Shown here piece by piece: positions 1 through 64,000 of a stretch of DNA of 64,000 nt. The first letter of the stretch is position 1, and each line of letters opens with the position of its first letter. This stretch comes from Tetmemena sp. SeJ-2015 (lineage: Eukaryota > Ciliophora > Spirotrichea > Sporadotrichida > Oxytrichidae), in the NCBI GenBank assembly GCA_027382625.1, contig JAJKFJ010020742.1, positions 53,734 through 117,733 of the forward strand, read 5' to 3'. The position numbers were made by a program, and so were the translations under genes. A model generated the notes under the pieces. It did not search any database. It had not been told where the DNA came from and saw nothing but the letters and a program-made list of their open reading frames with translations.

Positions 1-1
1 C

Positions 2-2433
2 CTATATTCAAATGGTGATATTCACAAGGCTTACTCAATATGCTCAGCATTAGAAAAAATTCAACAAAGAACTGAAAAGAAAGCGATGCTTGCTTTTCTC
101 TAGGGATTTAAATAGCTTAGAGTGAAAGAACAAGCTTTGCTGAGGATTTATAAGAAGCATGAGAACATATAGAAAATGAGAACCTTCTTAAAATGGAGTT
201 GCAAAGTTAGGAAAATAAGCGCAAATAAGAATAAGTCTCCTGTTTCTCGGGGAATATCTTTGATCCTTCATAAACCTCCAAAACACTAATTCAATCACAA
301 TAACGGTCAATAGCTAATCGATATTAGCACATGCCCAAACTCTATAGGAAAAACTTAGATATCGAGCTGCTACCTCAACAAGTCTAAATCTTAAAATAAG
401 TTCATAAGTAACGCATGCTCGAATGACAACACTGTAGCTTATTCAAGACACTTCAAGTTTAAATGTCATTCCTCTAAAGCTTACTCTAGATTCGAGAAAG
501 AATTCTCAAATCTCAATGATAACCAATGCTAACTAAAACGTTGAAAATCACTCAAAATGCTCTTAAAGACTAAATTCTAAAGAGTCAGACAAGAGTTGTG
601 TTACCACAACTACTCTGTCTAATCACTATGCTAGCAATACAAACAGCTAAAACTAAACTATACTTACAACCACCAATCAACGGTAAAGAGTAGCAAGTGA
701 ACATCATGCTAGATCTTAGCAAAGCTCCTAAGAAAGGACTATATCTCAGGATAGACAGTCTATTCAGACTACCAATCTCAGGGAGTCTATTAAATCTTAA
801 CTTGGCCCTCTTCCTTCAATAGATAAGGCTAAGGGAAGACTGTTTGACACAAAGATGCTCAAAAACTTCAAAGAATACAAATTTTGGACAAGGAGAGTTC
901 AACTAAGAATCTTAAGATTCAAGGAGACATCATAAATAGAGACTCCATCCCAAAAGTTATCAGTCCAATAGAAATGAAATCACCTTCTAACTCTTTAAAC
1001 CCAAAGCAAGCAATAAAGTTTGACACAGGGATCCAGAACTAGAAATCTGGCAGAGCTTCCAATCTTTCAAATCAACCTCAAGGGCCCACTCATTAAAGTC
1101 AAAGTTCCCAGCACAGCATCTAGGCACTACTTTAAAAGCTAAATTAGAATGCTCTTATGCAAAACCCAACGATGAATAACTTTAACTCAAACAATGACAC
1201 TCATTCTCACCTGAATATGCCGAGCAGCAACATTTCTTCAAGTGGATTCATGATCAGTCATGGTGAAACTGTGAAATAGCTACAAGACTTTTGAGCCTAC
1301 TGAAATTGACTTCTCTGCCACTAATTTCAATATTTACAGTCATATTAACAACCCTTCGAACTTTAGTATCTCGAATATAACATGGAGAGCATGATATTCT
1401 AAATGAAGAATGCTTCATCGGACCAAAAGAAAATGCAAATGAGGAATAGAGATGATAAAATTGAGGAGAAGAACTCTCAAGCCTAGCTTGCTAAGCAAGG
1501 TCATAAGGATTCTAGTAAAGTTAAGGAGTTTGTATAAAACGCAAAGTAAGTCTCGGAGAACTAAAATGTGAAAGATGTAATGGCGAGTTCCAACGGGTTC
1601 AACAAGTTCAAAAGATCTGAAATTAAAATGATACCCTCAGATAGAGAAGAAAAGTAACATAAACTGTGGGGAAAATAATTTTTATTAAAATTTTGCACGA
1701 TAAATGGCTTAACCAGAGGAACACTCCGAGGGATGATTTCTCTGTGAAAGAAGACCATCAAGTTTTGAGAGGTCCTTTAAGTGAAAGGGAGAGAGATATA
1801 ATTCCCTAAGAAAGATTAACTTAAGGAACTAAACTCAGGGAGAAAGTATTCACACCTGAGTTTACTAGTCAACACCAAAGAAAGCAATCTAAGAAATTAA
1901 CGTCCCAAGTTGTTTAAGAATACAAACTAATGAGGAAATATTAATTTGACTATTTTAAGAATTTGAGGAATGGAAGCACCTAGTCATGCCTTGTTAAAAA
2001 AATTAATTTACCCATACTATAAGAACTTGGTTAGGAGAACAAAGAGAATATAGATTTGAACGTTCTGCTTCAAAAGAAGATCTAGTTAGTTTAGATCCCA
2101 GATAGCACGAAGTTGCAAACTCAAAATATAGACTTCCTCTCGAGTGATGAATCTTCATGCTTCAGAGACAGGAGTGACATCTAATTCTATGATCGCTTAA
2201 AATAAGATAGGAACTTAGCTGACTCCTAATACTCAGACTTAAGCGCTGAGAAATCAGCCTAAATACTTACTCATCTTATAATTAATTTTGATTTAAATTA
2301 TGAAGAACAGAAAGGATATCCTGAAGTAGTTAAAGCAAATTTGAAAGTGAAGCAAAAAATATAGTTGTGTTCATAAAGTTACATAAGCAAGATTATGAAA
2401 AATCACACTTAAAAAGTTTAATATTCGATTTGA
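2..2433 (+). CDS. Asn/Ser/Gln-rich protein, 3' part, enters from left edge
   Basis: Read with TAA/TAG as Gln, this stretch is open to TGA at 2431-2433 in successive frames; changes of frame fall near 540, 945, 1285, 1380 and 1735. The product is low-complexity (Asn, Ser, Gln, Lys), with basic and acidic clusters near 1500-1700 and no domain I recognise. The left edge cuts the gene, so the start is unknown. Each frame change is one or two bases net, and I found no convincing pointer pair for them, so they may be tiny IESs, assembly indels or decay. The long open frames and protein-like composition support a gene; the function is unknown. Confidence 0.5.
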
Positions 2434-2693
2434 CTTACTGACATTAACAGTGTTGCTATTTAAGGTTAATTATAATAAAGCTTTTAATAAATTTGTAGTA
2501 GCAGTAGTAGTATTATTATTAAAGCGAAAGAACTTTGTAGGGTTATCTGAGGATAGTTTTATTTGATATGAGTGAATTATTTTAATATCAGAGTTATGAG
2601 GAATAATTAGAGCTAAGATAATCTTCTCTCGAGCCATATTTAACACCTTTCATCAATTTAAGCAACTAAAAAATAATTTTGAGCTTTAAATCA
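2434..2693. other. intergenic spacer
   Basis: AT-rich spacer between two plus-strand genes. It holds a short run of imperfect TAG/TAT triplets near 2500-2520 and nothing else I can support. Confidence 0.6.
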
Positions 2694-4561
2694 ATGCAAA
2701 GTGTTGAAAATAACCTGCAGAATTAACAAGCTTCCTAGTAAATGAGCATGCGCTTATCATCTGAGCAAGAAGAGCCTGTCTAAAATCTAATGAGGAAGCG
2801 AATCGCTCTACTCTTATCAAGTTTATTCGACATTTGCTTGTTTGTAGGACTAATGACCTTTTTGACTCTATTCTATTACGATGATCCGAACGGCCGCTTA
2901 CTATGGAAGCTAGGCATTACATGCAACTTTTGGGCAATCCTATTCGAATTTAGAATAAGAGTACTGCAGTGCTGCGGATACCCCTTGAAGGAGATGCGGA
3001 GAGTAAGTGGAGGGTGTTGTCTGGAGTTCACTCGCATCCGAATGAAGCTGGCTGACTATTTTTGCTTCTACTACATTTTCTTTTGCGAGCTCATCGATCA
3101 TAAAATATGAAATATGCATGAGCAATTTGAGTATTTTTCTATTTTAAAATGCAAGCGTATTGGTTATGAAGTAGTATCGATCTGAACACGAGCGCATAAT
3201 GTTCATCACCGTGGTGTCGATAAATGCGTTCTACCTTGTACTTTGGATCATATTTACAAAGAGCACGAGCTTCAGTAGATTCTAAAAATTTTGCAATGCT
3301 ATTTTTAATATATTCCCAAAGGAAAAAGCAAGATCAGGGCCTTCTTCTCCACCTTAGATCACTTTGAGTCAAGAAAATTCTGCTTCCGAGTCTACCTCAT
3401 CTGATATTGAATAGAGAATCAAATTCATAGCATTTTAATGAGTTTATTTGAGAATAAACATGCAGAGCAGAGAGAGGAGAAAACTTAATAAGAAGGAAGC
3501 TGCAAAGCTCATTAAGAATATGCCTGTCATTTTAGTCACAAACCAACCATAGACCTTAACATCTCAGTTCTCAGGCTAATCTAATCCAGCTTAAAACATA
3601 TTATGAAAGTGTTTTTAAGAGCAGAGGAAACTGAGATATCTTTGACTCAAGATTTGCTAGCATTACACAACCGACAACAGAGCAGTCTCAAGCAATAGGA
3701 AATCAAGTACTTTAGCAAGGATGAACTAAGCAAAGAGTATTGTGCTATCTGTTTGGACTCTCTTCTTAAGTAGAAGGCTGGCACCAACAAAACTGATACT
3801 TTACAAAAGAGGGAGAGTGAGATAAACTCCAAAGATATGAGTGAGGAGTAGTGTCCACGTCATCATCACCCTCATATACATCATTAGCACTAATTAAACA
3901 CTCTCTAATCTCCAAAGAGCGACACCTTTTCAAATATTGATCTTGAGGGAGCTAATAACTCATCACCTGAGAAATGCAATAATCCAAAAGTCAAACACTA
4001 AAGAGCAAGTGGCCTAAAGATAAGGGCTCTCTTCTCTAATATATCAAGAGTACCTTAGCTTTTAAAGTAAAAGCTAACGCAGAAATCTAGTATTCTAAAG
4101 CTTTTATTTAATTGTCATATTGCAAATCTTCGGAAGGAGAATGTTTGAGAATAAGAGCATTTCCAGAGTGTGAGCATCTATACCACGAGCATTGCCTGGA
4201 AAGTTGGATTTAAGAAAGTGATTCTTGTCCCATGTGCAGAAGACGTACAAGTAGTCTCTGCTAGGAGGAATTAAAAGAGCAGCAATTGCTTGCACAAGAA
4301 GATGACGAATCTGACGACGACATTGATTTAAGGCTATATTTCGTTTTAAGATTGAAAATCTCTTGTTCTACTCTGATAAGAAGAATAAGAGGCCACACAA
4401 ACGACTTCCATAAACTTAATCTACTCAAAGCTCAACATGCTTTAATTTAAAAATGTATGATAAATAAAGCATGCTTGGATTCTGAGGGCTCATCATCCAA
4501 TATAAGGTCCATAGAAGACTCTAATTTAAATGAAAATCAAGAGGGATACAGTATAAATTGA
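2694..4561 (+). CDS. membrane-anchored RING-H2 finger protein, probable E3 ubiquitin ligase
   Basis: The N-terminal part has two hydrophobic segments (around LLLSSLFDICLFVGLMTFL near 2810, and FITVVSINAFYLVLWIIF once the IES at 3086-3188 is removed). The C-terminal part carries a RING-H2 finger: YCAICLDS near 3745, then PECEH, YHEHC and CPMC at 4165-4240, giving C-x2-C ... C-x-H-x2-H-x2-C ... C-x2-C. Transmembrane segments before a RING-H2 are a known layout of membrane E3 ligases, which pass ubiquitin from an E2 to substrates. An unusually long insertion of about 130 residues, rich in His, Ser and Asn, separates the first and second zinc ligand pairs. Start chosen at ATG 2694; stop TGA 4559-4561. 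Frames join at a 5-bp pointer (CGAGC) and a 4-bp pointer (ATTT). A last one-step frame change near 4110 could be an 8-bp unit with ATT ends. Confidence 0.7.
3086..3188 (+). other. IES, pointer CGAGC
   Basis: CGAGC occurs at 3086-3090 and 3189-3193. Removing one copy with the 98 bp between joins ...FFC to ERIMFITVV in one frame and removes an in-frame TGA. A competing 7-bp repeat (ATCGATC) gives the wrong frame. The insert is AT-rich. Confidence 0.75.
3432..3445 (+). other. very small IES, pointer ATTT
   Basis: ATTT at 3432-3435 and 3446-3449. Removing 14 bp takes out an in-frame TGA and fuses the upstream membrane frame (...KFIAF) to the downstream RING frame (ENKHAEQ...). Without it the two frames overlap as ATGA, which would be odd for two separate genes. 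Confidence 0.55.
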
Positions 4562-4779
4562 ACAACAACATCATCTATTTTTTATTAACTTACAAAAATG
4601 TGAAAAACACGTTGCTAAGTTTGAATTTGAATTTGATTTAGAAATTTGGATTTATAACAAAGAATAAAGGCTTTATAAGAGAGTTTCTAACTGCAATAAA
4701 ATTTGCTTCCATATCTGATTTGCCCACCCTCTGCGCTTAACTTTATATCGAGCTTTATAGTTCTTTATTTATGTGCTAA

Positions 4780-7700
4780 TCACTGAACGAGCCTTGAGTT
4801 CTTGCGAGCGTCCTTCAAGTTCAAAGCAGGAGGATTTCCAGTTAGGCCCATACCCGTACCACCTATTCCCATGGCCGGTCCCATACTCTTTCCTGCACCA
4901 ACTAGCATTTACTTTCCAGTTTGAGGCTTTTATCCAATTGGATTCAGCACTCTCACAAATTATCAAGGTACTAAAAAAGTAAGTACTCCTATGTTCGGGT
5001 TGGTTCCAAACATCTTGTTGAAGTTTTCTTCTCTATTGATAAGCTCTAATTTATAGAACTTCATGTCCTCAGCTGCTTTCTTGAGTGCATTATCTTTTTG
5101 ATATTATCTCCTCTTACAACTGGCGGATTAGTTCCAAGTCTTCAGGCCTTGAGGGTCTATTCTCATAGAGTTCTTGCAACTCTAATGAAGCGGTCATTTA
5201 GTTATCTGTATTTTTAATCCATTATCACTTATTATAAAATCAATAAGTCTAAATCCATGAGCTCTGTGGCTTAGCCAAACTCAGCTTGCATTTCTTGCAT
5301 CTCTCTCATTTGCTCCTAAATAAGTTGGTTCATGTCCTTCTTTAGCTTCTCTTGCAGACTGCGCTCCTTCAATCCGAATTCTTCCTCTACCTCTTGAATA
5401 CGAGCTTTACATTTACGTTGCTCATCCTTCATGGTTGCTTCAGCCTCTTTGACTCTATCCTGCATTTTCTTAATCTCAAAGTCTTTTTCTCCCAACTGAA
5501 AATGAAAGCTCCTTAACTTCGCCCTTTAGGTTTGCTATCTCACTGGTTAATTATGAAGCATAAATAAGTGTGATTATAATTCTTGGATCTTCTTAAGTAA
5601 CTCTTTCTCTCTGCGCATGGCATCCTCCTATTCCTTTTCTCTTTCCTTTTGCAGCTATGCTATTGAGCTATCATGCTCCTTCTATTTCTTGTCCATAGCT
5701 TTGTCGAAATTAGCATTCAATGTTTCAATCAACTTCTCCTGCTCTTCCTTCAATTTCTTAATTGCTGCTTCCTTATTGCTGACTTCCTACTGCACAGCTT
5801 GGTCTCTTTCTCTTTCGAGTCTCTCCCTTAGCTCTTATAATTCTCTTGAATGCTGTTCCTTCAAATCCTTAATCTGTCGTTAGAAGTCTTCTCTAAGCTT
5901 TTGAGTATCTCCCTCTTTGGAGTTTCGCATAGCCTCTAGTTGTTTCTCATAGTCTGCTCTCATCTCTTCTTGCTTTCTTTGAAGTTCAGCCTTCTCCTAC
6001 TCAAATTACTCTCTCAATTTCTTAAGCTCTTGCTCCAGTTGCTCAATTCTCCTTTACAACTCTTTCTGCACGAATAAGAAAGAGTAATAGTGTTCATTAA
6101 AGATGTAATTGGAATTCTCTATCGGAAGCAGAATTTTTCTTGAGTTCTTCAAGCATGCGCTCGTACTTTAATCGCTGCTGGTCTAGCTCCTGCTCTTTCT
6201 GAGACTTAAGTCTCTCCTGAATTTCACTCACATCTTGCTAAAATTGCCTCCTCTATCTTTCCATCTCCTGCTTCAAACGATCTAACTCATCTGCTAATTA
6301 ACCTGCAGAGGCTCTTTAGTTCTCCAAGGCTACTCTCAGTTAAACAAATACTATAATGTTCTTCCTCTAATCTAGTGATTGTGGACTGCAGCGTTTGGAT
6401 CTCTCTTTTGAGTGAGGCAATCTCAGCATGCAATCCATCTATTTCTCCCTTTAGTCTGCTGATCTCGCCATTCGCAGAATCTAACTCACTCTGCTTCTCA
6501 TTTAGCTTCTTCTTCCAATCTAATTAAAAATCAAGCAAACTACATATCAATCTTCAAGCTCTTTCCTGAGTTGTTGTTCCCTCTCTTTAGCATTGCCTTC
6601 TAGATTTTCCCTTTCTCTCCTGAGTATTTCTTCGAGCTCTTTCACTTTGGCATCCATTTCTCTTCTTAGCTTCTCAAGCTCTTAGTTCTTGAGAGCTTCT
6701 AATTCTCTGAGTCTACGTTCGTAGTCTTCCTGCATGTCCTTCATTCTTCTTTCATACTCTCTTGTCAAGTCTTCCTTCTCCCTGATCGACTCTCTTTGCA
6801 TCTTCTCCTTAACATAAATAATTATGAACATTAAAAAGCAAATTAAAAACTAAAAAGCATGAACAAGAAATAATTCAAGCCTAGATAGATGTAATTCTAT
6901 TTAAATCTTAAAGACAACCTCATTCTGAGAAGTTATTATAGATTTAGGCAATAAAAATTACTCAAATTAAGCAAAATTATAAGTTTTGAGACCGTTATAG
7001 ACACATTTTCTGTTAATATGCCGTCTCCAAACCATACATTTGTTGCAGTCTATAAACTTTACCTCTTTACCAAATCAATTATAAAATTTCCTTTTCTTAT
7101 TCATGGGACTCGGTCATTAGTTTGATTTTCCGTTCTAGCTGTTAGACCACATCTCCACTCTCACTCTTCAGGATGTTTATCTGATCCTCCAAATCCTTGA
7201 TACGCTTTTCATAATCCCTCTTCTACTTTTCAAATACTCACACCATCACATTTTATAATTAATGATTTCGGATCTATCTTATTCATCGCCTAGTTGCTTT
7301 CTTAGTTCAGATATTTGCTTCTCCAAATCTTGTACTCTTCGCTGCAGCTTGTCGATTTCCTGCTCCTTCTAAGCTAGCTCTCCTTGCAGGTTGCCGCTCG
7401 TCTTAGTCAACTGATCCCTCATCCTGTCAATCTCCTTCTGTAGTCTCAGCTTCTCCTCCTCAAGCTCCTTCTCCTTCTCTCTCAGCTGCTTAGTCAGTCT
7501 CTCTATCTCCTGCCTTGCAGCTTCTAACTCCTACTTGGCTTGGCTCAGTTGCTTCTACAGTTCTGAGCTTGCCTGTCCACCTGAAGCCAGTAGGTCATTG
7601 AGTCTTTGCACTTCTTTCTCCAACTGTGCTATCTTAGAGTCTCTCTCCTGCACTGACCTGTCTCTCTCAGTCTGTGTGTCCTTTAGTCTCTTGTTAAGCT

Positions 7701-8511
7701 CCACGATCTCAGCGTCTAGCTTCTTAATCTTGCCTTCCATGATCTCCAGCTTTCCATCGAAGTCCTTCCTTAGTTTATCCTGATCAGCTTTGGCCTTATC
7801 CTGTTCCTCTTTGCGGGCCTTCTCCACTGCCTCCCTCAGCTTCTTCTCCCATTCTTTATTGAGTCGGTCCTTCTCTTGCTCCATTTGCGTTTTGAGCTAA
7901 TCCTCCATGTTAAGTTTATCCTTCAGGAGTTCGTTGTACTTTTTATTGTGCTCTTGGATGTAGGCAGCAAGCTCTTTCTGGTGGGCCTTCTTGAGCTCTT
8001 CGAGCACGTCGTTATTTTTCTTGTAGTCGTCCATCTGTTTGCGCAGCTCTTCGGCCCTCTGTTCAAACCGCTTCTTCATGTCAAGCACTTCTAACTTCAT
8101 GTCCGCTACCTTCTGCTGGTACTCTTTCTCTACTTGCGCTTCCCGCTCTTTGACCCTTTGCTTGTACTCTTCGAACTACTTTTAGGACTCTCTCTTCTCT
8201 TGAGAGTGCTTGTCCTCCAGCTCTCTCACCTTCTCCTTGAGGCTGTTGCCGTCATTAGCCTTATCAAGTGCTTCTTTCTGACGGTTTATCACTGAATTGG
8301 CCTCTCTTAAAATGGTTTCGATCTCTTTCTCGTATGCCCCTACTAAGGAATAACTATAAAATGAGTGTAATTGAATGAAGAAGGAATTTTGGTATTGGGA
8401 ATTTTCTTCATTTTTGGAGTGGAGATGAAAGATGACTTTGGTGAGTTGTGCGATTTTTTTGGACATCTTGTGGTGGGTGTCCTTGCTAGGACCAGCCTAG
8501 GCAGTTGCCAT
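4780..8511 (-). CDS. FAM184-like long coiled-coil protein
   Basis: The N-terminus reads MATAQAG..., then KMSKKIAQLTKVIFHLHSKN and AYEKEIETIL, which matches what I know of the FAM184 N-terminal signature. Almost all the rest is heptad-rich Glu/Lys/Gln/Arg/Leu coiled coil; the C-terminus is a short Gly-rich tail ending in ARKNSRLVQ. Start is ATG at 8511 (complement), stop TGA at 4780-4782. Several AT-rich interruptions without coiled-coil composition (about 8340-8400, 7080-7270, 6830-7080, 6520-6560, 6290-6340, 6070-6130, 5210-5280, 5540-5590, 4960-5010) are likely IESs or introns, but I did not fix their borders. FAM184 proteins are poorly characterised. The family call rests mainly on the first 50 residues. 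Confidence 0.65.
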
Positions 8512-8747
8512 TTTAAATTTTTCTAACTTTTTATTAACTTTGCTAATAATTTCCCATAATAATCTCATTCTAATGAGCAGCTACTGTACACAATTCTCAT
8601 TCGCCCTCACTGATATAATATGAAATGACTCCTTAATAACTCAAATTAATTGCCCCCTTAATCATAAGAAAGAGACGCACTAGTGATAAGATCAAACAGA
8701 AGTCAAAGTAGTTAATCTCAAATTAAGTATTCAATTATTTCCACATA

Positions 8748-11700
8748 TCAAGCAACTTTAGCCTTAGAGTGTGATCTAACGCTATTCTTATTCCTTATGG
8801 TACTTGAGTTTGACTGATTAAATTATTGAGCGACTTCTTGATCTGCTCTAAATCCAAACATCGATCTGAGAAGCAGCACATTGCTAATTAAGATTAATCC
8901 AAGGGAAATTATTGGCCTGACTCTGTAAACATATTTGCCCACGCACACCATAGCTAGCATCGAAACTACAGCTATTATATATCTTCCTGAGCCTTAATAG
9001 ACCCTTCGAAGAGTTGAGAGTCTTGTTACTTAAATGCTCAGTAGATAGAATATAGCTACTATGTGGTAAACTATATACTCTAAAACTTTTAATGATTATT
9101 CTAATGACAAAATTTAAGGCGTCTCATGGTCTTAGTAGCTGTATTTGAACAATCTAGCTCCCTCTTGCCATCTCCAAATCTCAATCACGTACTTGTCTAT
9201 GAATAGCCCAAGAAATACAACAGCTGGAACTAGTACATTCATTATATTCCTCTCAAATTAATTTTCTGCCTCAGCTACTAGTCTTCTGTACAACTTCAAA
9301 TTGACCTCCATATACTAGCCATTTGAAGAAGTCTCTCTTTTGACATTATCAATAGGTGGAACATCATTAGTCCTTAGAGTCAAATCTATTGCAGTAATGA
9401 CCAAGAGAGTGACAGCTCCAAAGTAGAAGCTGAACTTTATAGTCAGGAAAGAAACTCCTATGCTGAGTATGATTAGCAAATAGTGGACCAACTTAACGAA
9501 TAGAGACTGACTCTTAAACTTTGTGTCGCATCCCGACATGGATTCATCAGGTACCTCTCCTTCATCATCATCACTTTCTATTTTTGCTTTTACTTGATTG
9601 GAGTTCTTTTGGAAGCAACTATGGACCAATAGAATGCTTAAGATTTTCTTAATAATTTCAAAAGCCAGTGCAAAAGTAAGAGCAAGGGAATATGTTACGA
9701 GAGAAGTTACTAATACATCACTTATACACCAGATGGAAGGATTTTATTGGTGCTTTTAGAGCTCATACTAATTTAGAGGTTTCAATGATGTCTTTTCGAT
9801 TAGAGTATGGTTTGAAATAGACTGAGCAGGTGTTGAGAAAGCTATTCCTCTTAGATCTATGGGGAAATCAAATCCATCTAGAAGAGAAGAAGATATCGCT
9901 ATAACTAATGAATGACAAGTTGCATTTGTATATAGAACAGCCAATATCAATAGGTACACCATAATAGAATTTCCAACCATGAAGTTTAGAATAGACTCCG
10001 AATTTGTTTTGAACAAGTTGAATTGCAAGAATAGAACAATGGCTACAAGAGAGATGTTAAAAATTAGGAATTTGTGCTGCTCTACTGATTCACGCACTAG
10101 CTGTGATAAGTTTGCTTTAATGGTGAGAGTTGCTTGATTGAGTTGGGATATTTTTCCTAAGATCTTTACTCTTAGAAGTTGCTAGTTATTGTTCTATCTT
10201 CTTTGCGGATAGTTAAAGAAAACATCAACTTAAAATACTATGTTTAAAGAAGCAAGGTTAAGAAGGATTTACAAAAAATCTTTCTATTGCTTCTCTTGTC
10301 ATCTAACCATCATCATGAGAAGCTGAATCTACTCTAACTCTAAAATGTTGTTCACTTTCAATATTAATTATGATGAAATTAGAAACTTATGAATTTGCTG
10401 CCTCCTCTTAATTGTCATATTAAATGCATACTTTTAGAGGGAGAAAACTGCTAAAGAGGTTAAGAGAACTACTTAACAGATTTGGCATCTCTACCTGTGC
10501 TAAAAAGGGCTATTATAGATTCTCGCTGCTTAATGCTAATTCAATTCCATTTCCTATAATTGAATTCAACAGTAAATCTAAATTTGTCATTCTAAGTATA
10601 TCTGAACTGGCTGCATCAATAATCTCAGCCTGAATATAAGTATAGTTCTCTTTCTTAGGTCTCCAAATGATAGGTGTATGCTTATCAAAGCACGGAGAAA
10701 GATTCAACAATTCGCTCATGTATTATTCTCTGTTTTAAGGAGATAATCTAATGAAGAGTTAGTAGCCATCAGCTATAAAGCTCAAGAGGTTAGTAAGATT
10801 TAAACTCAGCACAAGAATATTAGAGTGATGATAAATTCTATAGTTGTTCTCCTCAATAAGTATCTAAAAATAATAAACTAAGTATCTTTCTAGATTCTTA
10901 TCTTTTCTGATCATTTAAATCTTTAACTAGGTATAGTTGCAGATGTGTCTTTCGATCTATATTAGTCTAGATCCTTAGAATACCATTGGGTGATTTGATT
11001 TAGAAATTTTGGAGAGATCTATTTAATAGTCAAGTTATCTTTCGTCCTCTTCTATTCCAACTTCTTCTTTATCTGATTTCTTGGATTTTGCTTTATCATT
11101 GGATTTGACTTTTTCTGCTGCTTGTATAAACCTTATGTCTTCCTTTTTAATGTTGACACAATTTAATACTTTAATTCATAGATATAGTATTAATGACTGA
11201 TGATACTCTTTTTCCAGAAGTCATAACCATAGTCCTCTCTGGATTATTTCTTTAAAAAGTTAGCAGAGTCTTTGGAGTCTGGACTTCTGACTAAGTTATA
11301 TCCGAGAGAAGTACTTTGTTTAACTCAACACTTGAAATTCTGGAAGCGAGGTCGTATCTCTCGCTGGCTGAAGAATCAGTACTGGCAATTATTTAAGTAA
11401 TAAGAGGAGCTGCTACATCCCAGAAGAACTTGTAGTAGAATAAGCTGTTGTGATCCATGCTCTAGAAGATAAATATTTACTACTTCAAATCGAAGTTGCT
11501 ATAAATTGTAAATAAGACATTCTTAAGTTAGTTTGATCTTAAGTTGAGGGAGTATTTAAATCCCATTAACTTCTCTTCTCTAGCTTAGTCTTATTAATTT
11601 TGACTTTTAAACTTCTCTTGTTTGAAACTAGATGAGAATCCACTCTCGCCTTCAATATCTGACTCTTATAAATCAAAATCCTTTCCCTTAGTGGTGGTAG

Positions 11701-12734
11701 CAGTTTAAATAATTCATCTATAGTTATAAGATGAGTTTAGAACCTGTTGAAATTGGAGGAGTGAGTGCTGACTAGTTGATCTCTAGGACCTCCATGGAAA
11801 TTCAAATGCAAAATTTGCTCAAAAGCTGCTGACTATTAAGATCTTAAAAGAGAGAATAATTTAATTTGAAGAAGTAGTCATCTTATTGATAAGCTTGGAG
11901 ATTCCATCGTTGAAGAGCTGAGGAGCTTCTTCCAGAGGCCCTGCTAAGCTGAATACGTTTTACAACTAAGAGATTGGAAATTAGTCATCTGCCATTGCTA
12001 GATATGCTACTACTGCCCCCATTGAATGCTCACCTTATATTATTGAAATGCATTTTAGATTGAATGAGCTACGATTGAGAATTTAGTATCAGCAGGAAAT
12101 TCTTTCATAACCTTTCTAATGCCTGCAGATACATACTGAGCTTGATCAGAGATTATGTACTATGAAAAAGCACTTGGCTAAGCTTTGAAGTCGAATCCAT
12201 AGAGCTAAGGATCATAGAAGTAAGTTTAACGCACATCCTCCTACTCATTTAAAAAGTCTGTGTAGTTAGCTATCGAATTGAAAACTGGAGGCATCTATAC
12301 GAAGCTTAAATTTGTTATTTAAGAAGATAATATTTTGAATAAGCCTCCAAGGTTACCTGGTATTCCAAATAGAATCAGTGTCTTGACTTCTCTGCCATCC
12401 TTTGTAAAGTGCTTAGCTCCTCTTTTCTGAAACCTTTGGGGGTTGTTCATCTCTTCTTGACAGACTCTCTTCCTAATGGAGAATAGAGGGTGAATTAAAT
12501 TAACTGTTTAATTGTTAAAGTGGTTGAGGATAGTTTTGGCTGCTCCTTTCTCATTTGCAGAAAGAACTCTCGAGTTTACTATCTCCTCTGTTTGAATTGA
12601 CTCATACAGGAAATCTTTTCCAAATGAGGAATATCAAACAAGGTAGCTAACGTTATCAAGAGACCCAACTTAAAAATTATAAATGAGCAAAGGATGCTGA
12701 TTAGACTCAATCTTTAAGAATTTTGATTCGCCAT
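8748..12734 (-). CDS. PGAP1/Bst1-like GPI inositol-deacylase
   Basis: The family removes the acyl chain from inositol of GPI anchors in the ER membrane, using a lipase-type Ser inside an N-terminal alpha/beta-hydrolase domain followed by many membrane spans. Visible here: an N-terminal hydrophobic segment after ATG 12734; the oxyanion-region motif LILFGIPGNLGG near 12380; the nucleophile elbow AHSMGA near 12000-12060, complete only after the IES at 12021-12058 is removed; a basic/acidic linker near 11050-11130; and a multi-span C-terminal half (8880-10100) with at least five hydrophobic segments. The frame runs through ...MSELLNLSPCFDKH near 10700, so both halves belong to one gene. Stop TGA 8748-8750. 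Several smaller frame changes remain unexplained. The family assignment is good, the exact gene model is not. Confidence 0.75.
12021..12058 (-). other. IES inside lipase nucleophile motif, pointer ATTGAATG
   Basis: The 8-bp repeat ATTGAATG lies at 12021-12028 and 12059-12066 (plus strand). Excision of 38 bp fuses FSIVA to HSMGAVVAYL, restoring the hydrolase nucleophile elbow. Retained, it shifts the frame. Confidence 0.85.
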
Positions 12735-13100
12735 TTAATCTACTTATAAGTGACAATTGGAATTAATCTTGCTTTTGTACATTAACACTATGCTTAAAGA
12801 TACATAATCGCCCATAATTTAATACTCAGGAGTAATCTATTTTTCTTATTTAACAACGAAAGAGCTCTAAGAGACATCCTGCACAGCATAAGCCTATTTA
12901 AGCAATGAATAGATATATGCACTTTTTGAGTGGCTATATAATTTTTTAATAGTTGTTGATAATTTAAACTGAAGTGTTAAGCTTTTTTATCTTTAATACA
13001 AGGCAATAACTAATATTAACGAAAACGTTGTATTAAATCATTCATAAATAAGTTTCTTGGAATATTTACAGTGGTGTTCAAGTAATGATCTCTAAAAGAC
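12735..13100. other. intergenic spacer
   Basis: AT-rich spacer between two minus-strand genes. It should hold the promoter side of the PGAP1-like gene. I see no gene or clear repeat. Confidence 0.5.
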
Positions 13101-14606
13101 TCACTCTTTTTTGTCCTTCCTTGCTAAAAAGCTCTTTATTGTTTCATAGGTACCCCATGAGAGTGCTGTTGAGGGCACGTTAATGCACATCCTCGGTACT
13201 ACTCCCTTAGTGAAGGCCATCGCTCCTTCTTGCTGATAAATCAACCTGATTGTTTGGAAAAAGTCTTTGTACCTCACTTTCTTTAACTCAAGCGAGAATA
13301 TTAAGAGCAATATCATACATAGTTTATAAACTCAAAGCCGCATTCTTTCCCTGATGCACTTGATTATTAATTTTATGGACCACAACCTTTGTTTTGGTTA
13401 TTTCCGCAATTCTCAGACTCACATTCCCACATATTTACAAATGTACATAATGGAAATGCTACAACTATAGCATATCTCTAAGCTTTTTGCAGGAGGGCTT
13501 GATTTCCTAAGTTTAAAGTCTAGTTTTGACCACATCTAGGGGTTGGTCGTGAGCCCTGCTATGCCTCCTGCAATACCGGCGCAGAAGAAGTACCAAAAGT
13601 GTGGGTTTGATTTATTCCAAGGTTGCACGTATGTCTTCAGGTTAAATACAATTACAACCACTACTAAATATTACAAAGTTTTCATTGACACAAACTACAG
13701 TCGTTGCGAAAGGGATGTTCATGGTCACTGTCACAGGGTAAGATCTGTAGAGCGCTATCAGTCCCTCATCCTTGATTATTTGGCGGATACACTAGGAAAC
13801 AGTGATATTGGAACACAGCTGCAAACGTTGCTTAATCACTATATAAGCATAATAAGTAAACTGCTGCATTAAAGAAGAATATCTGGGCTAAATATATATT
13901 CTTAGTTTCAGTATGCCTGCATTCATGAGTACTGGCAAACTTACTGTCACTCGGAGAAATGAAAAAGTCATGAGCGAAGGTGGTTAACGCTCCTATTGTT
14001 GCAGTTTGAATAAACTCATACTTCTCGTTCTTGAACTGGAAATAATCCTTCAGTAATTCATAGGCAGTGAAGTAGGAGGCATGAGCAGGCACGCATCCAC
14101 TGGCAATCACTTAGGCTCCCTTCCAAAAGCGGTAGGAAACCTTCCTCTCTATATAAAATCTTCGCTGTTCTTATAAAACTCAAATTCCTGCCGCTTGCTT
14201 ATAGATGAGTCTATATATTAGATGTTAGATAAACTAACACCATCTTCATTATATAGAAGTAATTAAGACTATAGTTTAAGATGCAAAGTTATAATAGAAG
14301 TTGAATAGCCCTTTATTGGATAGAGTCCACGTCAAATTGACTTTTAACCACGTGGTTCTAACCTCAATATACATTCTGATAGACATATCTGCTTGATTAT
14401 TATTACCTTGATAGTATCGAGTGGGAACATTCCAACGTGCTCCATTATTCCTGCGCATGAACCTAAACGAATTAAGTTTACATATAAGTGCATAGTATAC
14501 CTGCAATCATATGGCGATAGAAGGGGATGGACTCTTGGCGTGTTTCCCAATCCATGAAGCTATCATCATCAGCCAATGCTGCTGCCTTATTTTACTCTGC
14601 TAGCAT
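13101..14606 (-). CDS. mitochondrial carrier, mitoferrin-like (SLC25 family)
   Basis: SLC25 carriers sit in the inner mitochondrial membrane; mitoferrins import iron. Visible in order: MFPLDTIK (carrier signature Px[DE]x[KR]) near 14425; GCVPAHASYFTAYE near 14080, resembling the mitoferrin segment with PAHA; ALYRSYPVTVTMNIPF near 13730; a second signature NPLDVVKTRL near 13525, seen only after a one-base frame change; and the C-terminal repeat ending in VPRMCINVPSTALSW...SFLARKDKKE. Start ATG 14606, stop TGA 13101-13103. One 38-nt GT-AG intron lies near the start. A longer AT-rich insert (about 14165-14415) interrupts the first repeat and another lies near 13330-13520. Several one-base frame changes suggest assembly indels or decay. 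Confidence 0.75.
14463..14500 (-). other. GT-AG intron in carrier gene (or AGGT-pointer IES)
   Basis: On the minus strand the segment runs GTATAC...TTTAG. Removal joins HMIAG to SCAGIMEH in frame. AGGT is also repeated at both ends, so an IES cannot be excluded from DNA alone. Confidence 0.7.
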
Positions 14607-15098
14607 TTATTTATAATCTCTGGTTATAAACCTTACTCTTATAATAGTTTAAAGATAAACATTTTTAAAGCAAGTTTATAATTAATAATCAAAGGCTATA
14701 ATAGAAAGGAAGAGACACTCTTTGCTCGGAATGAATTAAATCATGCAACCACACTCCAAATACGCCTAAATCATTTAAGATACTCACAAATAATTTAACC
14801 AGATCAAGTTCTTTGATTTAATAACCTTATTCTTCTTTTCTCATAATTGAATCTCAGTTGAGAGAGATGATTTGTGACGGTTCCATAAATTATATCTTAT
14901 TAGAATTGATAGAGAAGAAGTTTGAATTTCATTAAGCACTTTGAAGGTGACCGGCTGAGTCTGACGCTCGTTTATTGCTATTAATGCTTAATGTGTGCTT
15001 TGATAATTATAATCTAAAAAATAAGTAACTCTTAATTTCAAAATACCTTACCGACCTTAAAAAGCAGATGACTCAATAGACAATATTTTTAATTTATG
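14607..15098. other. intergenic spacer between divergent genes
   Basis: AT-rich region between the start of the minus-strand carrier gene and the start of the plus-strand scrambled kinase. It must hold the ends of two nanochromosomes. I see no gene in it. Confidence 0.5.
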
Positions 15099-15691
15099 AT
15101 GCCGTCGACATTAAACCAATACAAGTTGTTGCGTACTCTGGGATCAGGAGCGTTCTCAAAGGTGAAGCTGGGAGAGGACTCCCTAACTAACAAGCAATAT
15201 GCAGTGAAGATCCATAAAGTAGATTCCCATTTCACTCAAGCGATGGTTGAAGTAGTTTAGACTGAAGCTAGAGCCATTCAATTACAATCTAGAAGGATGA
15301 GTTTATCTGCTCAAAAGAGAATTAGAGAAAATGGAAGTGAGTATCAGGTAGTGTGCGTGATAGTGGAGGAGCTCGCAACTGGAGGAGAGCTGTTCTTCTA
15401 TGTAAAGAACACAGGCTACTTTAAGGAGTCTTTTGAAAAATAGAATAAGGATATCAAATATCAGAGATATCAAGCCAGACAACATCCTTCTAGATGATAA
15501 CTTCAATGTTAAGATTTTTATATTTCTTCGTTTTATAATAAACGTCTATTTATATAGTTTTGGAACTTCTTGATGATCTTAACTAAACTAGGAACAGTTC
15601 CCAACAAAGAAATTCAAAGCATTTAACGAATACAGTAGCTGGAACTCCACCCTTCGCTCAAGCAGATAGAAATGAGTTCTACTACAAGCTG
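15099..15691 (+). other. first block of kinase MDSs (1, 3, 5, 7, 10)
   Basis: Segments 1, 3, 5, 7 and 10 lie here in increasing order, separated by AT-rich DNA. Segment 7 is only 21 bp, bounded by ACTAA and TTCCC, and codes for about TKLGTVP. Each segment begins and ends with a pointer found again in the second block, which is the classic interleaved pattern of hypotrich scrambled genes. Confidence 0.85.
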
Positions 15692-17596
15692 AAACAATAT
15701 TTTAAATGAACTTTATTCCTTTAATTAGCATTTTTTCATGTTCATTATGATGATAAACATTATCTATTTTTTATAAAAGTATTTGCAGCCATTCAAAACC
15801 TCAGCAATCCTGGAATAGTGAACATGATTGACTTTATCCCCTCTGCTGTAGTCAAGAGAGAAAAAGCAGCATTCCTATAAATATGAATGGAAGTCTTTTG
15901 CTTAATTATAGGTATTTTATTTTGCAAGATATTTCTTCCACTAGATCATTGACGCACTTGAATATGTGCACGCCGCCGGCTACGCTCATAGAGATATCAA
16001 TACTAAAGAAATACTTAGCTGTTAAGATTGCAGACTTCGGTTTTGCTGCCCCCATCGCTGGAAGAACTGGAACTGGAGTGCTGACCACTAAGCTATACAA
16101 ATTATTCCCTACCAAGCCCCTGAAATCAATGAAGGGAAACCTTACTTTGGCGCACAAGTAGATCTTTATTTAAAACATATGATATCTATAATGATCTGTT
16201 TGCAACTGCAATAGTACTATTCATCACAGTAGCTGGAAATCGTTCTGCAAAATTAAAATGGAGATATTCAATACAAGCTGATAGCAGGAAAGAGATGGGA
16301 CTTGTTCTGGAAGTATCACATTAGAGGCAAGCCTGGTGGTGGAGAATAATAATCAGCTGACTTCCAAGATCTTATGGCTCCCTTCATTGTATCTTTGATC
16401 CAGCAGAGAGACTCAATATCCAAGGCATTAAGCAGCACCCTTGGTGGAATGGCGCAGTCCCTACTCACGAGCAAGTAGTAGAGGAGTTCACCACAAGAAA
16501 GCAAGTCAACGATGAAGAGTCTGCAAAGGAAAGGGCAGAAAGACAGGCTCAAAGAGCTAGGGGTGGCAAGTCTTACAATCAACCTAAGTCATTTAATTAT
16601 CTCATTTTAAAATAAATTTAATGAATGACAGACCAAATCTTACTGCCATAATATGTTTTAAGAAAATGCTGAGTTTAAATATATGTCTCAAAGACAAGAA
16701 AATGCTTTGAGAATCCTGACGATATTTTTGGAATACTAGAGAGTTTCTTTTTAGATAAGAGTGAAGATGAGGAAGTGAAGTTCTCTCCTAAAGAAGAGAC
16801 ATACAAGGCAAGACTAGAGTTTAGCAACAGTCAAGTTGAACTAGCTTTGCAAATTTATTTTATTCTACAAATGTACCTTTAATTATATAATTCAAAATTT
16901 TAATATCGTTTCTGTAATTATTTATCACAGCCTGGTGGTGCTAACTTCTTCTCAGCTGACTTCTAGTTCATAGCTCGCATGTTGGCTTACGATCCAGCTA
17001 TTAAAAAGCCATATTTATGACTTAGAAAGAATAAAAGATTGGATATTTTGAGATGACAGACGCAGAGGAATGGATACTTAAGATGAGGAGGAAAAAGTTG
17101 ATATTGAAACTTTCGAAATCTCAAAGCCAGTGACTCTTCTGCCTTCATTTGCAGGAATTCAGCGCAATCTACTCTTCATTCACGAGAATCTTTTACTTAT
17201 TAGAATTAAAAGAAGTTTCGTCTAAGCTAAGAGTGAATACAATAGATAGTAGTAATTAAATTAGTCTCTGCTTTGCAAATATATAGAGCACAAGAAGGCT
17301 AGGATTAGCATATAAAGTAAAGTAAAGTAAAATTTTAGGAATGGAATTAATAATCAATTTCAAATCTCAGCACTTAAAAGTACTAGATAAGAAACCGTAC
17401 TATTATCCTATGTAAGGATTAGCATATAAATAAATTAGAATATTAAGAGTATAAATAGGATCTATTTGCAATTGAGTTTGTAAGGAAAGGAGGTCCTCAA
17501 GAGGAGTTCTACAAGAAAGTGAAGGAATTAAAGAAGGAAATATTCCTCAACTTCTCCTATGAGATAGAGCAAGAAGAGGAAGAGCAAGATAATTGA
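15099..17596 (+). CDS. scrambled Ser/Thr protein kinase gene (odd/even segment order)
   Basis: Coding segments (MDSs) are out of order. Linking shared pointers rebuilds a kinase like the neighbour at 17.9 kb. Order with coordinates: 1, 15099-15281; 2, 15788-15859; 3, 15315-15435; 4, 15920-16000; 5, 15473-15516; 6, 16021-16091; 7, 15582-15602; 8, 16105-16165; 9, 16193-16238; 10, 15635-15691; 11, 16272-16341; 12, 16929-16998; 13, 16397 to about 16610. Pointers in order: GCCATTCAA, AAGAGA, TTTTG, AGAGATATCAA, GTTAAGATT, ACTAA, TTCCC, GATCT, GTAGCTGGAA, TACAAGCTG, AGCCTGGTGGTG, GATCCAGC. The result has LGSGAFSKVKLG (P-loop), YAVKI, AHRDIKPDN (catalytic loop), KIADFGFA, a YQAPE activation-segment end, and QHPWW. 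The C-terminal regulatory part (about 16640-17596, ending ...EEEEQDN) is also dispersed: DDIFGILESFF near 16720, DEEEKVDIETF near 17080, FAIEFVRKGG near 17465. Its segment order I did not fully resolve. Confidence 0.85.
15788..16610 (+). other. second block of kinase MDSs (2, 4, 6, 8, 9, 11, 13)
   Basis: The complementary segments lie here in increasing order. MDS 8 and 9 are consecutive and separated by an ordinary 32-bp IES with pointer GATCT (16161-16165 and 16193-16197). MDS 13 starts at GATCCAGC (16397) and codes for ERLNIQGIKQHPWW and a charged linker ending near 16610. Confidence 0.85.
16330..16404 (+). pseudogene. decayed in-place copy of kinase MDS 12
   Basis: Between the pointers AGCCTGGTGGTG (16330-16341) and GATCCAGC (16397-16404) lie 55 bp that align with the displaced MDS 12 at 16929-16998, which has 50 bp between the same pointers. 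Both share CAGCTGACTTC 12 bp after the first pointer. The in-place copy has the wrong length for the frame; the displaced copy reads ANFFSADFQFIARMLAYDPA in frame. Confidence 0.75.
16929..16998 (+). other. displaced functional MDS 12 of scrambled kinase
   Basis: Bounded by the 12-bp pointer AGCCTGGTGGTG and the 8-bp pointer GATCCAGC. Inserted between MDS 11 and MDS 13 it gives KPGGANFFSADFQF...AYDPAERL, matching NKAADYFSEEFKN...FDPTQRI in the unscrambled paralogue. Confidence 0.8.
17301..17430. mobile_element. SINE-like element, copy 1, with 16-bp target duplication
   Basis: A 98-bp element (17317-17414) is flanked by the perfect 16-bp repeat AGGATTAGCATATAAA (17301-17316 and 17415-17430). 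One end is a short tandem array of GTAAA units. Apart from one base and the repeat number, it matches copy 2 at 21.5 kb. It lies in the C-terminal part of the scrambled kinase locus. Whether excision restores coding here I could not decide. Confidence 0.85.
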
Positions 17597-17925
17597 TAAG
17601 CTCACTCTCTGATATAGATTAATCATCTTATAGTATAGATATGAATCACAGACTATCCTTAATGTTTATGTAAATTAGAAGTTCATCACTATTCATTATT
17701 CTTATTCTCTCATTCTTAAAAAAAGATACACTCTCTTTGTATCATATATACATAATGGATCGTGGAATCTATTCTTCGATAGGTGGGAAATGAGAGAAAA
17801 CTATCTTTGTGCCAGAAATTAATAGTTAATATCAATTAATAAAATAGAATATAGAGATGCGAAACTATTTTAAGCACTTAAAGCTATTTGATTCTAGCAA
17901 TAATTTAAAGAAACAAATCTTCAAT
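17597..17925. other. intergenic spacer
   Basis: AT-rich spacer between the scrambled kinase and its unscrambled paralogue. The frame is open upstream of the chosen ATG from 17857, but that part looks unlike coding sequence. No other feature seen. Confidence 0.5.
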
Positions 17926-19444
17926 ATGCCTTCTGTATTAGGAAAGTACCAACTTTTAAGAACCCTTGGATCAGGTGCCAACTCTAAAGTCAAGTTGGGT
18001 GTCGACAAAGCCACCAACAGACATTTCGCTGTCAAGATCCTCAAGAAGGGCAACCCTAACCTCGATTCCAAATTCTTGGAGCTTGTGATGACTGAGGTTC
18101 AAACCATGAGCCAGCTCAACCACCCTAACATCGTAAACCTGATAGAGTACGGCCAAGATGGCGTGGTCAAGAAGTCAAATGGAACCACCGAGAGCGTTAT
18201 CTACATCGTCCTCGAGTTAGCTCAAGGAGGTGAACTTTTCGACTATGTCGCATAGACTGGTCGCTTCTCCGAGCCCATCGCTCGTGCTTATTTCCACCAG
18301 CTCATTAATGGACTCGAGTATGTGCACAACAAGGGAATTACCCACAGGGATCTTAAACCTGAAAACGTCCTCTTTGATCAGTATTTCAATCTCAAGATTG
18401 CTGACTTTGGTTTCGCTATTGGAACCGAGGGCAGAGACGGCAGTGGCTACTGCAAGACCAAGCTTGGAACTGAGAGCTACATGGCTCCTGAGATCCACAT
18501 GCGCAAGCCCTACATCGGCACTTCAGTTGATCTGTTCGCCTGCGCCATCATTCTCTTCATCACCTTCACTCAGCACCCTCCCTTCACCAAGGCTGTACCT
18601 GAGGATCCCTTCTATAGGCTTCTTTGTGCTAACAGAGCAGACCTATTTTGGAAGGCTCACTCCAGAAACAAGGCCGCTGATTACTTCAGTGAGGAGTTCA
18701 AGAATCTTATCACTTCCATGCTCCAGTTTGATCCTACTCAGAGAATCTCACTTGCTGAGGTTAAGGCTCACCCCTGGTAAACTTTATAAGCAGCTTAAAA
18801 TGCATCTTATTATACATTCTTAGAGTCTATGATGTGAGTTTACACTGGCCCAGTGGCTTCTATGGACGATATTCGTCAGGAGTTTGCCAACCGCAAAGCC
18901 TTGATCGACCAGGAAAATGAGGCTAAGAGAATTGCCAAGGAGCAAGAGAAAGCCAACAGAGCCAACGGCGGTTTCGCAGCTCAGCGTAGAGTCTACCGCA
19001 AGGGTGCCGTGAACAGAAGCGATGCAGACACTAACGAAGAGAGCAAGTATGACGTTGAGTGTGTCAAGCAAAGACAACTTGACGAATATATTGGTGTGAG
19101 AAAGAACGTTACTGAGTTCTTCACCACCGAAGAGCCCCAACTTGTCTTTGATGAGCTCTAGGGATACTTTTCAGAGAAGGGCTACAAAGTCCAGGCTTCT
19201 GACGATAAACAATCTTAATCGATGAAGATACATCTCATATATCTCATTCGATAAGTTCAAGTTAAAGGTAGGAATAACAAGCGAGAAGGGAGAGCTATAA
19301 TACGAAGCAACCGTTCTCATTTCTAAGGTTGAGGGCGGAAAGTACGCAGTGGAGTTCAACAGGACTCAGGGAGACTGCCTTGATTTCATCAAGACTTTCA
19401 ACGCTATCAAGGAGGAGCTTGACCTTGAGGATGTATTCGCATGA
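17926..19444 (+). CDS. CAMK/SNF1-type Ser/Thr protein kinase, unscrambled paralogue
   Basis: Starts at ATG 17926 (MPSVLGKYQLLRTLG); an in-frame ATG at 17857 would add 23 unconserved residues. The full kinase domain is visible: GSGANSKVKLG (P-loop), FAVKILKK (Lys), HRDLKPEN, IADFGFA, TESYMAPEIH, ending RISLAEVKAHPW. A charged linker and a C-terminal globular part of about 110 residues follow, ending TFNAIKEELDLEDVFA, somewhat like the KA1-type ends of SNF1-related kinases. Two IESs interrupt it (18778-18840 and 19203-19248); their removal gives one frame to TGA 19442-19444. In-frame TAG codons at 18253 (VAQTGRF) and 19159 (ELQGYF) show the Gln reading. Codon use is more GC-rich than in its neighbours, which may mean high expression. 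The substrate is unknown. Confidence 0.9.
18778..18840 (+). other. TA-bounded IES with inverted ends
   Basis: A 63-bp insert flanked by TA (18778-18779 and 18841-18842). Removal gives HPWYTGPVASMDD and takes out the only in-frame TGA. No GT-AG intron choice keeps the frame. The insert starts TAAACT and, with the flanking TA, ends AGTTTA, a 6-bp inverted repeat. Confidence 0.8.
19203..19248 (+). other. IES, pointer CGATAA
   Basis: CGATAA at 19203-19208 and 19249-19254. Removing 46 bp gives VQASDDKFKLKVGI in one frame. The retained insert shifts the frame. Confidence 0.85.
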
Positions 19445-19728
19445 GCAAAGTCATTCTGACATAATCATAAAAATTATAAATGAAGCACAGGAAATTGGCG
19501 ATTCAAAAATATTGATCTGCAGCTGTTCTATAGTAATGATTACACCTGCCAAGTAACAATTAGATATAGAAATGTCATAATGCTTACTTATGAAATATTT
19601 TTCTTCTCTTTCATTCTTTCTGATATGATATCTTTCAGATATCTCATTTCTAAATTTATGAGAGATTATAAACAATCTAACTTAACTCTAACTTACTTGA
19701 AAATTTATCTGCTTTTAGAATTACTTTT

Positions 19729-22659
19729 TCACTTTCTAGGATTGCTTGGGCATCCTTACTCAATAAGATGTTTCTTCCATCCTGATTCACCAGGCTTGAT
19801 ATCTTGATGACAAAGAGGGCATCTGTTTGCAGCCTTAGGAGGCTTACTAATTACGCAAGACTTTGAAGAGACGTGCTAGTCGTATTCGGTCTTTGCGATA
19901 CTCTCCTTGCAACGAGAGCATTACTTAAATTCAGAAGCCTTATCGCATTCTTTCAACAAGTGCTAATTATAAGTCTCAATCTCAATAACTTGACTGCAAT
20001 GTCTGCATTCAGTAAGCATCAAGCAATCTTTCCAGAAATGTAAGTCTAAATTCTCGTTCACTGCAAAGTTCTTATCTGCTCTTCCACAAAACTGACATTT
20101 TACAGACCCTTCTTCTCCCTTGACTCTTGATTTTCTCTGAGATGAATTGGGTTTAGATCCTGCGCTGCCACTAACTCTTGCATTAGCAGTTGAGATGCCT
20201 GGAACGCTTAGATCTTTACCTGGTGATCCTTTATTTTTCAAAGTAGCAGGATCTACCCCATCAATTTCTGCAAATCCAGTTTCTAGATGCTCCATTTGAG
20301 CTGGCCTCAAGCCATTTAAGTTCTTTTTAACTGAAGGACCAACAGATCTGTAAATTTCAAGGATTACATTATAAGCATGATTCCTAATATCTCCGTTTTA
20401 ATGCTGATAACCTGCTAATGAGTATTCCAAGCACTGCTGGTAGTTTATATTGTGCTTGCTCACAGGGTACTTTTGAATTATCTTATGAAGCAGCTACAAT
20501 CTTCCTTAAATATGCTTTACCGAAAATTGAGCGGACTTTTTAACTTGACCTTTCATAATGTTAGAGCAAACAGTTTAAGGCCCAAATGATTTGTGTCCAG
20601 CCATCATTAAAAGCAGCTCTTCTGCTTTTTCTCTTACTCTAGCATTGTTATCGCCAAGTCTAACAAAAAGTTGATTGAAAACCATTGCTGCCGAATTTCC
20701 AGGTTCCAATTAAGCGGAGCATGATTTGAGAGTTGTTTAGAGAAGAGACATACCTCTTTGAATAATTTGAGCTATTTTGTCGCCCATTGCTTAACCTGAA
20801 GCACTTAAAGCTGCCTGGAAAGTTTGAAGCTCAGAGCCATTCCTTTGAACTATCTTTTCACATTCTTTCAAACCTTCATCTCTTAATGCCCAGGGTCGAG
20901 AGAACATTTTCTTCACAACATCTTCTCCGAATACTGGGATAAGGCCCTCAGCATATTTCATATTATCAGGAGAAATCTCATCAACCTTTCCATCATCTTA
21001 ATCTTGTCCGTTTTCTTCAGCGGCACCTCCTTCCTCACCTTATCCTTTCTTACTCAAAGCTCCCTTACTAAGAGTTGGAATAACTTAATCATCATATGCA
21101 ACTGATGGTCTATTGAATGCCGCCACATTTTAGTTCTCATTCATAAAAAAATCATCTTATAGATTAAACAAGGATTTTTTCATTTGATTGATATCAGGAA
21201 AAAGAGACTATCTATTTGGAGACTCTTTTTTGCTGCCTGGTATTTGCAAATCTTGAATTTTAATCTCTTCATCGTTGCTTCTGTAATTATGATGATTATG
21301 CTAGTCTACATTAAATCCGCTAGCCTGCCTATTTGCAAATCCTTCTGTTTGCCTCCATATTAATGATCATCACCTTTTCTATCTTCATAATTCATAGAAG
21401 TAGCTTGTCCAAACGGACCCGCAAAATTTGAATTCATGCCAGCTCCACTTTCCCTTCCCATGTGGGAATATCCTCCCACAGGTATGGCAAGATTGTTTAA
21501 AGTAAAGTAAAGTAAAGTAAAATTTTAGGAATGGAATTAATAATCAATTTCAAATCTCAGCCCTTAAAAGTACTAGATAAGAAACCGTACTATTATCCTA
21601 TGTAAGCAAGATTGTTTAAAGTTTCTGTATGTCCAGCTGTCCCTCCAAGCCCAAACTAAGAGAAATTAGTTCCTCCTACTACAGGAGCTCCCTGTCCATA
21701 ATAGTTAGGAGGAAATTAAGGTGACTAAAACTGAGACTGCATCGCAGCTGCCTTCAGTTTTTCAATTTCAAACTTTATGATTTTCGCTGCATCATAATCC
21801 TCACTCTTTATAGCAAGAATTTTCCTTTCCTCGAGCTGAGAAATCTGCGTTGATACGATTTTAAGCCTATCTATAGTTTCTTTAATACGTTTTGCCTCGT
21901 CAAAGTTATCCATTTATACTGCTCTTTCTTTGGCAGCATAGAGAGCTTTACACTCTAATATAGATAAATAGAAGTTAATATCAAGCTTTCAAAGTTTCAA
22001 GGGTATTCTTATCCAGAGTAAGCTCCTCTTCTATGTTTGTAAGCTGAGGTCCTGTTAAGCTCTACTGAATCACAGAGCCTCTTCCCAAATTTTAAGCTGG
22101 AATCTACTGCTATGCTCCCATACTATACATTTCTCCCATGCAATTGACTGCAATGAGTCCTACTTAGTTGTATAGATTGAATTTATTCACGTAGCATTTG
22201 TGGAAAACCAATTTAAGCAGCAAAGTAACTGAGTCCACATACACACTCTTCAGTTCTCTAGCTTGAAACTGCGATCTTTCATTAGAGTCGAGCTGCAAAA
22301 AGCCTAGCTTAGTAAACTTAATCATGTTTAGAGGGATCTATGTGCTCAAGGCTTAAGGGCCAGTTGGGACATAAGTGTGGAGTTCTATCTTCTAAGAAAT
22401 CTTGGACTGATGAGAGAGAAATTGAATCTGCTTCAGGCGGACGATATTAGTGAATTGGATTATGATCTCCTGAGGATACTCGCAAAACTTGGGACTCTGC
22501 CACCCTCTACTTTGAGGAGAGTTATCGAGAAGCTCTGTCACTGGATATTCTGAATCCTCGCCTGTAGAGGAGAAGTTAGAGAAATATAAAGAGGGTACCT
22601 GAGCAATACACTATGCGGTATTTAAGTTTGTAGAGATTTATCTTTCCTGCGTTTGCCAT
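19729..22659 (-). CDS. CEP104: CEP104-like centrosomal/ciliary tip protein
   Basis: CEP104 binds microtubule plus ends and ciliary tips; it has an N-terminal jelly-roll, a coiled coil, a TOG domain and a C-terminal zinc-finger array. Visible: N-terminal GWQSPKFCEYPQEI, QARELKSVYVDSVT and YVNKFNLYNQVGLIAVN, close to the CEP104 N-terminal domain; a short coiled coil near 21725-21915; an alpha-helical TOG-like region 20350-20990; then CQFCGRADKNF, LDLHFWKDCLMLTECRHC and NRCPLCHQDI, three zinc-binding clusters as in CEP104. Start ATG 22659, stop TGA 19729-19731. One 37-nt GT-AG intron and a SINE-like insertion acting as an IES (21487-21605) are seen. A few frame changes remain in the middle. The family call is strong because both ends match. 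Confidence 0.85.
21487..21621 (-). mobile_element. SINE-like element, copy 2, inserted in CEP104 and behaving as an IES
   Basis: A 103-bp element is flanked by the 16-bp repeat GCAAGATTGTTTAAAG (21487-21502 and 21606-21621). On the minus strand, excision of 119 bp between the repeats gives TAGHTETLNNLAIPVGGYSH in one frame. With the insert (119 is not a multiple of 3) the frame is lost. So the target-site duplication serves as a 16-bp pointer. Confidence 0.9.
22562..22598 (-). other. GT-AG intron in CEP104
   Basis: The minus strand runs GTACCC...CTACAG, 37 nt with a pyrimidine-rich 3' half. Removal joins IVYCSG to EDSEYPVTEL in frame. Confidence 0.8.
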
Positions 22660-22823
22660 TGATTGAGCTTTAAGTTGAATAGATATAAATTAAAATAATG
22701 TAAAACTAGTTATTCCACTTTGTAGTGGTCTTGGTTTTTTTAGAACTAGTTTGAAGAAAATAAATGTTGAAATAAGGGAAATAAATTTATTAAGATTATT
22801 TTGATAACTGGCTCCAGCAGATA

Positions 22824-25351
22824 ATGTCACTAAATCAAGAAAATGGCTTTAAAAAAGAATCTTAAACTTTGCTGCATGAATCTCATTCTGTAAAATCTAA
22901 GTATCAATCTGCTTAAAATTCTCCTGATGGCTTAAAATAACGAAGCTTAAACCCTATCATATTGGACTATGGTGTCAATAATTCCTTCTCATTGAACTTG
23001 GATAAAAGTATAAATCAAGGCTATCAGAGAGTTAAAACTCCTTCTGTAGATTTTTAGGGCATCAGATTCTACAATCACTTCTAGTAAGCTAAGATCTCTC
23101 TTGAACAGTAAAAAAGCAAACTAGACCAATACTTTCAATTGCTTTTTATATAATTATCTCACCTTTTTAATCTCTGATTGTAAATTGATAGAGAGCAAAC
23201 AGACTGATTACTAAAACCTACTTCTTGAAAACATAAAGAAAAAGCGCAAAATAGCTTTAATGCCCAAAATAAGAATAAAAAACATTAGCGCTGAGTATGA
23301 TCTTGCAAAGAAACTATTCCTAGGGAATGAGAGCGAATAAGAAGAATCGTTTTAAAGTGTAAGCATGATGAGCACTCTTAACAAGAGTTTTGTATGTAAT
23401 ATTTTTACTTGTATAATAATTGAGCTTGAATCTTAAAAATCCTCCTCCTATTTTGAATTAAAGTTTAAAAATGCCTTCTCAAGAAGAGCCAGAGCAATAT
23501 TCTGGAGAGCAAAGTTTGATTGCTAATAATTCTAATAAAACTCCGAAGAACAAAGTTCAAGCCTCAGAACTAAAAGAAGATTATATAGGTTATCTTAAAG
23601 AGGATTTGACTCGCTTAGAAATGAAGAAGCTTGAAACAAAAAGAAGACTACTAGAGTTTGAGACTATTGCAGAAATGAATCAGTCACTCTTTGAGCCTAA
23701 GGTTAAATATATCAATCCAAGAACTTCACAGAGTTGAAGTCAAACAAATCCACAAAATATCAAAGGAGTACAAAGTAGATTCCTCCGTCTAGGAACTCCT
23801 TAAAGCAATATCTATACAGCAATTTGCAACTTTAGCTGAGGAAACTTTAGATTCAGAATGATCTGAATAGATCGTAGCAGTATTCAACAATAAATCGAGA
23901 CAGCCATAATAGTTTATCAAAATCTTTCAATTTTTCAGAGATCTCAAAATTAAATAGACCAGGAACCACTATATCAACTACAAAAAGTTCAAGCTTTAAT
24001 CACAAAAGGAAGCTTAGTACTTATTCAATAACTTCTTCAGATTAAAATGTTCAAAATGTTGTATATACTGGACTTATGTCCAAAGTTCCCCACACGAGGG
24101 ATGCTTTCATGAAATTCTATCTCTTGAAAAAAGATAACTATTAAGTACCGACTCATGTTTATTCGCAGCAAAAATCCTAGGCCCTTTCTTCGAATGAGAT
24201 TATGGAGGCAAGAGAAGGATCTTTTGTCTTAAAAAGTGAGTATGACGATCAGGTTTATATTTTTGGAGGCAGGAATATTGCCCCAATGCCTCGCTTGGAG
24301 ATTTATGATTTAGAGTATAAAATTTTCAAGCTTGTTTACCATGACTATGAGCACAAAATATAGGGTAGATTCAATCATAGTATGATAAGCTATAAGAATT
24401 AGTTGATCATTTATGGAGGATAAACTGGCTAGTATCCTAAGTCTTAAAGTCTCAAAGATATGATTTCATTCAACATAGATACGGGTGAATGGACAGAAAG
24501 AAAGCAAAATAAGCTTCAATCTTTTTCTAGAAGAAACCACATTGCTCTCAGATTTAATAAGTTCATGCTTATTTTCGGAGGAATAAATGAGTTCAATCAT
24601 TAAATCAATGAGACAATCATGTATAACTTAGATGAGGATATGTGGGTCTATGACACGCTAGTTGACTTGAATAAAATCCCTGAGGTTTCACATACAAAAG
24701 GATATGCTGCATTTTATAACTAAAGACATAGGGACAAGATGTAGAAAATTACCGCATTAGCAGATATTGATTGGGGATATAGCTCTTAATTCATCCTTGA
24801 AGAAGGATCAAGTTTTTTAATTATATGTAAATGGATTCTACATTTTCGGAGGCCTACTAAAAGATGGTGATGCCTCAAATGAACTATGGATTTTAAAACC
24901 TATTGATAAATTAACGATGAAGTGGTTTTAGGCAGATTCTTTATGCTAAGGTAAGAAGCCTAAGCCCCGTTACTCTCATGCTATGAACTACTACGCCAAA
25001 GAAAACTGTTTGATTATTTCTGGAGGAAGGAATGATAGAGCGAAGAGCATGTACTGTGACATATTTTTGCTGACTTTAGATAGATTAAACTGGGTGCAAT
25101 TATAAGTGCTTGGCGATTCAATGATAGAGAGATCAGATCATTTTTGTATTTAGAGCCAAAATAGTGAGGAATTTATCATAATGGGTGGCATTGATAAAAG
25201 CTACTAGTTAACGAGTAGGATGACTTATCTTAGCTTTGGAAAAGACAGTATCATTGAGGCTCAAAGAGAAGCAAACAGATAAAAGCGTGCATCTCTTTAA
25301 GGAAACGGCCCTAAGGTAGCATTTGGATTAGTATCGAGAGTATATGAGTGA
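22824..25351 (+). CDS. kelch-repeat protein
   Basis: Starts at ATG 22824 (MSLNQENGFKK) and ends at TGA 25349-25351. The C-terminal two thirds carry kelch motifs, each with a di-Gly after hydrophobics: VYIFGGRN, LIIYGGQTG, FMLIFGGIN, FYIFGGLL, LIISGGRN, FIIMGGIDK, at least six blades of a beta-propeller. The N-terminal part is basic and Ser/Gln-rich with a short helix near 23560-23680. AT-rich inserts near 23140-23200 and 23395-23470 and a frame change near 24830 are probable IESs or introns. Kelch propellers act as protein-binding platforms; no enzymatic domain accompanies it, so the partner is unknown. Confidence 0.8.
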
Positions 25352-25455
25352 AGATCGTTAGAATTGAGTTATAGATGACAATATGATTTTTGATTTTCGT
25401 TTTAAATTTTAATTTATAAATTTAAATTAACTCTGTTAAATATTTCCCAGAAAAC

Positions 25456-25730
25456 ATGGAAAATCTGCAATCACCAGAAGTCAATGAAATCATAACAGAC
25501 TACATAAATAACAAGGACTACTTTGAAAATTTCTACCATCAGTCTGGAATCTAAGAAGATTAAAATGTCAATAACTAATCTGACCGCATTTAATTGGACC
25601 TCAACTTCTTTAACAAAGAGGGTTTATCATCAGAACATATCGAATTCCTGAAGAAAAGCTCATCTCAAATTATTATAATGCAATAAATAATGAGAAAATA
25701 AGTAACTATTTTTTGTGGTTTATTTTGAAA
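25456..25730 (+). CDS. short N-terminal coding fragment, unknown
   Basis: ATG 25456 opens MENLQSPEVNEIITDYIN and runs about 90 residues, acidic and Asn-rich, to TGA near 25728, where AT-rich DNA begins. It may be the first segment of a gene continuing in the 26.2-kb acetyltransferase-like region, or a separate small gene. No homology recognised. Confidence 0.35.
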
Positions 25731-26159
25731 TGCGATTAATTAATTAAAGTATTTGAGAAGAAAAATTATGAGCAAATAATTGGGAAAAGAATAGTACTCC
25801 TTCCTTGATAAAATTTAATAGAATCAAGAAATTTCAAATTTTACTGTAGATTGATACTGCTAGTTTAGTCTTATCTAAGGATGAGCACCTTTGAGATGAT
25901 GGAAATCCAGTTTACGTTTTTATACCCTATCTCATTTTTAATTTCTAAATTTTCTAATTCTATTAAACCATATAGGAGGAGGGATCATATAAAGCTAATC
26001 ATGTTTAAGAGCTTTTAAATTTTTAGGATATCTGATCATAAAAAACATATTATTGAGAAAATCAGTGAGTTGATCAAAAATATAAAAGTGAAATATATAA
26101 CAGCCTATTAATTAATTACCTTTTAAATAAGAATTGGGGTTTGTTGTTACTAATCTGAA
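25731..26159. other. AT-rich non-coding stretch
   Basis: Very AT-rich, with no coding pattern I can support. It is either an IES or a spacer between two genes. Confidence 0.45.
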
Positions 26160-27350
26160 ATGGAAAACTACCTTCTCAAAGAATTAGAGCAATACAAGTA
26201 ATTCAGTACCTCCTTGTCAGAGTCACGGTTTCCAAAATGCAACTTGGATCCCTCACATTTAAGGCTACGAGTTCCTGAAGAGCAAATCTGGAAAGAAATC
26301 TGATTCAATCAACGAGTTTTTCAAAGATCAAGGAGAATACAGGAGCATTTTTCCTAAGACACTTTCAAATTGGCACATTGCTCTAAAATCTGAACTTGTG
26401 GAGCGCAGGACTAAGGGACAGTGTTTGCAGCAGCCTTCTTTATTGGGGAGCTGGTGAATGATCTCAATTGCTACATCCTTCACATGGCAACGAGGGTAGG
26501 ATTTTGGAGCCAGGGCTATGGCAAAGCGTTCCTGGAAGATGTGGTGCAGTATATGTAGCAGCAGGAAGTTTATAGTCTAAGGAGCATGACACTTGTGACT
26601 GCATTACGTTCGTAATCTAGCGCTGCTGAGTACTTCTATAAAATGGGGTTTTCTGAGAATATCGAGCTTCGATACAGGGGCCTTGAATGGCAGGGAAAGA
26701 AGGTGATGTGTCATCGAATTGGTAAAAGTTTCGAGCAAGAATAATCAAAAATGGAAAGGCATAATCCAACCCCGCCAATTCGCACCCTTGAACACCCCGC
26801 CAATTCGCACCATGCTCAGAAAATTTTCAGCAATCTAGAGAGCAGTGTGAAATATGATTTGTCAAGCTAGGCACCCATCCGAAATAAGGAGAAGGCTCAC
26901 GCGCGGGTCTTCAGAGGCTAAGAAGGAATTGACAATGGTTGTGAGGTGAAGGGACCTAGTCAAGAAGAGGAGGACGATAGAGAGAGGTTAGACAACAGCG
27001 CAAAGAAGAGTCCCAAGAGAAGCCATAACCTGCCGAGCAAGGCAAAGCTATTATCGAAGAGAAAAGTTATGGATAGAGATGACGCTCAGGCTCAAGAATG
27101 CGAGTAGATGAGATAGAGCAAAGGATTTGAAGGCTAACAGCTCAATGAGGTCTTGAAAACTAGAGACGGGACTTTCTACAAGCATTGCTGTTTCAAGGGA
27201 TGCAAATCGCTTAAACCTATTTCGGGGGACCACTGGAGCAGGCATGCGTCGTCACATAAGAAAAAACTTCTTCCAAGGAGACAATTGTGTACAAGATATG
27301 TGATGGAGACTCGTGCACGACATGCTCAGACAGTAAGTTCTGCCAAATGA
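26160..27350 (+). CDS. GNAT-like acetyltransferase frame continuing into a zinc-finger-like C-terminus
   Basis: From 26420 one frame is open to TGA 27348-27350. Its first part reads VFAAAFFIGELVNDLNCYI, TRVGFWSQGYGKAFLEDVV, then SSAAEYFYKMGFSENIE, which fits a GNAT fold: Q/R-x-x-G-x-G/A-like acetyl-CoA loop (SQGYGKAF) and a YxxxGF end. The C-terminal part is basic and has HCCFKGCKS...HWSRHASSH, a possible C2H2-type finger. Upstream (26160-26420) the frame changes twice. The GC-rich inverted repeats at 26769-26811 and 27406-27446 bracket the zinc-finger part, so the join of the two parts may come from a mobile insertion rather than a true fusion. GNAT call moderate; finger call tentative. Confidence 0.5.
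26769..26811 (+). repeat. left pair of GC-rich 18-bp repeats
   Basis: Two direct copies of ACCCCGCCAATTCGCACC at 26769-26786 and 26794-26811 (period 25 bp). The same 18-mer appears inverted at 27406-27446. Its GC content contrasts with the AT-rich surroundings. Confidence 0.9.
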
Positions 27351-27405
27351 TTTAAAGTTTGGCCCATTCATTACTCTAAGAAAGTCTGAAATTAAAAAAA
27401 TATTG

Positions 27406-27446
27406 GGTGCGAAATGGCGGGGTCTCATGGTGCGAATTGGCGGGGT
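27406..27446 (-). repeat. right pair of GC-rich 18-bp repeats, inverted
   Basis: Reverse complements of the left motif at 27406-27423 (one mismatch) and 27429-27446 (perfect), period 23 bp. Together with the left pair they define a 678-bp unit holding a zinc-finger-like ORF. No target duplication is evident. Confidence 0.9.
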
Positions 27447-28250
27447 AAAATTTTATCTACTGAATTCCCAAGATTATTGCCTTATCCACCTAATTAAATA
27501 CAGATATCTTCTTCCAGAGCTGAACTTATAGTACCTATAGACCTAAAAAAAGGGCAGAGTCTCCATGGAAAGCATAAGCAACTAGAGTGTGAATTATGTT
27601 TAGCCAAAAATTCATCAGAGAGCTTTGCAAAAGGATTTCATATTCAAATGTGCTAATAGTGCTGGAACTAATTGTTTGAAATAAAGTGAGATTGATGGGC
27701 AGGACGGGAACCAACTCAAGGTTGAGCAATGCAGATACTTAAAATAAAAGCAAGGAAAGAGTTTGAGATTAAACGTTATAACTAATTGTAATTGTCTTTA
27801 AATAATTAATTAAGCGTTAAAATTATTCAAATTAAGGGTTCAAACCCCGATTACAGAAGGAGGAAATTATTTTCTGTTATTTATTTCACTTTTATATTTT
27901 TGTATTTATCGTTGATTTTCTCAATAATAATTTCCATAATCAAATTGTAATTAAGTCATAATAAATTTTATGGTTTATTTAATTAGTCCAGATTTGGGTT
28001 CAAATGTGTCAAAGCTGAAGCCGAAATCACATCGTTATTAAGCAAATCAGGATTGTATAGATGAAGATGGAATGGTTAAAATAAGGGGGGGCCCGTATAA
28101 AAGAAAAAATAAAAAAACTTTCCTTCTTTATTAAAAAATATTAATTGAATCTATGTTTAAAATTAAAAATTTTAAAAATAGTCTTCTAAAATAAAATGGG
28201 GAAAAAAATTTTTAAAAGGGGCTAAAAAACTAAGCTTGAATCAAACTATA
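27447..28250. other. region without a supported gene
   Basis: A chance-length open frame starts at 27569 (MESISNQ...) and runs about 110 codons to a TGA near 27910, with FKCANSAGTNCLK in the middle. It is not clearly coding. The second half has homopolymer-rich blocks (28085-28225) including a run of seven G. Probably germline-limited DNA. Confidence 0.4.
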
Positions 28251-29074
28251 AATTAAACTTAAGAATCGATTGTGTGCTCCTCTAAGACGTATAATGTTCC
28301 TGTGAACTCCCAAGAAGATAGTTCAAATGGAACTTCCTGTTTCTAAAAAGCTTCCTTTCCAAGTTAATTTATTAAATTTAAGATATTTTAAGCTAAATTG
28401 AGAATAGATAATAGAAATAGGACTATCATCAATAACTTATTTTAGAGGGAGAAAGCATCTAGCAAAGGTACTTGCCTCTCACTCCAATCAGCGAAATGAG
28501 AAGCGCTTTTGAATAATCTCCAAGTATGAAAGATGTGATGAACTTGGCTTCTTAGAGAGTACTAAATTTAGCATCATAGAATATTGTATAAAAAAACAAC
28601 TAAGCAAGATTTAATGCTCTAGCTAGCAGTTTCTTAAAGCTTTTGCTAACTTTACTGACTGTCTACCTTGCAGCAGCGCTTGCAACTAGAGATGGAGGTC
28701 TTAGTGGAGTTAGGTTTATTCAGGATCTAATACCTCTCTAGATGAATCATAATGCAGCATAAAATATAGCTTTAGAACTAAAGATAGAGTATGAAGATAA
28801 AATACTTGCCTTAAAAGAGCAGGTCAGAAATATAAGTGCTGATTACCTCATCTTATAAGAGCAGTACAAAAGTCAAAAGCAGATCTATGATCTTTAGATG
28901 TCAAAGAAAGATAGTGAGCTTCAAGCTCTGTTAGTAGAAGTAGTAAAGTTGAGAGAATCTAATAAAAACTTTGAGTCAATTATTGACAGCGTCGGAGAGA
29001 AAATGATGGCAGAGATTTTGGGAAAGCACATTTTCGAATCTCAGATGAACTCTCAAGGCTCTAAGAAAAGATGA
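28251..29074 (+). CDS. membrane protein with coiled coil, unknown
   Basis: Ser/Asn-rich start (VNSQEDSSNGTS near 28310), then PISEMRSAFEQSPSMKDV, one hydrophobic segment (FLKLLLTLLTVYLAAALA near 28630) and a long helix with heptads (ALELKIEYEDKILALKEQ... near 28770-28980), ending FESQMNSQGSKKR at TGA 29072-29074. The 5' end and one frame change near 28470 are not resolved. The single span followed by a coiled coil suggests a membrane-anchored tether, but no family is recognised. Confidence 0.5.
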
Positions 29075-29183
29075 AGCTCTGAAGGAGATATATCGAATAA
29101 AGATAGATAAACTTTTCATTGTATGATTAATTAACTTAGATAATAGAATTTATAATTTGGTTAAACTATTATATTAATTACTA

Positions 29184-30099
29184 ATGTCTTTCCTTAAGCT
29201 GGAAACTCTTAAATAGCAAGTGATAGCTTGCTCTATATTGATGGTCTGTGTGCCTTTGGGAACTTTCTTCATAATGAGGAGTAAGGATACTTACAGGTTT
29301 ACTTCTTCCTTTTCTATTCTTAATAAATAAATCTGACAATTTAATAGGCTATCTGAGTGATATGTGGATTTCAGCAGGCCTTTACTTGACATCAATGTGA
29401 ATGCAGAAGATATGAAATAGTTGAAGAGATTGGAATCGCAAGTCGACACTTGGGCTGGACTATCTTCAGTGGTTTCAGTGCAATTTCTAATGCTTGCCAT
29501 TCTCATCGTCAAGCACTTTTCCGATTTCAAGAAAGTGTTCGTAGAAGGAAAGGGAGAAATTCCCTACATTAATAAGTGTCCTCATTAATTTATTCTTTCG
29601 TTAATCTACTTAGAGGATAAGGAATTCATGTAGGGTGAAGATCCCACTCCTTACCTCAAAATTGAAAAAGAACACAAGGAAAAGAAGGCTGCTCAAATAG
29701 AGCTAATGAAGCAGAGGAAAAAGGAATTCATGGAGAAGGAGAAAGCAGCACTTGAGAAGAAAACTTTAGGCACTTTAGGCAATGAAGTTCTTAACTTTAT
29801 TGGACTTAATGTCCAAGAAATTGCTAGCAAATTAATCAATAAATTGTATTGCTGTTAAAGCTCCTACTGGAGCAAAGGCAAATGAGAGTCAGCAAAGCCA
29901 AAAATCAGGAAAAGGAAAGCAACTCAAAACGCTAGGCCATAAAAACTCAAAAGATCTCAACAAGAAACTTTTGGAATAGTAAGAAAATGATAATGGAGCA
30001 AGTACCGAGGAGGAAGAAGATCAAGATTCGGTTCAAATAATAAAGGAGGATCCATAATATATGAAAAGAAGAAAACACAGAAAGAAGAGAAGATTTTGA
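29184..30099 (+). CDS. VMA21-like V-ATPase assembly protein with long charged tail
   Basis: ATG 29184 starts MSFLKLETLKQQVIA, then hydrophobic CSILMVCVPLGTFFIMRSKD and, after an insert, WAGLSSVVSVQFLMLAILIV. The two spans with the 'VPLGTFF' turn resemble VMA21, an ER protein that helps assemble the V-ATPase Vo sector. Unlike yeast VMA21 the protein continues about 200 residues into a Lys/Glu-rich tail ending KRRKHRKKRRF at TGA 30097-30099. Inserts at 29294-29374 and 29577-29615 are removed for the model, and one further frame change lies near 29850. The two-span match is suggestive rather than decisive; the tail is unusual. Confidence 0.55.
29294..29374 (+). other. intron or CAGG-pointer IES in VMA21-like gene
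   Basis: CAGG at 29294-29297 and 29375-29378. A GT-AG intron reading (29297-29374) is equally in frame (DTYSRPLL against DTYRPLL). It contains in-frame TGA codons, so it must be removed. Confidence 0.7.
29577..29615 (+). other. IES, pointer AG
   Basis: Removing 39 bp between AG repeats joins EIPYINKD to KEFMQGEDP in frame. The GT-AG intron alternative gives the wrong frame. Confidence 0.6.
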
Positions 30100-30194
30100 T
30101 AGTGCATCATAATTAACAAATGAATTTTCCTAATGGAGTTTATAAAAGTTAGAAGTTGCAATTTTTGCTAATTTTGAATTTAAATTAAAGAAAA

Positions 30195-31725
30195 ATGAAC
30201 AAACAACTTGCAGACATGAGCATGACCTCAAATTCATCCGCTGCTAAGAAAGGACTAGCAACTTCTAAAAATCAAGTCAATAAGTATAAGAACACCACTT
30301 ACCACAACAAAAGACTAATTGATCGTCTTAGTATTTTAAGATCTGATGAGGATGGATTTGATGACACAAGGTCAGAAGTACAAACTTCAATGATGACTTC
30401 TTAAATGAGCTACATGGGTCAAGGCTTTGAGAAGACAGCAGGCGCTCTGAATCAATCTAACTTATCTTCTGCTCTTAAGCAACCACCTGTGTTCAATCAT
30501 TAGGGATTCCCCCTTGGCCTGGACACATCAAGCCACATGAGCAGCAGCGCTTCTCAAATTTCCTATGAAGATGCATTCATGAATGCTGAGTACAATGCTA
30601 TAAATGAGGAGGAGCGAGCAAGAAGAAGAAAGGAAGAGAAGGAGTAAAAGCTAAAGGAGTTTTAAGAGCGCACTAAGAAACAAGCCAAGGAAAAGCTACT
30701 AACTCAACAGCAGACCTAAAAGCAAAAAGAGATAGAATAGTCAATGAAGGACAAAGAGAGACTCATCAAAGCTAGAGACTATGCGGAAAAAAAGGAAAAT
30801 CAACATGAAGGGCAAGAAAGGCTAATCTTAGAATGCTAGTGGGGTTTCAATCCTTGATTAAGAAGGGGGCGAAATACTAGCAGGTGAGCATACAAACTTC
30901 CACGCAGAGATAAAACAGTAACAGTACCAAAGCAAGATACTCGCTGAGGCTATACCAGAAGTATCAGAGCACGACGACTCGAGATCGTTCGTCAAGGACA
31001 AGGAAAATCAAAACTAACCAATAAATCCATCTTCTCATAGATAGATAACTACTGCCGAATATGATGAAGCTATAAAGACTCTTAACTTAAGAGAACTCTA
31101 TCTGAGAATAGATGCCTAGGAGTTAGAGAAGATAGGTCTCTTTGATAAAGAAGTTCTGACTGAGACAGCTATAACCGATTTGCATGAGTATTCTATGCTT
31201 CAAAGGTTTAGGTAGAATAGAGATTTTAAACAGCCTGATAAAGGTGCAGCTACTGGTAAAAAAAAAGATGAATTTTTAATTTTCACCTTTTTAAATCAGG
31301 CGGCCAAAGATAAAGGAAAAAAAATTTGGTGGGTTGAAAAAAAAAGGGTAAAATTTTAGCAGCAATAGAAGTAAAAGATTGAAAAAGATAGATATCTCAA
31401 GGCCCTGAAGACATTAGTGAAAGAGAAAGGGGAGAAGTTGAGTGGGGAGGAAATTCCTAACCTGTGCAGCTGTGGAGCATTGAGTGAAAACCTTCTCACT
31501 ATGCAGAATAAAGGAGGAAAGAATGGGCCTATGGTTTAAATGTGTGCCAGCAACTGTCAATTCTACTAAAATCAAAAGGACTACGAAAGAGCTCGCTATA
31601 AATATATAATAAGCATATTACAGATTGATGAATATATATTCAAGGATATTAAGTATCCATATTTAAGATTGAGAGCTAATATTCTGACAAATTAAAGAGA
31701 GTATATTTTTGATTACTTTAAGTGA
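30195..31725 (+). CDS. coiled-coil protein with C-terminal Cys motif, unknown
   Basis: ATG 30195 starts MNKQLADMSMTSNSS. A Ser-rich start is followed by a long charged helix (EEERARRRKEEKEQKLKEFQ near 30610) and, near the end, LSGEEIPNLCSCGALSEN...CASNCQFYQNQKDYERA, a CxC...CxxxC cluster. Stop TGA 31723-31725. A frame change near 30840 and a low-complexity block of A and G runs at 31255-31365 interrupt it; GGTAAA and GCAGC repeats flank that block, but neither restores the frame exactly, perhaps because of miscounted A runs. I recognise the Cys motif type from ciliary coiled-coil proteins but cannot name the family. The next frame starts 4 bp after the stop. Confidence 0.5.
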
Positions 31726-31729
31726 TAAA

Positions 31730-33886
31730 ATGGAAGAATAGAATCTATCAGAGTTTACTATTATCAGGTTATTTACAGAACCTAAGCCAGAATAGAAACA
31801 ATAGTGCTTTAGATCAGAAAGAGAAGTACTCATCATTAAATCTTAAGAATGCAAGAAAATAATTAACCCTCTAAATAAGTAAGAAAGAGAAGGCAATTTT
31901 AGAACTGACCAATAGAGAAGAATACAAAGATAAATTCTCACAAGAGATAGTGCTGGAGGAAAATAAAGTAACTACAAAAAATAAGGCTTAAAAGATTAGC
32001 TAAATCATTAAAGTAGTTGAAAGGCAAGCTGCTTAGTAAGAAGCTCAGAGATAGAAAAAGAGGATACAAGATATTATTTTCATTATCGTTTTTGTTTAAA
32101 CTTAACATTAAGAATTATATTTTAAAAAAGTGTTTATTTATTAGATCAGGTTTCACAACTGGCGTATCTCCAAACCTAATTAAAAGTTGCCGTAGATAAA
32201 TTAAATAAAGACTAGCTGGTTAGAAAAGAAGATCTCTTAGATCTAGAGCTAAAAATTCATCAAGCATCCAGTTAGGAAAATATTTAAATATAATCAAACT
32301 CTACTATGCTTGTAGACTTCTAAAATATACTTACATGGATAAAATCTCGAAATGAAAAGCTTATAAGTCTTAAGATCCAAATGATTCTGAGAATATCAGA
32401 GGATAGAATAATCTTTCAAAAACAAAATCAAACTGTAGACTTAAAAAATACATTTGAGATGGAAGCAGAGAGAATAGGAGACTATTTGAAATCGTAAATT
32501 CTACCTATCATTTCGAATAACACTTTCTAAATTATCACATCAGATGAGGCCATTACATTTTATTTGCTTATTTTTACATTCAAGATTTAAGATCCTTCTA
32601 CAGAAGGAGAAAACTTGGATGGCATACTTGTTTTCATAGAAATGCTGTCAATATTTATGTAAGAATAGCTTGAGGGTATGGAAAACGCTAATGAGAGTTT
32701 CCAAAAGATAATGAAGCCACTTTTAAATGAAATATATGAAGGAGGTCATTATCAAGACTATCTTAGGGAGTAGCTTGAATTCAAATATTTGAGAGAAGAT
32801 CCAAAACAACATACTGCATATTTTTGTTTTTAAAGACTTCTAGGAAGATAAAATGGCTTATAAGAGAGATTAGATAGATAATTTAGGAAATATCTTAAAG
32901 CTAATCTGGCAAAAGAAAAGTCAAAATAGATCCAATATAAGCTTAAACTGCTCAACTGATTCATGACATGGAACAAATAATTGAGATTGGAGCGAATAAC
33001 CAGTCCTTCTTTAATGAAATAGCTCAATCATGCTCTAATCCTAAGCTTATTTTTGCTTAGTATACAGAAATAAAAGAAGATTTAATAAATAAGCCATCAA
33101 TTGTAGATTTATTTAAATAGAAAAGATTAATTTAGAGCTATCGAAAGCTCTAAATTAAATAAGTGTAGTCATTTTAATGATTATCATAAACTTGAATTTA
33201 TGTAAGCTTGTGACCCAAATCTTGAGCTCCCTCATCTTCTTACTAAAACGAAGAGAGTAGGAAAATAAAGCAAAAGATTAGAAGACAACTACAAAACTAG
33301 CTGATGAATTGAAAACATGGAGGTTTTGCTCTCAGTTAGCAGAAGTTATGTATGAAAATTATGAAACCATAGGTGAAAATGAATAATTGATTAAGCTCCT
33401 CATTTATGTAGAAGACAGATTCATTACAAGAAGTTTTGAAAACTACTTCAGCAGCTATGATGACAAAGTTTATACCTCAATAAAGGCTTTAAAGAAATTG
33501 GACAGACTAGACAACTAGAAAGTTCTATCGCAGGTTGTGGAATCTGTCAAGAATCTAGAAACGTCATTCAAGACCCTAGCTAAACTTAAAATTTTATTTC
33601 TAAGGAAGGGATAGCATATTTGTCCAAAGACTAGTACTATCAGAAGATAGTAAAGCAAAAACTGGAAGAGTACACTCTCTTAATGATAATTATTTTCATT
33701 ATTTTCCCTCTTGATGATCTCTCAGATCCTGGTAAGAAATCAATTAATCTTGAGTTTGTCTTACTGAATTTGATATAGAATGATGTAAATGACTTGTCAG
33801 TGGAATCAAATGATAAACTTAACTTAATGATTGACAAACTCTGCGAGTTGCCGCTGCTTCTTGTTAAAGAATCAAAAATTTAATGA
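31730..33886 (+). CDS. coiled-coil protein, unknown
   Basis: ATG 31730 (MEEQNLSEFTIIRLF) starts 4 bp after the previous stop. Frames then change near 31770, 32060, 32390, 32820, 33060, 33600 and elsewhere. The coherent parts are helical and charged: KEKAILELTNREEYKDKF, FMQEQLEGMENANESFQ, DYLREQLEFKYLRED, and the C-terminus LMIDKLCELPLLLVKES before TGA 33884-33886. AT-rich inserts (for example 32070-32200) look like IESs. The near-contact with the upstream gene means they could be one gene, but I could not find a pointer that joins them. Confidence 0.45.
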
Positions 33887-34030
33887 GCACATCTATAAAA
33901 TTTGTAAAACGAATCAAATTTATATATTTTTTTTTAAAAAATAGTAAAATATCACATTTCAATAATCTTTTGCTAATCATGAGTAGAAATAAAGCTGGAT
34001 TAGTGAGTTAACTTAATTAAAATTTGCTAA

Positions 34031-34960
34031 ATTCAATTTTCGTTGTCTTATTGAGGTTCTTACTCTTGAGTTTTCTCAGAAAATGCAAATAAGTCATCTG
34101 CATAAAAGGTTTAATACCATCGCCCTCTATAGTATAGAATTTGTAATTCCACAGTAAAACGATCTTATTATTTTAAATTATTTCATTCAACACTCAATCA
34201 TATTTAATCAATATAGAAATTCATTAATTTCTATCTTATTAACTAAGATAGTAATTTGATATTCTTAGAGGGGTTTACTGAGTTGATGAAATGGATATAT
34301 AAAAATAAATGGAGAAGTGATGGTAGCTAATTTTCCAAAACCTGTCCATCTTTGTGGATTTTATAAATCATTTCTTCTGCAAAATGGAAGAAAAAGAATT
34401 GGCAGCTAACATCTAGCTCTTGGTCGTAAACTGAAATGCTTTTCGAATCTATCCTAAGAAACATTTATTAAATTTCATGGTTAATAATAATAATAGAGTG
34501 TACATTTTGAGTGTTCTAGACAGCGTTGTGTAGTCAGTCACCTCAATATTGAATCGGTTTTGAATGCCAAGTTGAGAGGCTCTTGCATTAGCCTAATTTT
34601 TTAGTCTCTTGAGCACTTAGTTAGCTTATAAATTTACTTATTTTAATTTCAACAGTGATATCTTGTTTTCCTCAGTATTAAGCCATTATCACTCAAAATG
34701 GTATTATACCTTCACATTAAAGAAAGGAAAATCATTTTTTCTATCTATATAAGAGTCAAAAATAAATTAGTTTGATTAGGGTCGCTGTAAGTTTCTTAAA
34801 AAACTCAGATACTAGATGAATAATCAATAATTTGTTCCTAAGCTTATTAGCACTGATAAAGATATGCTTTTTAATATATATGATAACTAAATGCAAGTAA
34901 TAAATAAGTTAGGAGATTATACTATCATAAAATAATGAAATAAGAGTTTGAGTTATTTGA
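34031..34960 (-). CDS. small unknown protein, several segments
   Basis: On the minus strand, coherent coding pieces are ATNARASQLGIQ-like sequence with RFNIEVTDYTTLSRTL near 34560, SISVYDQELDVSCQFFF and EEMIYKIHKDGQVLEN near 34330-34440, and FYTIEGDGIKPFMQMTYLHF near 34060-34140, with AT-rich inserts between. A hydrophobic, possibly targeting, N-terminus lies near 34870-34940. Neither end is fixed and no family is recognised. Confidence 0.35.
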
Positions 34961-35149
34961 TATATTCAAGCGTAGCAAGGTCTTAGCAAATATTTTCTAC
35001 TTATTTTATGATTTAAGTGGATATTCAATTAACTTTACTTGCATGTAATTTATTTATTCTTAAAATAGGATAGTTTGTGCAAGCCATATTTTTTCAAATC
35101 TTTTCAAAGGAAAAAATTTAAGTAAAAATAATAAAGACTTAGATAAATT

Positions 35150-35540
35150 ATGGGTGCTGTGCTAATTTATATTTTTCATAACTTCTGGCCATAGTCTAAT
35201 TATGGTTTCTAAACATATTGCTAGGATTCATTGCTATCCTCTTCTTATTCATTAGGCTCATTATTTTCTTCAAGAATTAAAAATAAATATTATATTGATC
35301 ATATTAATCTAAAGAAGAATCATTTTTAAAGAAAGATATTTTTATTTTATATCCTTTAGTTTATGATTGGTTCATTAATTTTGAAGAATGGGTTGAGAAA
35401 TCTATTATTTATTCTCGTGATGATATTCCTTTTAGAACTTAGCTTCCAGCTGCTCTACTTGCTCATTAAGACATATTAATTAAGCAACTCTAATTTAATA
35501 ACAATTATAATATTTTTAGACCAGCTACTTCAAGCAGGAA
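35150..35540 (+). CDS. small hydrophobic membrane protein, unknown
   Basis: ATG 35150 starts MGAVLIYIFHNFW; after a one-step frame change comes FLNILLGFIAILFLFIRLII near 35215-35270, and after an AT-rich insert a further hydrophobic stretch (NLLFILVMIFLLELSFQLLY near 35400). Together two or three membrane spans in about 110 residues. The borders are uncertain; it could also be chance hydrophobic translation of AT-rich DNA. Confidence 0.3.
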
Positions 35541-37250
35541 GGTAAGCATCTAAATGCGTTGCTTGAGCTGAGCATTTCTATCTTGGCTAAATATATCCCT
35601 TTGTAAAAGAGATTGGAAAGCCTCAATCTCAAACTTTTCAGGGTCATTAATTAGCAGATGAATCAAGTAGCTGCACAGTATTTCACTAGACACTGATAAC
35701 AAATCAATGTGCTTCCTCAGTAATTCAGTCTTTAGGGGACTAGTTGTAATGCTAAACTCTAGTAAAGTTTTTAGCTCCGATTTAAGCAGCAAAGACTCTT
35801 TTTTTAAGAAGGCGTTTAAATTATCTACATATCAAATATAGTAAAGATAAATTGCAAGATTATAGATTAATTTACATTGATATCTCTATTTGTGATTTAT
35901 TTGCTTATACTGGTAACAAGATTAGCCTCTCTTTGTTTTTACTAATTTTGATTTGCTTTGGCATTTGAATTTCCTTCGGAATCTCTGTTGAGATTCGCTT
36001 TGCTCTTAAGTGTAAGTATCATATTAGGAAAGAGTGTGTGGAGTTTATAATTGCTTGATTGATTAAAGAAATATGAGCATTTACAAATTGAGTAAAATAA
36101 AGCAATATTTCTTTTTGCATTTCTTCGCAATTTTCTCAAGCTGTTCTTAATCTAGAGTTATACTTAGTTTATTCAAAACGGAGGATTCACCTCCATTGTT
36201 GCTGCTATTATTACTTAAACTGTTCTAATCTTTAGTAATTTGAATTGAGAGGTCGAGCAACTCAAGTATCTTGTTTTAAAATATGAAAGAAAACTTAATG
36301 CCGTGAAGTTCTTGGTTAGGCTGCAGTAATTCATTCAGGTAAGATTCAATCAATTTCAGACTCAGGTCCAAATTGAATAAAGGCGACTGCTCCTCTAAAT
36401 GTATAGCTAACAAAAATAGAGAAGACCTTAATTGGTGTATATTTATTTTGAGCTATGAAATTCTAGTTGTAAAAGTTAGTTAGAAAACTCTTGTCGACAA
36501 CCTCTATCATCTCAGTTAAGCGTGTGTAGTATGCTTTCTATCTATCTTAAGGAGATAAACTACTTTCATTATTATCAATTTAAGAATTTAAGTTAATTAT
36601 TTAAACTAATGTAAGTTTTAATAGCGAGATTGGTTTTAAACTTAAAGATCGATTGCTAAATACTTTAGCCAACCTTTGAAGATTGAATCTAGTTCTCTTT
36701 GCATATTTTTATAAGCTCAGGGATCATAATCAAGTCATGTTGATATCTTTTGTTTGCACATAAGCACTCGAACAGATCAATCTTATCGAAGCTAGATAAA
36801 CTAAGTTTGGAGAAGTTCAAGATAAGTTGATCTGCTATTTCCTTCTTGTTGGTCTTGTATTTGAATAAAGTTAAATGCATCCTTTATTTGCTAGGCATTC
36901 ATTTTCATGAAAAAATAACTTATTTTTAGCTTATAATCTGGATTATTTTTGATATTTTCAAGCTCGTTTAGAATCTTAAAAATTCAATAATTAAAAACAC
37001 TTTTCTGCCTGTGGCTGAGTGGCTTTATCGTTTTTCGAATTAGAAGGAGATTCATATTTTGAATAGACTGTTTTTTTCTTTCTATTGATAGTAATTTTTT
37101 TATTCTTCTTTTGTTAATTTTGCTGTTTTTCCTTCTATTCTTCGATTTAATCTTAACTTTGAGTAGTTGCTCCTTCTTCGAGTATTTCTGGCTTCACTTC
37201 ATGCGTCTGAGTCCTAAATCATCGCTATCATTAACATATATCAAGGATAT
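35480..37250 (-). CDS. unknown helical protein in several segments
   Basis: Minus-strand pieces: a basic, Gln/Lys-rich start near 37230-36960 (KKNKKITINRKKKTVYSKYE); MHLTLFKYKTNKKEIADQLI near 36880 with LSLSSFDKIDLFECLC; then, after AT-rich inserts, LLKSELKTLLEFSITTS and SEILCSYLIHLLINDPEKF near 35560-35790. The helical Leu-rich composition recalls HEAT/ARM-like scaffolds, but there is no firm family. Start and stop are not resolved. Confidence 0.4.
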
Positions 37251-37535
37251 TAACTAGTTTCTAATTACATTTACTCTTAGCTGAAGCACCGAAAGTTAAA
37301 GTTAACCATAGCTTAGGATCTTAGCATCCACTAGGGTGAACTAACCTGGTTTAGGGAATAGCCTTTTAATAAGGACAGATTCTAGTGTCTGTGCTTCAAT
37401 AGACAGTGTCTTAAAATTGCTTTCATTTATAAAGTACTCTATAATTTAATTAATGGTTTTTAAATAATTTAATCTCTTAGCTACATCTGACAAGATAAAT
37501 TTCAAATTAAATAATGAAATAAACTTGTATCATCA

Positions 37536-40178
37536 TCAAGTGTCGAAATTAATCCCTTCTTTAAGCATTTTCTTGAGATAAGCACTTACTACTGGATCTT
37601 GAACCCCATCCCAAGTTTCTTTTATTTCCTTCCTCAGAGTGGTCATCAGTTTTACCTTCATCTCCCCATCTCCTTGAGCCATTTAAGTAAGCCCCTTGGT
37701 TGCAATTCTCATTCCATTCAAATTTTCAGTATCCTTGATATAGTCAATAAATAGTTCCAATCCTTTATTGAAAGTAATGTAAGATTTGAGATATTCTCTG
37801 GAAGTGAGGTTAGTCAGAGTTTATAGAGCATAGTTTCTATAAACCACAGGATTATTTCTTTTCTCCTAGCAAATCTGAATCAGGTATTAACAATTTAAAG
37901 TGTTTATAATTTTTTTTTAAGTATGGGATATGAATATGGAAGGTGATATCGATTCTATCCCTAGCTGACTTCTTGGCATTCCCTTCTAGGTCAGCTGGAT
38001 CCGATATCTCGCAGATAGTTTTGATTGCTGCATTTCTAATTTCCTAGTTCTAGAACAGAGTGAGATTGATTAAGAGTGGAATGTCTATTTCGTCTCTGGT
38101 ATAGCTCAGTACTTTATATATCAAATCCACTATCAACTTCTTAATATTCGAATTCTGGAATTTTAAGTTCTTCAGTACTCTGTTTATACCATTATTTTCA
38201 AGAATGTCTTAAGCGCGGATCAAGGTAAGATTTTGAACTAAACGCTCTGCTACACGGAATTAAGACTAAGACACATCTGTTCAAAAAAATATTGAAAAAA
38301 AGAAAGTTTCTTAAAAGATCTGTTGGGAAGTTATGATACTCGAATAACTGAAAGCCAAAAGAAAGAGGTACTTGTCCTGCATCACATCTCTAATTGCCTC
38401 TAAAATTAATTAAAACATAAGCAAGAAAGACTTACACATTCCCATGTTATCTATAGAATGAAGTGCAAACACGATTATATCTCTTTAATTTATCTCTGGA
38501 TTAAGCATAGTGCAATAGTCTTTGAGAAGATCTCCGCTGTAAACCATCTGTATAGGTGGCAGTTTTTCTAAGCTAGGATACTATCCTTTAAAGAAAGTGA
38601 CTTTGTAAGGATTTATGAGGTATGAACCAGTTCTATCAGTGGTTAAATTTTCCTTTTTAGATGTATACCCTCCTTGAGAATACTTTTACTGAATTTCTTA
38701 CTCCTAAAAGTAGCATGGATCATGAGAGTGCTTGGGTGATTAAACTGTGGAAATGATTTATAAGCCTCCAGAATGTTTTAAATTTGATGGTCTTTGCTGA
38801 GTTGGAATCATGGGAAGAACAGCTGTGGACTAAGAAGCTCTAAGAGTTTTCGAAGTGCCTTATTCTGAAGTATAAAGTTTTCTTTCTTCAAAATCATCCT
38901 GTCCAAATCTAACTTGCTTATTAGGATCTCTATATTTTTTAGACCTGGAAACTGCTACATTAGGTGTTTGCGCATAGTTAGGTTTGATTCCCCTTTCCAA
39001 GTGCTTATGATGAAGAGGTACTTTGTAGAGATTTGAGCGGGAGATGATATTCCCATCGGGTTTACAGATCGAATCTACATCTCTCCAATTGTAAAAGTGA
39101 GCTTTATTGTACTCTGGCAAAGTTTTGATGTCTATAGTTGAGGAGAGAGTCGAGACTACTCTAAATATTTGATTCTTTTCAGAAGGAGAAAGAGTAGGAT
39201 CCTAGGCCATCTTCTATAGCTTTTCCATAGCTTCTCTCTGCTATTTAAAATTTGACATGAAGGTCCATGATCTAGAGAGGCATTCCAAAGTCTGCATCGT
39301 ATTTATCAGGACGAGTTATAAATTAATAATCAATTGAACACATTTGAAGTTAATCTTTGTCTATTAAATCAGTGCACCAGTATTGCAGAACTAGTACGAG
39401 CAAATTGTATAAAAAAATTATTAGGCTTTATAATTGAGTGTATTCTTATTTTCCTCTTTATCAAATTCGATAGCAAGTGGACTTGTGATTATCTTATTAA
39501 GAGTGAGGGCTAGATTTTGAACCTATCTGACATCTTTAGTCATACCCATGGCAGCTGTATTTCTAATTAGCTCCAGCTTGTCATCGTATCTTTGGATAGA
39601 AGCCTCAGTTAATTTAGAGGCCATTGACTTCTATTGATCCTGCAACTGATTTATTAAGTCAGTTGCAGGAGTCTTGAACTGGCAGGTGCAAAACTAATCG
39701 CAATTATGCTCGAATAACTTCTCCTTTTCAGGATAAGCAACTAAACTCTCACCTATAAGAGATAATTAAGGAGATGAAATATAAGTACCGTTCTTTAGGA
39801 CCTCTCCTACTTTTGAAGAGTTAGGAAGAACATACCCAGAGGTCAAGCAAAGATTCTTGATGTAATAGGTTGGATCTCGAGGAAACTCATTTCTAAATTC
39901 TTTTTCAATCTGTCGCTTCAATTGCACGATGTTGAACAAAGCTAAACTATTAAATACCTTATTTTTACTTGATGCTGAAAGCACTAGCCTCTTGTAATTA
40001 TTATATTATATTACTCACTTATAAAGATAATTGCTTTAAATTTGTAGTCAGACTTGTCTTGATGCTTTAGTGAGACATAAAGTTTAAATTAGCTGTCATC
40101 TTTATAGAGAAGATCTTCCTATGATTAGGCTCTCCTCCCTCTCGAGTGTAGATTAGCCTCGCTCTATGACACCTTCAT
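37536..40178 (-). CDS. armadillo/HEAT-repeat protein
   Basis: ATG 40178 starts MKVSQSEANLHSRGRRAQS; stop TGA 37536-37538 after KKMLKEGINFDT. An N-terminal beta-rich part (FNSLALFNIVQLKRQIEKEF, LCLTSGYVLPNSSKVGEVL) resembles a ubiquitin-like or doublecortin-like fold. A helical part (LINQLQDQQKSMASKL) and a basic segment with PNKQVRFGQDDFEERK near 38880 follow. The C-terminal third shows armadillo-like helices: NGINRVLKNLKFQNSNIKKL, EIDIPLLINLTLFQNQEIR, YALQTLTNLTSREYLKSYI, GLELFIDYIKDTENL. AT-rich inserts near 40000, 39400, 38400 and 37900 split it. The layout suggests a scaffold, possibly ciliary; no named family is secure. Confidence 0.6.
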
Positions 40179-40301
40179 GTTTTATGGAACTTTAATAAAT
40201 TAAGAAAGTAAGTTATTTAGATTAATTATAATCAAACTTTAAAATACCACCAAATCTATCAAATTATCTCAGACTTATTCACTCAAACCTTCCCTTTTTT
40301 A

Positions 40302-41150
40302 TCACTTTTCATCCTCATAAGTAGCGTTGCAGAACAAGCATAAGAAATCTGAATCAGGCAACTTGTTCTCAATCGCTTGCTTAATTTCGAGTAAAGGTAT
40401 CTCGTCATCTAATTCCCTTCCAACTGCCCTGAATATGACATTTGTGAAAAACTCTGTCAAAGTTCTCATATAGTAGTCCTCTTCAATGTTTGGGGAAAAT
40501 TTCTCGAAAGAGTTTGCACAAATTTCAAACACCTCATCATAAGAAAGTGAGCCATTTCCATCCTAGTCAATTATCTTGAAGAATAGGTCTATCTTGTGGT
40601 CGATGTTGCGTGCTTGAATAGCCTTTACAGCTAGTAAGAAATGCTCCCAATCCAGGTACTCTTCCTAGGAACCTCCATTGCATTAGTCGAAGACTCGCTT
40701 TGTAAACTTTTCAGTTTCAAACTTTAGCTCAGGAAGACTCAGCTTGAATTTTTCAAAGCTGACTCCCTTAACTACACTCAAGTCCTTGCCTTATTCTTTG
40801 AGTTCATTCATAGTCATTTCACAGAGGGCTTTGAACTTGGAAAATATCTAAATAATCTCTGATCGCTTGAATCCACTTCGTTGTTCTAAAATGGGGATAT
40901 TCTTATCAAATGAGGCTCCAAATTTAGAGAAAACGTTCTTATTCAGCTCAGTGGTATTTATGATGTTCTTTTCCACGAAATTTATAGAATTCCTAGTTGG
41001 ATTATGTAAAAATGAAAGTGTGAATTTTGTGTCTAGCCCTTTGGAGAAGTTATGATAAAATTCTAAATGCTTCTACTCTCGTCTAGAATGCTTGTGAAAT
41101 TACTTGCATTAAGTCTGCTTGGACTCTTGCTCTTGGCTACAGGATCCCAT
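40302..41150 (-). CDS. EF-hand calcium-binding protein with possible N-myristoylation
   Basis: From ATG 41150 (MGSCSQEQESKQTQ) a single uninterrupted frame runs about 280 codons to TGA 40302-40304 with many TAA/TAG read as Gln. A canonical EF loop, DQDGNGSLSYDE, follows helix LFFKIID near 40570, preceded by a degenerate hand (FDQCNGGSQEEYLDWE). This paired arrangement recalls the calcineurin-B/calaxin-like group. MGSC at the start is a plausible myristoylation and palmitoylation site, so membrane anchoring is inferred. One of the few genes here without a visible IES. Confidence 0.8.
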
Positions 41151-41337
41151 TTGGAAATGATTTTTCTCCTATTCTAATTCAACTAGGGCAGTTTAGATAG
41201 CTTATCTTCTTTATAATGAAGAATAGTTGATAAGAGGAAATGATAAATAATCTATAATTAATTTAATCTTGAGCAGCATGATTGTAAACTCACTTTGAAG
41301 CTTCACTTTTCATTTGCGACCATTTCTACTTTGCACT

Positions 41338-44300
41338 ATGTTGACAAGAAACAAAGTTGTTCCATCTTTTTAAGTTCCTGAGAAACTCAAGTCTTTTTGC
41401 AGGGATAAGCAAAGCGCTCCTTCTAAAAATGCGAAGAATGCTGCTATTGAGAGATCTAGGTCGAGAGACATCAAACCCAGAGGGAGAGGTTAAACTAGCA
41501 AGAGAGCTCAAAACTCAAAGGAAAGCCAGCCAACTTCTCCAGCAGAAAAGTATGCCAACAGAAAGCACCACGATGACCAAGGCCACCCTCGAGAGTCACG
41601 TTCATCCTCCCGCATTTCCGCAAGGAGATAGCAACCTCGAAACTCGAAAGCTGCCAGAACAAAGCCTGCTCAAAGAACTAAAAAGCTTTCAAAAACAAAA
41701 CAGCCTTCTAAACCCAGAGCTACTTCAAAGGCGAGGAAAACTAAGTCCCCTCTGCAGAGGTAAGTCTCTTCTTAACTTTGCTATAATTCTTATCTTCATT
41801 AAATACGTTTTAGACAACGGGGAGACAGTGAATGCAAATAATTCTATTTTTTGTAAATTAATCATTTAAAACTTAATCAAGTTTTTCTGCCAATTTAAAA
41901 TTATTTGTATTATCTTTAGTAAGTAATTAAAAATGAAATTGCTGATTTTTCTTCTGAAGTAGAAATATATATGCATATTATATTTCAAAAGAATAATTAT
42001 TTGCAATAAGTAAAACTTTGAGAATATGAATGTGGGAAAGCTAGTATGATGAAGAATAGAATTACTAGTTTAAGCGCCTCCAGACGTGAGGTTACAACTA
42101 GAGCATCCACTTTCAGAGCTTCATCTCTAAAATTCACAGCTACCTCAACTCAAGTCAAGCCAGCCAGGTCATCTGCTGTCATCCCTTCTACTGAAGTAAT
42201 AATTAATCATCCTTCTTTACAATATATAGGCAAAGCAAAGTTCTGCTTCTCAAAGAAGAGGAACCAAGAAAGCCACTACAACAGAGCTTGATCAAGCAGG
42301 TAAAATACTATACTCTCATTTCATATATAGATGTGAAAGTGTCAGCTACTCAGATTCCCAAAAGAACCTCCTCTACAGTTTCCTAGCCTAGCTCAACTCC
42401 ATCTCGTTGCCTATAAAATATTAATCATTTATCTATGAGAAGACTTTTTAATTAGAAATATATTAATGGCTTGCGGACGTACCAAATTTGGCTTGACACT
42501 ATAAGAGAAAGAGACCAGCTATGTGTTTTGGCTTCTTCTTGATTCTGCTTAAATTAAGTAGTCATTTTGTGCTAAATAGCTTTATCGCATCTGAAATTTT
42601 TTTATAATTAATCGATTCTTCTTTATTAATTCTTATAGAAAATTTATAACTTTTAAAATGCTTTTGATACGAATTAAAATATTGTCTAATCCCTATTTAT
42701 TTGAATCTATTCTATTGAATTAGATTTATGTGTAATTGATTTTTATAAATTGTATTTTGCCAGTCGAGGTCTATCAAGAACCCTGTTGCTTCTGCAGCTG
42801 AGCCTGTAAAGAGCAAAGGTGGAGTTCACTCCAAGCTACCTAGGACTTTTTAATATTGTAACTGTGAAGGAGCCTGCCTTGAATCCAGTGAGAGTCAGCA
42901 CTAAGTCAAAGCCAATCAAGAAGCCCACCACCAAGCCAACTAGGAAGTACCAGACTAAGACTAAAGGTGCACAAACCAAAAAGAGAGAACCCAAGCAACC
43001 GAGAGCAGCTTTTATTATTTTTATTAGCTGCTACTCAGTCTGTCAAGCCAGCAAAGAGTTCTTCGCTCCTTCCAGTTACCAGAACTTCCCACCAAAAGTC
43101 TAAAGCAAACTTAAAACTATTAATTTGAAATTTAACCCTCCTTTGAAGTCTTGCATGAGTAAGACTAAACAGCAGCAACCTAGTGAGCGCTCTCTTTCTC
43201 CCTAGAGAAAAGTCAACTTCTCAATATCACCTGATAGAGCACCCTCTCAAAGTTTTGAGGATATTCTCCTAAAAAGTCTAACTTCAAAATGCCCCAGTTT
43301 AACTCAGAAATACTATAAGATTTTAGTAAATTACTTCTAATTAGAAAGTTTGAAAATGAGAAGAAGCAGCAGATTCCAACCCTACCTTCTAGATTGCCTA
43401 ATTCTAGATTACCTCGCAAAAGGATCACCTAGCTGTTAAGTCAAAGTAATTATATTTCCTCAACAATTATCACAAGAGATAAATTTTATTAAATTTGAGA
43501 AGAAATTAAGGAATTAATTGAAGAAATTAGGTTTCATAATTTAATAAAATTTTAAAAATATAAGTACTTAGCGAACTCCGACCAGAAGCTAGGCTAGAGG
43601 AAGGGTTGAGTAAAAGTCTCTCGAAGCCATTTCCACTCTCATCAATCCTTCAAGAAACAATCGAAGGTCTAGTAAAACTGCAACTAGAGTAAGGGCACCT
43701 CAAATCTCATCTCAAGTTGGCTAAAATCCTAAGCTCAGCAACCCCAACATGCACTCAAATGAAGCAAATCTTGAGAAGGAAGCTTTTGTCCCAACCTAGA
43801 TTTCTTCTCCAGACTTTGAAGCAGGAGACTCTTCATCTATGCTGATAGATTCACCTTGCCCTCAAAGGCAAATCAAAAGGAAAACTAACCCATCTGCGAA
43901 GTTGCCACCTACCAGAAAGTAAATGGCGGCAATCCCGGTGATTAGTTCTCAAGCACCTTTGATTCCTCAGTTCTCTGATACTTCTATGAGCCCTGACTCC
44001 TCCAACTTGAGTAATTAAGCAGCTTTAATTTTCTTTAAAGCTTACTCTGACAACAAGATGTGCAGATAGCGCCAGACAGTTCACGCTAACATCTTCATCA
44101 TCAACCAAGGCTCTTAATCCACCCAAGAAACTCAATCCATATATAATATTTATTTTCAAGCATAGAGTTTGACTCAGCAGCATGAGTGTTTCAACGCCTA
44201 GATCTCACTACCTCAGCACTCTACTACACTATGTGATCAAGTGGCCATCCAAGGAGATCAAGAAGAGGAATACGACGAAGTTCCTGTCTTCAACAAGACC

Positions 44301-44369
44301 TTTAGAGCATTTTCTAAATGTAAAACTTATTTTAGAGTGAGAAGAACATCTAGCATCATGAGAGACTGA
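41338..44369 (+). CDS. Lys/Arg/Ser/Pro-rich basic protein A (linker-histone-tail-like)
   Basis: ATG 41338 starts MLTRNKVVPSFQVPEKLKSF, followed by long tracts of K, R, S, T and P (for example KPRATSKARKTKSPLQR near 41740, KPIKKPTTKPTRKYQTKTKG near 42915). The C-terminus turns acidic (EEEYDEVPVFNKTF) before TGA 44367-44369. Two clean GT-AG introns (42196-42229 and 42300-42330) and a 19-bp IES (43007-43025) restore the frame. AT-rich inserts at 41760-42040, 42412-42760 and 43440-43560 look like larger IESs. The composition resembles histone H1 tails and the basic linker-histone proteins of ciliate micronuclei; there is no globular domain, so a chromatin role is inference only. Confidence 0.6.
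42196..42229 (+). other. GT-AG intron
   Basis: A 34-nt GTAATA...TATATAG insert. Removal joins VIPSTE to AKQSSASQRRGTKK in frame. Confidence 0.8.
42300..42330 (+). other. GT-AG intron
   Basis: A 31-nt GTAAAA...TATATAG insert. Removal joins TTELDQA to DVKVSATQIPKR in frame. Confidence 0.8.
43007..43025 (+). other. 19-bp IES, pointer AGCT
   Basis: AGCT at 43007-43010 and 43026-43029 with only T/A between. Removal gives KQPRAAATQSVKPAKSSS in frame; retention shifts the frame by one. Confidence 0.8.
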
Positions 44370-44722
44370 GACTCAATTTCTTCAGAAGTACTTCAAGTTA
44401 TCGTTTGCGAGTTCCATTTCAAGTTCAAGTTGTTTTGATTTTTGCTTTTGATTTCATAGTTTCTTCAGATATTGATAGATGATTTAATTATCATGATCGA
44501 ATGCTGCAGACTCTTGTCTTAGTTCCCCGAGGGGAGAATTGAAGGAAAGCTTTGCGTCTACAATTTTGAGTCCTCCATCGTCAATCAAGTGATTAGTGGT
44601 TCACTAAGTATATGAGAAGCAGGGTCTGCCATTTGATTTTGCTATAAAGCATTTAGTTGATAGAGAATGAGTGAGTGATGATTTCAGTTTAATTTGAAAT
44701 TATAACTTTTGATTTGTGATTA

Positions 44723-47018
44723 ATGAAAACTCCAGCTTGCGCAAAAACCCTTAAACCTGCATCTAATCCCCCTCCTTTGCGATCTAAATAGATTTAGAAA
44801 GCAAAGCCCACTTCAAGTTCAAAACCTTAGACTAAGACTAAATCTAAGAAACTAAATCTAAGCAAGCAGCCAAACAAACCTACTTCTGCTAAAGTTTCAA
44901 AAGCCAAGAGAGTTTGCAACAGACCAAAAACTTCCAAAGTTACAGCTAACAAGACTCAAAGTAAAGAGAGCAAGAAGAGGAGTCAGATTTCAAAAGCTAA
45001 GTTGAAGACTGCTTTGCCAAGCCAAGTTCATCCTAAACCAACCACAAAAGCTTAAATTTATAATTAGCTTCACTCAATCACTCAAAAGGAAAGCTTAAGA
45101 AAGAAGAAGATAGAGATCAAGACTAGATCTCAATCAGTTTCCAAGAGGAAGCCCTAGGATAAATAAATATTCCTATATTTTGATAACAATCAATTCTAGC
45201 TTTCGCCTCTTTAGTTGACTGACAGAAAGGGAGTTTACTTCAAACGTACTCCTAAGTAGTCTGCTTCGAAACAAAAACACTCTTTCACTCAAAATGTTAG
45301 CAGAGTTCCTCCATGCCAGAGCCCCCTCAAGCAACAAGGAAAAACGAAGCAAGATACAGTTTAAACTTCTAGAATTAAATCTTCTGAGTCAGTAGGTAAT
45401 ATTTAATGATAGTGGTTGCCCACTGAGTTAAAAGTATCCCTACAAAATATAAAACTAAAGCCATCTAGGATAATAGTACGATTTTCTAACTAGTACTGTA
45501 ATAAGTGCTGGTTTTAAAATTGATTATTATTTATATTCCCTAAATTTTACTTTACTTTAAATGTTCTGAGTGAAAAAGAGCTGTCAAAACTCTAACCAAG
45601 GAAAAGGGTCCTCTCAAGAAGAGGAATTTTAAAGGTGCTTTTGAAAATGAATCAAAGAAAGTAAGGAAGTTGGTTTTTACAATTATCTTGTAGAGAAGCA
45701 AGCCTGTCGAAAGGAGTGATAATATGAAAAAAAGAGATAAAAAGACTCAAGAAAAGCAGAAGACCTCTTACCAGCCAAGAGAAAATATAGACCAACACCA
45801 AAGTTTTAGAATTTGTGAGGAAGGTGAGCCCAGGAAAGCAAGGTGTTATTAAACAGGCGCTCCTCCAAATCTTGTCAGTTCTAAAAGAAAGTCTCCTTCT
45901 TTTCAGATAAAAAATAGCAAGCAGGCATGCTCGTCATCTCAAAACAGAATATAAATTAAGAGATCTTGCACTCCTTTGAGATCTCAAGCCTTTGGAAAGA
46001 TCTCTTCTCCAGTTTAAAATAAATATACCTAATTTTATACAAGAGATTAAATGCTTTATAAAGAGAAATATCGCATCTATAAGATTAACACACCTTAGAT
46101 TTAAAGTAAATTTGTGAAGAAATAAATCCTTAAAATGATGATTATATTTTGAATAATTTTTAAGATTATTTTAATGAGGAAATAAAAGTTTTGCCTTTGC
46201 TTAAGATGAATTCACGAAGGAAAGTTTTTATTTTAAAGCCTAGAAAAAGAGCGATAATTTGAACTTAGACAGCTGCAAAAGGTAAAACATTGGTTTGAGT
46301 CCTCCCCCAGCCAATTAGTACTAATCTTCGATTGATGTACCACCTTTGGATTTAGCACCTTTGCTTAAGCAGAGAATGTTGGAAGCCTCTTCTTCTGTTT
46401 AAGATTTGACTAAGACTAGTATGAGGTAGAGAGGCCTTTCTTCAAAAGCTTTTAAGGATAATTAAATGCAAGAAGAAGAAAAAGAGGTGGAGAAGTTTCC
46501 TAGACTTTCTAGCTAGACTTTTGTAAGCTCTCATTTCAAGAAGAATGAGTCAATTCAAAAGCAGGATCTTATCCTTCAAACTAGAAAGACCCTCCAAGAT
46601 CATCACAGTAGAGCAAGTCCAGTAAAGAGATAAATCAGTTCATTTATATTTCAAAATTAGATGAATGTGGTGATGATTGTATCACTGATCTTTGTAAAAC
46701 TTCACAGAAAATTTTAAAAAGATAGACAAAGAAAGTAGTCAGGACTGAACAACTCCAACTTCAAGCTCCAATTGAAAACTTCTGAAAGCATGGCGAGAAA
46801 GTAATCTACTCTTTAGCAAAATATCTTCCTATTTTATTAAATTTATCTCAAAGCATCTAAGTCTCTCTCAAAATTCTAGCCCTCAATAAGTTCCAAGTAA
46901 TCACACTAAAAATATAAATCATATTTTGCAAATACTTTCTAATTACTTAATTAACTTAATTTTTAAAAAAATTCTCTCAAATGGAATTCTATCTAGTAGT
47001 TTTATTTTCTTTAAATTT
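44723..47018 (+). CDS. Lys/Ser/Pro-rich basic protein B, tandem relative of A
   Basis: ATG 44723 starts MKTPACAKTLKPASNPPPL and continues as K/S/T/P-rich sequence (KAKPTSSSKPQTKTKSKK, KTQSKESKKRSQISK, KKKIEIKTRSQSVSKRK). Its composition and direction match gene A, so the two may be tandem paralogues, though I could not align them by eye. AT-rich inserts occur near 45160 and 45400-45560, the latter being SINE-like copy 3. Later parts are Leu/Ser-rich with basic clusters (LSSKAFKDNQMQEEEKEVE near 46430). The end is uncertain; the last open frame reaches TGA near 47018, but the coding pattern fades after about 46900. Confidence 0.5.
45382..45571 (+). mobile_element. SINE-like element, copy 3, longer and diverged
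   Basis: Positions 45456-45560 match copies 1 and 2 in reverse orientation (AGGATAATAGTACG..., ...AAATTTTACTTTACTTTA) with many substitutions. This copy extends about 70 bp further on the other side. The repeat TTCTGAGT lies at 45382-45389 and 45564-45571 as a likely target duplication. Joining at it leaves a TGA in frame, so clean excision is not shown here. Confidence 0.65.
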
Positions 47019-47126
47019 GATAATGGATATAATTTAAACTCATTTTTAAACTATAAGTTAAGTTATGAGCAACAAGCAATCTGATTCCCTCTTAAACTAA
47101 GCATCACAATTCTAAATATATTATAA

Positions 47127-47723
47127 ATGGAAAGTGAAAATGAGATTTCAGAAAGAAGCTATAATATTAATTTTATGCAATTTAAACAACAAATTTTATT
47201 ATATGGGTATGTTGGTTCACCAACTCTGAGCAGTTTGAATCAGTTGAATAGCCAGGAATTAGTTGCCCAATCACCCTCAACAAGAGAGACAACTTATCAA
47301 TATGGACTCAACAGAAAAGAAACAACTTCCTACTCCCAACTTACTCAGGCAAACTTAATCCGCAACTATCCAAGATCTCGACTTGTCAACTAGCCATACC
47401 TCTACAGTTAAATCAATTTAGTTTAAAAATAATAATAAGTCTTTAATGAAGAAGTCTTTATTTAAAGCAATTAAATTTCTGTAAATGGAAGTGCTCGTAC
47501 TTATTAATTTAAATAGAGCTAAATTATAAATTTTAAAAGTTCCAGCAGCTCTTCCAAAGGATTTCTAAATGAATTTAATACTAATTCGTTTTAAAGCTCT
47601 CAAAGAACTTCCAACAACGAGTTAACCTTTCAAACAAGCACTTCTAACGCTTTTCATCAACCTCCTTAGCTATCTAAACCTAACAAAAGCATTCTACGCT
47701 AGTAAGAAACTGGCCACATTTGA
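47127..47723 (+). CDS. Gln/Asn/Ser-rich small protein, intact ORF
   Basis: An uninterrupted frame of about 198 codons from ATG 47127 (MESENEISERSYNIN) to TGA 47721-47723, with about twenty TAA/TAG read as Gln. Rich in Asn, Ser, Gln, Thr and Tyr (SSSSSSKGFLNEF, TSTSNAFHQPP); no domain or membrane segment. The prion-like composition suggests a disordered protein. An upstream ATG at 47064 is in another frame. Confidence 0.5.
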
Positions 47724-48069
47724 GCTTTTGTAGACTTATAAGTTTACCTCAAGTTTTTTATTCAAGTTCTGTGACAAATTTACTCTCAAATTAGACTTTC
47801 TTTCTATAAGTTCAGTTTTTTTATTTCAAACTTAATTTCTGAATTATCAGTCCTAAAAATTGAATTGAATTGAGTAAATTATTAATATAATTTTTTTAAA
47901 TGGATTAAATCTTGGGTTTTGCTTTCTAAATTGGTAAAAATTCTCGAAGTAATTTATTTGAAGGTTTTGAAGTGTTTCTCTTCTTTTAGAGTTATTTTCT
48001 TTGTCATATTTTAATAAAAATATTTTTAAAAATGTCCTAAAAACCTTAATCTCAATCAAATTAAAAAGG

Positions 48070-48606
48070 TCATTCATACTAAATCATTAAAGTATCATTA
48101 ATTTCCTTCTTGAAATTTTAATAATTACTTTGATATGATTTCTGAATGTACTTGTTTATAGCATCTGCAATATATATTGAAGATAGCTTATCAATACTTG
48201 TAGGAGATGTTTTAAAGGAAGAAGTTTTCTCCCTCTTGGCCTATCTCTCATTAAGATATCTCTGCAATATGAGAATCAAGTCCTAAACTTTCCTATTTCT
48301 TTGGAGGTTCTTCTACTTGGAGACTTGCTGCTCAAACTTATTCTCGTTTTCTTTCCTCTGCTGTGCTCTTATCTTTTCAAGAATCTCCTACTCAGTTAAA
48401 TAGAAGCAAAAAACTTCATCACGTTTATAATATATGAGTAAGTTCTCTCTTGAATCTCTCTGATGGAGTCATCAACCTGCTTCTCAGTTACTACATTCAA
48501 GTGATGGTCCAGCTACTGGTTTATCTTCCTTATCGATTCATCGAATGCTCCAGACACAAATTACTTCAACCATAAGAATGAATCGATCAATCAAAAGACA
48601 TAGCAA
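48070..48606 (-). CDS. small coiled-coil protein, unknown
   Basis: The minus strand reads FVSGAFDESIRKINQQLDHH...DDSIREIQERT, then after a 47-bp IES EQEILEKIRAQQRKENENKF...LILILQRYLNERQAKREK, ending NDTLMIQYE at TGA 48070-48072. Strongly helical and charged. The start lies near 48606 (MSF...) but a small insert there is not resolved. Confidence 0.55.
48394..48440 (-). other. IES, pointer AGTT (AACT on the coding strand)
   Basis: AGTT at 48394-48397 and 48441-48444 on the plus strand. Removing 47 bp joins REIQERT to EQEILEKIR in frame. Confidence 0.75.
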
Positions 48607-48627
48607 ATTGAATTTAATTAACTGTAA

Positions 48628-49696
48628 TCAGATAGTGAAATGCTCAAACACCTCCACTTTGTTCTCAGTCAGTCTGAATTTAACATTCTTAACTATTTGA
48701 TCATCGTTTATATTCAACCCTCCTGAACTAGCACTTCTATTTGTTATGATATTCAAGCTGACCATGAACATCCCTTGAGTAGCCACTCAGGTTTCTGCTA
48801 ACTTCAAAGACCTAGTCAAACACTGAATTCTTCAAGTCTCTATAGAAATCGATAGCCATGGTTGCTTCATCAAACAGATCCCTGTTAAAGCCCAAAGCTA
48901 AGTTAGTTTGGCTGTCTTTCTCAGTTAAATTAAAATTAAAGCATAAAGTTAGATTTAGGAACTCATTAACTATCTCTATGAAGTCTAGCTCACTCTTAGA
49001 GTAGCTTCCATTCAATAAGATGTTCAAGTTGTCAACAAATAGCATCTAGATATATTTAAAACAATGACTAGGACAGTCTTTCCATCTGCTTTCATGGTTT
49101 GAGTGCTTTTTCGATCTTGATAAAAAGCTGCTTGAAATTGCTGACCTGCATTTAGTCGCTCTCAACAAGTGTGAAGGAATGGAATTGAAGTTTCTTGGGT
49201 AGCTTTGATGTGTGAGTATTTGGAATGGCCTATGAGAGAGGCAGATTGTCAAATACGTTATAGTCGAATGGCTTTGCGAATAAGTCAATGTACCCCAACT
49301 AAGAATTATCAATCAGGCTTTGCAAATTTAATCCCTAAAATAATGATTAAAACATCTGAGACTTATTTACCAGCTTCTTCAATACTGCCTGATAATGCGA
49401 GAAAGACTATTGTGCTGCTATCAATATTTTGGTAAAATAATTGAATTCAAATATTATTAAAGATATAGCTTAATATATTCTAATGTATTAATTTATTGGA
49501 TAGAACTCCATTGTTCTAATTTCTCAAATAAGATTCCAGAAGACTATAGAGAACGAATTCCCCAGAGCAAGCATTGCTATCTTCAATCACCAGTTTATGG
49601 TCTAACTAAAATTTAAACTCTAAAGAACTTACTTCGAGGCACATTTTCTGAGGAAAACTCAAAGCCTGGAATCAACTGATTTAGTTTTGCAAACAT
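48628..49696 (-). CDS. ELP6: Elongator complex protein 6 (ELP6)
   Basis: Elongator modifies wobble uridines in tRNA; ELP4-5-6 form a RecA-like hexamer that binds tRNA. The minus strand gives, in order, MFAKLNQLIPGFEFSSENVP, KLVIEDSNACSGEFVLYSLL, STIVFLALSGSIEE, YIDLFAKPFDYNVFDNL, FIKIEKAL, KTVLVI then a DNLNILLNGSYSKSELDFI strand-helix like the ELP6 'LLVDDLSVLLSLG' region, and SGYSRDVHGQL, matching the conserved FCRDVHGQL near the ELP6 end. Start ATG 49696, stop TGA 48628-48630. A probable GT-AG intron (about 49600-49640) and several frame changes (49310, 49060, 48700) break it; their borders are only partly resolved. As in ELP6 generally, no Walker A motif is seen. Confidence 0.75.
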
Positions 49697-49913
49697 GTTT
49701 AATGAAATGATTATTTAATTCTATAATTTGGGGGTATATTTTATAGAATATTTTGATATAATTTATTCAATAGCATCATATATGATCCCTAATTTAATAA
49801 ATTGAAGGTTGCTTAAATAATTATTTGGGCTAATTATGTTAAATTAATCTACTTAAAAGTCACAATTTCCAAGTTCAACATCATCATGATTGCAAATAAG
49901 CTATTCCATATTC

Positions 49914-51594
49914 TCAAGCAAAGACTCTCTGATCGATGTGTTGGAAGACCATTGGTTTCTTAAGTGGCTTCTGGGTGGGATCTATTAAAGGTAAATATTG
50001 ACTATAGGAACTTACAAAGTACCTCTTCAGGAAGATTGAGTGACTGAAGAAGGCTGTGTTAGAGTTGCTCTGCCATATAAGTGACTGGGTATTTTTCCCT
50101 CTCCTGCTCATCTTGCCATCTAGACTCCACCTTATTTTTAACTTCCTTTAGTCTGTCCTACTCTGCCTGGATCATATCAACTGCGTTTGGTTTATCTAGG
50201 GCTCTAAATCTCTCTTAGATGTGATTTCTAGCATCCTCCAGTGACACGTTATTTCTATCTATAAATCAATTCAATATCGAATTTAATTGCTTATCAAAGT
50301 AAAAAGAACATCGTACTTCATATTTCAAAGACCCTGTTTTATAAAAGATAAAATATTGCAATTAAAATATAATAAATTCTAGCTATATTATCTCTGGCGT
50401 AAACTTGTTACTGATTATCTATGATTAAAAATTAAGGGTTTAATTTAGACATCAGCCTTGATATCGAACTTAGCATTTAATTTTTCAAGGTTTTGTTCAG
50501 TAAGAGTAGGCTGATAGCCAAGATTATTGCTCAGGTACAGGTTTCTTTCATACTTCTAATATTCCAGAGAGGTTTTGGCGTCCAACTCGCTAATACAAAG
50601 AGATTTAATTATGCAAGACAGAATTCAAAGTAATCATTAAGCAAATTAATTGACAAAAAAGTTTCCTTCATGCGAGAAACTTTGGGAATAGAGGAGCTAT
50701 TTCAAGTTAAACTATGAATAAAAATACACATCTACTTATTACTTTGATTAGTTTTAATTACCTCTATGCGATTTAAGGAGCTTCGAGTGTCTTCAGAACT
50801 CTACAAGTGAAATTATTTAACAAGATGCTCTTGGTAGGCATTTAATCTTACCTGATTTGCCTGTTTTTAAGATGCCTTCCATCAAGATACTCAATTGCCT
50901 TGTCGCAGTCATCAGCATTCTTAAGGTAAACAAATGCATATCCCTTAGGTCTGCCAGCTCTAAATTCATTATGAAGCTAAGTTTTTATTTACTTGTCTCT
51001 GGGAATTGCTACTTCATCTACTGCTATCATTCTACTCACGAATTGCTCAACTTCTATAAAGGAAACACTTAAATTGTTCTCTGGGGAAGACATCGTAGGG
51101 GATGTTCATGAGGTAGATCCTGCGTCTGATTTTAGCACTCTCGTTATGAGTGCTCAATCCCCTTTGCTCGAAGAAGGGAGTCACCTTCAGAACGTAATTA
51201 GACTAAATTAGAGTTCAAAATGAGGTCAATTTTAGTAATCATTGACGGCTATATTGTTGAAGAGATTGATTGCCTTGTTAACTGATGAGGCACTCTTGAA
51301 CAAAACTTGCGCCTTTCCAGTGAATTTACCCATCGTGTTGTTGATAAAGGAGATGCTCTCTATCTGGCCTGCAGCTCTCAAATGACTCGCCAACTCTTCT
51401 GGAGTCACATCAAATGGAACTTGCTCAATAAAGGCTTAAAAATACAAAAAGCTAGAAATTGAAGCTTTCTTAGTTTCAGTTGTAAATAGTCTCTGAGTTG
51501 GCATCAGCAGTTTATGTTGGAAGTGAGAAAATTGAGTATTTCTGCCCATCAGCATTCCAAATACAGAGTTCCTGTTGCAAATCAAATTCTTCAT
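49914..51594 (-). CDS. two-RRM RNA-binding protein, possibly mitochondrial, with helical C-terminus
   Basis: ATG 51594 opens MKNLICNRNSVFGMLMGRNT..., basic and with few acidic residues, like a mitochondrial targeting peptide (inference). First RRM: AFIEQVPFDVTPEELASHLR, then GKFTGKAQVLFKS. Second RRM: RIYLMNIPYDVFPREQ (RNP2) and RPKGYAFVYLKNADDCDKA (RNP1), with AIEYLDGRHLKNRQIR. A segment ELDAKTSLEYQKYERNLYLSN follows and, in the same direction, TGSLKYEVRCSFYFDRNNVS with a charged helix, ending MVFQHIDQRVFA at TGA 49914-49916. A 33-nt intron (50960-50992), a possible 30-bp IES (51434-51463), a GATA-pointer insert near 50240-50275 and an intron near 49985-50020 give the model. That the last part belongs to the same protein is inferred from continuity. 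Confidence 0.7.
50960..50992 (-). other. GT-AG intron in RRM gene
   Basis: The minus strand runs GTAAATAAA...GAATTTAG, 33 nt. Removal joins DEVAIPRDK to AGRPKGYAF, completing RRM2. Confidence 0.8.
51434..51463 (-). other. possible IES, pointer GCTT (AAGC on the coding strand)
   Basis: GCTT at 51434-51437 and 51464-51467. Removing 30 bp joins TTETKKA to FIEQVPFDV. The length is a multiple of three and the insert is open, so it could also be coding. Confidence 0.5.
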
Positions 51595-51683
51595 TTTTAT
51601 ATAAATTACTTGGGGGTGAGCTTTTATCATTAACCTATAAATCAAAATACAGCCTTTTTTCGCTTCCCATTTAATTATAATAA

Positions 51684-52612
51684 TCACAAATTTCCTATTT
51701 ATTTGACCTCATTAAAAAAAGATGCTATTGTATCTAAAGATGCTCGTGCGCCCCTTGCAAAGCGAGGATTTATGGTGTTTTATTACAAAATAAAATGAAC
51801 ATCACTCTAGTTGAGGGGATCCTTGATTTCGCTGGCTATTTTGCAACTTGTAGGAAAGTCGCTAGCCAAGACACTATCCTCATGTAACCCTCTTTCAATT
51901 ATTATTTGGCTGCGATATTTCAGTATTAGTTTCTAGCTCCTATACCGCTGTGTACCCACGGATTTATTCTCATCTCTAAGTGACCTTAGATCAGGAAAGA
52001 GCTTTGCAGTAATGTGTTTAACTTGACTTATAATATAATTTTACTTACTGTTTATAACCGATGATATTCTCTACTTTGATTAAGTGCAATAGAGAATTCT
52101 CTGCCCTCTGGTTATTTTAGGATATCCATGAGTTTTTTCTTCATCTTCTTTTATTATTGAAGCGCTTAAGTGAGAGCTTTCTCTGAATTTGTTATCTTAA
52201 TATAGTCTAGAAGATGCTACAAGCTTGATTTTTACTCATATAAATATAAGAGATTTATATGTTTTCTCATTGCGTTGAGGCCTATTTTTAAAATAAGTTT
52301 CAGAATAAGTTTGCACTCATCGCACACTATAAGCCAGAAACTGATCAGATCAGCCCTTCTTTCACTCGCTACTGGGAAGCCATTCTCTGCTTAGATGTCC
52401 TAGGATACAGCTTTAAAATGTGGGGTCCCACCTCATATGCACCATAAATTTGAGTTCCTTTTTAGCTGTATTTTCTTCTCAGAAAAATATGTCGACATGG
52501 CTCTGGTTTATATACCTCTTTAAGACAGAAGAGTCGTTTTTCTTATTTTTAAATCAGTAATCAGGTTCCCAATCCCACTCATCTCAATCAAATAAAGTAG
52601 AAGTATTTAACA
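51684..52612 (-). CDS. unknown protein with hydrophobic helix
   Basis: Minus-strand pieces: NKKNDSSVLKRYINQSHVDI near 52500; NGFPVASERRADLISFWLIV near 52350, followed by LILKLILKIGLNAMRKHINL near 52290; DYIKITNSEKA near 52190; and LFPDLRSLRDENKSVGTQRY near 51980, ending through RGARASLDTIASFFNEVKQ to TGA 51684-51686. Frame changes near 52470, 52150 and 52050. No family recognised. Confidence 0.45.
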
Positions 52613-53070
52613 TATTTAAGCATTTCTTAATTTTGAAGTTTTGTTGTAAATTACGAGATTGAGGCGGATTCACTTATTAATTTATAATCTATTTCAATCT
52701 TATTTTACATACTATTATAATTTTGTGTGAAAGTTTAGATTGTAGGATGAAGAGATGGGAAGAGGACGAGTATTAATTTTATATATTTTACTCACTATCT
52801 AAATTCAAATATTAAGCATTTTTTACGCACATTGCAGGGGAGTATATATATTTATTATAGGAATCTAAAAATAAGGATCTCATTTTGGGGTCTTATTATA
52901 TTTTTTCTTAATAATCTATACTTTGCTTTTTTCTTTTTATGAATCTGATATGAAATTATCGCGCTCTTAGAAAAATGCGAAATATGTATTTACTCTCTTC
53001 TTTATAGCTAAAATGCTTTCCATACAAATAAAAACGTTCATTTAGTGGCTTATAAGCTAATAGCGGACTC
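52613..53070. other. AT-rich intergenic spacer
   Basis: Long AT-rich stretch between two minus-strand genes. I see no coding pattern. Confidence 0.5.
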
Positions 53071-54076
53071 TCAGTGGAGCTTGGATCTGATTTTAGCTTG
53101 GTAGAGTTGCTGCTTTCTCTTTCTGTGGAGGTAAACGAAGGTATTGATGAAGTTGGGGATGCTTGCACAAATGTAGAAGAAAAATACCAACTGGTAATCG
53201 AAATCGAAGTTAAAGTAGTTGGGCATGCTCTTAGATAAATGCTAATGCTTCCTATTAAAATTTAGGTTAAAGTAAGCAAGAAAAATAAGATAAAGTGTGG
53301 ATAGAGTTGTTATTAAAGAACTCGAGTAAGAGTGAGCATGTTTTACTATCTAACTTACTTGATCTCTGGGAGAGTTTAGATAACCAAGATAAGTGAAAGC
53401 ACATATTCAATAACGTAGATCACATAGTATGAACTCATTCTGATGTAGTCAATCAAGTATATTTCATATTTAAGATCCATTGCCAGATAGGCGTTGTAAA
53501 AGTGTCTCACTATCTTGTTAAGGCAACGTATCAGCACCCAGTATATTACATACTCGTTCTAATCAGTAAAAGTTATTCTTTATATAGCCAGAGATTATAA
53601 AATATGCTAGTTTGTTAGATCCTTATAACCTTAATGCAAGCTAATCTCTACTTACAGATTGCTTAAATAAGTATCTTATTATAATTTTAAGATAAGTTGA
53701 ACGAGATAACTCCGAACCATATCCAAGTATTGATGACCATGTTAATTACAAGGTGCTGCTTAATTTTCTGAATTCCTAGGAAATGATGCACAAGTTCGAA
53801 GAAGGGGCAGAGCTCTGCATACTTGAAAATTCTCAATAAGTTATGGGGATCGCTATTTTCAGTGAACTTATATGCGCAAATATCATTTTTGGGAGCATCA
53901 TGCCATATCCTGTACACTATGAACACACTATAACTTCTATTAGTATACTGCTTTACAATAGTGAGTTCGAAGATATATCAAAAGCTTGCTTACCATCCGA
54001 AAATGTTGAAAGTGTTATAGAGCATAAGCCAAAACTTGGAGAGCTTCAATTTCTTCTCGAAGTATTCTTCTTGCAT
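53071..54076 (-). CDS. 3-hydroxyacyl-CoA dehydratase-like protein (HACD/PHS1 family)
   Basis: HACDs catalyse the third step of very-long-chain fatty-acid elongation in the ER membrane. The minus strand starts at ATG 54076: MQEEYFEKKLKLSKFWLMLY, then NTFNIFGW (first span, as in HACD YLxxYNxxxxxGW). After inserts come LRIFKYAELCPFFELVHHFL and GIQKIKQHLVINMVINTW, very like the HACD 'LEIxHxxxGIVRSxxxxT' region; then RMSSYYVIYVIEYVLS, in the place of the catalytic RYxxFYxLYPxG...E segment, though the Glu is not at the expected spacing. The last span is YQLVFFFYICASIPNFINTF, ending RKRKQQLYQAKIRSKLH at TGA 53071-53073. Family likely; catalytic competence uncertain. Confidence 0.65.
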
Positions 54077-54097
54077 CTTTAGCCGCCTTATTTTATT

Positions 54098-54126
54098 ATT
54101 TTAATCGAAAATAAAATTCTAATAAA
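54098..54126. repeat. 29-bp direct repeat, copy 1, upstream of HACD-like gene
   Basis: An identical 29-bp AT-rich sequence (core TTTTAATCGAAAATAAAA) occurs at 54098-54126 and 54753-54781. Each copy lies just upstream of the start of a minus-strand gene. Confidence 0.9.
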
Positions 54127-54246
54127 TTATTAGTATAAGAATTAATCAGCTCCAACTCTTTAAAGCTATAGCTTAATTAAATCAACAAGTATGATTTATT
54201 AAAATGGAAATTCAGAGGAAATTAGAGATTAGGAATTAAAGTGGTT

Positions 54247-54745
54247 TCAAATATTGACACCATGGGTGATCTTTGACTATTTAAAACCCCCTCTGTAATC
54301 CCCCTCATAAAATATAGGGCTATTACGGTTAGTGAAGCATTTCATGTACTCTCTAGTCTTTTGACCAGAGACAATGAAAGATTGCCAAAAGTTCGAAGTC
54401 CAAAAGAGACACTTGAGATCCATAAAACTGCACAATTGAATGCCACAATACTGCTCAAAAGATGAGAGCTGACTCGGCTGGGACACATGCTCGGTGCAGT
54501 GGACTGGTCAAAAGACGTGCACTCTGCCTTTAGTGTCTGATTCCAGGTGCCTCTTCGGTAATCTAGAGTGGCATCGTCAGTCTTCTACATGTCCTTCAAA
54601 TGTAAGATTCGTAGATTGTAGCTTATGATGATCACTAATGTATCGAAGTGTCTATAGAGCAACCAACTTTGATTTTATTTCCTCTTTTTTTTCTAATTGT
54701 CCATCGAGCTATTTAACCCCTTCTGCATCTTCCTACTGAAAGTCC
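54247..54745 (-). CDS. small unknown protein
   Basis: The minus strand has an N-terminal helix (EEDAEGVKQLDGQLEKKEEI, then LVALQTLRYISDHHKLQSTN) and a C-terminal part with LSSFEQYCGIQLCSFMDLKC, FWQSFIVSGQKTREYMKCFT and SPIFYEGDYRGGFKQSKITH, ending at TGA 54247-54249. Two frame changes lie between them. The Cys- and aromatic-rich C-terminus looks folded; no family recognised. Confidence 0.45.
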
Positions 54746-54752
54746 TATTTAT

Positions 54753-54781
54753 ATTTTAATCGAAAATAAAATTCTAATAAA
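54753..54781. repeat. 29-bp direct repeat, copy 2
   Basis: Second copy of the repeat at 54098-54126, at the upstream side of the small minus-strand gene and about 145 bp before the next plus-strand gene. Flanks outside the 29 bp are not conserved except a short TTAGTAT. Confidence 0.9.
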
Positions 54782-54925
54782 GTTTAGTATCAACTTCAAT
54801 TAATTATAGCTGACTCAATGAATGATTTAAAGCCCTTAGTCTTTTTAATTAAATTGAGGAGAAGGAGTTAATGAGTTGTAGTCTAATTTAAATTGAATTT
54901 TAAAATCAAATTGTACACTTCTAAA

Positions 54926-57900
54926 ATGGCTTTCTAATAGTCCTACACCTAATCTGAGGAAGACTTACTTTTCGGAGCATCAATCAAAACCTAGTCTTAA
55001 AATCCTTTAACTAAAAATAATGCTATTGACGATGAGGATGAAGATTTCATTCCCTCATCTAGTCATTTTGGAGAGCACAGAGCCACAATTGAAAGATTTG
55101 CCTAAAAGTTTGGAATCAAAATCAACACTTAAGAAGATCATAAAAAATCCAAAATTAATAGTCTCAATAAATTTATAGAAGATGATGAGGATGGAGCTTA
55201 GTTGAATAAGAACTCTTTAGAAAATTTAAACAAGGAAAATAAGGACAGCAATAACTCTCGGCTTTAAAATCTGAATGATGATTCTTCTATGCACTCTTTC
55301 AACCAGAATTCTAGCAAGTCAGATAGATCTTTCTCACATCAGTCTTCAAATAAGATTAAAGACTTGGAGAATCAAATGAGCATGATTGATGATTTTGACA
55401 CTCAAAAGTATAAAGAAAAACTCAAGTCTATAAGCTAAAATGTTATGATTCATTTCCACTGTTTCTTTTGTTACTCGTTAACTTGAGAATAAAAAGAATG
55501 GGCAGCATGCGAGCTAATTTACTTTAGGAGCACCCCTCCTAACTCAAGAAAAGCAGTTCTTCACTACTGAAAGTGACTATGTCACATTTTAAAATGAAAA
55601 TAGGACTGATTAACGAGTCCATACTGAAGTCAAAGCCTAATAGAACACTTTTGGCTCAAGCCAAGGTAACTCAAGAGGAAGGACATCCCAAGAAGATGAA
55701 GGGGACTCTTATTTGGAGCAAATTAAAAATAAGTACTTTAAAGACCTCAAACAAGAGGAGCAAGATGAAGGTTGGAGAGCAAAGCTCGATAAAATTAAGA
55801 AACAAGCTGGCTACTCAAATATAACCAAAGAGTCTGCATCTCAAAAGCCTAAAACGAAAGGGAATGGAGATAAAGTAAATCATATTTCTAGATAAGATTT
55901 GAAAGAGAACAATCTTCTTAGTGATATTCTTCTTAAATATGCAGATAATAAAAACTTAAGTATAATTGATGAACTCCAAGCAACTTCCTTCTCTCAGAGT
56001 TCCTCATAATAAGAAATAGATCCTGCTATTTCTTAATCTCCTAGGATTTCTGATCTCAGGAAAAAGTTCTCTCCCACCAGACTCTCATCTAAGGAGCAGG
56101 ATTTTGAGGATATCAAACAGAAGTACTTTGGGTAAAATAGTCCAGATAAGAGAAGAGACACAGAACTGAGGCAATCAAGTGAACACTTGTTTACTGAGAC
56201 ACTAACTCAAAATGACTTCATCAAGAAGTCTCAGGAACTTATTAATTCTAGTCTGGATGATCTCTTAAGCAATCTCAAAAGTCAATTTACTAAACTCGGA
56301 ATCCAAACTGCACAGACTAAATAGTCCTCTAAAGATTAAAGTTTGGACAATTCTAAAGTAAAGCCATACAAATTAAATGGGCCCATCAATCAAATTAGTG
56401 AGGAAGATGAAAGAGAGGATAACTATCAAATGAGAAGAGACCGAAGTTAGGATAACTTAAATAGTAGGTCATTAGAAAGACTTTCGCACAATAGTTCCTA
56501 GGATGAGATTAATCATAAGAATTCTCCAAGAGTGCTTTTAAGAGCAATAAAAGATGCGAGTCCTAATAAAATTTCATAGCATGATTCATAGAACAATTCT
56601 AAAACTGCTTCAGTTCGCAAGAGTTTGGAGCAGTTGACACTGCCTAAATCATCAGAAATTAAGACTCTCATTATGGATTAGTTTGTAAAAACTGACTTTC
56701 TTCAAGATGATAAAACTCTCAATCGAAATCAGAGATAAGGTTAAGAAGATATCAAAACTTCAGAAAAAGAAACTAATCCGATTATTTTTTAATTAATGAT
56801 ATTTATTTAGATTTAGCCTTTAGTTCAGAATAGCTAAAATGACTTAGAGATTATTAAATCAGAGAGAGAGGAATTAAATGAAGATGCTAACTCCTACTAG
56901 AATTTAAGTCTTTCAGAGAGTATGCAAACTATCCAGTTTTAGAATGGGTTAATGCTTACAAATAATTCACAGCAATTGCTGAACCTAAACTAATCAATGA
57001 AGTCTATTCGATCTGAGAAATAGACTGAAAATTAAGATGCAAAGCATTCATCAGCTGAGGCTACTCTGAAAAATTAAAATCAAAATAAAGATAGTCTTGA
57101 ACTTGAGAAAAAGAAAACTACTCCATAGAGAGCAAACGCGGTAAAGCTATCGATTCCTAAATATCATGAAGCAATACAAGTCAAGTAAATTTAAATCCAT
57201 AATAATATAATTTTCTTGCTTTTCATTAAGAGTTTAGCTTAATTTCGATAACGATGAAAGTTATTAAAGGGAATTCAGAGACATCTAGGATACTTTGAAA
57301 GCAATCAAGCAAATATATTATATATTTTCATAGTTGATTTAATGGAGAGCTCGCGAAGTGCTTCCAGAGACTTCAAAGCTGATATTTAGCAACTAGGAAG
57401 CGCAGAGTAAAGACTTGATACAAATAACATTATATTTACAAGCTCTTAATCACAAGATTAAATATCTATGATTGATAACCAAGAAATAGACTATAATCTT
57501 AGTGAAGATGAGGGTTTGAGTTTTAGAGATGACCAATCTTCTCTATATCCCTCAGCTAAGAAATTTTAGAGCAAAGTGAGGGATAGTCTTTAGCAAAATA
57601 CGTTTTTACAAGTTCTTAATTTCATTTAAATGAGTTTCTGAGAGAAAGTCGAGAGTCGATGACTAACTTTAAGATGAATGACTTAAGAGAATCTTAAGAT
57701 GAACTGAGAAAGATTAAGAACTCGGGAATGCTTTACAAACTGAGAGCTGAGTATAGAGAATCTTAAAATTAGAGAGCCGAAGAAGAGGATTAAATTAGTT
57801 TTCTATCGTCATGTGATTAGGAGGATTCAGAGTATATCATCGAAAATTAATAGCCAAAATTCCTCAGCAAAAATGTTGGACTTTAGAATAAAGGTGATAT

Positions 57901-58102
57901 TTCTAAAAAATTGGAGCCTAGTTAATTCAGTTATGCTGACCAAGAAATAAAAATGCTTATGAACATGCTACCTTTAGCTCATAGTAAGCTCTAGAGCTAA
58001 TCCTTAAATAAGGAATTAAGAACAAGAATAGAACAGAGCCTCAATAAAGTAGACTATTTAAACGAAAGGTTGAAATATTTACACAGTTTAAAGAATTAAT
58101 GA
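54926..58102 (+). CDS. large Asn/Ser/Gln-rich acidic protein
   Basis: ATG 54926 starts MAFQQSYTQSEEDLLFGASI; TGA 58100-58102 ends LNERLKYLHSLKNQ. About 900-1000 residues of low-complexity, charged sequence with repeated KYFxxLKQE/KQKYFG-type motifs (55725, 56120), short predicted helices and many SxxSL phosphosite-like clusters. Interruptions with TGA codons at 55430-55490, 56785-56840, 57190-57250, 57310-57345 and 57600-57645 are AT-rich and probably IESs. No enzyme domain. The C-terminal helix (KELRTRIEQSLNKVDYL) suggests oligomerisation or tethering; function unknown. Confidence 0.55.
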
Positions 58103-58181
58103 TTACCTTTATTGCATTGATTTGATGGGATTAGTTGTATTATTGATTGCCCAAGATATTTAAAATAATTTTGTTCAATTT

Positions 58182-59156
58182 ATGTTCAGAAAGAATCACA
58201 GCACTTAAAGCTCCAGTAAATCCTTTCTTGTTTGTAATGGCATCTGCCAAGCAAACGAATTATAAAAGACAGAAAAGCTTACAGAGATAGTAACACAACC
58301 TTATGTTAAAAAGTATAAGCTTTTGAACGAAGGCACCCAAAACACGAGGCACATGACTTACCTTCTTGAACAATAATAGAATCCTAAATTCAAGTAGCCA
58401 ATAGTAAATCATGAACTTCCCGAGGGTAATAGTAATTTAAACATTAAATACAGTCCTTCTTTCAAAATTTTCAAAGCACATAAGATTCCTCAAAAGGGAT
58501 ATAATTGTAATATGTCAGAAACTGTCCAACCACAGAACTATGAACTTAACTAACCGATTCTCTAAAAAGACCTGAGATAGGAAGAAACCTCTAAGCAGTT
58601 TAACTACTCGAGGCCTTGGAGACCTGAACCAGATTTTTCTATAAGCTCATATCCTTAATCTATGATGAATCCCACACTAGAGACTCACTACAGCTCAGGT
58701 TAACAGAATTTCAGTAATCAGCAGCTGCAGCCCTAATCAGATCAGATCCAGGATTCCTTCGATTTTCTTGTGAACTTGGAAACGAGTGTACCTCCTCTGC
58801 TTCACCACTCAGTAAAGTAAACTCACTTAGAGACTGTGGAAGAATCAAATGATGTGAGCAGCAATGAGTATGGCTCTCCCTACTTGACGCAATCACCAAT
58901 TTAGCACTCTAAAGAGTAAATACATTAAGTGCATAACCAAATTGCGCATCATGAAGTACCTCTGGACGAGATAGAACTCATGAAGGAAAAGAGGAAATTA
59001 GGAAAGAGAAAGTCATAGGTGCACTTATAGAATAATGAAGCAAAGGAAAAAGTATAATGTACACCTTAGAATTAAGAGGAGAGAGGGAAATGCATACTTA
59101 CAGAGCGCGAACTTCCACCAATTTTAGAGCTGAAGGAATAGGATAGCAATCAATGA
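58182..59156 (+). CDS. intact Gln/Glu/Pro-rich ORF, unknown
   Basis: A single uninterrupted frame of 324 codons from ATG 58182 (MFRKNHSTQSSSKSFLV) to TGA 59154-59156. Contains FSISSYPQSMMNPTLETHYS, FLVNLETSVPPLLHHSVK and a basic/acidic C-terminus (ELMKEKRKLGKRKSQ, REDLPP-like end ELPPILELKEQDSNQ). No membrane segment, no recognised domain. The absence of any IES contrasts with its neighbours. Confidence 0.6.
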
Positions 59157-60190
59157 GTAGTGAACATAAGTGATTAGAAGGAAATAAATAATGACCAGAT
59201 AATTCAAAAAGTCTAGACTGATTAACCTGTAAAATTAGATTTGTAAATTAAGAATCTGAAGCAGGTAAGTAAACTCAATTTTATACCTCTCAGGGAATTT
59301 AAAAATTATTTTAAATAACTAAATACTTTCAGTTTAAAAATGGTTTATAAGTACTATAATCTATATTAATTCTCATAATGTTTTAATTTTGAATCCAAGG
59401 TTTATTTCTTCTTAATTATAGCTGAAAATGTTTGAAATATCAATTCATTATCTTTTCTATTCCAAAAGTTAACTAAGGTTGAGACAAGGGTTAAATTATA
59501 ATAATTTAATGCAAGAAAGAATGTTTTTCCTTGGATTTTAAATATTTTAAACTTTTATGTGAAGAGAAAGATTAAATCCTTGAAATAAAATAAATTTCCT
59601 AACATAGGTAATGAAGTGGGCTTTGGGTATGATTCAACAAGAAGCTCAAATTTTTTTCCGAATTTTACAAAATTTTTAGATGGAGGGGAGGAATAAATAT
59701 TTTAGGCTCCACTATGTTTAAACTTTCAATTAATAATTTTAAACAAAAAACAAAAAAAAAACATATCAATTTTATTTAAGTATTAATTACATCAATGTAT
59801 AGCATCGACCTATTCCTATGTTTCCTCTATTAATTTAAATAAATAGTATTTCATCTTAAATTTAAATAAAATAATAAAGTTAAATAAACTAATAAAAATT
59901 ATCATTCTTTAAAATACTTTTAGTAAAATTGCATTTCAAAATAAACTTTACTACTACGATGCTTAAAATAAATAATAGCCATTATACACCTTTCCATTCT
60001 AAATCTTATTTATGTGGCATTATTTTGATTCCTCATAACTAAAAGATTAAGGAAGAAAACAGGATATCTAGAATAGTGACTACTAATAGAGATCGCAATA
60101 TATTTTATAGACCTAGTAACTAATTGCCTAAGTTTCAGGTAAGAATTAATTATAATGAATCTTAAGTAGTCAATCGTGAAAGGAAGAGAC
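59157..60190. other. AT-rich intergenic region
   Basis: About 1 kb, very AT-rich, with an A run at 59750-59760 and no coding pattern I trust. Likely germline-limited DNA between two nanochromosome precursors. Confidence 0.5.
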
Positions 60191-61168
60191 ATGAGTGACT
60201 GGGGTAAATCTAACTAACTCATTGATAGATCTCTGAACCCTCAGTCAAAGCACTATAAGCAAGATGCTGATACTGTTAAATACTTGCTTTAAGATTTATG
60301 ATTTACAGTTTATTAATTTCTCTTAGATCCCCAATTCTAAAATCACGATCAGCCTCTAATACAAAAGAAGCCGACAAACCAACCTAATGATGATGTACAC
60401 AAATTGGTCTATCACGACTTTAAAAGCGGTGGTTATAAGCAAAAAAACTCCTCTGCTAAACTTAAATCTTCAAAGGCAAGTTCTAAATGCTCGGATTTGA
60501 GCGGTTAGGATCTCTAGTCGTTGAGAATTGAAGATGATATTGAAAGGTTGGAGATAGAGCAGTACCTGAACAGAGGGCAAGGCACTTTCCTAGATGACTC
60601 TTCCTAGAAGAAGCACTTCAAGAAGAAGGATGCATAGATGGAGAATCCTGAGTTACTAGAGTTTGATAGATTCTCTGATCACCCTAAGCACTAGTTAGAT
60701 CCTCAGCTAGAGAAGATAAAAGACGCAGGCAACTTCTATTTCCAAGTTGCAGACTCGAATCACCCAAACCAAAGTCTTTAGTGTTCGAACTGTATCAATT
60801 AAAAGCTGATAGAAAACAAGAGATATCTGAGGGAGAGTCAATAAGAAGATTAGTAGCTTTTGAAAAGCTCACTCCAAGATACAAGCACCTATTCTCAGGA
60901 ACAAAGATCAATTCATGATTCAGAGAGAGTGGAAAGAGCTTAATATTTGCAAGGTCTGAAACAGTAAATCGATGAAAGCAAGAAGAGGAGAGAGCAGGAA
61001 AAAGAAAGAGAGATGCAGTAGGATTAGGCAGATCTCTTTATTGAAGGCTTTTACCATAATTAATATCCTATGTTCAAAAACAACTATCCTCTTGGCAAAC
61101 TCCAAGCATGTCAAGGCTGCCACAAAATATATCCACACAAAAAGCTCCAAAATTACCAGAATAATTGA
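60191..61168 (+). CDS. coiled-coil protein with Cys-pair (zinc-ribbon-like) C-terminus
   Basis: ATG 60191 starts MSDWGKSNQLIDRSLNPQSK. After a 33-bp IES the frame continues QDPQFQNHDQPLIQKKPTN to TGA 61166-61168. The middle is acidic and helical (IEDDIERLEIEQYLNRG). The last third has CSNC near 60785 and CQGCHKIYPHKKLQNYQ near 61105, two CxxC pairs that could form one zinc site, separated by a charged coiled coil (QQIDESKKRREQEKEREMQQ). No family name is secure. Confidence 0.65.
60292..60324 (+). other. IES, pointer AGAT
   Basis: AGAT at 60292-60295 and 60325-60328. The 33-bp insert contains an in-frame TGA; removal gives TVKYLLQDPQFQNHDQP. Confidence 0.8.
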
Positions 61169-61248
61169 TTTTAATCAACTCATTAGATTTCATTAAGTAT
61201 AAGTATTTTAACGAAATTAATGCAAGAAATTATAAGTTTATAAACAAA

Positions 61249-61930
61249 ATGAAAGCAATTTTAAGCATGAAAAGAGACTTCAAATAAGCTCTAATGCTTT
61301 AAAGGCAGCTTTTTTCTTCCCAAAGCTAGAGTTAATCGCAAAAATAAGGCCAATAAATTTAGGAACAAGTCTTCAAAATGCTCTAATTCAATTAAACCAA
61401 GAGAGAGTACTAAATTTAAGAAATCAAGAATATGGATGAATATTTTCATTAAAAATCGGTCATTTTCATTAGAAACTTTCCTCTATAAGTAATACTTGAC
61501 ACAATTTGATTTAATTTATCTATGAACAAAGCTAAAAGAGTAAATAGAATAGCAAACAAGATCAAAAAGTGAATCAGAAGCAGGCTTATTGGAAACAATG
61601 TTTGAGTATGTTGATCCTGAATATGGTACTAAGACTTTTAATAAACTGAAAATGGTCAGAGTTGAGGGCAAAGTAGATGAAGTTATAGGATTAATAACTA
61701 CTGATGCAGGCCATATGGCTGGTGATTATGGACATAAGTTAATTTAGTCCGAAAGAAAGGCTGTATAAAAATATTTTAGAGAAATTTTTTAAATTTTCTT
61801 TGATTTAATGCAAAAGTTTGAGGTGAGAGATAACATGAAAGTGATTTTCGAAAATAATTTAAATCAATTGATAGGAGGACCTTTAAAAATTTAAAGAGCT
61901 TACAATATGGAGAGAAAAAGAAAATAATGA
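61249..61930 (+). CDS. unknown small protein
   Basis: ATG 61249 starts MKAILSMKRDFKQALMLQRQ, continues Gln-rich with KNMDEYFHQKSVIFIRNFPL, and after a 25-bp IES reads KLKEQIEQQTRSKSESEAGL, FEYVDPEYGTKTFNKLKMVR and VEGKVDEVIGLITTDAGHMA, ending QRAYNMERKRKQ at TGA 61928-61930. The EYVDPEYGTKTF...GLITTDAGHMAGDYGH part looks folded and conserved, but I cannot name it. Confidence 0.55.
61501..61525 (+). other. IES, pointer ACAA
   Basis: ACAA at 61501-61504 and 61526-61529. Removing 25 bp takes out a TGA and joins LQVILDT to KLKEQIEQQ in frame. Confidence 0.65.
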
Positions 61931-62010
61931 AACAAATTGCTAAAACTGAACCTCCTTTTAGCTCACTTTATTATCAGTATACGTAAATCTAATATTATAG
62001 AACTAATTAA

Positions 62011-63297
62011 TATTTTAAAAATTTGCGAGGAAAAATATAACTATAAGAGTAGCAATAAAACTTAGTTATCAAGGGTCATTGCATGGATGGATGAAGGAAT
62101 TTAAGGGTTAATGCATCATTATCACTAAAGAAGCAATAAGAAGGCGCCTCAAACTCACGCTGAGTAATTTGTTTGGGATCGAGGGGGCCCATAAACTTTA
62201 AACTGCGATAGAGAGTAAAGGCTCAAGCATTACTCTTTAATACTGTTATTTACTCTATTCTTCATTATCTTAACACTCTAAGTAAAATGATGATTAATAC
62301 TTAAAATTTGGGATAAAGTGAAATGCATTTTCCACTTGATACGTAACTTACTTGAGTGCGTAATGGCGATAGTGCCCTAAAAGCCTCTCAATGATGCTAT
62401 TTGCGATTTTTCATATCGGAAAAAGAGAGAGGAGAGGTTTTCATGAAAAGTGCGTAGTGTTTTTCACTCACCATACTTAAGTTCCACTTTTTATTTCCCC
62501 TTTTACACACATGCCATGAGTGGCAATAGTTTTCATTTTTGAAGGATTATGAATGATGTTAGCTGCAGGCAGTGATGCCTTGCCACTAGAGTTTGCAGTA
62601 AAAAGAGTGCGCTATCATTCAAATGCATGGACTTCCCCTTTAAAAATATATAACCAATAATCGCTTTAACTTAAAAATCATTACTTAAATTTATCATAAC
62701 TTTAATCGATCATTTTTTAATGGGGTGAAATACTCTATCGCACTTTGAATGATAGCGCACTTTTCACTGCAAACTTATTGCGCGAAATGCATCACTGTTC
62801 CTGCATGCTAACATCATTAACTCTTGGAAAATAATAAAGTATGGGATATGGATTTTATATAGAATACAATGCAAACAAGTTAATTTTATATTTTTTAAAA
62901 ATACTATCGACTTTTCATGCAATTCCTTTTCCTTTTTTAGAAAAGTGGGAAAAAGTATTAAAGTTTCCGGGGCACAACGACATTAGGCCCCCTTTAATTA
63001 ATTCAATGGAAAAAATTGCATTTTTTCATTTTATTTAAATATTAAACTCATTTCTAAGATTATAGAGAAAAGGGTGAATAAGGGGAAATCCCTTTAAAGA
63101 AATTTTTGGCAGACTTTTTCTATGAAATTTTTTGGTTTTTCCCCCTTGATCCTTCAAATTCCATAAGGAAGGACTGCTTACTTTAAGGTGATAAGATGAT
63201 TAACCCTTAATTTCCTTTATCCATCCATGCTAAGAACCTTAGATGCTATAGTTTATATGCACTTTTTAGTTAATTTTCCTCGCAAATTTTTAAAATA
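62011..63297. mobile_element. 1.29-kb foldback (long inverted repeat) element
   Basis: The outer 20 bp (62011-62030, TATTTTAAAAATTTGCGAGG) are perfectly inverted at 63278-63297. Further inverted matches follow inward in the same order: GCATGGATGG (62081 / 63221), TTAAGGGTTA (62101 / 63201), GATGTTAGC (62555 / about 62807) and GTGCGCTATCATTCAAA (62607-62623 / 62744-62760). The two arms, about 620 bp each, have diverged and meet near 62650-62690. No transposase ORF is visible. Confidence 0.8.
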
Positions 63298-64000
63298 TTT
63301 TAAAATTTTATAATCAAAATTGGAGAAAAAATAAATACGCAGACATGAAAATCTTCCCTATATGCGGATAAAATGCCCGGCCCCGAAAAATTGGGCTCAG
63401 ATCGACAGAACTGTTGCTCTACTCCTGATTTGACCTTGGCGGATAAAATTACGACTCGGCTGGGAGAATTATACTGATGCAGCTAAAATATACGACCTGC
63501 GATAAATATATAATAGGTTTTTTACTAGAATGCGGACGATGACAAATGCAAATTTTGGGCAATTTTAAACCTGCCGCTCTGATTTTCCTGCTGACCACTG
63601 TTCAAACAAGCCGAACCTGATTGTCTAGAGCCATTCTTGAAAAGAGCACCCCCAGCTTGCTGACATCGCTTGAGTCATTTTCTAGGCACCTCGGCCCCCC
63701 ACTGAATAGATTCTCTTGTAGAGTTAGGGCGCAGTCAATCTTACTTTCTAGCTATCTTTGGGAGCGAGTGCAGCTTCACAAATGAAAAAGAGCTGTTCAT
63801 AGGATTGAGCAGGTGAGTATCTGCTTGAAAGCACTACAATTTTAATCGCTTGGCTGTTTTAAGACCTCTGAGAAAAAGATGAATGACTGCATTGCCATAA
63901 GTAGAACGATCTTCTTTGCAAAGGGCTCCTCACTGCGAATGCTCTTTTTAGAGCTTGTAGATGAAGTTTTAAAAGAATCGCATTGAATGCCCTTCTATGA
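63298..64000. other. right-edge region, possible minus-strand coding fragment
   Basis: The part beyond 63590 is more GC-rich than the flanks and on the minus strand reads CDSFKTSSTSSKKSIRSEEP, FAKKIVLLMAMQSFIFF and a few further pieces with frame changes. It may be the start of a gene entering from the right edge. Between 63360 and 63520 a GCGGATAAAAT-like motif recurs. Low certainty. Confidence 0.25.

Follow-up and report, generated by a model that had tools for sequence, protein, structure and literature searches.

The CEP104 gene and its insertion

The window analyzed here, a 64-kb stretch of DNA in its entirety, carried a CEP104 gene (Table 1). A domain search placed the Pfam families CEP104_N, CEP104-like_TOG, and CEP104_ZnF on the minus strand. 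In a database search, the top protein match was Stylonychia lemnae CEP104, with 69% identity over the 860 residues searched, which points to a Stylonychia-related ciliate; the spliced query used for the Stylonychia comparison and the paralogue search was about 30 residues short around positions 21341-21252. The 40-bp insert flanked by AAAGCT was missing from the Stylonychia protein, and in the sequence as printed it lacked GT-AG borders. This insert resembled an ordinary IES, which suggests that the contig is of germline type.

Table 1. Features of the window that bear on the CEP104 insertion (positions are those of the whole window)
Feature	Position	Strand	Remarks
CEP104 gene	19729..22659	-	ATG at 22659; TAA/TAG read as Gln, TGA is stop
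CEP104 intron	22562..22598	-	37 nt, GT-AG; Stylonychia protein continuous there
Candidate ordinary IES	21950..21989	-	40 bp; AAAGCT repeated at 21949-21944
Target-site duplication, copy B	21606..21622	+	Adjoins 5' end of element
SINE-like element, short form	21504..21605	-	Same strand as CEP104
TGA stop in CEP104 frame	21557..21559	-	If element is kept
Target-site duplication, copy A	21487..21503	+	GCAAGATTGTTTAAAGT; adjoins 3' tail of element; candidate pointer
Sister short-form SINE	17301..17430	-	Own 16-bp duplication (17301-17316 and 17415-17430)
Long-form SINE	45375..45571	+	5' head, body, and tail at 45390-45556; 15-bp duplication, 1 mismatch

The SINE-like element in CEP104 began with the 5' end TTACATAGG at position 21605 and finished with a (TTTAC)n tail near 21504-21521. 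An earlier note on this DNA described perfect 16-bp flanking repeats; the identity was indeed perfect, but the measured length was 17 bp. The two repeats lay 119 bp apart (start to start), and the inserted unit was therefore 119 bp, the sum of the 102-bp element and one repeat copy. After removal of low-complexity words, the window had three places at which an exact 16-mer recurred within 300 bp, compared with none in 20 Markov-simulated windows. Two of the three places were the duplications of the CEP104 element and of its sister copy. The third was the 16-mer ACCCCGCCAATTCGCA at 26769 and 26794 (26769-26809, spacing of 25 bp).

Deletion of the 119 bp joined ...TETLNNLA directly to IPVGGYSHMG..., and the product was colinear with the Stylonychia lemnae CEP104 sequence ...TDTLQNMALPMG..., without inserted residues where the two parts meet. 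It had been claimed that excision gives an uninterrupted frame. This was correct at the junction, but the restored frame was open only from the 40-bp AAAGCT insert (21989-21950) to a break near 21345-21350. There, the frame departs from that of the Stylonychia orthologue by a single-base break, which is independent of the SINE and is either an error of assembly or a genuine lesion. The CEP104 element diverged from the short-form consensus by about 1%. The insertion is real and recent, and the repeats, the sister copies, and the colinearity with Stylonychia gave good support to the description of it as a SINE-like element with a target duplication in a CEP104 exon.

The stretch at 21341-21252, where 12-bp repeats lie 89 bp apart, was also considered as a further IES, and deletion of these 89 bp kept the frame open. 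This idea was ruled out and the stretch was taken as coding because the Stylonychia protein carries corresponding residues; the frame break lies just upstream.

The assembly (146 Mb in 5213 contigs) was searched with the right flank of the insertion as DNA and with the CEP104 protein. One close CEP104 copy was present, and it was filled by the SINE. No second near-identical CEP104 locus, and none free of the SINE, was detected in these searches, which also yielded distant CEP104 paralogues at 34-63%. Elsewhere in the window, a protein kinase frame at 17794-18837 had a complete kinase domain and ended in TGA; an open frame continued in the same phase directly past this codon (18835-18840).

A SINE-like family across the assembly

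A 39-nt core of the element had 110 matches in the assembly with at most 3 mismatches, and the reversed-pattern control had 0. Among the 100 matches listed, 71 were perfect over the 39 nt, which bears out the near-identical sister copies reported previously. We examined copies with a match of 80 bp or more: 70 of the short form and 26 of a second subfamily. The earlier note had called for a search for further copies with duplications, and these proved abundant: repeats of 11-20 bp, with a median of 14, flanked 67/70 short-form copies. The repeat was perfect in 57 of these 67 copies, and 11 mismatches were counted in 957 letters. The duplications were locus specific; they started at the fixed 5' end of the element and right after the (TTTAC)n tail, the length of which varied among copies. 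In the second subfamily, a flanking repeat was found at the short 5' end in 17/26 copies, and many of the 9 copies that had no repeat at the short end were long forms. The duplications started with TTTA in 22/84 cases and with TTAA in 9/84 cases. These starts resemble the tail, which is expected if the tail RNA pairs with the nicked target.

The sister copy in the window was 99% identical to the CEP104 element over 104 bp. Long forms carried about 75 extra bases at the 5' end. Eight of these, which were chosen by a CCATC motif in the head and included the window copy, were tested (the long-looking L087, at the same site as L086, and L061 were left out). Seven of the eight had repeats of 13-16 bp at the longer 5' end, none with more than 1 mismatch, and the eighth, L081, had a weak repeat there. 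The long form in the window was located near the point where an open frame ends, and its head folded into a stem with an inner hairpin. Two long contigs shared one SINE insertion at an identical coordinate (G000:C1866:48554 and G000:C3720:48554); they are either haplotype copies or an assembly duplication.

The family is a SINE-like retroposon. Most copies examined have a target-site duplication of variable sequence, within the range of about 7-20 bp typical of SINEs (67/70 short-form and 17/26 second-subfamily copies), and the copies are short and dispersed (110 core matches) with a simple-repeat 3' tail, (TTTAC)n. The assembly gave 14 reverse-transcriptase (RVT_1) matches, 13 of which were over the cut-off; a partner LINE may be among them. 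ARAGORN predicted no tRNA in 7 long-form loci or anywhere in the window, and neither 5 long-form loci nor window positions 21000-22000 had an Rfam match at the gathering score. Because a Pol III head was sought and none was recognized, the family was filed as SINE-like and was not named as a SINE class; the head may contain a divergent Pol III promoter.

Other identities were considered and rejected. There was no inverted repeat of at least 12 nt at the ends of the CEP104 element; the absence of terminal inverted repeats and the long, variable duplications spoke against a MITE or a Tc1/mariner (TBE-type) element. An introner was rejected because the element ends lack a fixed GT or AG. Like a hypotrich IES, the CEP104 element lies between coding pieces and has direct-repeat flanks, on a contig that is probably germline.

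RNA folding of the window long form gave z = -4.31 relative to shuffles, and a composite of long copies gave z = -3.76. The fold of the CEP104 copy was less clear (z = -2.41, with 3/200 shuffles equally good), and no compensatory change was found at 20 predicted pairs in ten SINE bodies.

Insertions in other genes and their empty sites

Twenty excised frames were picked from scored copies, and 10 of these were chosen for a Pfam test. A relevant family was found in 6/10 (Plus-3, S9 peptidase, LRR, response regulator, UCH, and kinase), and the other 4 gave none. The response-regulator match took in the junction near its start, and the S9, UCH, and kinase matches were downstream of the junction only. 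In RTF1, deletion at the duplication gave an alignment to the RTF1 of solved structures with no gap at the junction; the corresponding deletion in a gene for a leucine-rich-repeat (LRR) protein also left no gap. For these two genes, as for CEP104, deletion at the duplication alone was sufficient.

Two copies had a different arrangement. The SINE at L100 (G000:C1899:18650-19350) was located within a 149-bp, GAGTAT-flanked candidate IES in an adenylosuccinate synthetase gene. Its duplication was 17 bp with one mismatch, and the right GAGTAT overlapped the SINE's own duplication. Removal of the SINE and one duplication copy alone left the gene still broken, whereas removal of the whole 149-bp insert yielded a gap-free junction relative to solved adenylosuccinate synthetases. 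Other matches to this enzyme in the assembly were 45-50% identical. If that adenylosuccinate synthetase gene is used, then the L100 SINE must be removed. Two of the matches (G000:C3167:129326-129643 and C3721:55322-55642) lay in frames of 466 and 438 aa, respectively, with no stop codons read through, and they are perhaps bacterial contamination in the assembly. At L030 (G000:C2013:53671-56709), the SINE duplication adjoined a probable 15-bp ATCAT-repeat insert in the response-regulator domain. Joint removal produced MYKIVIMDINMPGMDG and a better Pfam score (58.4 versus 55.1 bits). For SINE copies that are in or beside another candidate IES, the duplication can thus be something other than the whole pointer.

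We then turned to pre-insertion sites. The flanks of 13 insertions, CEP104 not among them, were joined such that one repeat was kept, and the assembly was searched with the products. Contiguous copies that were free of the SINE were found at 7/13 loci (L029, L017, L063, L020, L110, L014, and L102). The best copy per locus was 91-99% identical, and L020 also had partial ones at 83-84%. The SINE-free copies indicated that the flanking repeats at these seven loci were true target-site duplications. Only a filled copy was found at 6/13 loci (L064, L041, L030, L027, L098, and L100). Some of the SINE-free copies were past position 40,000 of their contig and hence were not gene-sized macronuclear molecules. 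Some insertions are therefore polymorphic or are present in one of several related copies; RTF1, for example, had one filled and two empty copies in the assembly.

Exon occupancy was assessed with 83/97 copies; copies were dropped if they lacked a repeat (8), lay in the window (3, including CEP104), had repeats below 10 bp (2), or had a short flank (1). The coding score was a rough one, based on codon usage trained on five window stretches that included CEP104, and the same-locus controls were positions 600-1200 bp from the SINE site. SINE sites were coding on both sides at roughly the same frequency as same-locus positions (9/83 versus 35/334 under a stricter threshold, 14/83 versus 71/334 under the other). 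The overall coding score was lower at SINE sites than at the same-locus controls (medians of -7.8 versus -5.4, p = 0.03). By comparison with positions tiled across the window, SINE sites were less often coding (14/83 versus 90/299, Fisher p = 0.018; 9/83 versus 55/299, p = 0.13, under the stricter threshold), although gene density may be higher in the window than at the other SINE loci. If exon insertions were left unexcised, strong depletion should be seen, unless most of them are too young.

The duplications showed no clear protection from mutation. In short copies, 1.2% of duplication letters were mismatched at an element divergence of 1.1%, and the values for the second subfamily were 3.3% and 5.1%; repeat detection in itself favors similar repeats.

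The target duplication as a candidate IES pointer

Hypotrich pointers are short direct repeats at MDS-IES borders and have no fixed sequence. Most of the case for a transposon origin of IESs is built on DNA transposons, whose duplications are short. The borders of Paramecium IESs are TA and so differ from the long, locus-specific repeats of the SINE-like family. We think it probable that a recent SINE-like retroposon copy in a CEP104 exon is excised as an IES at its 17-bp duplications. A LINE-type reverse transcriptase would have copied the SINE RNA into a nicked, T-rich target directly in the exon. The developing macronucleus would treat the element as germline-limited DNA and remove it as an IES, and joining at the 17-bp duplications would leave one copy and the ancestral reading frame. 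Because hypotrich pointers are short direct repeats of no fixed sequence, the target duplication would be able to serve as one as soon as the element is inserted. Other SINE copies lie in or beside candidate IESs and would be lost together with them.

The earlier note went further and stated that the duplication works as a pointer. The insertion, its duplication, and the class of the element stood up to analysis; the pointer role in CEP104 is a plausible but unproven inference from the sequence. The main argument offered, namely that deletion restores the frame, did not survive, because any exon insertion with a target duplication behaves in this way, excised or not; frame restoration is therefore no evidence of excision. 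Indeed, deletion between the 12-bp repeats described above, with their 89-bp spacing, also kept the frame open, yet that stretch is coding. Support for excision beyond the frame comes from exon occupancy, for which the picture is mixed, from L100, and from the response-regulator copy, and it is circumstantial.

The insertion might instead mark a recent null or polymorphic allele of CEP104 from which the SINE is not excised, with a SINE-free allele or a paralogue supplying the function. We consider this unlikely, but several results fit it: the CEP104 element is close to the consensus, SINE-free copies exist at 7/13 insertions tested (including RTF1, with its one filled and two empty copies), CEP104 has the extra frame break near 21345-21350 as well as distant paralogues, and SINE sites are coding less often than window positions. 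The insertion could also be heterozygous in a collapsed contig. On the other hand, the assembly contained no SINE-free CEP104 copy, only filled copies were found at 6/13 tested loci, and the stricter threshold revealed no exon depletion relative to same-locus controls.

It is very improbable that the CEP104 element, as germline DNA, is lost as part of an IES that is larger or was there before it, such that the duplication is incidental. This appears to be so for the adenylosuccinate synthetase copy with its 149-bp GAGTAT insert, and perhaps for the response-regulator copy with its 15-bp ATCAT insert, but once the CEP104 element is deleted, the two flanks align with Stylonychia without additional residues between them, so no older insert remains. 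Splicing of the element from RNA as an introner-like intron is scarcely credible. Twenty-five GT-AG pairs in and around the element would keep the frame open (for example, 113 nt from 21585), but 0/25 gave the protein that was obtained by deletion at the repeats. Moreover, the element ends show no fixed splice dinucleotides, and the flanking duplications vary by locus.

Excision of the CEP104 element at its duplications, the reading that we prefer, has partial parallels in known systems. The cited accounts of the TBE transposons of Oxytricha and Tetmemena (Tc1/mariner) describe excision at ANT target-site duplications (PMC6765146, PMC9797194), and one of them raises the possibility that a TBE insertion gives rise to a new rearrangement junction instead of landing in an IES that is already present (PMC9797194). 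As there described, TBE is, like the present family, a germline mobile element for which the target duplication is the excision border (a candidate border in our case). However, TBE is a DNA transposon of approximately 4 kb that has terminal inverted repeats and duplicates 3 bp of its target, whereas the CEP104 family is an approximately 100-bp retroposon in which we found no inverted repeats and in which the duplication is 11-20 bp. The Bogo/BogoMITE IESs ("MITIES") of Blepharisma stoltei are likewise short, non-autonomous, and high copy in eliminated DNA, according to the report on them, but BogoMITE is a MITE: it has inverted repeats, and its putative duplication is TAA (PMC9942856). The same report places more reverse-transcriptase sequences in the somatic genome of B. 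stoltei than in the assembled IESs (PMC9942856). Mobile IES families in Paramecium exons resemble the present family in that recent insertion waves can be dated within coding exons; the main text of that paper does not contain "SINE" or "retrotransposon" as whole words (PMC8354472). The putative SINEs of the Paramecium tetraurelia micronuclear genome are also non-coding germline repeats with LINE relatives in the same genome, but they were annotated from insertions in other elements, and the relevant part of the account describes no exon insertion or precise excision (PMC5405496). Among the titles and abstract openings surveyed, none dealt with SINE duplications that act as IES pointers; this set lay largely outside the subscription literature and leaves absence unproven.

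More generally, we lean slightly toward the idea that LINE-driven retroposition is an ongoing source of new IESs in this ciliate, in which each SINE carries a long pointer from birth and spreads through coding sequence cheaply. If this is true, then a retroposon with ready-made pointers of 11-20 bp would be an independent route to IESs, and a retroposon in an exon would be nearly neutral at once. Copies in or beside an existing IES would lengthen it and could lend or move its pointer. One assembly offers a dated series of perfect copies, diverged copies, and filled and empty sites. Copies of known starting state open the questions of the pointer length that is needed and of pointer decay. About a hundred SINE loci carry the same excision prediction, which can be read in macronuclear reads.
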